Origin: Owenia fusiformis | Taxonomy: Eukaryota; Annelida; Polychaeta; Sabellida; Oweniidae | Direction of reading: 5' to 3' | Length of the DNA stretch: 64,000 nucleotides | NCBI GenBank assembly: GCA_903813345.2 | Contig: CAIIXF020000003.1 | Coordinates: 27,355,248 to 27,419,247 of the forward strand | In this document: piece after piece, positions 1-64,000 of the stretch | Layout of the letters: the number at the start of each line of letters is the position of its first letter | How positions within the stretch are numbered: position 1 is the stretch's first letter | Notes under the pieces: generated by a model | Told to the model about the DNA's origin: nothing | Databases searched by the model: none | Seen by the model: the letters and a program-made list of their open reading frames with translations, nothing else | Program-made: the position numbers and the translations under genes

Positions 1-2031
1 CTCAGCCTCATGTGAATCCATCTGGCAACTGTTTATTGCAATCATAATTATGACATTTGTCTTGTAAGACATCTTGGATAGTGGTAATGAAGCATGATTT
101 TTTCATTGAATAGATGACTTACAACGACACATACTAGTTTTCTACATGATAAAAATCCAAATTCTGCATGAAAAAGTCAAATTCTGTGTGAAATCCCAAA
201 TTCCGTAATAAATTTTGCAAACAAGCAATCATCTGAAATTATCACAAAATTACAGAGAATTCAAATTACGTAACATGTTAGACGTTATCTTTAAGTGCAA
301 AAGGCTCAAAAAAGATTTGAGGATTTTAACCATATTTCACATGGAATCCTCACACCAGTTTCTGATGACAAATGACTGTCTTAGGTGTCAAAGTGAGAGA
401 CAAATATGAGATGAGGTGGTTAACTTGAAAAATCAAGTTTTCCGTGAAATTATGTGCAAAAAAATCAAATTCTGCAAAAATTCTGAAATTTAATATTCTG
501 CGTTTTTTCTGCGGCAACACGGAATCAAAGAATTCTAAAATGTGTGTACCACATGTATGTAAATGGATAATGTCCTTCTCTGTGTCAAAACCATGACATA
601 TATGTCATGAAAAGTTAAAATAAAATATTCTGAAATTCAGTGAATTGAAAATTGAGTTAAATAATCTGGTTGAATGATTATGAGAGGCATAGTAATCCCT
701 CACCCTTGCTAACTTACATCTGTTATAGCATGTGTTGCAATAATACATTGTCCCCATAACACACTACCCTACCACGTGACCACGTTTAAAAGGGAAACAG
801 GGTACAGCTAAGTTGCAAATGGAGGATGTGGGTTTAATTCCATATTTCTGAACGTAAAATACATTTTACATTTATTTCTAGTGTTCTACCAGACATAGAA
901 TTGATTCATCAAGCAGTTTGTAGAATATTGTTAGCAAAAACCACTATAGGCAAAGATAGATTATAGTGGGCGCAGTGAAGCAAAACTTGAATGCAATACA
1001 CGACACATTTCAGTAAATCTATCAACGTACAGGGAGCATGTAAGTTTCCCTTCGAAAATGTTCCATAAATATGTAAAAAAAAACTGTGTGTCATCGTGTT
1101 AGATGTGGATACGTTTTTTAGTATGTTATTCAACTGTATTTTTGTGAATTAATTGTTTTTCTAAAAATCTTATGATGCATAAAAAGTCGTCCCAGAAATG
1201 TATCTTTACTTTGCCGTAAGGCATAACATATTGTGAAACATTTTTCTTCTTGTCACAAAGAGGATAATGTTTGTTTCGAGATGTCTTGTCATGAGCGTTC
1301 CATGAATGAATGCAAAATCACTGGAGCAGATACCATCCAAAAACATCTGACATTCAACATGTCAGATAAGACTATATCGATCTGGTATTAGTTTTTTTAC
1401 AATAATAGAGAAATACGACGTCATATCAGCGCTACAACAAGTCGTGAAGAAATGCTCTCAAGTTGTGGCATGACTGTATTTTGAACAAAATATTTTAAAT
1501 GATCGGTTTTTGAGGACGGTAGTGAATTAGACCATTCAAGGGGTTATATAGAAAGATTCTTCACATGTAGTTCAGGCAATTTTAATTATTCTGAATAGCG
1601 GATAGTCATTAACACTGATAGCGGATAGTCATTTATTATTAACGTGTTCATATTTAATTTCGTTATTTTATTTCAATTTGATACCCTAGTAACACGTATA
1701 ATCTAGCGTTCTTGTTAATTTAATAACTAAAATGCATATACGACCTGAAAGCTTGTGTCTAAATCTACAAAATAATGTTTACTTTATGCCGATTAAATGA
1801 CAATATTGATGACACCTCAAAGAATCAACAGGCGGCCTTTTAGCATTACTTTCACTGTTTGCAACGTAAATGTACATGAGATGGGACATAGTATGTCTGT
1901 ATAATCAACTTACTTTCTCGCTCCCTGTACTATTGAACAATTTACATTCCTTGTACCCTGTATTGATCAACTTTTGCAACTGTGTACCGTGTACTATGAC
2001 ATATCAAATATTTTAAAATTCAAAACGATAT

Positions 2032-2891
2032 TACAGTAAAACCTGTCCGATGGAATACCTCTCTGTAGGGAAAACCTATGAACAAGGAATGCTTTTCAAA
2101 AGAACCAAATATTTTTCCATTGACTTACATGTTAACGGACCCTCTCTGTAGGGAAAACCTGTGAACAGGGAACAAGGAACACTATTTTGGGGCAAATTAT
2201 GAAAATTCACCTGTGAACAAGGAATATGGAATATTGGTGACACTGTATATTCCATTATTTTTCAGAGGTGTGAAAGTCTTAAGCCAATATCTGAATATAG
2301 AAAGCTTGGATTAATATGATTGAGATTAAGATAAGCCAATTGTTTATAAGATGTAGCATCCCACCCACTGTTAATTACCCTGATTTATTTTAAAACTAAT
2401 ACTAATCTGTTTGTTACTTATTATCATGACACCAATTCTCCTTTCAAAAACTTATTACATCAAATCAGTTGTGATAATCTAGGGACTGACACAATCGTTT
2501 TATGGAGATAACAGATAGTAAGTACATGGTCATGTTGAGCATAATCTCTTTAAATCTTTTACTGATCCAACTTCTAGATTATCAATAATATAAAATAGGG
2601 TTGATGAAACTTGAAATTCAGTTCTTAGCAATATATCTCTACACATCATATCAATGATTACATCAACTAGACATCATCAGATGCTAGAAGCAGCTAAAAT
2701 CAACAAGGGGAGAATGTAACCAAGTATGGAGTTGGCATTTGTACAATCAATCAATATATATATATATATATATGCTTATTCGGCAATTTTGAGTTTGCTG
2801 AAAGTGCAGCCCCTCTCTGTAGGGAAAACCTATGAACAAGGAAACTTTCCTCCAGTCCCAATAGCATTCCCTGTTCGCAGGTTTTACTGTA
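2032..2891. mobile_element. pogo/Tigger-like non-autonomous DNA transposon
   Basis: The ends are inverted copies: the left begins TACAGTAAAACCTG and the right ends with its reverse complement, both with TA at the outer edge as expected for Tc1/mariner-superfamily insertions. Inside, the phrase 'ctctctgtagggaaaacct' occurs three times (about 2059, 2131 and 2813), so the subterminal parts are themselves repeated. No transposase ORF is visible. Related copies occur at 26536-26693, as a solo terminus at 9621, and as degenerate pieces near 9280-9340 and 62091. Confidence 0.6.
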
Positions 2892-3479
2892 TTTACATTC
2901 TTTCTTCAACTATCATATAACTTGGAACATGGACTTTACTATTGCACAACTAAAGTTCAGCAAATCTTGGGATATTGTGCAATATTTTCAAAAGTGAAAA
3001 TATTAAATGGCCGGCTGTGTAACAGTTAGCATGTATACAAAACAGTAAATCTACCAAACACATTTGCAACAAACAGCAGGGTGAATTACAAAAAAAAATT
3101 AATTAATTATATTAATTAAGTCCCATGTGTAATTCAAGAATATTCAATTTAACTTGTCAGTGCCTCAAAAGTATAATTTTCTCTAGTAAATGGTATTGTG
3201 AACATCTATTGACTCAAAAAAATATATCATCATCAGCAGAAATGAGTTTTAAAATGGAATAAATTTTAAACTCATGGAGTAAATCAGATAAATATTATGC
3301 GCAAATGCCTACAGGAAAGTACCAAAATGGTTACAGAACACATAACATAACATAACCACCCTTCCCCCACCATTCAAGTACCAATATCACATTCCGAGAC
3401 CATAACACCAAAGGACATTTCATTGTTACTGAAATCATAACAGTAGATCTTGAAGAAAGAATTTAAAATTGACTGCCAA

Positions 3480-4345
3480 TACTCATGATTACATTTTTAC
3501 AAGAAAATGAGCAGCCATCTGCAATATTCCTTCTTGACTAGAGTCCTATGTTTCTAAAGCATCAGCATGTAAAATCTGAACAAAATTCATCAACCAATAT
3601 TTAACTTATCAAATATTGCATTAATGATGAAAAATGGTGGCCATTTCAAAATGAGCAGCCATATTGAAAATGCCTCCTTGAGCAGAGCCTACAATATTTG
3701 GACCAAATCCTATAATTTGGTACACAAACGGTATTGAAGTCTTCAAAAAACATATTGATGAAACATGTTGGCCTTTTTGAAATTCAATGGTCACCTTGAA
3801 TATTGTGGCCTATTGTGGTTCCTTGAGCAGAGCTCCTTTGCCTATAAGATATAAGCCTACAAAATTTGGATCAAATTCCATAATTTGCTCCATAAATGGT
3901 ATTCAAGTCATCATAAAAATAACATATTTTCTGATGGGCAATTTGGAATTCAGTGGTAATCTTGAATATTTTTTCTTGAAAAGAGCTCCTATGTTCCCAG
4001 GTATCAGCATATGAAATTTGAACTAAATCCGTCGACTGGTATTTGAGCAGCAATTTTGAACTAATGGTCAATCAGCCATTTTGAATTGAGTAGCCATCTT
4101 ATATTGAAAATTCCCTCTTGAATAGAGCTGCATGTCCCTACAGCATCAACTGATATTTATGCTATCAAAAATACCTCAAGCAGAGGTCCTAACCTGATAA
4201 GGCATAAGCCTATACAATTTGAACTAAATCATTCAACCGATATTGAGTAATCACCCAGACAAATGAAAGGAGAGATGGATGGACGAACAGACAGACGCAC
4301 CTAGGCCAACAATATGGCCCCACACTATGTGGTGGGGACATTAAA
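3480..4345. repeat. dispersed repeat of degenerate ~150-bp monomers with a hairpin terminus
   Basis: Phrases such as 'gagcagccat', 'ccttgagcagagc' and 'catattttctgatg' recur at roughly 120-170 bp spacing, so the segment looks like diverged tandem monomers. It ends with 'gacagacgcacctaggcc' followed by a terminal hairpin (CCCCAC, loop, GTGGGG) and 'gacatta'. The same terminus occurs at 48785-48872, and related monomers at 40004-40375. The 3' hairpin recalls Helitrons, but no CTRR end was seen, so the class is unassigned. Confidence 0.45.
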
Positions 4346-4510
4346 ATGACATCTTTAATCTTAATCATGGTGTACCAAATTATAAATATTAATGTAATTG
4401 TTGAAGGTGTTATTTTATGCCTCACCTATTTTCAAGCATCCTCTGTCCGTCAGTAGAAGATTTGAAACTTTTAAATCCCTGAAAAGTACAGATGTTTGTA
4501 ATATTTAGAG

Positions 4511-4622
4511 GTTATGTCACTATGACGTGAAATATGCCTGAGTTCTCCCAATATAGGCCGACCTTGGGAGGCTCTATATTTGGGCAAGAACGAAGGCATA
4601 TTTCACGTCATAGTGACATAAC
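4511..4622. repeat. 112-bp near-perfect hairpin (MITE-like)
   Basis: The left arm from 4511 (gttatgtcactatgacgtga) is matched by its reverse complement ending at 4622. The central part also pairs (tctcccaatatag against ctatatttgggca). The arms contain TGACGT-type CRE half-sites. There is no coding content. Confidence 0.7.
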
Positions 4623-5353
4623 TGATGTATTACATGCCTTTGTTCCCATGGTTACTTTGTATCAATGACGTGACGTCATGATATTATCATGGTTATTAAA
4701 GAAATCTAATATCAAAACGAGGTAAGCGGGCTATATCGGGGTAATCGGGCAATATCGGTGGATATAGCTCGCTAACTTTCCCATTGACTTCCATACAAAT
4801 GCTTCGCTAGGTATGTAATACACTATAATATAATACCCTACAATTCACTATAATATAATATACATTGCATAATTTTCGTTATATACAGGTTGGGCCAAAA
4901 CTGGGACACTTATGAATTTTATTTACAAGAGAATTATACAAGTATTATGGCGATATACTGTATACATGATATAGTATAACATTTCAAAGTTGAAGTAATT
5001 ATATGGCTTTTGATGGGTGTATAATTTTACCTGTGTATAATGAAGTTGTCATGGAGATATGTGAGACCCCTACACAGCTGCATGAAGATACATTTCACCT
5101 AGAAAAATATTAAACATCTACCTGTAGGTGAAAAATTGAAAAGTCAATACTTATGATGAACCACTGGTTAATCTAAGGGCATCATGAATTACAAATGATC
5201 AATAAAAGAAAATCAAAGAATATTAAGATGACTAACAAAGAGGAGGTCTGAGCAAAATGACATAAAAATCTTAGAAAAAGGCTCATGATATGAGATAATG
5301 TAGCTATTAGGTATTTCTCTATCTGGTTTAACTTTGGATGTACAATGAAGTAC

Positions 5354-8300
5354 CTGAGCCTCTGAGAATGGAGCTTGCATATTGTCCAGTAGACTTGCCA
5401 GATCTTGTTCACAGTACTCCATCACCAGGAACATACTGCAAGAAATGTAACATGTATATAACGAGAAATATAGCACTTTTGAGATCAGAGACACTTTATA
5501 ATTCAGCATAGGCTGATACATTATTGAAAAACATTTATGACATCAGAGATACTTTTATTACAGTCTGTAACATGTAACTCATTTATGACATCAGAGATAC
5601 TTTTATTACAGTCTGTAACATGTAACTCATTTATGACATCAGAGATACTTTTATTACAGTCTGTAACATTATTGTAACTCATTTATGACATCAGAGATAC
5701 TTTTATTACAGTCTGTAACATGTAACTCATTTATGACATCAGAGATACTTTTATTACAGTCTGTAACATTATTGTAACTCATTTATGACATCAGAGATAC
5801 TTTTATTACAGTCTGTAACATGTAACTCATTTATGACATCAAAGATACTTTTATTACAGTCTGTAACATTATTGTAACTCATTTATGACATCAGAGATAC
5901 TTTTATTGCAGCTTAACATTATTGTGACTCATGAACGTCATCAAAGATTTACAGTGTTGTTACATTATTGTGTGTTATATCATTAATATAAACTGTTATC
6001 AGTTACAATATTCTTAACATATTCTTCAGGTTGGTTATTAAATCACAAAAAACACAGTTTTCTTCTTTACACAACCTTTATTATTTGAAATCCTTGAACG
6101 TTTTTGTAGTGTTTCAATTCAGTTTTATGTGTACAGTTGATAAAGGATCCAGATGGGATATGAAACGATCTGGAATTTCAAATAATAAAGGTTGTGTTTA
6201 GAAGAAAACTGTCTTTGTGATACAGTATTGTGACTCACCTATCTAGACTTTTGCCTACTACAATCTCACGTAGTTCTACAATGTTATCGTGCCTCAGGTT
6301 GAGAAGGATTGTCATCTCTCTAAGACCACTAATCGGAATACCTGAAGAGAACATACTTCATGTATATTATTCACAAATATGTTCAGAAGCAAGTTGGAAG
6401 TTTTATCACAAAATCATTCAAAAACTTGCCTGGAGATTAGCATTTTGGGTGCATCACACACAAAGTATATTGTAACATTGCATGTAAATAATGTTTCTTT
6501 GTATAAATTGTCTGTATTAAAATAGCTTAGACTTTGTGTAGTGTAGTGTAGTGTAGAACAATGTTTTTATTTTGTAATAACTAATATGTCAGAGTATGAC
6601 ATCTTAGGAGTCAATAAAAGATATATATATTATATGAACATATTAAAGAGATATTTGCAAGAGTTTGGTTTTGTAATATATCATATGAATATATCACTGC
6701 CCAAATGTATTCCTCTTAATTAAGACAATATGCAGGGGTTTCATTAGCAGCAGGCAACAGGTGATTTTCACAGGTTGTTTTCACAAAATGGCCTGTTGTT
6801 TTTCAGGGATTTTTCAACATTTCCGTGTTAAATTTATGATTTCTATTAATTTTGCATGTTGTTTTCATTTAAAGCCTGTTTTGGGAAATTCAGTTGAAAC
6901 TCCTATTTTGAATTCTATGCAGCCAGTCCAGAATATTATATCAATTTTTAACAAATGTGACTCTTTTATGTATTTGGATATGGTTCATTGAAGATGAGAT
7001 ACTGTTTTGATATATTCTAATATACTTAAATTACGATTCGTATGTATAAAATTACAACTAAAATTAATGATTTTGTGTAAATATCATTTAACATTATTAA
7101 ATTTGAGAAATTGCTTTTAAATGTAGCTTTGAGCTTAAATGTACATTTCATTCATTTTCCGCCTTTAATCCTTTTCAATACATTTTTTAATACCTGGTGT
7201 AATTTATATGCTTGCCATTCAACCATATCACATATTCAAATTGAATATGAGGAAAATATTGCACTTAAAACTGACATTAGGAAATTCAGTTTGTTGCAAA
7301 TACGTAAGAAAACAGACATTTCAGTTTTGATGACATAATACGGTTAGTATTATTAAAAAAACTCACTAAACCATTGCTTATATTGTTTATGTTCATCAAG
7401 ATTTTTATCAAATCATTTTAATTGACTTTGTAGCTTGTGTTATGAAACGCAATTAAATCTTTAAATTATTTAAATAAAATGTTAATATTTCATGTGAAAA
7501 ATTTTCATTGATGATTTTCATGTGAAGTATTTTTTAAATAAAAATATGACAACTATATGTCATTGTGTTGAGTTAAGTTCATTGAACCTAACCTCACCTA
7601 ACCTAACCAAGTGTTGAATTAGGTTCATTGTCATTGAACTGAGTAAGGTTCTACTGAATATTCAAAGATTTCAAGCTTTACATTTCTAGAACATTACATT
7701 AATGATGATATTCTGGAGTATTGTGACCATGCTACCTCTTTTGGTATCCTCACAGACCACACCAGCTTACGGTAGGGCATAGACTTATATCCAAATAAAT
7801 AAATATCCATTAAAAAAGTATAATAACAAATAAAGATAAGGACTCTTTTATACCATCAATGAATCTGAATTTATTCCATTTCAGAATTTACAGGAGAAAA
7901 TGGTAAGTACCATGTCATCATGTGCATGTATTGATTTATATCAAATAACTTCATGTCTTATTTCAAAAATAATATTCAAATTGACAATGATAAAAACAAG
8001 CTAAATCTATGTTTTAGATTAAGTGCTTTTTAAAGTAATTTAAGGCTGGACTAGCATTGGAACTCTCTGTTATAGCAGATCCTACCAATTAAAACATTAC
8101 TAATCAATAAAATCCCTTGTCATTTTGAAAATGTTATGACAGAAACATCGGTAACTAAGTACCATTCCATCTTGAGCAGAGTCCTATATAAATTAAATGG
8201 CTACATTGAAATTATTTTTTGAGCATGGCTCAGTGGCAGAGAGAGTCAAGGTTACCAATATCGCTCTTGGCCCGGGTTCGATGCCCGGTTCAGACAAGTT

Positions 8301-11300
8301 TGTTTGTGCGTTATGTAATTCTGGGTGTTTGACTGAGTGGTTCACGACTCGTGTACCTGTATGTCTGTGTACCTGTGCACATAAAAGAAAACAGGGCTCC
8401 TCCAAGGAGGGGTTTCTGGCTCTATCTTCGAGTGTAAAATACGTAAAATACGGAATATACCAATGAGGTATTGCTCGCCAAATATGGCTGTAACCAAGAT
8501 ATAATAATAATAATAATGATTGAACTGCTTCTCCATATTCCTATAAACTGTGAAATAATGATAATGTCCCTAAACTTTTTTATCTATAGGTGTGGACTCA
8601 TGGGGAAAAAAGAATCCTCTGTGTGACACGGGAACCCAACAATCTCCCATTGACATCATCCATGAAAATGCTGTCATCAATCCTTTCCTATACACTCTTC
8701 AATTTTATAACTTTGACACCAAATTACGAAACAATGTAGTGAATGTTGGCAATAAAGGTAAGACTAATTTACACAATTTCTTTAAGTATAATTCATTTTA
8801 ATTAAAGGGGCAACAAGGACTGTGGAGAGAAAATTCGAATATTTTTATTCTTTCTGAGCTATCAGGTCAATATTTGGCTTAACACCTTCTTTGACATACC
8901 TATTTTCATAAAATATACATATAAACTATCAATTTTAGCATTAAGAAGTGTGAATTCAGATCAAGGCTTCTATAAAGGGAGTCCCACTTATAGATTTTTA
9001 AGATCCACCACGTTTCAAGAGGAATATCAGCTGAAATAATGTTCATCCAGGGGGTTTAAGAATTGTAGATAAAGAAAATATATGTAAGTCTTGATGAAAT
9101 ATCCAAACTTAAATATATTTTGACTCTGGTCTATGATCGTGCCCCCCCCCCTGCACTGATTGTTGCACCTTTAATCTCAAAATCACACAATGCACACATA
9201 GAAAATGTACATGAGTGGGTGACACTTCCAGAAAGTGTATTTTCCCAATAAAAATTATAAAAAGTTTGGTACTTCTAAAAAGTGTTCCACTTGGAGGTGC
9301 TCCACTTATAAAGGTGTTCCACTTTACAGGTTTCACTTTAACAATTATGTGGTACGGTACGGTATTCATAAAATACACTGGTACAAGGATCTCATGCATT
9401 CTTCAAAAACTTATAATAAATGTACATCATATACAACTTATACAAATTCACTATTTCCAGTGAGGATTGTTATTGGAGAAAATCAACATCTTTATCTATA
9501 TAACGGTGGTCTCCCAGGAAGATATAGAGTGGGCGAATTGTTTATCTTTTGGCCAGCCATGCACCTTCTGGACAGAAAACGTGCAGACTTGGAGGTCAAT
9601 AAAGAAATCTGATTTATATGTACAGTAAAACCTGTCTAATTGTTTGATGTTGGCAATTTCAAATGACTGATTGATTAAAGAAAGATTCGAAGAAGGATAA
9701 CATATTTTCAAAAATGTTTTGCCTAAGGTTCCTTTATTTCTAATCATTCCATTTTCTAAAAAACGTAATATAAAACCTAATTGAAATCTGCAAAAAGGGA
9801 ATCAAAAAAACCATAGGATTAGTTATGAATACATCTGGGAAAACTTTCCACACATCATTAGATTCAAATTGTCAATTCATCTTTGAATTTTTAATCTACC
9901 ATTATTGAACTGATATACAGGATACCTCATTCTTAGTTTTCTCAACTTCTTTTATAGCTGATGATCTTAGCATATAATGCTGACTTGTACAAGACTTTGG
10001 GTGAAGCAATAGTGAAGAAAGATGGAGTAACTACATTTAGTGTTCTCTACAAGGTTAGGATATTTCTTTTTGAGCGATTTATGTCTACATTTCTACTAAC
10101 AAGGATCACTGTGACTTTTCATTATTTTTGGAGTTTATTCTCGAAATACAATTTTAGTTAATTCACATCTCATTTTTTGAAACAGGTATCTTCGGCAGAG
10201 AACCCAGTCTTGGAACCACTAATATCTACAGTCAGCAAAATCAGAGAGTTTGGTATATGGCAATTATAATATATATTAGGTTATGTAAAATGAAAATCCA
10301 TTTTCCTTTTTTAATACAGGGTGAGCCAAAATATAAGTAATTTTTGGAACAATTAAGCCTTATTCAATGTTTATTCATTCAACCAAGTTTCATAAGTCTA
10401 TTTCTTATAGTTACAATTTTATGGCCACTTTACAAAATAACATGCTCCAAATGCTGGTCTTGTCTTATTGGAGACATACTAGAACGCATCGGGTGAAGTT
10501 TGTTGACTACACGCTCACAGATATATTGTAAAATTTTCCTAGTCATCTCTTTTTTCAGCTCTCTGATGCTTCTAGTATTGTAAGTTTACATATTATCTTT
10601 TAAATAGCCCAAAATTTAATTAAATAATTAATGTTTTGTAAAATGGCTATAAAATTGTAACATTGAAAACAGACCAATGAAACTTAGAAGAATGAAAGAA
10701 CATCGGACAAGGTTCAAATATGACTTAAAACCCATACTAAATGACTGAGTAACTAAGATTTGTTTGGGTTACCTTTTTTGACTTACCCCGAGTATCACCA
10801 CTTTCTTCATGATTTAATTGTATTCATTAAAACACAGACTTTTTCCTAATCCTCATAATTGTTAAAGACTTGAACTGTTTTGAATTTTTGAAAGATGACC
10901 CTCTGTCTCTCATAAATGATATTAGTTGTCAGAAAGTTAAAAACTTTAGTTTATGATTGTATGCCTGCATTATATATCGATTTATCTTAAGGTAGTGAAG
11001 TCAAAATAGAGAGTGGCTTAAGGGTTGAGGATCTCATACCAGCAAGTGCAAGTTCCAACTATTACCACTATGACGGCAGTATCCCACATACACCATGTCT
11101 AGAGACAATAAAATGGTACATCTTTGCTGACTACATGTACCTCTCAGAAGAACAGGTCAGTAGATTGCACATCAAAGATGCAAGGCATACTCTGGAACCT
11201 AAAACCTCTATACCATAAAGTAAACCAGGCATAAACACATTTGCGAGTCCTCGTGGAGAAAGAAGTCCTTAATGTGAATTCTACATCACTTTTAGCTAGG

Positions 11301-14300
11301 TGAGTTCAAGATGCTTTGGGATCACCATGGTAACCTTATGAATAATCTCTACCGACCTGAGCAAAGTTTAAAAGGGAGGTCAGTGTATAGACCAATGTTC
11401 CGATCACCAAGGCTCGACTTCCTAGAGACTGGAGATAAACCTCCTACTCAAAAGGAATGTGAGTTGCATAAAGATCTAAAGACATGCAATTGGCCCATAA
11501 ATTAAGATATACCAAAATGCTAAAATGAAATGAAAAGCAGATGTATTTAACACACTGTTCATTTTTATCATTAACAGCTTGTATGTTTATCAACAAGCTT
11601 GGACATTTATCACTTCATAACCTTTGGAAGAACTCAGCAACACTTTTCATATAAGAGGTAATTCCTAAAGGTCAACTAGCCTATATACAATGAGAATATT
11701 GTCAGTAAATTGTTCTAGCTATTTTGATGTCATGTATCATATTAGAATTCATAATATGAACCACATTTTCAGCATGTGTTGATGTTTTCTTCATCATTGA
11801 TGAAAGCTGTTCAGTATATGAAGATATGCCAAAGATTAAGCAGCTACTCCTTGATGTAGTAGATAAGACAGTCATTGGAAGGAAATCTGCATTGATGTCA
11901 TTGGTGAGGTAAATTAAGGATTGTCTCTAGCATCTACTGTATCACGGCTCATGAAAAAAACAAAGGGCAAAATTATCCAGAAGACAGAGGTTCAATAGCC
12001 CATTCTACATTGCTACTAGAAAAGCTTGGTTTGATGTATCTATTTTAGGAATGGAGACAGAGGTTCAATAGCCCATTCTACATTGCTACAAGAAAAGCTT
12101 GGTTTGATGTATCTATTTTAGGAATGGAGACAGAGGTTCAATAGCCCATTCTACATTGCTACAATAAAAACTTGGTTTGATGTATCTATTTTAAGAATGG
12201 AGACAGAGGTTCAATAGCCCATTCTACATTGCTACAATAAAAACTTGGTTTGATGTATCTATTTTAGGAATGGAGACAGAGGTTCAATAGCCCATTCTAC
12301 ATTGCTACAATAAAAACTTGGTTTGATGTATCTATTTTAAGAATGGAGACAGAGGTTCAATAGCCCATTCTACATTGCTACAATAAAAACTTGGTTTGAT
12401 GTATCTATTTTAGGAATGGAGACAGAGGTTCAATAGCCCATTCTACATTGCTACAATAAAAACTTGGTTTGATGTATCTATTTTAAGAATGGAGACAGAG
12501 GTTCAATAGCCCATTCTACATTGCTACAAGAAAAGCTTGGTTTGATGTATCTATTTTAGGAATGGAGACAGAGGTTCAATAGCCCATTCTACATTGCTAC
12601 AATAAAAACTTGGTTTGATGTATCTATTTTAAGAATGGAGACAGAGGTTCAGTAGCCCATTCTACATTGCTACAATAAAAACTTGGTTTGATGTATCTAT
12701 TTTAGGAATGGAGATGGAGGTTCAGTAGCCCATTCTACATTGCTACAATAAAAACTTGGTTTGATGTATCTATTTTAGGAATGGAGACAGAGGTTCAATA
12801 GCCCATTCTACATTGCTACAATAAAAACTTGGTTTGATGTATCTATTTTAAGAATGGAGACAGAGGTTCAGTAGCCCATTCTACATTGCTACAATAAAAA
12901 CTTGGTTTGATGTATCTATTTTAGGAATGGAGACAGAGGTTCAATAGCCCATTCTACATTGCTACAAGAAAAGCTTGGTTTGATGTATCTATTTTAGGAA
13001 TGGAGACAGAGGTTCAATAGCCCATTCTACATTGCTACAAAAAAAGCTTGGTTTGATGTATCGATTTTAGGAATGGAGACAGAGATTCAATAGTCCATTC
13101 TACATTGCTACAAGAAAAGCTTGGTTTCATGGATCTATTTTAGGAGTGGAGACAGAGGTTCAATAGCCCATTCTACATTGCTACAAGAAAAGCTTGGTTT
13201 GATGTATCTATTTTAGGAATGGAGATGGAGGTTCAGTAGCCCATTCTACATTGCTACAAGAAAAGCTTGGTTTGATGTATCTATTTTAGGAATGGAGACA
13301 GAGGTTCAATAGCCCATTCTACATTGCTACAAGAAAAGCTTGGTTTGATGTATCTACAGTATTTTAGGAATGGAGACAGAAGTGCAATAGTCCATTCTAC
13401 ATTGCTACAAGAAAAAACTTGGTTTGATGTATCTATTTTAGGTATCACAATGATGTCAACTTGAATTTTTACCACTTGAATACAACAAGTAATGAAGTGA
13501 CCAGGAAATTTATTGAAACACAACCTCTGGGACAAACTTCTTCATGCAAGACTCAAACATATCATGCCTTGAAATTCCACTCAGAATTGTAAGTATCATG
13601 ATACTATACAATGATCTGAAAATCTGAACTTTTAAAATCTAGAAGTTCTATATTGACAGAAGCAATACTGTAACTGATTATACAGCCTCTTCACTGGTAA
13701 GTAATTCACAGCAGAAAAGTAACAAATTGGGTGAATTTGTGGAAAACAGCCTGCAGAGTGCAACATTTAGTAACAAGTGTATCATGCATGACTATTTCCA
13801 ACTGTCATATGTTACATTTCAGTTTCTTTGGTATGGGGAAAAATGCAACACGTGAATATGTGGGGACCAGGCCTGATTCAATGGCCAATGATGTGATGTT
13901 TGTAATAACTGATGGCATATCAATTCCACGTGGTAGGCGAGGGAGTAAGTGTCCATTAGATTAATTAGAAGAATCTTAACTGGACCCTAGCATAGCTGCT
14001 ACGATTTCCATGAGAGTACTGAACTAACTAATCAAATGATATACAAAGAAATTGTGTACTCATTTATCTGTAACGACAAACTTTAGATTGACTTTCAATA
14101 TTGCCTTTTTGTTCCCTTTATTTTCTGTCCTTTTGAGGCAAATCTAAAGTATCTTAAATGACATTCCAGGAGCACTGAAAGAGGCTCAAAAAATCAGGAG
14201 AGCAGGAGTAAAGATATTTACGATTGGGTTACACAACTGGAGAAATCTGGATGGCTCCCCTGAACTACTTGGCTTTGTTAATGACAATGAGAATCATGCA

Positions 14301-16516
14301 TTCAACATTGATGATGAAGGACTCGCTGATATAGTTGCAGGCATTATCAACTCTGCAGACCCCTGCTTTAAATCCCCTCCAACTACCACAACCACAACAC
14401 AGTTGCCATCAATGACTACTACAATGAGGTCAGTTGGTAATATACATTATCTTTGACCAGCTGAATCAGAAAACTTATTTGATCTCACAGTCATCTTCCC
14501 AGCATTAAAGAAAGTGGGTGCAGCATCCCCCTGAGATTTTAATTATACACCAATCTGAAAATCTATTTGCACCCACTTGAAAAATGAAAACAGCATGAAA
14601 ATGGGCATATTTTAATCAATTTCATGAGAACTTTGCACCCACTTGAAAAAATGATAATAATAATGATATAGGAAAACATTCAACAGATATAAGCACATGA
14701 TAAGTTCATCTTATGAAACTTTATTGTGTTTGAAATTGTTTTGCAATTGTATTCTATATATGTACTTGTATATTACTTCATTTGTTTCTGTTCAGGCTCT
14801 CACCATGAAGGCTAGATGTAAAATCAGATCTACTGTTATAATTTTGGAGATATGCACCTAGATATACTGTATACTTGATGCACGATGGCTACTGAAGCAG
14901 TGCAGGATCATTATGAAATGATTACTCTGGACAAAAATAAATTGAAAAATGAATAACAAATATCTTTATGTTTATATGTTTTTGTGTATGTTTGATTTCA
15001 TGCCACATCTATGAAAACTATCTATCCCATCTAATTGGGGATGAGAATTTGAAAGTGAAATTTGAATCAGATTTTTACTCACCATCCTTTTCTCTTTCCA
15101 TCCTCATTTTCTTGAGAGCAACAATTTCATCTGTCCTCGTGTCTCGGGCACGATCTGTAAATACATGTTAAGCTATATTTTAGCTTGAACTATTATGGCT
15201 TGCTCTTGTAAGCTACAATCTCATAATCCTCGAGTTTCAATTAGAATCTAAAATTAGACTACTAGAATAGTACCTAATAAGTGAATCATAGGTCATTGTG
15301 AACAACTCACATTTGCACTTTATTTTTGGTGGGTTTCTAATATATTATCAATTATTTAAAGATGTCATATAAGGTATTTTTTACTTTTTTCAAAATACAA
15401 ATAAACTGGTGATTAAAAGTAATTTCATTTACATATTTGCAATTACATGTTAAGCTATATTTTAACTTGAACTATTATGGCTTGCTCTTGTAAGCTGCAA
15501 TCTCATGATCCTCGCGTTTCAAGTAGAATCTAAAATTAGACTACCTAATATTATTAATTATCAAAAGATGTCATATAAGGTATTTTCTAATTTTTTCTAA
15601 ATACAAATAAACAGGTGATGAAAATGAATTCATTTACATATTTTATATTGATTACTAGCATACAGTATATACACTAGAGCAACAAAGCGTACTTACATAC
15701 AATACCATATGTCCCTTCTCCAACCCTGTTTAATTTTTCAAACTCTGTGACACTTCTGCATTGTCCATACTGTAATATAATACCAACAAATTAGAAGGCA
15801 ATTTTGCATAACTCTTAATTATGTTGATATTATCAGACAGGGGGCAAAATTCTGATTTTCACAATTCATACCAAAATTGGTCAAAATATGCCAATTTTTC
15901 ATGATTTTTCTTATTTTCAAGTGAGTGCAAATGGATTTTCAGGTGGGTACAGACCTATTTTCAAAATCTTAGTTGGGTGCTACGACAACTTGCTTTAATG
16001 CTGGGGAGATCACTGGTCTGTTAGTTACATTGTAAGATCCAATTATTGCAAACAAAATTCAGATTAAAAAGGTCAAGACAGACTGAAGAGAAACACTTTT
16101 ATTAGTTAATTTTGGTGAGGTCATGTGAATGATGCCATGGTTAAAGATTTAAAATTACCACTTACTCAGCTTTTGTAAATTGCCATCTCAAGAGATATGT
16201 ACTGACACAGACAATATGTTACTATTCTACAGTATACTTGAACTGAATGTTAAACCATTTATTTACAAATGTCTATGTTTACCCTTTATAAGTCAGGATA
16301 TGTTGTAAAATAATTAAATACCGGGGGGTAGTCAGTCCTCTCTCTATTACACCTTATAAAAATAGGGTAAAATAGAGAGGGAGAGGTGACGGACTCCCTG
16401 TGTTCAATACCACCTACTTTATCTTTATCTGGTACTTCTGAGAAAGAGCTGGTTTTCATTGAATACAGTAGGTTCCCATTAGACCTTCTTTGGCTCTCAC
16501 TCCTGGTGTCTTGCAT
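5354..16516 (-). CDS. CDK10: Cyclin-dependent kinase 10, 5' half, partial
   Basis: CDK10 is a CDC2-related Ser/Thr kinase that partners cyclin M and acts in transcription and ciliogenesis control. Five exons read in phase on the minus strand: 16418-16516, 15697-15769, 15083-15154, 6239-6341 and 5354-5435, 143 codons in all. In order one sees a linker into [17 protein letters not shown], the glycine loop GEGTYG, the ATP-binding Lys in VALKK, the cyclin-contact helix as PISGLRE (the CDK10 form of PSTAIRE), and the hinge [11 protein letters not shown]. Every boundary is GT-AG and phases agree. The catalytic loop and C-lobe lie off the left edge. The start Met at 16516 is the first in-frame ATG, but an AG lies just upstream, so an earlier exon is possible. 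Intron 3 is about 8.7 kb and contains another complete gene on the opposite strand. Confidence 0.9.
5531..5912. repeat. minisatellite, ~48/54-bp unit, about 8 copies
   Basis: The unit 'atttatgacatcagagatac...' repeats about eight times. Most spacings are 48 or about 54 bp because some copies carry an extra 'attatt' before 'gtaact'. It lies in the CDK10 intron between exons 5 and 4, about 100 bp from exon 5. Confidence 0.9.
6044..6219. repeat. hairpin/MITE next to CDK10 exon 4
   Basis: The left arm (cacaaaaaacacagttttct, 6044 onward) and right arm (ending at 6219) are reverse complements over about 48 bp with few mismatches. They include the shared core acacaacctttattattt. The right arm ends 20 bases from the splice donor of CDK10 exon 4 (6239). 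Confidence 0.75.
7702..14808 (+). CDS. Secreted carbonic-anhydrase-related / vWA fusion protein, nested in a CDK10 intron
   Basis: Thirteen exons join in one frame: 7702-7771, 7885-7902, 8590-8757, 9461-9594, 9958-10053, 10186-10252, 10992-11155, 11296-11458, 11773-11908, 13442-13588, 13823-13944, 14170-14428, 14796-14808. The total is 1557 nt, or 518 residues plus stop. The first codons give a signal peptide ([18 protein letters not shown]). An alpha-carbonic-anhydrase fold follows (about residues 24-295): [50 protein letters not shown] and YLSEEQ all align with the family. The zinc-site segment reads ELFIFWP where active enzymes have QFHFHWG, and ELMILAYN where they have ELHLVHYN, so all three His ligands are missing and it is probably catalytically dead. 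A vWA domain follows (about residues 315-495) with MIDAS DESCS and VITDG. A Thr-rich tail ends the protein. I infer an extracellular matrix, adhesion or biomineralisation-type role; no family member with this exact architecture is known to me. Confidence 0.88.
8221..8518 (+). mobile_element. tRNA-derived SINE
   Basis: RNA polymerase III promoter boxes are visible: A box tggctcagtgg (8227-8237) and B box ggttcgatgcc (8275-8285). A non-tRNA body and an (AAT)n tail ending near 8518 follow. It lies in the intron just before the 8590 exon of the carbonic-anhydrase-related gene. It does not fold as a full tRNA, so it is not annotated as one. Confidence 0.75.
8802..9174. mobile_element. MITE with TTAAAGG.GCAA ends
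   Basis: It begins ttaaaggggcaac and ends gttgcacctttaa, giving inverted termini with TTAA outermost, as for piggyBac-type target sites. A related longer copy begins at 16641 (ttaaaggtgcaat) and shares internal phrases such as 'catacctattttc' and 'atatattttgac'. There is no ORF. It sits in an intron of the carbonic-anhydrase-related gene. Confidence 0.55.
11983..13441 (+). repeat. 73-bp minisatellite, about 20 copies, ending in a functional splice acceptor
   Basis: The unit runs from gacagaggttcaatagccc to tgatgtatctattttag. About 20 copies at a 73-bp period fill nearly the whole intron between the exons ending at 11908 and starting at 13442. The last unit's tgtatctattttag is directly the acceptor of the next exon. 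Each upstream unit therefore carries a copy of the same pyrimidine tract and AG (some as ttttaag). Copies differ at only a few positions (agaaaagc/ataaaaac, ttagg/ttaag), suggesting recent homogenisation. Confidence 0.95.
14494..14680. repeat. dispersed repeat ('cccagcattaaag...gcacccacttgaaaaa')
   Basis: Phrases 'cagcattaaag', 'tttgcacccacttgaaaa' and 'aatcatgaaaa' mark a repeat about 170-190 bp long. It recurs at about 15838-16012 (inverted), 28668-28862, and partly at 47855-47900. It has no coding content. The copy here lies in the last intron of the carbonic-anhydrase-related gene. Confidence 0.6.
14936..14941 (+). promoter_or_regulatory. polyadenylation signal AATAAA
   Basis: A canonical AATAAA lies 128 bp past the stop codon of the carbonic-anhydrase-related/vWA gene. 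It is before the first CDK10 exon on the other strand (15083), a plausible 3' end for the nested transcript. Confidence 0.5.
15838..16012. repeat. inverted copy of the 'gcacccacttg' dispersed repeat
   Basis: This is the reverse complement of the element at 14494-14680, recognisable by 'aagtgagtgcaaatggattt' and 'cttgctttaatgctgggg'. With that copy it forms an inverted pair flanking CDK10 exons 2 and 3. Confidence 0.6.
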
Positions 16517-17354
16517 GTTTGTTAAATGCTGTAGTTTTTATCTTATCGTTGCTTGGAGGTATGATGTACATATGCAAAATGTTCTTGTACCACTTGTTGC
16601 ACCTGTCTGAATTGGCAAATGCTGGAAATACAAGAATGCATTAAAGGTGCAATAAAGACCATAGAGGAAATTTGGGAATCATTTTACCTTTCCGGAGCTA
16701 TAAGTGCAACCCTGGCCTAATATCTTCTTCGCCATACCTATTTTCTTAAAATATATGCACTTGTCAACGAATACCACCAATCAGACTTGGAAATAAACTT
16801 CTAAATAAGCAATTGAAAGGATGGACACGTCCCGCAATTTATTTTTTGAAACATTTTTGAATCTACGATTTAAGATTCTTACTGCAGCTGAGGTAAGATA
16901 AAACCATTTGGTACACGATATGACTGCCGTCGCGCTCTATTACTGGCAATCTATTGCAGTTATTCTGACGAAGAAAAACAAAAAAACTCGATGACTAAAA
17001 CACCTCAAATCTACCCATATTCAAGGTCTTCTTGACACGTTTATGGTCTATAGCAAACAGAATATTGTACAGAACATTAGATGCAAACGGGCCGGAATCC
17101 AATCTCAATTTCACCGGGAAATCATTTAAAGGTTAGTCAGCATTTTTCTGTCAATGTTTTACGGTTTCGGGAGAAGATTCCCGGAATTTAGGTTGATTTG
17201 ATTGTGAATATCGGCAGAAATAAGGTATGTTCAGGGGTTTTCTTTGTGTCTAATGAAAATAGATGTTAGCCTTGATGTAATTTGATGAAAGTATCCAAAC
17301 TTCGATATATTTTGACACAAGGTCCATGATCGTTGGATACGTCTCTGCACTTTT

Positions 17355-18632
17355 ACTCATACTTTCTTCTCTCCAAGTTCAACAACATAATTTGAAGTGT
17401 CTGGAAAATTGTAAGGCTACTGAATGTTTTGATGATTCAACTTTCAGTAGGTGCAATTTTTGGAGACCCTATCTGTTGCAAGACTAACGCCTGGCGTAAC
17501 CGTCACCATGTTATTCAGTGTTTTTTAAGTAGCGCAAGGATCCTGCCATGACCGTGGTAATGTTATCGTGAAAGCCTGGTATAACCGCGACAATGCTGTA
17601 TTATATTGCAACGCCTGCCATGACCGTGACAATGTAATATAGTTCTGCAAGGCTTGGTATGACCGTAACAATGTAATATAGTACTGCAAAGCCTGGCATG
17701 ACCGTGACAATGTAATATAGTATTGCAAGTTCAGGTATGAGAGTGGTAATGTAGAAATTTACGATTAGGACTGCTATAACCATGACAATGTGTATTGCAA
17801 AGCCTGGCATGACCATGGCAATGTAATATAGTATTGCAAGGCTTGGTATGACCGCCATGGCAATGTGATATAGTATTCCAAGTTCGGGTATGAGAGTGGT
17901 GATGTAGAAATTTAGGCTTAGTTCTACTATGACTGTTATAATGTATTGCAATGACTAGTAAATATGTATGACATTAATGCCAGGAATATCCTTAACAATT
18001 TTAAGTGATCCTCATTACAATTAAACAGTTTAATACTATGATCATGGTGTTTAACTACCTTAATCAGGTCAAAATCAAAATTACTACTATACATTAATAT
18101 TCACATTCGCTTATAAACCACAATAAAGGCTACAGTCGCGCCAGGCTTCCACCATAACACTTCCAGGGTCATGACAGGCCTTGCAATAGAATACAACATT
18201 GTCACGGTTATACCAGCCTGTCACGGTTATACCAGGCTTACACGATAACACTACCACGGTCATGGCAGGATCCTTGCGCTACTTAAAAAACACCGATTAA
18301 CATGGTGACGGTTGTGGCAGGCGTAAGTCTTGCAATAGATAGCATGTGAATTTTTGTTCAAGTTCCTGTGTCATCGTAGTTCAACGTCGTTAAACTCAAT
18401 TATGGCTATTAGGAATTTTCCGGGGCCATAAGACATGTCAGATAAGAAACGAGGCCCCAGGCTAGGTCTAATGTTGTTGGACTAGTGTCATTGAGGCCCT
18501 GATATATTTTTACAATATTCATTATACTTGAACAGGTCTTGAATCATTTTCATCAGTTTAATATGTCAAAATTGACAAAATTACTAATGATAAATTTTCA
18601 CGTTATTGAACTTGGAGAGAAGAAGGTATAGT
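17355..18632. mobile_element. long-TIR element with internal tandem array
   Basis: Outer ends match in inverse orientation: tactttcttctctccaagtt near 17360 against aacttggagagaagaaggta near 18612. A second paired block lies inside, 17470-17615 against 18195-18350, sharing 'aagtagcgcaaggatcctgcc' inverted. Between them, 'gcctggcatgaccgtgac' and 'caatgtaatatagtattgca' recur at about 38-42 bp. The minus-strand ORFs here are artefacts of this array. No transposase is seen. Confidence 0.7.
18415..18505. repeat. dispersed repeat, inverted copy at 56797-56870
   Basis: The segment containing 'ataagacatgtcagataaga' and 'ccaggctaggtctaatgttg' reappears as its reverse complement at 56797-56870 in the first intron of CLPB. 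It is therefore a member of an interspersed family. Function unknown. Confidence 0.65.
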
Positions 18633-19105
18633 TCATGAGTTTGACTTTCTTCAAATAATAGATAACTATACTGAATTCACATCACATTGTCTTATGTTTC
18701 ATCACACTAAAATGAAGTGATAATTTACCAAGTTCATACACTCGCGATTGGAGAGAATATGAATTGAATCATTGTTTAAATGATAAATACATACATCTAA
18801 GCCATGTTCAAGCACGTTACCTTGATAATAAAGTAGGTATACGCACTTTTCTAACTCAACTTTATAACAAGTGCTTCCTCGGTCTCCATGTTGTATCACG
18901 TGATGTCGTCACCCAATCAAATTGCTTTATATTCTACAGTGATTTTCTCATGATGCAGGTCGTTATTTCGCCTATAATTTTCCTGGGCGTACCTACGCAA
19001 TATATGTGATAAGTATAACAAATGAGAAACAGTTTATTAGCTCTAGAATTTGTTTAAAACGATGTTGAATTAGCAATGACCTTGACCTACTTTTCATGAT
19101 CCAAG

Positions 19106-29677
<10,572 letters not shown>

Positions 29678-31862
29678 TGATTCTTATATATAGGATTATT
29701 ATTATATTATTAATGATACCAGAACGCTGAACTCAATTAAAATGGAGAAGAAATGTAACACTGTATTAAACATAATTTCTAGGTTACCATCTGCCTACTT
29801 TGAAAAACTGTTTCTGTTATATCTGTGGATTTATTCCGATGCCAGGGTTTTTCATTTCTTTGTATATAACTATAATAAATTATGAATTTATGAGTTAATA
29901 AAATGTGTAGGCAAAAATAGCAAAATCTTCAGTTTAATTTTTACTCCCATGCAGATTTTAATTGATCTTTACCACAGTCAATTGCACTTTGATTTGGGCA
30001 CGCTCAAATCAGCTTGATAATGTATAATTATTCTTCTAACAAGTTGAAAAACAGAATCTGAAGTGTTCTGATGAAAGTGGGAACGGTCTGAAATGCTGCA
30101 ATAAATTTGTCTGGGAAATCTGTTTTTATGTCATCACCAAAGAGTGGTGACATATTGATATGGTCTCCATTTTGTTTTTTTTGACGGCAGTTGGTGGTTG
30201 GTAGTATGGCGACAAATACTGTTTAGACCGATTTCAATTTTTTCAAAATCATGTACAAGTTTTCAGAAGTTCAAATTTGACTTTATAATAAGATTTGACC
30301 CTTCATTGACTTTTTCAAGGTCAAAAAGTATTTTTTTCAACTTGCTTCAAATTGTTTTCCAAGTTATGAGAAGTTCAAATCTGCCTTTAGATTTGAATTT
30401 CAATGACCTTTTCAAGGTCAAAAAAAGTATTTTTTCAACTTCATGTAGTTGAATGTTTTGAGGATCAATACTGTAGAAACACACTTAATTTGGCGGATTG
30501 AAAATTAACAAAGCCAATTTTCAGATCTATTTTGGATATTTGCAATAACCATCAACATCCAATGACAAATGCTTATTTAATCACAATGCTTATTTCCAGA
30601 TATAAGATCAATCATATAACTTAAGCTCAGTCCTGAATCCGCCTAATTAAATAGCTACTAATATTTGAAATTGAGCAAACCTGCCAAATAAAGTAGCATC
30701 GAATTCAGTGTATCTACAGTATGCCAAAAGTCTTCCTAATAGGTCAAGTGCGTTTTGGAAGTAAAATGCTTTAACTACAAACCATACATCCAACTGAACA
30801 AAACATCAATGTGTAATGTTATTTTTAATATATAAACATAATTTATTCTCTTGATAGTACATTAGAAATGTACATAACTCATTTTGAAAACATGTTGAAA
30901 ACATACATGTTACATTCAGTACAGTTTTGTACATGTATTTGAAAAATGACAACAAATCAAAAGTAATAGGTAATAAAAAATATTTTAAACAGTTATTTTA
31001 CACTTATTTCAAATGATACAAGTATAATTTAGGGTCCGAGGGAATGTTTAATAATAATGCCACATAATTGTAGCACTGAACGTGTATTGCTAATAAAAAT
31101 GCTTTAAATATACCTTATTTAAGAGGGACAAGTTCAATATGCTATTTGTGGTTTGGAGATCAATCAAAGATTTTGGGACATCTTAACACTGACCTAGTCC
31201 CTTGGAAATGTTAGATCAGCATTTTTTTTAAAAAAAAGGAATAATTGCAATCTTAACAAGTTACATTTGGCAAAAATTATACAATAAAAGTTGACCACAT
31301 TAGTTTAATCTCATTTGGTTTACACAGCCAATTTCTTGGGCATAAATAACCTGGTAATGTTGTAATAAAGTAATGATGAATAGTTTATATTTAGGCAAGC
31401 TTCAAAATAAATAATCACATCCATGTATAATTTTCATCACAATAGAATATGATTAACAAGAACAATTCATGTTGTTAATCATTCTGTGATTTTTCTTGAA
31501 TAACAAGACTAACACTGGTGTAAGATCTAATCTCATAAACTATCTAATTCACCATATGAATCCAAATGAAAATTGGTTTAAATTTGAATAAAATAAATAG
31601 AAAATACAATCCTATATCTAGATGTTTTAAATATTCTTTCTCCTAAAATGTTTTTGACACAGTGACACTGCTTAATACCACTGCAATCCCAACATTGCCC
31701 GAGAATAAATGGACGTGCTTGTTAGTATTTTGGGATTTGTAGCATTGTGGCATTGTTGATAATATGTGACGTCGCACTCAAATGATTAAGTGTGACACTA
31801 CATTGATAATATGTGACTAACACATTGCTTTAGTGTGACATCATAGCTGATAACAAGTGACA
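29678..31862. other. convergent intergenic region NDUFS3 / coiled-coil gene
   Basis: Two genes end facing each other across 2.2 kb. An AATAAA at 29897-29902, 220 bp past the NDUFS3 stop, is its likely polyadenylation signal. From about 30120 a dispersed repeat begins ('gtggtgacatattgatatgg'), with relatives near 25385, 61627 and 63911. Near 30250-30440 'tgaccttttcaaggtcaaaa'-type words recur. The rest is AT-rich without visible coding potential. Confidence 0.55.
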
Positions 31863-34800
31863 TCATATAGGCAACCACTCCTGTGTGGGAATGTCTAATA
31901 TAACGTCCATATCTGGAGTGCATCTGAAAGCATAGGGAAAAGGGAAATATTAAAAAATATATAAATCATACTCATATAAAAAATTTTAAACTGATGGTGA
32001 GAGGACATAACTTTGATACCCATTGATAGTATTGATTCTGAAGTTGAAATCCTAATAGATATTGATAAGTTCAAAATGCAGTGCAGTGTCTATGTGTATT
32101 TTGAGCTTAACTGGAAATATCCTGTATATTCCAGTACTGTATCTATTAAAAAATTCATTAATAAAAATATTCTGGGCAAGATTTTAATATCAATTTTATT
32201 TTTCTGTTATTCTAATATGATATGCGACATCATAATAACTAGAACAATTGAACTGTTGGTTTATAACGGGGTATATATGACAACATTTCATTATACTGTA
32301 TACCACTTCAGGCAAATGGTTATTTTTATGTTTGTTCATAATATCAGAATTGGAGACCTTGATTCTATGATTTATGGCAAATATAAGTCCTTAGATTTTA
32401 TTCCGCCCATTGCCAAAGACCTTTTGGTTTTTATAATGATCAGAAAAATCATTAGTCATATTATATATTGTGTCATTAATCATAGAATCTTGGTCATTCC
32501 CTAATCATAACTTTTAATTGATGCATTGTACATGTGCAACTCAAACTTACTTTTGTGTAGGGGGAAAAAACTCTGGGAATATCTGTTTTTTGGCATTTGT
32601 TTTTGGACTACGTAATAACTTGGTCACTTCTTGTTCTAAATCTGCAATAATTGCTTCAACCTCTTTTAGATCTTTCGTATGATACTCAATCTCCTGGAAA
32701 AGTTAAAGAATAAATATAAAGAGTAAATATATACAACAATATATATTTCAGCCAGTTTAATCTAGTTTAAACTGGCTACACCAATGCAACACAGGTAATT
32801 TTAACGATAAAGAACATCTGCTCAGTGGTAAAATATAAAGATAAAGCCTTGATATTTTCAGAGAAGAAAATACAGTTTTAACGACTAGCATGCCATATAA
32901 GTTTTAGCACAGTTTTACTATTGATTGAGTGACTATATTACGCGGTACTAACTTCGACCGTTAATTTGAATTTTTGACCTACCAGGTGCTTGAAAATCAA
33001 GGATTCCGAGTCTCATACTGCACTATTTTTCTTCAAACTTATACCATTAAAAGCAAAACATGATTGCCTTTCTTTCGGTGCATTACTTTATTGTAAAGAG
33101 TCCCTCATTCTAGCAGCGTTTTGGTCCCCAGCTGTTAGAAGGCCTTCTTACAGCTGGGAACCAAAATGCCGCTGGAAGTAGGGACTCTGTTTAAGAGTTT
33201 AATGTACCATCAGAAAGGGATTTTTGTTATGCTTTGAATGGAACAAGTTTGAAGAAAAACGGTGCAGTATGAGACTCATAATCCTTGATTTACAAACATC
33301 CGGTAGGTCAAAAATTCAAATTAACGGTCGAAGTTAGGACCGCGTGTATATGTACTCTAGTGTATTAATTATTTTCTATGCATTAATTCAAAAATTTGTG
33401 CACAGTTTCATTACTGATTAAGCCAAATGGCTATATCATATCATTCCAACCCACCTTTTCCATAACTGTATTCTGGAGGGTCATATCTTTCAGACTAGGG
33501 TGCATTTGATCCAAGAATTTGCCAGTAATTCTGTCTGTAACTTCATCTTGGTATTTGTCTGTCTTTTTGCGCAGTTTCCCTAACTCTGTGTCTATAATGT
33601 GCTGCAGTTCAGTCTCATCTTCCTGAAGGCAAAGCCAGTAATTTTATGTAAAATGTTAACATAATTCATAAAAATATTTTCATAAGTTATTATTTGTGAT
33701 TGCAAATATTGTCTTTGAAATTTTATCAAATAGATAGAAGTTTTGATTACAAGCCCTTATTCTGATCTGAAGTCTTGAGTCAGCACTTATTTCAAAGGGC
33801 TGAGTTAGCACTTATTCTGAAGTAATGATTTAGCACTTATTCTGAAGTAATGAGTAAGCACTTATTCCGAAGTACTGAGTTGGCACTTATTCTGAAGTAA
33901 TGAGTAAGCACTTATTCCGAAGTACTGAGTTAGTACTTATTCTGAAGTAATGAGTGAGCACTTATTCTGAAGTATTGAGTCAGCACTTATTCTGAAGTAC
34001 TGGGTTAGCACTTATTTCGAAGTACTGAGTTAGCACTTATTCTGAAGTCTTGAGTGAGAACTTATTCTGTTATATTGAGTTGGCACTTATTAAGTTGATA
34101 AACACTGTTAATAACTTATAACTTCATTACAGATTCAGCACTGAATAAATACATTGTACTAGTAAATAATTATAGCACTGAACTTATCTTCGATATAAAA
34201 TTATATCTAGTGTACTATCATACTTAATATAAAAACTAAATAGACATATAAACTGACATATATTTTATACTTGAACTACTATACTCTGCTTTATTTTGAT
34301 GTGTAACAGTTAAATGGGAGCATGGATTTAAGAATTGGTTTGGGGAAACCTTGAAAACAATGAGGATTCTAATTTAAGGATTTTTAAAATAAAGACTTGT
34401 GTGTGCTCAACTCTTTATTATTTGAATGCATCCCTGATTTTGAAAATACTTTTTCTTGGATTCAAGTATTGAATATACTAAGGCACATATGCAAGAATCA
34501 CCTTAAAAACTTTAGAGAATAAATTATTATTAGTATACTTACTAGCATCCACACCTGGGAAATAATAATGAATAAATAAATGTATTGAATATACTAATCG
34601 CACATATACAAAAATCACCTTATAAACGTTAGAGTATAAATTATAATTAGTATACTTACTAGCAACCACACCTGGGAAATAATAATGAATAAACAAATAT
34701 ATTTAAAATTCATTATGATAGAATGACTCGAAAATCAACATTTTTACCATCATCATGTACTCCCTCCATTAATGAAATTAAGTTCTGCAACTCATGGACA

Positions 34801-37800
34801 ATTGAACACCCACCCTTCTCAGTTCTTCAGTGTTCCTTTTACATGTTTATAAGATGTTTTTTAATCACCTTTACTTCTTTTTCATGGGTTAGGCAGAAAA
34901 AGCCAATGCTAGTAATGATACCTTTTTCAACAAAATGTTTGCAATTAACAACCATGTCCCACCGGAGATGCTGGAAAAGGCACTTGTATTGTTGTTTTTT
35001 TAATGTTTTTGAAGTTTACAATTTTGGCAAAAGATAACACTACCAATCCACCATGCAGTTGAAGCTGGAGAGCCTCTCATCATCACAGTCGAAAGAAATG
35101 AGGTAAGATTTCGACATTAGGACCAGATACAAGAATATTGAGGTTGGGGCCTGCATTATACTTACAGCGTTGGTTATTTTTAATGAGTCTATTTCTTTTT
35201 GTAAATCCGCTATCCGCATGGCTTTTACTGGATATTCTTTGTCCTGGGAAAAAAATTGATACATATTCCATACTTTGTTTTATTTCATCATGTCACAATT
35301 AATAACAAATTATGTACATAACTGAAAAACAATTAATTAGATGGAGTACTGGTCTCTGCCAATCAATATACAGTGTACACCCAAAAATAAAATTCACATT
35401 CTCTGTAATGCTAAAATCAATAGTAGTTTTAGTTTTTATAAGTAAACAATATTTACTCATATTCAATTACATTTCAAAACTTAACTGCAATTCTATAAGA
35501 AAGAGAAAAAATACAAATGCTTAAAAAGCATCATAGTTCAGAACTTACCTTGTAATTCATAAGAACATGGAACTCAGTCTGTTTGTCTTGTAATCTTTTT
35601 TCAGCCATTTCCACCTGTGACTCTAATACTGAAAACAAAACAAAAAATAGCTTTATAAAATGCTCAAAATGTTGTTATTTATAGCAAATTGACTACTCTA
35701 AAGAATTAAAAGGGATAGAGAGGGTACAATGCTTGAGGCAGTCTTTTCAAAAATCATTCCAATATTTTCCTTATAAAATCAAGGTTTATTTTTAAAATAT
35801 AGAACTGAGATATCAAATCAGGAATTTACAGTCAAATGCAGTTGAAATTGCAGTTGCAATTGCAAAATACATTCTCAACTGTTCAGGCAATAGTACATTC
35901 CTAACACATTGCAACAAGTGCCTTCTCCTGATATATGGCCAAGATCAAGCCATACATTTGCTAACTCACAGGACTAATTTACAGAACTAGTGCTTTCTCC
36001 GGATATATGGCCAAGAGCCATCCATAAATTACAAATACGATTATCATGCATGGATAAACTGGGACTTCTGATTGGTCCCCAATGGTATGTAACAACCTGA
36101 GGTGCATCCAGGAGCTGTAGTGTAACAAGCCAGATACTGGACATGAAAAGAGTGCTAAATTCAATGCTCCATGCAGGAATTGAACACAGGACCTTCCACT
36201 CCAAAGTCCGACTTTCTACCACTGAGCTATAAGGGCTAGCCACTACAGCAGGGCTATATCAGCAATTTGCTATCGAGGGTCATTACAGGTATATTCATCC
36301 CTAAACTAGGTTTTTATACAATACTCGACACTTACTTGTTAAATCTTTTTTAATTTGTCCTTGTGTCTTTCTCAAATCTGCTCTAGCATCTTCTTCTTCC
36401 ACTTCAAACTTAGAATTCAGAACACCAATACCTTTCTGCAATTAAATGTACAGTATAAATCATATAATGCATCACGGACTTTCAAATATTTTGCTTGGAA
36501 TGTGTCACTTCGTAGGGTAGTAGACCTATATTCAAACTATTTTCAATTTATTCTGTTGATTATCAGTCCAACTGTTAATTCTTTGAAGACAATCAATCAG
36601 TGCTAATAATTATCTTTAACTCAAATGTCCAAACACTCTTATACTGTTATATGAACTATTTTATAAAAAATTGAATGTGTAGATCCATCGCCAAGATTTT
36701 CCAGAAGGGTTCACAGAGTGAGATTCAAGGTTGTAAATATAATGCAAATCAATCTCAGTAATGTGAGAATTTTCCAGTGTAGAGGTTCACTTAGCAAATC
36801 AAGGCAAAAGAGTTTGAAAGAATCCTGTGAACTCCCCTGGCTATGGACCAGTGTGTAAATAAACAATGCAATTTTTACATTCTGTAAAACAGGACCATAG
36901 CAATAAAGATTAATACTAACTGAAAGAACAATAAACAATGTGAACAAAACAAAGTAAAACAGAATAAGTTCAAGGATGTGCAACCTGGTACTGTTCCTCA
37001 TCTTTTTGAAGTTTTGGTAAATCCAAATCTGTGCTTTTACTTTTACGCTAGCAGCAAAATATGTTATGATATATCATACAGTTGAATTATTAAAAACAAT
37101 CCATTTGCCCTTTCTAAATATCAAGCCCTAGTTTTATAATTCATAGTTCACAATTGTCTTGAATATAGCATGTTGTAATATATTTTATTATCATTTTTAA
37201 TTTTTAGAATCTACAATAACTGATTTTAGAATCTACATTATAATTGATCATATTTATATGAAAAAAGAATTTTGGATTTAAAAGTGTATTATATACAATA
37301 CATGTTTTTAATAAATGTGAACAAAGTCATATGAAATATTGGAATTATCCAATAGATACTCACCCTAAATTTTTCATATTTCCTGAGTAATTGTTTAACA
37401 CCAGAGTTTGCATCACCTTCTGTCTCGTCAATCTCCGCTTTCAGTTTAATATTTTCAACTAATCTAATTATTGGTTAAGGAGTTGATACGTACAAGTTTG
37501 ACCATCCTTGAAAACTTTAACCTCTCATTTACATAAGGTTATCAGTAGAAGCAGTATGGTTGAAAACTGGTGGATATTAGCTTTCAAAATGAAGTTTTAA
37601 ACTTTCAAGTTGTCAACTTAGCATTTAGTCATTTCAAATGCTTGCTAAGAGCACTGTTCAAGGGGCCTTGAACAATATCAAGTGCATGTATTTAAACAAA
37701 GGATACAAAGTTTCATATCTTTTCTTGTATTCTTTCAGGGTATGTTCTCTTGTATTGATACGCAACTGAAATAAACATTAAAATATTTCATTTGAATAAT

Positions 37801-38701
37801 TTGCTTAATATATAACTTCTTTTCAAAGTTGGGATCGGAAAATTTGTCAGCTATGGTGGAGCATGCTGTTTTTCAAAAAACACTAAGAAAACTTCACAAT
37901 TTATTCTTAGCTCATTCAAATATGTTTCATTTAATAACATTAACTAAATAATCTAAATACCATTTTAATATACTGTACAAAAATGATATACAATCTATAA
38001 CATATGGTACACTGGCTTTTCAAAATACATGTACGTACCTGTAATATTTTTAAATCTTCATTCTTCTCTTTCACAACTGCATATTCTTCCTTGGGAGATG
38101 CTGTGTTTTGTTGTATCCTAGATCTAGAATGACTACATACTGATGAAACTGCAGATGTTGGTCGCACATTTTGTTTCCAGGGTGCAGCTACCGTGAAATC
38201 TGCAAATAATTAAAATTCAAATGCCAGTTTGCATGCATCGAAATTGTCACATTATTCCCAAGTAAAACAAAAAAGAAAATTATTTACAAAATTATAATTA
38301 TTAATATATTATTAAATAAGATTATTTTTATTTTAGTTCAATTGTTATAAGACATCTAAGCAATTCAATATTTTGCCTATGCATCATTGTAAAATCATTA
38401 ATTCATTCTGCATGGAACAAAATGTTGGATGAGAGACAAAAGAAAATTGAAACATCTAATTGGTTGTTAAGAGCAAAAAAGTAAAGATCTTACCTGATAT
38501 TGAGCGGAGTGTGCTATCTTTCACAACTTTCCTTGCAGGTGGGGGAGGACGAGATAACTGACCAGGTTTTGACTTCCGCTGCCATTGACTATAGTCAAAA
38601 TTTTCATCTAACTGACCTCCAATCTGTTTGAGGAGTTCATCATCGGCAAATTGGCTCCGATCAATCTGTCCTACAGCCTTTCTGCCCCAGCCTCCCGGCA
38701 T
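31863..38701 (-). CDS. Coiled-coil protein, C20orf96/DUF4618-like
   Basis: Eleven exons join in one frame on the minus strand: 38494-38701, 38039-38199, 37707-37765, 37364-37463, 36985-37047, 36336-36435, 35549-35628, 35166-35243, 33455-33622, 32551-32693, 31863-31923, giving 406 residues. The N-terminal third is basic and Pro/Ser-rich (MPGGWGRKAVGQIDRSQF, RPPPPARK). From about residue 115 nearly everything is charged heptad-like helix. An EYP motif (DKEYPVKAMRIADLQKEIDSL) is the hallmark I recall for DUF4618. The tail PPTQKCTPDMDVILDIP is also reminiscent of C20orf96. Function is not established; similar proteins tend to occur in ciliated organisms (inference). Two 12-nt microexons may lie between exons 8 and 9. 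Family assignment is from memory; the exon chain itself is secure. Confidence 0.82.
32941..33344. mobile_element. 404-bp hairpin MITE
   Basis: The left end cgcggtactaacttcgaccg is mirrored at the right end (cggtcgaagttaggaccgcg). Pairing continues almost to the centre, where 'tggtccccagctgttagaag' meets its partner. It lies in an intron of the coiled-coil gene, about 110 bp from the exon starting at 33455. Confidence 0.85.
33752..34092. repeat. 25-bp minisatellite, about 13-14 copies
   Basis: The unit agcacttattctgaagtact with a gag-t spacer recurs about every 25 bp with small variants (tcc/tct, taat/tact). It is intronic in the coiled-coil gene, about 130 bp upstream (minus sense) of the exon 33455-33622. 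Confidence 0.9.
34478..34700 (-). repeat. tandem ~118-bp duplication containing candidate 12-nt microexons
   Basis: Two adjacent copies of about 118 bp. On the minus strand each carries ttatttcccag, then 12 bases (GTGTGGATGCTA at 34543-34554; GTGTGGTTGCTA at 34660-34671), then gtaagtata. Both borders are strong splice consensus, and 12 nt keeps the frame between the flanking phase-0 exons ending at 35166 and starting at 33622. Inclusion would add V-W-M-L or V-W-L-L. Whether it is used cannot be told from sequence. Confidence 0.55.
35985..36250 (-). mobile_element. tRNA-derived SINE (minus)
   Basis: On the minus strand an A-box-like tagctcagtggtaga and a B-box-like gtgttcaattcctgc are about 40 bp apart. 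A non-tRNA body runs toward 35985. It lies in an intron of the coiled-coil gene. The short phrase 'ctcctgatatatggccaaga' just outside at 35925 duplicates an internal part. Confidence 0.6.
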
Positions 38702-38896
38702 AGTGAACCTAGAACAAAATGTTGTTAGAGTTTGGTATCAGGAAAATAAAATTTTTATTTGCCTTGAACAAGATATTTTTGATCATATTTGCAGTATCCA
38801 ATGAGGTGCTACATTGATACAGGGATTTTTTAACTTCAATTGTGATTTACACAAAATAATGTACAGTATAGCTTGTACGACTTCTCTTATACTATA

Positions 38897-39395
38897 CCAC
38901 GGACATCAAGTAAGTTTCTGGCGAAAGCTGGAGCATAGATTATAAAGAGGACTGGAAAGAAGATGGCATTCTATTTCAATTCTGCCAACTCAAGTTGGCC
39001 TATTTATCAGTATTGACTCAGTTGTTTATCTAGTTTTACTTACCTTAGATGCTTAGTAATCTATTTAGTATAATATTGTTTCCAAAATCATTGTCATTTG
39101 CGATAATTAGTACTAAAAGTACTTTGAACAGGTCAGCTGCCATTTGCTTGGCCCAATCGTACCAGTCCACAAAAACAGTGAAATCATATTAAAAATACCA
39201 ATAAAACTTTAAAATTGAGGCAGATGCGATGCAAAGAGACTCTATTAATACAGTAACAGATATATAGTTTACAGTCACCAAGATGAGCTAATTTCAGGCG
39301 AGATTCGGGAAATAAAAAGGGAGGTCATTCTTGTTTCCAGTCCTCTTAAATAATCTATGCTCGGGCTTTCGCCAGAAACTTACTTGACGTCGGTG
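38897..39395. mobile_element. TIR element, ~60-bp arms
   Basis: The left arm holds atcaagtaagtttctggcga, agcatagatt and gaggactgga. The right arm is its reverse complement, ending tcgccagaaacttacttgac at about 39389. No ORF. It begins about 200 bp upstream of the coiled-coil gene's start codon. Confidence 0.7.
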
Positions 39396-40003
39396 CTAAA
39401 TACATCTAGGCTATATTTTCCACAAAATCACTTTGTGTAAGAAATAATGTTATGTTATTTCCGATTACTTTAGAGCATCAATAAATGCAGCTGCAAGCAA
39501 TAAACTCAAGTCATCCCCACAAAGTGAGACTAGGGGAGATGTGTCATACATGTACTTCGACAAATAGGGTTTCTTCATCATGGGGCTCTTGAAAGCCCAT
39601 GACGAGATCAATCCAAGATGGCTGACCCCGGAAATATGAATTTTCAGCAATTGTCAAAATAATCCCATGGTCAAAGTAGCCCAATAGCTCAAAGTTTGAC
39701 GCATCTCCCCTAAAGAGGCCAACTTTAGGATTGGAATAGAAATAACAATGTGACATTGACGTCAATTGAAATATAACATTTGATGTATGATCATCATCAT
39801 ACTACATCAAATAGGCTAGTAGGCCTAGAACTACAAGGTCTTGAACTGAATTGTTGTCATCGATGATCGATCGAGAGTGAAAACAAGGCACAGACGTGAA
39901 CAATATCGTACCTAAAACACAGCATTGTGGTCTTGTTGACCAAGAAAGCAAGATGGCCGCAGAAAAGTTAATCAGCTCTAGAACTTATCACTGTGTAACA
40001 TTT

Positions 40004-40375
40004 GAACGGTTTGGCTGGAAACCTGTAGACAAGTCTTGAAAGTGAAGATTTTAGGACGGAAAATCCAAAATGGCCACCTTAAAATTTACCCAGAATGCCC
40101 AAAAACTAATCAGTTCTTGACGTTGATATGTAAAAACATCCCTGAAAATTTCAGATGAATCCCTCAAATGGTTTGGCTGGAAACCTGTAGACAAGTCTTG
40201 AAAGTGAAGATTTTAGGACGGAAAATCCAAAATGGCCACCTTAAAATTTACCCAGAATGCCCAAAAACTAATCAGTTCTTGAAGTTGATATGTAGAAACA
40301 TCCCTGAAAATTTCAGATGAATCCCTCAAATGGTTTGGCTGGAAACCTGTAGACAAGCTGAAAAGTGAGACGCCG
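40004..40375. repeat. 2.5 tandem copies of a ~161-bp monomer
   Basis: The word ggtttggctggaaacctgta occurs at about 40008, 40171 and 40332, and the intervening sequence (containing 'aaaatggccaccttaaaatt') is nearly identical. The word recurs across the genome with the monomers at 3480-4345 and 48290-48872, judging from shared context. The last copy runs into cgccgcccgcccgcc. Confidence 0.75.
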
Positions 40376-40506
40376 CCCGCCCGCCAAGCTGACTATCATA
40401 TCGTACCTTTTGTTAGGTACGATAAAACCCCATGAAATTGGAAAGTAAAAAATAGGAAAATTTCGGAGTTGACGCCTTCAGAGAACATCACTCCTGCTCC
40501 CAAACA

Positions 40507-42234
40507 GTGCTTCGACTAATACAATCCATCCAACAAGCCTGGGGAAGAGGAGAAACCGTGATTGCTGCAGTCCTGGATTACGAAAGTTGTTTCGAACGAA
40601 TTTGGAGAGAGGGACTCATATACAAACTGTTTAACAAAGACATCAAAGGCAGGATGCTCGTATATTTACACGAATACCTTAACAACCGACAATTCTCAAT
40701 CACAACTAATGACTTTACCACACCACTAATGACATCTAGGGTGGGTATTCCTCAGGGATCAATTCTCAGTCCATCCCTCTGTAACCTATACACTGAAGAC
40801 TCTATGACCTCTGTGAAATCCGCCACAGCAGGATTCGCAGATGATAATATCATATGGGCACATGGTAAAGACATTGATAAGCTATCATCACAAATCAACG
40901 AAGACCTTAACCAAATTGCTGTCTCTTGGTGTGGAAAATGGAACATGGAAATTGCCCCTGAAAAAACTGAAGTCCTAATTTTCACCCCACCAAACAAACC
41001 CTCCCCGGTAGTTAACATCCACATCGGCGGAAAAAAGTTGGACTTAGTGACACATAAGAAAATACTTGGATGCACTATTGACACTGAACTAACTTTTAAC
41101 CAACACATAGACCTGAAAACAAAAGCGGCCTACGGAGCGCTTAGCGGCATCTCAAACTTCACATCTAATAAGGGAGGATGCAGCCAAGAAGTCTTTACAA
41201 TGCTCTATAGAGCACTAGTAATGCCTCACTTTGAATCAGGCATCAGCGCTGTCGCATCAGTAACAGATAAAGCTATAACAGCATTTTCACCTATACACAG
41301 ATCAGCACTACTAAAGGCCACCGGCTGCATAACATCTACCAGCACTGACACTTTAGAAATTTTAGCTGGAGTTCCCCCCCTCGACATAATCCTAAGGGCA
41401 CGCCAAGCTCAAGAAGCTGTTAGAATTCTTACCCATCACAGATCAGCCCCAATTACTGACGAATATGAACAATGGGCCCAGTCATCTACGCTAGAACGCA
41501 AACCCTCCTGCTTTAACATCCTAGCAGCAAGATTACGACTGTATAACTGCCCAACCTCTCAGGAGAGTTATTACAAACACATCTACCACAACGAAAACAT
41601 TGAAACTTTTAAACTACCACCTGTCAAAGTCCATGTGGAGGACTTCAAGAACTCTAAACAATCACAGAGTGACAATATAGTCAACATACTTTCCTCAAAA
41701 CCAGATAAAGACACTATAGTTTTCACAGATGGTTCATCACTGGGGAACCCAGGGCCAACAGGGGCAGCAGCAATCATCTACCAACAAGGCCTGTCTTCCT
41801 CCCCAATATGCATCGAATCACCAACCTCTAAGATTGGCAACAACTATATCGGCGAAATTCATGCATTGAAATTGGCACTGGAATTCCTCACCTCAGCCAC
41901 CACAAGCCCTGATATTACACTACTATCAGATTGTCAACCGGCAATAATATCAGCCTTCTTAACCACTAACTTAAAAGGAATTACAACTGATATACTCGAA
42001 ATTCGCAAAGCCTGTAAAACCCTTATACAGCAACATAAAACCATCCAAGTCTACTGGGTACCTGGACACCAGGGCACAGAAGGCAACGAACTAGCAGACA
42101 AGATGGCCAAGAAGGCAGCTGAAAATGCCAAACAGCTCACGAAACCAACATCACAAAGACTACAGCTTATAATAAGATTAAAAATGCCTGCACTCACAAA
42201 TGGCAGTCCAGATTTGAGAACTCTAGTAAAGTGA
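40507..42234 (+). pseudogene. reverse transcriptase / RNase H ORF of the LINE
   Basis: The frame is open upstream of the first Met (from about 40462), so the start is just an internal Met. RT motifs: DYESCFERIWREGLI, GIPQGSILSP, and the catalytic box as GFADDN. A thumb-like region follows. RNase H motifs are all present: FTDGSSLGNPGPTGAA, GEIHALKLALE, LLSDCQ and VPGHQGTEGNELAD, covering the catalytic D-E-D plus His/Asp. The frame ends at a stop just after the RNase H domain; homologous sequence continues in another frame, so a 1-2 base indel lies near 42150-42170. Confidence 0.85.
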
Positions 42235-42629
42235 GCTTCATTCAAAACCTGGTCCCTAAGATCAAAACCAAAAGTTTAAGCGTTCAGGTAGGAAATAGGT
42301 ACAATAGAGTATTAACAAACCAATTTATGTCTGGGCACACACAACTTAACAAACATCTCTCAAAGCTAAACCCTGAGAATAAGTCCCCTAATTGTACTCA
42401 TTGTATGGTCCCCGAGTCAATACACCATTTTATATTTGACTGCTCCTTATTCCAGGACCAAAGGGAGGAACTACTTGCTCGCATCGACACTATCTTACTA
42501 GGAGAACAACACCCGCAAATCATAGACTTACAACTCATACTAGGTCTAAACACAAACATCAACGGACCCACCAACAGAACAATCACAGAAGCGCTGCATC
42601 GCTATCTGCAAAATACAAAAAGATTTTAA
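42231..42629 (+). pseudogene. C-terminal zinc-knuckle part of the LINE, shifted frame
   Basis: This 132-codon frame overlaps the end of the RT/RNase H frame. It contains CTHCMVPESIHHFIFDC, the C-x2-C-H-C knuckle seen at the end of RNase H-bearing LINEs. The same frame is open further upstream (about 42165 onward), consistent with one original ORF broken by an indel. Confidence 0.75.
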
Positions 42630-42883
42630 GCAAACAAAATAAGAAAGAGACAGTGACTCTATACCAAACTCATGAGATAGTCTAGCGACTCTTTTACAAC
42701 TTAATACAGGATTAACTATATTTCTACTACCGTCATAATATTGAAATAATATATTCTTAGCGCTCTCTCTCCACCTTAGCAAAGTATAAGTGAAAAGTAT
42801 AAGTGATAATAGTACCGAAGTGAATAACTGAGTAACCAGTGTCCAAAGGCAGCATTATAGTGCCAATAGTGTCACACGGACAC

Positions 42884-44099
42884 TTAACTCCTTCATGACT
42901 GACAATTTTGGGGAAAATGGAAAGAAATGAAAAACTGAAATGTAAATGAATCTAGAAGCAAGAAAAGGAAGCAACACCCAATAAGTTATATGTCATTTTG
43001 AAGGGCTATACCCATACTTTATGTTTTTTGAAAAAAATGTGAATATGCAAATGAGATAGTGTCATTGTGACGTCATAATTCAAGATGGCGCAGTTGGATT
43101 TTTTTCAAAATATAGTTATTTTAGCATTTAATTTTTTATTGAGACTTCAATTTAAAAATCTGGAAACGCAGAATTATAGATCTTCTTATGCTGATTTCAG
43201 TGGTATTTATACCATGACATAACTCCTACAAATAGATTTTTTAGAGCTTCGAGACTGCAAATTCTCGGAAAATCCCTATGGCGATTTAACATGGGATTTT
43301 ATCGTTTTCGCAATTTTTCGCGCGCTCACCATCTTCGGATCACTGTAACTTTGTAAATACTTAACGAAAAGTCATGAACTTTTTTTTAAAATGTTTGTAC
43401 AGACTTCAGGATTAAATAAATCGATAAATCATGCATTTTTACCATCAGGGGTCCCTTGGAGACCCCTTAGAACAAAATCGATCATATATGATCGATTTTG
43501 TTTCTTGCTATTCTAAGGGGTCTCCAGGGGCCTTATTTCAATAAAACTGCAAGAATAATGCATTTTCTAAAAGAATGGACCAGTAGGAACATTTTAAAAA
43601 AAAGATTGTTTTAATCTGATGACTCTGTGCAAAGTTAGAGGCACTTGAATCTGACATGTCGCGAAAAAGTATCGAAAACGATAAAATCCCATGTTAAATC
43701 GCCATAGGGATTTTCCGAGAATTTGTAGTCTCGAAGCTCTAAAAAATTTATTTGTAGGAGTTATGTCATAGTACAAATACCACTGAAATCAGCATAAGAA
43801 GATCTATAATTCTGTGTTTTCAGATTTTTAAATTGAAGTCTCAATAAAAAATTAAATGCTAAAATAATTCCATTTTAAAAAAATCCAACTGCGCCATCTT
43901 GAATTATGACATCACAATGACACTATCTCATTTGCATATTCATATTTTTTTTCAAAAAACATAAAGTATGGGTATAGCCCTTCAAAATGACGTATAACTT
44001 ATTGGATGTTGCTTCCTTTTCTTGCTTCTAGATTCATTTACATTTCAGTTTTTCATTTCTTTCCATTTTCCCCAAAATTTTCAGTCATGAAGGAGTTAA
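42884..44099. mobile_element. piggyBac-like foldback element, 1.2-kb near-palindrome
   Basis: It is bounded by TTAA on both sides, with inverted termini CTCCTTCATGACTGA. The arms (about 560 bp each) pair almost throughout. They share 'atgcaaatgagatagtgtca' and 'gattttccgagaatttg'-type words and meet at a perfect central palindrome (acaaaatcgatcat/atgatcgattttgt, 43474-43503). No transposase. TTAA ends suggest piggyBac; the size and completeness of the palindrome are unusual. Confidence 0.85.
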
Positions 44100-46017
44100 A
44101 AGGATCAAGAAGAAGAAGAAATCATGTGAATAGATTATTTATCATTAGCATCATATCATATGTGCATGTAATACTTACTTTTAGTATGCCTCTGTGAGGA
44201 ATATCATAAAACAGTGCAAATTTAACATTATATAACATAAACCATGTAGCTTTTGCCAAATTTATCAACGAAATGAAAATATTTTGGAAATCTTCGCCGC
44301 CATTTTGAATCTAGTTGACATGGCGACAAGAACACGTTACATATAAAAGTTATTTAAAAACTTTTTACGTCTCTAGAGCTTTATATTAAGTACGATTAAC
44401 AAAATTCTACAGCTTCATTGTTAAAGAAGATATTATTTTGTAAGAATAGTATAAGTAATGTAAGACAATATCTAGTAATATATATTTTAGACTGTGTTTA
44501 CACTGAACGAAATGCAAATAACAAAAGAAATCCCCGGGCGAACAATACAATCAAGCCAGTCTTATCTGAGAGCACAGTCTTGTTCATGTAAATGTTATAC
44601 ACCGAGACCGATAGGTATGAAAATCAATTGATATGCTGGACTTTGTTTATTTTCTGTAAAAGTGCAACTTTTGGCCCTTTGTGTCAGTTTAAATCAAATT
44701 AAGTCAAAAATAAACAATTCTTCCATGAAATGATTATGTATGATTTTTTCTGTACAGGGGCCAACTATTAATAGTAAATCATATTTCTCTGTTTTTCCAG
44801 ATATGGGAGAGGGTTATCCCACTTTGGTTGTCTGGTATATTATGGTATATGTTCCTTGATTAAAGGGTAGAATGCTTTGCCAAATACAGAAATTATGCAT
44901 GAGCAAAGGCTCGTGCTTCTAAAGATAATTCATTGTCACACAGAAAGGTCTCAAGTATAAAAGAATGTCACAAAATTTCAAGGTCACATAAAAGGCCATG
45001 AAATAATTGTATTCGATTATTTTCTCAAGTATATTCTCACACTGCTTTTTTACTTTAGAGCTGTCTCATCACAAAACAAGCAATATGGAGAAAAGAGGTA
45101 CTCAAAACTATATATTGTTGTTTACTGTATTAGTTTATTCATAAAGTGAATATACCAACATGTACATTACAGAGGTATAATCTTATAATAATTTAAAGCT
45201 CCATCATCTTGGATCACGGTCAGGCTACAGTAATGTCTAGCTGTTACAGCTCAGCCAATCAGTGCACTGCATATGTGTTCAGTTTAAATTCCAGCATATA
45301 CAGAACCACATTGTCTGCTACAAGATAGATTCAGTTTGATGTTATATTTGTTTACTTCTAAACCATTATTTCTAGACAATGTAGATAAGAGGTGTTGATC
45401 AGCTGAAATTTAAGGTTTCAGTTATGCCAATGAGTTTTATTAAAAAAAAGTAATTGTCTTATAAATTTGAAATTCAAAATTAAAATAGATTCATAAACCA
45501 CTGTTGCAAAAACAGCCTGTAACTCATAACAATCCTGCTATACTAAAAAGTTTGGAAACAGTCCAACAGTTGTATCTTGGATTGTGACTTTTTTCTCATG
45601 AAGACAGGTACATCATTTAGATCTTCATTATCTCGAGGAAAAGTAATACAATGATAATAAAGTCAATCGGAGATACTTAGCTAGCAATCAATCCATCAAC
45701 ATACTTTTTTAAAGATGCTGACCTCATTCTAACAATAAATGCAATCACTTTTTACAATGTTTAGTGCATTACTGTTCTTTCTTTTGATGTATCAAATAGA
45801 TCTTGAAAGGAATAACTGAATACCTCTAAGATTAACCATGGTTCATATTTCACCTTTTTAATTTTAAAAAAATCTCAAGATCATAATTTCAGGTTTCCCC
45901 TCTTCCAGTCATCTCACAAAATAATCACGATATAATAATAGCAACAAATGTTTTCAAAACTGAAACAATTTGCCTTTGCAAAATATCACAAACAATGATT
46001 TTTCCCTTTACAGTACT
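44100..46017. other. intergenic / 3' flank of the kelch-like gene
   Basis: No gene is recognised. The kelch-like gene ends at 46018 on the minus strand, so its 3' UTR should occupy part of 45100-46017. A minus-strand AATAAA lies near 45137, but nearer signals may exist. The rest is AT-rich and without visible repeats, apart from a short basic run of codons near 44090 that is not a convincing exon. Confidence 0.45.
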
Positions 46018-49000
46018 TCAAGGGTGAAGAGCACTGGACATTTGTGTGTATGGGCTGTAGTCATATTGGGGTAATGTAAGCACACAGCAAGCTCTCCCAT
46101 ATATCTGATTAGAAAATCTTTCCTCACAGTTCACGTCATCTTTCCTCGGATCAAACACTTGGATTAAATCTGAGTAATAATGTCCTCCGTTAATACCTCC
46201 TATCACATATATCTTGTTGGACATTACTGCAGACCCTGCATCGCGGATGTTTATCGAACTTTTACATAGTGTCCATTGTTCAATTTTAGGATCGTACATC
46301 TCAATTTGGACAGTTGGGACAGGGAATCCATAACTGTCTTCAGTGTTTCCTCCAATGACGTAAAGTTTGTCCATGATCTCCTCCATGATGTGATTGGCTC
46401 GTGCTCCTTTTAGGGGTGGACACTCTGACCAATGGTCCGTGTTTGGATCATAACATGATACACTATTTGTGTAACCATCAAATTTTTGTCCACCACTAAC
46501 ATATATTAAATTGTTACAAATTGCACTAGCGTGGCCATACACTGCACTAGCTAATCCTTGCCGACTCTCCCAGTCATTTTTCTCGATCAAGAAACATTCC
46601 ACTGTACACATGACCATATTCTCATCTTGTCCCGATATTGCATATAACTGCTTACCATGGGCAACCATTGAAAAGTCTTTACGCGACTCATTCATTGATG
46701 CAAGTTCAAACCACGAGTCAAATCTTGGGTCATACCGGAAACACCTTGCAGTGGCAATCTCATTGTTTTCATTTCCATCGTATTTCCCACCACATGCGTA
46801 CATGAAGTTATCAACCACACAGACACATGGGTTGTAAAGTGGCACGCTGGCATCACGCAAGAAGATGTGTCTGTGTGTCTCAAGGTCAAATGACTCTATA
46901 TTTTCAGCGTGAACCATGATAAGGCTCTTCTTAGCTGATCTGGAATCACAAGGACATAAGATAAGTTAATAGTCATACATGACTACAAGAACAAATAAAA
47001 ATTTAAAAGTTGGAAACAGATGACAAAAGACATATGTTTCTGCAACAAACAATTAATTTTAAAACACATTTTGAAGCAATAAACATTTGGAACTAATCAT
47101 TGTTTGCAGAACAAACAATGAAACTTTCATTAAATATTACATACATGTCCATAAATAAATAAAGCGGTTGATCCCAAAATTGATACACAGCAAGTTCCTC
47201 AAATATAAACTTCCACTTATTTTCAGCCTGCTTATTATGCTATTTAACCTCTTGACTACCCAGAGTGACGAGATCTCTCGTCACCTGAGAAATGACCTTG
47301 AAACCCAGAGATAATCCGTCACAAAATTTCTCACTAAAATTGCTCTTATTTGAACAATTTTCATCCAATCTACACAAAATTTGTCTAGAAATGATCTCTG
47401 TCATCTAATTTTACTAAAATGAAAAATTCTCTGGTTTCAACTGATTTTAGAATCTGGGATTCAAGAGGTTAAAACTACTTATACAAACCTGAAATGCTAT
47501 AAATACATGGTCTCACCTAACTTGAGTCCTGCTGGACTGCATCAGTGGTTGTTTACCAACTACTATGTGATAATCTTTCGCTGCATTGAGAAGATCGCCA
47601 CATTCTTTATTCTGACGCATTATGTCAACCTGGAATGTACTTTAAATGTTAATTTTCTGGGATACAGAATACCAGTTTTCTTTCTTGGATATTTTTATTT
47701 TATCAACTTGAAAGAACAAAATTCTGAATTCACTAGAAATGTCCAAAACTGCCAACATAATTTTTTTAATTTTTTAGTGATATTCAAGTTGCTCAAATGC
47801 TTAGAGAATACTGGTAGAACAGAACAAAGCATAAAAGTAAAGACTTTGTGTGAAATGAGAATTTTGCACCCACAGTTAAAAAGAAATCCCGGGGAGAATA
47901 TTGGGAGTATCCACAAGTGTAACTATAAAACTGGCTCAATTCAAGCATACAATTCACTTCTAGGGTGCAAAAAACAAACAACACCAGCAAAGAAGCCTTA
48001 AGTCAGATAGTCTGAAATCCTTATGTCACACTCACCCCCAGCATTCGCGTTAACGCAAAAAACTTGCGGATTTACGCGGATTTTTGGCCCATGACCCCGA
48101 TATTTTAGCTCTATTCCGTCCCCGGGACGTAAATTTACTTGTCATGGATAATTTCAGAAACCCTTACCTTAATAATCGATGAACAAGAACACAAATGTGT
48201 ACAGTATGTCCCCACCTATGGGTGATCCTGTCAAATGGTTATCCTAAAAATGAGTAGACAAGACTTTACCGACACAATTTAAGGACGGAGAATCCAAAAT
48301 GAAAAATCCAAAATGGCCGACAATAAAAAAGTGATTATGAGTTTTTGCTGAAATCTTTTTACAAAATTATCACATATAACTACTGTTAACAATAACATAA
48401 GCTTTTACAATAAAGTACACCTGAAATTATTTTTTAAAGCTACTAAAAAGTTAAAGTATGAAAACTGAAAAACACCATTCAATATGATACAAAGTATTAT
48501 CGTGCGCTAACTTTTCTTAAAACATTCAAAATGACTGACATGACTGAGCTAACAGGTCCAAAACCTAATCAGATCTAGAATGAAGTGAGCTGAACAAGAT
48601 GTTAAAGTTTTAAAAGCAACTGTTTTTCTTAAAGTTTGCAGACAAGGATTTTAGCATTTGACTTCAAAATGGCCGACAGGAAGTAGGTATCGAGTTAATT
48701 TTTTTTCATCCATATCTGTATGCACTCATAAGTTATCCCTGAAAATTTGAAGGTGATATCTGTAGCGGTTTTGGAGAAAACTGCCGGACGTACGGACGGA
48801 CATACGGACAGACAGACAGACGGACGCGCCTAGGCCGACAATATGGCCCCACACTATGTGGTGGGGACATAAAAACTGGACGTAAACGGCACTAAAAACA
48901 AATCTGATTTTTTTCCACTTCCGTGTTTGTAAATATAGTGATGACGCGCATGCGTTGAATAAACAATATAACCTCCCATGATTCCATTGATCACATGCTT

Positions 49001-52000
49001 AATTCGTAAGCCAATTAAACTGTCGATCTTGCAGAAATCATTCCCACAATTCATTCACTACCTATCACCTTCTTCTTGGACAAAATGGCGAACGATCTTT
49101 CGATCAGTTGCACTAAGAAGCGCCATTTTCTTCATTTTCCAATTCGATTATCGCACATTATGGTGTATGTTCCGAGTATATCAATGTATGCCTAAAAACG
49201 ATTGAATAGGTAATAAATTTTACCTGTAAATCATCACTCAAATATCTAGGTCAACATATCACGTGACAAGTCATGTGACTTATATGTTTGATTGGCGGGA
49301 AATAAAAGGTAGGCTATTTTCTTGCAATTTTTTAACAGAAAAATACAATTTAAAATGCTTTAAAATTGGGACCCCAATTTTTTGGAGAGGACCCAGATTT
49401 TTAAAAGCCCTTGGTTCCTGGGACTCAGATTTGAAAATGCCTAGCGCGAATGCTGCTCACCCCATTATGGGACCACTAGTGAATTCATTAATATGTAATT
49501 AATATCAAAGTGTTTTAGTACCCAGTATGAATTGGTAAAAGCATTTTTCTTCAAAAGTCCATGGTACAAAATACAAACCTGACTGACTTTATCCACCAAT
49601 TCCTCCCCAGAGAGAAGAGGAAGGCGAATATTTTGCATCAACACTGGCAAATGCACTTCCCGTTCTTTTCGGTCATGGTCAATCCAGTCCAATACATGCT
49701 GAAATAGCTTATACTCTGCTGCAACATTCAGAGAATTCTCTTCCAGCATGGCTGCTAACTGGATATGATTCAAACGTTGATATTGCTCCGTTTTGCTGAA
49801 CTCTTCAAAATTTTTCAGCATATAGTCTCTAGCTTTTGCACGTATCCCAGATAATGAGTAGATCTCCGCTAAGTTGAGTAAATCGACACAGTTCTCTGTC
49901 GTTATTGCATATGACATAAAATCGCAACAAAGCTCCACTGCCTCTGCTATCTGGAGATGGGCAGCAGCTGACAAAATTTCTTGTAGATTATCAAGGTTAA
50001 TCTTCAACTGACCTGCAAATGAAGAACAATTCAAAATACTCATTGAGTTACATGAAAATAAACCAGTCACAAGTTCAGATCAGAATCATTAGTCTAACAG
50101 GACAAACAAGGGATTTGCTACAATGATGGTATAGAAGTAGGGTAAAATGCATTTACAAAATCTTTGCTACCAGTCAATAAATTAACACACCCAGCCAATC
50201 TGAACAGTATCATACAGTACATTTTTTCCACAATATTTGTGAATACGTTACCATATTGTTAAGACGGTACGGTAATTTCAGAGTGCAGATTTGGGGTGTA
50301 CAAAATATCTCTTAGTTTACAAATCAAAATGTGTTATCTATGTTTTAGAAGTGTTTTACCTGTGTATGCAAATGTGACTAGTTCCTTCAAACCACCTGCA
50401 GTGACACCCTTTAGCTCAACAGAAGACTCCTGGCTCTCCTTCATTGTACCTGCACAGAAAAAGCATCAGTGTAACTATTGTTATTGCAAATGTAAAACAT
50501 AAATTGAAAAAATAACAATAAATATAAAAATATAAAAAATAAACATAAGATTTAAAAACTTTAAATTAATTTCAAAGGCGAATCGATTGAAACGATAGAA
50601 ATGCTCAAAATGACGTAAGCATTGAAACGTAGGAAATGATAAAAGGATTGAAACAATTGAATTGATTGAGACAATTGAAACAGTTGAAACGTTATTTACA
50701 GTGTATACAGGGCTTAAATCTAGATTTTCAAACTAGAAACATCTGCCATTTGTTACAAACACCAACCACCAACAGCTGAACACTGTCCACAAAAAAAGTT
50801 GGGAACTATAACAATATGTCGACACTTCTCGGGAGGATATACCTAGTAAAGTAAGAGACAAACCTGTAAACATTGCATGGAAGTAGTCACTCACTGACAC
50901 CATGACAGCCTTGTGCACCTTTATTGATAAATTGTCCGCTATCAATGTGTAGTCACACAGTAACTCATCCCGTCGCAGCTTATCAAGCCCCTGTAGAACC
51001 TATAACATTTATGGAATAATGAATTGAAATTGAAAGTGTTGTAATAATTAACCAATCAGTGTCAATAAGGGAAACATATCAGGCCCATAGCCAGGGGGGT
51101 TGAGCGAAATTCTTTCAAAATCATGCAGTTTTTCATCATTCTGAGTACTTTTCAAGTGATTTTGGGCCAAAGTTGTCAAATGTGAACCCCACAGGAGCTT
51201 GTCTCGAGGCGTCGGGCAAGCCCTCCGATGAGTGTGTACTGCTTATTAAGAGTTTAAGGGGGGTCTTTTTGATGCTTCCTGAAATTTGTAGAAATATATA
51301 GTTAGATATATCCAGTAAAAACATAAGGAATCCTTTCAATAATCGACATGCTGATTCAAACAACACTACAGAGCAAAGTTACCCAAAATGGTAGCAATCC
51401 ATCCACTAGTTGCTGAGAAATCTGAAGAATATGTAAAGAAGTGATTAAAATGCAAGTACCGACAATTTTCGCATCCAAATTATTACCTCCAGAGTCGATT
51501 TCTTCCTCAACACACGTCCACTGTTAAAAATTGGTAGTTCCTAGAGTTCTTTGTTTCCTTAGGTTCATTCCCGTATATATTTTTTAACGAAGGACAGCCC
51601 TATAACGACTGCTATACGCAAAAAGATGCATGAAACTAGAAGTTACGAAACTGAAAGTTAAAAAATGGCGACTTCCCGTGTTCTATGCGCAGGTGCGTTC
51701 AATCCAGCAATTTGATTAGTTCATATTATATAAACGCATGCGCAATAACTACATATATTTTTAGATAGATATCACTTGCCAGTCTCCAAGCCTTTCGTCC
51801 AGTGCCATCCGTACCTCCTGTGCTTTACCTCATGCAGTTGTTTAAATTCCCGCGAAATTTATCCTTCTAAATATTTTAACCCCCTTCAAAAAATCTATTT
51901 TTTGAGGTTGCTACTAATTTTATTCGTTATATTTTATAAGATGTTTATTTCTAATGTAGTAAGAATCCATTCGTAAGAAAAATATTAAGTAATTCGTAAC

Positions 52001-53788
52001 AAACAGTTAAAAATAAGTGAATAGGAATTTGCAAGGACTTCCGATCGATCAGAAATTGTTTATAAACACCGTTGCTATGCAGTTTGTTCTGAAATGACGT
52101 CATCCCCATATTCGTAATTTTCAACGTCTAATAAACAAATACCACATGTCGATGTGATGTTTTAATCAATAAAATTGAATTTCTTACATATTTCTTTATC
52201 TTGTTGTTAGATAACAAGTTATGATATTGGTGAACTCGCCAGAAATTAACATAATATTATTTGAAGCGTTTTTAGAAAATTTTGACACCGCCATCTTGAA
52301 ATCGTGTAGTAATGTTGAACCCAGTGATTATCGATCTTGACGTTTTACAATTTGTTGCTCCACGGAGATTTTTACCTAAAAACACATCAAATACAACATT
52401 GATTACCAATTTCGATGGTAAAATCATTTGTAAACGTTACGATTTATGAATATCAACGTTTTGGCGTTGTTGATTTCGTAATAAAGAAAGTACTAATTTC
52501 TGAAGCTTTCTAAGATCGTACCCCGGGAATTTTAGAACTATTTTAACAAGGGTGTCGACTTTTGGCAAGCAACCGAAGATACCTCAAGAAAAGCCGGAGA
52601 TTGCCGAAGCTTTTCTTTGCAAACGATGTTGGCCGAGGGTACCACGAATGTGAAGAGGACGTCTCTAATTGGTAAAAATCTCCGTCAGATTGAATCGGTT
52701 GTATGGCTTACCTTCGGCTGCATGGCCCAACCTCGATTGAATGGAAAAGATGCTGTCCCATTTTAACAACATCAGAGAGGTAGTGAAGGTACGCAACGAA
52801 CGAAATGAATTTTGAGAATGATCACTTGCGTTCATTACTTCACAGCAGTCCCTTCCCATGATGCACCTAATATTGCGGAAATATTTTCCTTTAGTGATAA
52901 AACAAATAACTCTCATCTTCGAAATATGTTTTCCATTCCTTGGCAATAATCTTTCATTTGTTATCTAAGTAAAACCGAACCAACCACCGAAAAGTAATTT
53001 GAATCCTTCTGAATCGTGGGAATGAAGTACTTTCATTTTTTCGGCGCGCATGCGCAGAGAACACAGGAAGTCGACATTTTTTAACTTTCAGTTTCAGAAC
53101 TTCTAGTTTCATGCATCTTTTTGCGTATAGCAGTCGTTATAGGCTGTCCTTCGTTAAAAAATATATACGGGAATGAACCTAAGGAAACAAAGAACTCTAG
53201 GAACTACCAATTTTAAACAGTGAGTGGACGTGTGTTGAGGAAGAAATCGACTCTGGAGGTAATTATTTGGACACGAAAATTGTCGGTATTTGCATTTTAA
53301 TCACTTCTTTACATATTCTTCAGATTTCTCAGCAACTAGTGGATGGATTGCTACCATTTTGGGTAACTTTGCTCTGTAGTGTTGTTTGAATCAGCATGAC
53401 GATTATTGAAAGGATTCCTTATGTTTTTACTGGATAGGGCTATATCTAACTATCATTTTCTACAAATTTCAGGAAGCATCAAAAACGACCCCCCTTAAAC
53501 TCTTAATAAGCAGTACACACTCATCGGAGGGCTTGCCCGACACCTCGAGACAAGCCCCTGTGGTGAACCCCCTGGAATTTTTCAAAAAGTGAACCCCTCT
53601 TGGAAAAAACTGGCTATGGACCTGCATTTATTCTTATAGCTCCAGTGTTTTGAGTAACAAACTAGTACCTTAAAACTGTGTGAGTTCTTAGCAAGAACAA
53701 TATCATGGTCAGAGTCTGTCTCAATCTTTAGTGTTTCAGACTGTGGTGACCCCAAATAGACAACCTGTCTCTTCTTAGGACTTGACAT
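46018..53788 (-). CDS. Kelch-like protein (BTB-BACK-kelch), cullin-3 adaptor
   Basis: Six exons in one frame on the minus strand: 53669-53788, 50864-50999, 50360-50449, 49579-50012, 47517-47629, 46018-46939, giving 604 residues, a normal length for KLHL proteins. A 40-residue polar leader precedes the BTB domain (about 41-150: VLQGLDKLRRDELLCDYTLI, VHKAVMVSVSDYFHAMFTG, ELVTFAYTG). The BACK domain follows (about 150-255: LDLLNLAEIYSL-type core, VLDWIDHD). The kelch propeller (about 295-590) shows at least five repeats with G-G turns: YACGGKYDG, YVSGGQKF, YVIGGNTED and YVIGGINGG among them. Such proteins recruit substrates to CUL3 ubiquitin ligases. I cannot fix the paralogue; it looks closest to the KLHL9/13/26 group. 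Intron 1 is almost filled by a 2.5-kb foldback element. Confidence 0.93.
48033..49462. mobile_element. possible TIR element in kelch-like intron 4
   Basis: The left edge cccccagcattcgcgttaac and the right edge (gcgcgaatgctgctcacccc) are partial reverse complements. Between them lies the unrelated dispersed repeat 48290-48872. Pairing beyond about 15 bases is weak, so the element may be chance or very old. Confidence 0.3.
48290..48872. repeat. dispersed repeat with CCCCAC...GTGGGG terminus
   Basis: It contains repeated 'aaaatggccga' words, a run of gacagacagacagacggacg (48806 region), 'cgcctaggccgacaatatgg' and the terminal hairpin ccccacactatgtggtgggg followed by acata. The same ending is at 4296-4343, so this is a genome-wide family. 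Confidence 0.6.
51081..53623. mobile_element. 2.5-kb foldback element in kelch-like intron 1
   Basis: The ends are aggcccatagccag (left) and its near reverse complement ctggctatggacct (right). Arms of about 600 bp (51081-51692 and 53041-53623) pair at high identity, sharing for example 'acccaaaatggtagcaatcc' and 'cgaaggacagccctataacg' inverted. A unique 1.35-kb centre separates them. No transposase frame is visible. A short relative with the same terminal words is at 57196-57395. Confidence 0.88.
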
Positions 53789-54570
53789 TTCTGTTGCTAT
53801 GATTTAGGAATTGTTATACTGTTCAGTATGCAACTGTCCTATTGACCTGAAAATATATTAAATTCAGTTGAAAACATATTTCTTATCCATTTTTAATATC
53901 AATTCTAAGACTCAATATTAATAGAGGAAACTCGTTTGACTCTTTTTAGCAAGATAGAATGAAAAACAATAATACTTTAGTTTGGTTAGGTTCAAAACTT
54001 TCACATTTTGCATAAGCGAAATGCATGAAAAAACTCCCCCAATTTTAAAATGTTGTCAGTAGGGCGAAGGGGTGTCATCGACACCATTTTGGGGTAACTT
54101 CGACATGTGGGGTTACTTCGACACCTTGTTGTTTATTTGCTCTGATTTCCGATCTAGGGGGAAGCCATATTTTTCTCGCATGGATCAAGATCTCGTGAGA
54201 TTTTAATTTTTCCAGAAATCAAACATGGCAGAAAACAGAAATTCCACTTCTAATAAGTAAGTGTCAAAGTTACCGTGTCTCTAATGTCGACGTTACACCC
54301 CTTTGACCTAGTTGACACAAAGCTGAATTTTATCATAATAACCACCAATGCAGCTTATCATCCGCAAGATTTCAATGCACAAGTAAGTTGTGTACAGTGC
54401 TGATATATAATAATAAAGGGTGCGTTTTCAAACTAAACAGAGTGCTCCTACCAAAATGAATTTACCTACATACCCCTGAGACTCTTATCAGATAGATAGA
54501 ATGCACAAATAAAACAAAAGATTTGCTATTATAGGTAAAAAGCTCTCTTGAAATTTCGAAGTGATTTTAC

Positions 54571-54688
54571 CTGCTAATTCTGTCCATGGTCCGTCATTGT
54601 TGCAGAAGTTACACTGAAACGCAAACTCCATGAAATGAAACAAAATCACTAGAAAAAACATGGCACACATTGTGCGCATGTGCAGCAA
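54571..54688 (-). CDS. candidate signal-peptide exon, unknown gene
   Basis: From the Met at 54688 the frame reads MLHMRTMCAMFFLVILFHFM then EFAFQCNFCNNDGPWTELAG, and ends at a good donor (cag/gtaaaat). A hydrophobic stretch of about 15 residues followed by a Cys-containing polar segment looks like a secreted protein's start. No downstream exon was found before the kelch-like gene on the same strand, so this may equally be chance. Confidence 0.25.
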
Positions 54689-54811
54689 AGTTTAAACCAA
54701 TCAGATTATTTGATAACTTGGCGCACAATGGTTAAATTGACTGAAGGTCAAACCAGAACTCTGTTATCTTTGTCCAAAAAATGTCTAAAAATCCTGTTAA
54801 CTTCCATAGCA

Positions 54812-55222
54812 CCTTAAGGTCAGGGTGCATGATGGGAAATTTTCTGCATTCCTCAATTGAGTCACATGTTATTTTTCAAACAAGAATCACTCCTTCCCCA
54901 CATTGTCTATATCTTCCAGTTTTGCACAAAGGGTGCACTTATGTGCCTAGAAAAGACTTGTGAGAAGAATGTTTTGATAAAGTGTATAGAAAACAAGAAA
55001 ATTCAGTGAAAAAAAATCAGAAATTTTTTCACTGAATTTTCTCATTTTTTATACATTTTACAAAACAAACCTTCTCACAAGGCTTTTCTAGGCACATAAG
55101 TGCACTCTTTGTGAAAACTTGGAAGATGTAGACAAAGTGGGGAAGGAGTTATTCTTGTTTGAAAAATAACATGTGACTCAATTGAGGAATGCAGGACATT
55201 TCCCAACATGCATCCTGTCCTA
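54812..55222. mobile_element. 411-bp palindromic hairpin element
   Basis: The left arm contains ttgagtcacatgttattttt, gtgcacttatgtgcctag and caagaaaattcagtgaaaaa. The right arm carries their reverse complements in order (ttttcactgaattttct, ctaggcacataagtgcac, aaaaataacatgtgactcaa). The centre lies near 55020, where almost no spacer remains. Confidence 0.85.
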
Positions 55223-56427
55223 ATATATACCAGCACTATACCCACATTTTTATGAGGGTAGACTTACAGTGGGGGACAAAAATAAAACTCAACGTTCACA
55301 AGTTGTCACGAGCTAATTTCCAAGTTTCGTGTCTCAAACTCTCCCAAGCGGTAGAAAAATAATTCCCGTTCACTAAAGTAGCACAATAAATGAATCCAAA
55401 GCTTCATACCTGCAAATAATGGATAAATCCCTACCAAATCGAATGAATGTTTTCATGAATCGCCATGTTTGTTATACAAGGACGTTTGACTCCCAGAATG
55501 CAACATCAGTTACCGTATTTACTCATGACAGGTTTCAAAATGGCGGAACAGCATTTTGAAAGCTGGCACGTGTCATGTTGCATACTGGGAGCCAATCCTC
55601 CATTCCGGCGCAATCGGGCAACAAAATCACCTCAACATTTGAAGAGTCGGCATAACATGTGAATATCCACTTCGACTTTTGAAGTTCTTATTTGTCATTA
55701 GGGACACAAATTCCACTATATTTGGACTTACTCAGACAGAGAAAATAGAGCACTGAATACACTGAGGTAAGAATTTATTACATGTGCGACAGCATGTAAT
55801 TTTCATAGCTTTTGCAATTCTTTATGATCCCCACTGTACGCGATTATGTGTCGATTCAAAACTGAATATGGAATGAAAATGCTTGATAGTGCTGAGCCTT
55901 GAAAAAAAACCAAAACAGACAACAGAACACTGAACTGTGACTGTAACTGACTCAGTGACTGTCACTGACTCGAGACTCAGAATGAGAAAAAATCCGAAAA
56001 TATTACACTTGGTTCTATTTATTTTGAAGTACTTACATCACCTGACAAAAGCAAATATGTGATTTTACATAGAAAAGCCTTACCTTTACCGATTACACAG
56101 ACATAATAGTGGAAGAAATGTGACAGAGCACCACAAATTAGTATTTAGTACGAAAATTTTGTAAAAAAATATTTTATTTGTGAAGATCGATGACGTCATC
56201 AATTTCTGTGCAGGAATTTTGACAAGACTCATATTTTCTAATTTTATTTTGCAGTTTTTATGTAGTTAGTGACTAAAATAAAGAATATAGCACAGACAAT
56301 AATATTATTCAATATTAAAAAAGTTTTAATAATCGTAGTTTCTTTGTATATTAGGATATTGAAGAATAATGTATTCAATAAGTATTGAAGTACCTTGTCA
56401 TCGTGGTAAACATTGCAGCAGAAAAAC

Positions 56428-59400
56428 ATGTTTTCCAGAAATTCAAAGATTTTATGTCATTTGTTGAGAAATGCAATAAGAAAACCTGATAAGTCACACA
56501 GCCATTACAAGCCAATATTTAGGGCTATTGGATGTTCGAGTTACAGAAGAACCAATAAACTTTTTACCACATTATTTGGGTATAAAGTTGCAGCCCCTGC
56601 ATTTTCGATTTGCACCATTGGGACAGTGTACTGTTTATCTTCTAAACACAACCGTAAGTATTAAGATTTTTTATTCCTAGAAGTCAAGAGAATAATCCTT
56701 ACAATTGTTCATATAGATGATTTTTGTCTAACGACCCGAGGGCATCTCCAACTGCCGTCCGAGCATAGTGTACAAGCTAAGTCAGATACTATGATAGTCC
56801 AACAACATTAGCCCTAGCCTGGGCCTCGTTTCTTATCTGACATGTCTTATGGCCCAGGCTAGACGGTGAACACTGCCTCTAATGCGTTGGATTGTTGTAT
56901 GGACTTGCATTTGAGGGGCCAACACGATCCTTAGAGACCCAGAGGGTGCATGAATGCACCTAGGCCCAGGCTAGGTCTAACCTCCATGATCATTTTGCCT
57001 TTGATGCGTTAATTTAATCGTTCCGCAGGTTTCGACATCTCCAACTGCCGTCCGAACATACATGTAGTGTATCAAGCTAAGTCAGATACTATGAAAGGAA
57101 GTTTGCTAAATCCGGTGCCCTGTGCAGTTATCAAGCCCAGGACCTTATGATTCAAAGTCTGATGCTCTACCACAGAGCAACGGCCATGACACCACACAGG
57201 CCTGTAGCCAGGATATGCCAAGGGGGGTTCACTTTTTGAAAAATTCCAGGGGGGTTCACGTGTGACAATTTTGGTCCAAAAATGGCCAAAATCACTCAAA
57301 AAGTGCTCAGAATGGTGAAAAAACTGCATGATTTTGAACGTTTTTTGGCCAGGGGGGGGGGTTTGCTCATTGAACCAGCTACGGGCATGCCACAGATTAG
57401 CTGTAGTAGCAACTTGCTATACAGAATCATTACAAATGTGATCAATTGATTGAAGCAATAACCATTAACTCAGACGATTGTAAGCTCTAAACTGATATGG
57501 ATGTGCCAAACCACACTTACCTTGAGTTTCCCAATCTGAGCTTGAGGCCCCTAAGAAAAAATATGCGTAGCATACATGTATCTGGGTAGGCATCATTTAA
57601 TTCAGTGATTAATAATGTGATCACACGCTAATTAGCATTCAAGACCTACTAATGAACTATTCTGGGGTTCATATACTATATTTGAGATCCTGCAATTGAT
57701 TGGCTAGTAGGGTCTTTTAAATAGTTTAAAAAAAATTCTACAGTTTTCTGCAAAATTCATTGGTCCTTTACAAAATTTAAAGAATTTAAAAAAAGCTTTT
57801 AATAATTTTTTTAGGTCTACCAAAACTTGTTAAACGCATGAGAACATTTTGCAATTTCAAGCACCCTGAAAAATTGAATTTGAATGTATTCCCGACTCTT
57901 TTTTAGTCAGGAATATTTAGGTGAAAATATTTCAAAAATATATAGAAGCAATTTAAAGGTTGATTTCAAAACTTTATACCATTCTTTTGAAAACCTGAAG
58001 TGGCACCAAGCAATCCATTGACTTTTTCACTGAAAATCCAAGATGGCCGCCGCGATGTCTCAAAAAACCATAAAAATTGACTAAAGTTATGATTTAATAA
58101 GTCAAAATAGTTGTTTACTGATCAAACATGACTAATAATAGTACCTATCAGAAGTTCATATCCATTTAAAGTCATTGGATCATTTTTGTGTGAAAACTGG
58201 AGTCCCACAAGGCTCAACTCTATGTCCGCTACTTTTTTTTCATTTTTTGCATTGACCAAGGCATTTGCACATAGCAATGCATAAAAATCCATTTTTGTAA
58301 CATGTGCACCTAGGACCACATTTCACCTTGCACCCACACTTGACCAATGCTTCGCATGTTGCTTGAGGAAGGGCTGTATATAGTGGCACCAGGAGGGACA
58401 TGTCATACTACCAGCCCCATGTTGTGAACTCCGATACCCATGTTGGATTGAGATTGTACAGTTGCCCCAAAACAATACCACCTTGGTTAGCAAGTTCTTA
58501 AAATATTCTGTGCAAGGGCTCCTTTTGTTAGTGGCATTCTATCAATGACTGTATGGCCATTACAGAACATTTGCCTTCATGCTACATCGATATCTATCTG
58601 GTTGCTGGTTCGATCATATACTAGAACAGTAAAACGTTTAAGGGACTGAATGGCATGAACTGACAAAGTCAGATTTGTTGTAACCATTTGTGCTACTTGT
58701 AGAAAAGCTGGAGTAACTTCCTTGAACACATTCCATAGCTTGAAGGGCAGATTCTCTGCTATGGCCAAAGAATGGTGCAGTTATATAATATAATTTAATA
58801 CCTGTAATTTTTGAGAGGTCAGAAGGCAATCCAGGTTGACACTTATTGCACCCTAATGCTGCAGCCATGGCAAGAACAACTACACCAGTACTCCACTGGT
58901 TCTGATTATGAAGTCTTTTTACCCTTCGAGGTCATCTGTTTTACCTGAACAAAGAGTCTAGTGTAGTATCAGCTCCTTCATGAGTACTGTACACGGTTCA
59001 ATTGTTACTGTAACTGGCAACTGAGGAAAGCACTTCAACAGATTCCACAATAGTCATAAACATCAACCTCAAAAATAGAGTTGGCCAGGAATGCTTACAG
59101 CTCAGTCTTGTTATGGTTGTTGTTTCTTAGAAAGCCTAACCAATTCTGGGGCATCACATTCTCTGCATAAACCATCCATTGCCACAATGAATCCTTGTCA
59201 GGGACTTCCTACTGCTTTATAGGTAGACATCCCAGATAACATCTTATCTTGAAACACCTTCCATAGGCCGCCTTAACTATGAGACATTGGTACCATATTC
59301 TTGGAAGTTGGTAGCCACACCAGGATGCATCACATGGACTAGAAGGATGCCATATTAAAATTGCATCTGCAGGTGGCTTTTCCAATACTTCAGATCCATC

Positions 59401-62045
59401 TGGCTTAGCTTCTTGACATTTAAGTAAGTGTGCTTTTATGTAGGCCTCATGGCTCCGTGGTTATATAGGGATGACGGGAACTCATGGTTTTCATATTTGA
59501 AAAACTCAAGACATGTCATTGTGTCTTGATTGGCATCAAATGTAGAGTAACAGCAAAAAGGTCATAATCATTTCTCAGATCCTTGACTTCAGGATTCACT
59601 TGCATGCATAGTTGGTGTGGTCTAGGGAGAAAAAACAAAGAATCATCTGCAGTGATTCCTGAGGTCAAGGCACTGAGAGAAGAAAATTACCTTTTTGCTA
59701 TGCTCTATATTGCTTGCCTTTGACAATCAAGACATAACATGTCTGAGTTTTTCAAACATGAAAACCATGAGTTCCTGTCATCCCTAGCTAAGTATGGAGC
59801 CATGAGACCTACAACTAAATGACCTACTTAAATGCCTAGAAACTAAGCCAGGTGGACCCAAAGTATTGGAAAAGCCAACTGCAGATGCAGTTTTAATATA
59901 CTGCTCCTTTCTGGTCCTTTCTGGTGTTTCATCCCAAGTTAAGGCAGCTTATGGAAAGTGTTCCAAGATTAGATGTTGTCTGGAATGTTTACCTATAAAT
60001 CAGTGAGAAGTCCCTAACAAGGATTTATTGTGGCACTGGTGCTAAGAGGATGATTTATGCAGAGATGCACAAATACCAAAGAATTGGCCAGCCTTTCTAT
60101 CAACCAATGGAACCAGACCAGGCTGTTTGCATTCCTGGCCAACTTTATGTCTGAGGTTGATGTTAATGAAAAGCAAATGATAACTACTATTTGGGAATCT
60201 CTTCAGTGCTTTCCTCAATTGCGAGATACAGCAATGATTGAACCTTGTACTCATGAAAAAGATGACACTAGGCTCTTTGTTCATATAAAACAGATGACCT
60301 CAGAGGGTAAAAAATACTTCATAACCAGAAGTGGAGATACTGATGTCCTTTTTCTTGCCATGGCTACAGCATTAGGGTGCAAAAGGTGTCAATCTGGATT
60401 GCCTTCGGACCTTTCAAAAATTACAGGTATTAAATAATATTATATAACTGCACCATTCTTTGGCCATAGCAAAGAATCTGCCCTTCAATCTATGGAATGT
60501 GTTCAAGGAAGTTACTCCAGCTTTTCTACAAGTAGCACAAATGGTTACAACAAATCTGACTTTGTCAGTTCATGCCATTCAGCCCCTTAAATCTTTTACT
60601 GTTCTAGTATATGATCGAACCAGCAACCAGATAGATATCGATGCAGCATGAAGGCAAATGTTCTGTAATGGCCAAAGTGGCAAAAATGGTTACAACAAAC
60701 CTGCCTTTGTCAGTTCAAGCCATTAAGTCCCTGGAACATTTTACTGTTTTATTATATGATCGAACCAGCAACCAGATAGATATCAATGCAGCAATGTTCT
60801 GTAGCAGTCATACAGTCATTGACAAAATACCACCAACAAAGGGCTTGCACAGAAAATCTTAACTTGCTAACCAATGCGGTATAGTTTGGTGCCATAACCA
60901 AAATGGTTATCGAGTTCACAACATGTGGCTGGCAGTATGACATGTCCCTCCTGATGCCACTATGTACAGCCCTTCTTCAAGCAGCTAAGGCATGCCAAGC
61001 ATTGGTCAAGTGTGGGTGAAATGTGGTCCTAGGTGCACATGTCACAAAAATGGATTTCTATACATTGCAATGCACAAATGCCATGGTCAATGAGTCATTG
61101 AACTAAAAAAGTAGGGGGCATAAAGTTGAGCCTTGTGGGACTCCAGTTTTCACACAAAAATAATCTAGTGACTTTAAATGCATATGACCATCTAATAAGT
61201 ACTATTATCAGTCATGTTTGATCAGTATTTAACTTTTTTGACAAATTAAATGATGAAATTAGTCTATTTAAGTGATTTGCCAATACATTGTGGCGGCCAT
61301 CTTGGATTTTTGGTGAAACAGTCAATGGATTGCTTGGTGCCACTTCAGGTTCTCAAAAGGATGGTATGAAGTTTTGAAATCCACCTAAAGATTGCTTCTA
61401 TATATTTTTGAAATATTCTGTGAACTTATCTCCTGTTCAAACCTGACTATTTTTCTTTATTTTCTAGATGACAGATTACTTGACGCTGCCAGACGAAATG
61501 ACACAACAGATCTTTTAAGGTAAATTCCTCTCCATTCCTGAAAACAATGATTGAATTCTTATATACAGCTTGCCATCTGTGGTCAGAAAGTTGATGCTAC
61601 TAATCATGTGAACGAAAGTTAGTTTTTATGTCACCAAATCTCCAACTTTTTGTGACTGGTGTTGGCAGTTTGTGGTCGGTGTTCAACAGTTGTTGGTTGG
61701 TGTTTGGCAGTTGGTGTTTAGTGTTCTGTGTCTGTAACAAATGGCAGGTGGTAACAATTTGCATGTTCATGCCTTGTTGCTATTTGATATAATAATATTT
61801 TGATGTGATCCCATATGAATCATAAGGTGAAGAAAGTCCCTCAAAAAGTAGAAAAATACAGAAATACAGGTAAAGATTCTTTAAAAGGCATAATCTGCCC
61901 CGTCAAATTACAATAATAGCTTTAGAGAAAGAGCTTAAATTGTTTTGCTTTGTTTCAGGCTCATAAAATCTGGAGTAGATGTAAATAAAAAACATCCCTT
62001 AGGTTGGACAGCATTACACGTTGCAGTCATCAACAGGAACCATGA
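56428..62045 (+). CDS. CLPB: CLPB (mitochondrial AAA+ disaggregase), 5' end, partial
   Basis: CLPB/Skd3 is an ATP-dependent disaggregase of the mitochondrial intermembrane space with N-terminal ankyrin repeats. Three exons in phase: 56428-56653, 61468-61519, 61959-62045, 121 codons. The first exon encodes a basic start ([20 protein letters not shown]) and a hydrophobic stretch ([15 protein letters not shown]) matching the presequence plus processing segment of CLPB. The next two encode the first ankyrin repeat: [46 protein letters not shown]. This order and wording agree with vertebrate CLPB. Further ankyrin repeats and the AAA+ module lie beyond the right edge. An earlier non-ATG start is open but not needed. 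Intron 1 is 4.8 kb and dominated by a foldback element. Confidence 0.82.
56797..56870. repeat. inverted partner of the 18415-18505 repeat
   Basis: Contains caacaacattagccctagcc and tcttatctgacatgtcttat, the reverse complement of the copy upstream of NDUFS3. Confidence 0.65.
57100..57195 (-). mobile_element. tRNA-derived SINE head (minus)
   Basis: On the minus strand an A-box-like segment (gttgctctgtggtagagcat) is followed about 40 bp later by ggtcctgggcttgataac, a degenerate B box. The structure resembles the SINE at 35985-36250 but is shorter and not identical. Confidence 0.45.
57196..57395. mobile_element. short 'gtagccagg' TIR element
   Basis: It starts aggcctgtagccagg and ends with the approximate inverse (ccagctacgggcat). 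Inside are ccaggggggttcac and aaactgcatgattttgaa, words shared with the arms of the 51081-53623 foldback. It is therefore a small member of the same family, in CLPB intron 1. Confidence 0.6.
58577..58990 (-). pseudogene. left-arm copy of a transposon-associated protein remnant
   Basis: Broken minus-strand frames read [40 protein letters not shown] and [12 protein letters not shown], the mirror copy of the right-arm remnant. Frames change between the pieces. Confidence 0.55.
60057..60651 (+). pseudogene. right-arm copy of a transposon-associated protein remnant
   Basis: A 126-codon frame (60057-60437) includes [20 protein letters not shown] and [13 protein letters not shown]. This matches the HEEADTR...DTDV pattern I know from uncharacterised transposon-linked proteins of marine invertebrates. 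The reading then shifts frame to [20 protein letters not shown]. Family and function are not established; it is clearly broken. Confidence 0.55.
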
Positions 62046-64000
62046 GTGAGTATAGGACTCCCTTTATATTAGATGTTATTTTTGCTTATAGTAAAACCTG
62101 TAAATAGAACAGAAACACTTCTTTGGTGTGGTTCGGATTGTGATAATGGTACATGTACTTGAATTATGGGGTTTCTGTTTCTTAGAACTTATGTTTCTTT
62201 TTGGCTCACACAGTAAGCCTATGGGATTGACCAGGGGTCCATCCGTCCGTTGGTCCGTCAACATTGGCTGCACAAATTAAAACTGCTATTCGGATTGAGT
62301 CATACCCACATTCATTTTATGCATATCCATAATGCCTATTTGACCTATTATCGCCATTTCCCAAGTTCGCCCGGTTTCCGAGAAATAGCTGATTTTGACA
62401 TCAAAACGTCAACTTTTCTGTAAATACTAGACACTTTGTTGAAGAAGAACTTTCAAATAACTTGTAGTAGTTGCTTCATATGCAACTTATGTCCTCTGAA
62501 GATTTCAAAGCTCTTGGAATTACTATTTTTGGTGTTTACTCTATACAAAAAGTAGGACTTAGTCATTTTCAGGAAACTTTCTCATGTATAAAGTCAATGG
62601 CAGGTTTTGTGATTGACAAGTTTCTCAAAGTTTGCCTTATACTTGATCATTTCTTGCAATGAATTACATTATTACTAGATTTAAGCATTCCCTACATATT
62701 GCTCAATATATGTCAGCATCAAATTTTTACCGTTTTGAGATATTTGACGTCAAAAAACAGTAAAAATAAGTTATTTTTCAACTTGCTTCAATCTGACCAA
62801 ATCTACAAGCTGCCAGGAGTTCAAATCTGACATTAGTTTTAGGATTTGACCTTTACTTGACCTTCAGTGACCTTCGAAAGGGTCAAAAAAGTTGATTTTT
62901 CAAATTGATTTTTGGATGTAAATTTTGGTCAGCCTAATCACAAAAGACCTTACTGAGCTCTGACTAGGTAAAATTTTCAAGGTCAAAGGTCATCAAACTA
63001 GGTCACACAACTGTGCTATCTAAGTTTCTCAAAGTTGGAGACTACAAATCCAAATCAATATTTTGGTTTGAAAGTCAGGATATACATTCCTCTGAAGGTT
63101 CCAAACTGTGTGAGCACAGGATCGTTGGCCCGACCGTGGGTCCTTTCATCATTATTGAAAAAGTCTTGCTAGAATAAGCTTTTAAAACACAAACAGTGAA
63201 TTCCACTTAAAGTAAAAACTGCATATTCATTTAACTGTATGATGGGAAAAATGGAAAAATGTTCGTAAAACTACTCTGTTTGAATACAGGTCAACAGATA
63301 AATAAATAAATTAGATCATGGACTGGGATAGTTGGGGTTTGTTTTCCTTATGACTGGTGTACTCTTTAATGTTTCCTTATTCTTTCTGTAATAATTTTTG
63401 GTATACATATTTCTCCATAAGCAGTGGAACACTTCAAAACCATTTACTAAATAATTTAATGTAAAATGAAGCTATACTTGTATATTTATGTAGAACATAT
63501 CCAAAGTTGTATACTATTCTAAGGTATCAAGGGTGTTTGCATTACACATGTTTTAGTGTCACTTGCATGTAGTGATTCTGGGATTGATGTAAAACATGGT
63601 TGAATTGGTATATACCTTCATGTGTGCTTCTGACTTTCAACAACAGCCGGCCACCATTTCAATGTTTATATTTTATGCAGCAGAATTGTGATTTGGTCAT
63701 TGGACTATCAGGCATATATCACACATTCATAACATCTTCAAGGGTCGCAACTTTTTATAATATTGCATGTAATTTCTACCAATGTCGGAATCGCTGCATG
63801 CCAGTGACTCTAGGTGATTACCATCCTGAAGGCAACACTTTTGGTGTTTGTTTCTACGATCTTAAATTATGTATCAGTTATTTAATCTCCATGTTTTTTA
63901 TGGGAGGTGGTGACACTACCAGAAATGGTGACATATTGTTATGGTCTCAAACTTTTTTGTAGATGGTGTTCGGCAGTTGGTGTCTGTAACAAATGGCAGG
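62046..64000. other. CLPB intron continuing off the window
   Basis: After the donor at 62046 no further CLPB exon is seen. The stretch contains a pogo-like terminus (about 62091), a 'ccgtccgt' word cluster near 62240, 'tgaccttcagtgaccttcga'-type words near 62860-62900, and at 63905-64000 the dispersed 'ggtgacatattgttatgg...ggcagttggtgtctgtaac' repeat also present at 61680-61750. Confidence 0.5.

Follow-up and report, generated by a model that had tools for sequence, protein, structure and literature searches.

We find that the window, a stretch of 64,000 nucleotides from Owenia fusiformis, carries at 7702-14808 on the plus strand a predicted gene whose product joins a carbonic anhydrase (CA)-like domain to a vWA domain, and that this gene appears to be one of seven of the same make-up in the genome. 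We consider it probable that the product is a secreted, zinc-less, two-headed and non-enzymatic binding protein that would bridge two extracellular partners. A preliminary description of this DNA had proposed the fusion; it missed both the loss of the three zinc ligands from the CA half and the likely membership in a seven-gene family.

Rebuilding the gene gave 13 exons (7702-7771, 7885-7902, 8590-8757, 9461-9594, 9958-10053, 10186-10252, 10992-11155, 11296-11458, 11773-11908, 13442-13588, 13823-13944, 14170-14428 and 14796-14808) with a total of 1557 nt, corresponding to 519 codons including the stop and to a protein of 518 aa. All 12 introns are GT-AG and the joined frame contains no internal stop. 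This model is identical to the one first described, for which 13 exons of consistent phase and exactly 519 codons had been claimed. Our own splice-aware aligner found 12 of the 13 exons again exactly and the thirteenth up to the stop, a result that tests the aligner only, since the query was the same model. Support from outside the locus comes from the exon lengths of the paralogue C1a (C1 14.786-14.793 Mb), where nine successive exons measure 168, 134, 96, 67, 167, 166, 136, 147 and 122 nt compared to 168, 134, 96, 67, 164, 163, 136, 147 and 122 nt in the window. The predicted exon 13, of four codons, has no counterpart in C1a, the sole paralogue compared, and the frame of exon 12 runs on there.

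Most of the 1533-nt intron 9 is occupied by a 73-bp tandem array (11982..13442, plus strand; 19.9 copies with 95 % matches according to TRF), the units of which repeat a splice-acceptor-like stretch, TATTTTA(G/A). The intron contains 19 such acceptor-like stretches, of which 14 end in AG (TATTTTAG), the used acceptor at 13441 among them. Three of the upstream acceptor-like stretches were read through: in two, translation would stop after 15 residues, whereas the third is open over the 20 codons read. A tRNA-Gly-like sequence (8218-8295, plus strand) lies within intron 2; judged by eye, it may represent the head of a SINE of tRNA origin.

The genome comprises 525 contigs with a total of 498 Mb, of which C1 to C12, each of 31.9 to 62.2 Mb, account for about 478 Mb; C13 measures 0.66 Mb. 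Erythrocruorin-linker C-terminal domains, a family that marks annelids, are present in it (PF16915; three matches above cut-off, best E value 5e-7), and mitochondrial COX1 has no match. When the whole genome was searched with the fusion protein, 85 matches were obtained at E <= 10, among them unfused genes of both kinds, vWA and CA. At six further loci, CA exons precede vWA exons on one strand, which brings the total to seven on three chromosomes. These are C1a at C1 14.79 Mb, the two genes C1b1 and C1b2 at C1 3.03-3.06 Mb, and the three genes C4a, C4bd and C4c at C4 10.61-10.81 Mb on the minus strand, each with both halves in order. The paralogue models, for which either the window protein or another paralogue served as the alignment template, are biased toward the window structure. 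Pfam scanning of four of the six found both domains above cut-off in all four. The C4 models are rougher: that of C4bd contains several tiny and questionable exons in succession in its CA half, and the two halves of C4c, 12.6 kb apart, were modelled separately and joined by hand. The C1b1 and C1b2 models end past the last vWA cysteine in sequence that is not clearly Thr-rich and was trimmed before alignment. C1a is the nearest copy to the window gene and shares 340 identical residues with it over 485 aligned positions. For this pair the NG86 method gave a dN of 0.254 and a dS of 0.983 for the CA half; for the vWA half the values were 0.119 and 1.113. YN00 gave 0.258 and 0.970 (CA) and 0.129 and 0.808 (vWA). 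The corresponding dN/dS ratios are about 0.26 and 0.11. Both halves, the non-enzymatic CA half included, thus look constrained on the one pair measured, at a dS near 1.

Pfam finds both domains above cut-off in the 518-aa protein, bearing out the claim that a single model holds a CA-like and a vWA domain. Carb_anhydrase (PF00194) matches aa 30-271 with an E value of 4.1e-50 and 171.2 bits (cut-off 27) over positions 2-252 of the 254 of the profile, and VWA (PF00092) matches aa 297-483 with 4.9e-16 and 59.9 bits (cut-off 23.8) over positions 1-171 of 174. Together with alignments, these matches place the CA-like domain at 7902..11391 on the plus strand, from the end of exon 2 to exon 8, and the vWA domain at 11781..14333 on the same strand, in exons 9-12. 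The two halves are separated by intron 8 (11459..11772, plus strand), a phase 1 intron of 314 nt. No other family was matched at E <= 1, chitin-binding, fibronectin III and phosphatase domains included, and no Gly-X-Asn or acidic repeat region was seen by eye in the protein. At the amino end lies a putative signal peptide (aa 1-17, 7702..7752, plus strand), recognized by eye from its hydrophobic core, with cleavage probably near SSQ; the rough model of C1b1 starts much like it. The Thr-rich tail of the preliminary description is present in the model translation at aa 498-518 (14376..14805, plus strand), encoded by the end of exon 12 and the predicted exon 13. Thr-rich ends are also found in the models of C1a, C4a, C4bd and C4c, and not clearly in those of C1b1 and C1b2.

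In the PDB the CA half matches 241 sequences; the best 60 of them include CA7, CA1, CA2, CA12 and the receptor phosphatases zeta (E value 2.3e-25) and gamma (6.6e-25). The vWA half matched 19 sequences. Its match to collagen VI alpha-3 reaches an E value of 6e-9 when the chain is taken as a whole, with no individual stretch passing by itself, and the I domains of integrin alpha-1 and alpha-2 are matched with a best E value of 9e-5.

The six cysteines of the window protein, at 41, 220, 295, 306, 374 and 494, are kept in all seven fused models. Cys41 and Cys220 correspond to the positions of the disulfide in secreted CAs, Cys295 and Cys494 flank the vWA domain, and Cys306 and Cys374 lie beside its metal site. 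This layout is suggestive of three pairs, of which one would be the secreted-CA disulfide, the second would clamp the vWA domain and the third would lie next to its metal site. The MIDAS motif of vWA domains consists of DxSxS, a Thr in loop 2 and an Asp in loop 3. The vWA half shows this pattern as DESCS at 303-307 (D303-x-S-x-S307), the Thr in SSCKTQT at 372-378 and the Asp in ITDG at 416-419; on alignment, the D/S/S, T and D positions are present as a sequence pattern in all seven fused models.

In the alignment of the CA half, the three zinc ligands, H94, H96 and H119 in CA numbering, are replaced by F113, F115 and M132 in the window protein. The L-H-F-H-W of catalytic-looking CAs from the same genome reads L-F-I-F-W here, and their E-L-H reads E-L-M. 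Because all three zinc ligands are gone, the CA half should be regarded as a CA-related domain and not as an enzyme. The full set of zinc histidines is found in none of the seven fused copies. The residues at the H94/H96/H119 positions are F/F/M in the window protein, N/N/T in C1a, H/R/Q in C1b1, H/R/H in C1b2, I/N/Q in C4a, I/K/Q in C4bd and K/N/Q in C4c, with H96 lost in all seven and two of the three histidines retained in C1b2. At the positions other than H96 the residues differ by lineage, which would fit the drift expected after a loss of catalysis. A six-residue stretch directly behind the Trp-97 position is also absent from every one of the seven fused models; none of the 14 unfused CA models shows this gap, one of them, L027, being mis-modelled at this very site. 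With zero, one or two zinc histidines left, the fused copies may form a series along which the loss of an enzyme site can be traced.

To place the fusion, trees were computed for each half from the seven fused copies plus a sample of unfused ones (14 for CA and six for vWA). Among these sequences the fused copies fall on one side of a branch, with support of 98/98 in the CA tree and 100/99 in the vWA tree. The same three subgroups are found in both: the window gene with C1a, C1b1 with C1b2, and C4a with C4bd and C4c. Support for these is 100/100 each in the CA tree and 94/98, 85/98 and 100/100, respectively, in the vWA tree. The unfused CA rows are rough automatic models, with L027 (mis-modelled exon) and L029 (long branch) retained, and at least four CA places, namely C12 1.911-1.913 Mb and C3 20.775-20.776, 28.850 and 28.886 Mb, lie outside the tree. 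The six unfused vWA places were drawn from a larger number of genome matches. Long branches were flagged in both trees, including, in the vWA tree, long branches that meet. One fusion event followed by duplication would fit these trees as the simplest history.

Two other vWA open frames in this genome, L035 and L036, are similar to the fused copies in that they have the Cys at the N-terminus, end in a Thr-rich stretch and contain the motifs DTSCS and CKT, but differ in that their vWA domain lies in one exon and that they are placed outside the fused clade. No CA half was found within the 0.7 kb read. The CA gene L029 (C2:214500-219299) is without the full zinc-histidine set in a rough model, and the genome search with the fusion protein gave no vWA exon match near it. 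At C1:37.84-37.86 Mb, vWA exon matches of equal or nearly equal score stand in a row at a spacing of about 1.9 kb, which suggests that vWA domains have recently expanded in tandem there.

We hypothesize that the fusion protein bridges two partners in an extracellular layer, which may be matrix, mucus, cuticle or the lining of the tube. The CA fold without zinc ligands would provide a protein-binding face, as in the receptor phosphatases gamma and zeta and in CA10. The vWA domain, with its metal-site pattern intact, would bind the second partner, a matrix protein or glycoprotein, via a divalent cation, and the Thr-rich and probably O-glycosylated tail would lie at the end of the chain. Where its metal site is intact, a vWA domain binds its partners via a divalent cation. 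As binding modules, CA domains that have no zinc are known chiefly from receptors and ligands of the nervous system, and CA10 is said to be a pan-neurexin ligand, a name given to it in the title of a paper. We infer the secretion, the binding, the partners and the site of action of the fusion protein, and a binding role, argued from analogy with these domain types, seems most likely. For PTPRG, whose CA-like domain is without the key histidines, contactins are the ligands described in the accessible part of PMC8773835. It is conceivable that the seven genes form an as yet undescribed extracellular adaptor family, fused once (perhaps deep in the annelids or in the oweniid line), whose products would cross-link a tube, cuticle or mucus layer, a wider proposal that we put forward tentatively and with somewhat more doubt than belief.

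All seven loci have the same CA-then-vWA order, with both halves on one strand, which argues against a CA-like gene and a neighbouring vWA gene having been misread as one, even in a genome where both domains are common (63 CA exon matches and at least 156 vWA matches genome-wide). The distance of 12.6 kb between the halves of C4c would favour two genes, while the halves of C1a are just 133 nt apart. In C1a and C4a an in-frame Met precedes exon 9, so that a separate vWA product is possible there; an upstream Met was flagged in three of the seven copies, that of C4c sitting inside exon 9, by a scan that read introns over 300 nt over their last ~300 nt only. In the window copy, however, a stop stands four codons upstream of exon 9 in its frame, and no start codon intervenes. 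The junction 11458/11773 and its counterparts in the other six models read on in frame in all seven when phase 1 is assumed, with a 3-nt exon made by the aligner at the CA/vWA junction of C1b2 and weak acceptors in both C1b copies, and the subgroups are congruent between the trees of the two halves. Judged from the sequences, two separate genes are unlikely, and strongly so, and we infer that both halves are carried on one transcript.

The bicarbonate sensing described for PTPRG and its histidine-poor CA-like domain in the accessible part of PMC8773835 would offer a precedent for a binding protein that senses CO2/HCO3- or pH, in which the zinc-less CA pocket binds a small ligand and alters binding by the vWA domain. 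The variation of the zinc-position residues among the seven copies points to drift rather than to a kept small-molecule site, and the loop beside these positions is missing in 7 of 7 models, leaving a sensor a small chance. Still less can be said for an active carbonic anhydrase tethered to the matrix by its vWA domain, which we find hardly credible: even C1b2, with two of the three zinc histidines, falls short of the set that is complete in no copy, and the window copy has none. The preliminary description had suggested a matrix or biomineral-associated binding protein. Matrix-type binding is plausible, but the biomineral part is unsupported, the window protein having no zinc site, no chitin-binding domain and no acidic or Gly-X-Asn repeat, and its host being a tube annelid that is not known to calcify. 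Owenia fusiformis builds a sand tube, which it is not known to calcify. A biomineral, shell-matrix-like protein is accordingly a very improbable reading in our estimate, even though CA and vWA domains are both found in mollusc and coral skeletal proteomes (accessible parts of PMC3374290, PMC5379566 and PMC11959691).

The architecture of the proposed bridging protein has partial likenesses in known systems. PTPRG and PTPRZ have, like the window protein, an extracellular N-terminal CA-like domain joined to further domains, but according to the available portions of their descriptions they continue with fibronectin III and a cytoplasmic phosphatase, whereas the window protein continues with a vWA domain and a Thr-rich end. 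CA8, CA10 and CA11 share with it a CA fold without the full zinc site, and they are not known to have a second domain. Nacrein and nacrein-like shell proteins resemble it in joining a secreted CA domain to other sequence; the CA domain of nacrein is divided by a Gly-X-Asn repeat (PMC3374290, accessible part), in contrast to the window protein, which has neither such a repeat nor a zinc site. The Pif and BMSP shell proteins are vWA proteins of an extracellular layer, as we propose for the window protein, but carry chitin-binding domains (PMC3374290 and PMC7747718, accessible parts), of which Pfam finds none in the window protein; the same portions of these two papers mention no CA domain in Pif or BMSP. 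A single protein with both CA and vWA domains is not mentioned in the accessible portions of PMC3374290, PMC7747718, PMC5379566 and PMC11959691.

More generally, no CA-vWA fusion was found in the available portions of the open-access literature that deals with CA and vWA together or with CA in Owenia, in agreement with the initial remark that such a fusion was unfamiliar. As far as the open-access literature shows, we have not found this domain pairing before, and it would be a new combination built of known modules. If true, the seven-gene family would represent another route of the CA fold into matrix-type adhesion, and 'carbonic anhydrase' matches in tube or matrix proteomes need not imply carbonate chemistry.

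The window contains several other features. At 15075-15167 on the minus strand lies an isolated exon-like piece, flanked (by eye) by splice sites, that matches cyclin-dependent kinase 11B with an E value of 2.5e-5. Pfam gives no match for it at 0.01. Thirteen other kinase patterns were looked for across the window, and RISA alone was matched, at repeats near 33.8-34.0 kb. The CDK11-like piece may be a stray duplicated exon; as a 3' boundary of the fusion gene it was considered and rejected, being isolated and on the minus strand in a window with no other clear kinase motif. Two open frames on the minus strand, at 46018-46965 and 49465-50079, contain Kelch repeats and BTB/BACK domains, respectively; both probably belong to a kelch-like gene as exons. 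Mobile elements are represented by open frames at 20735-22258 on the minus strand (capsid-like, with DUF1759 and Ty3 capsid) and at 40456-42234 on the plus strand (reverse transcriptase and RNase H).
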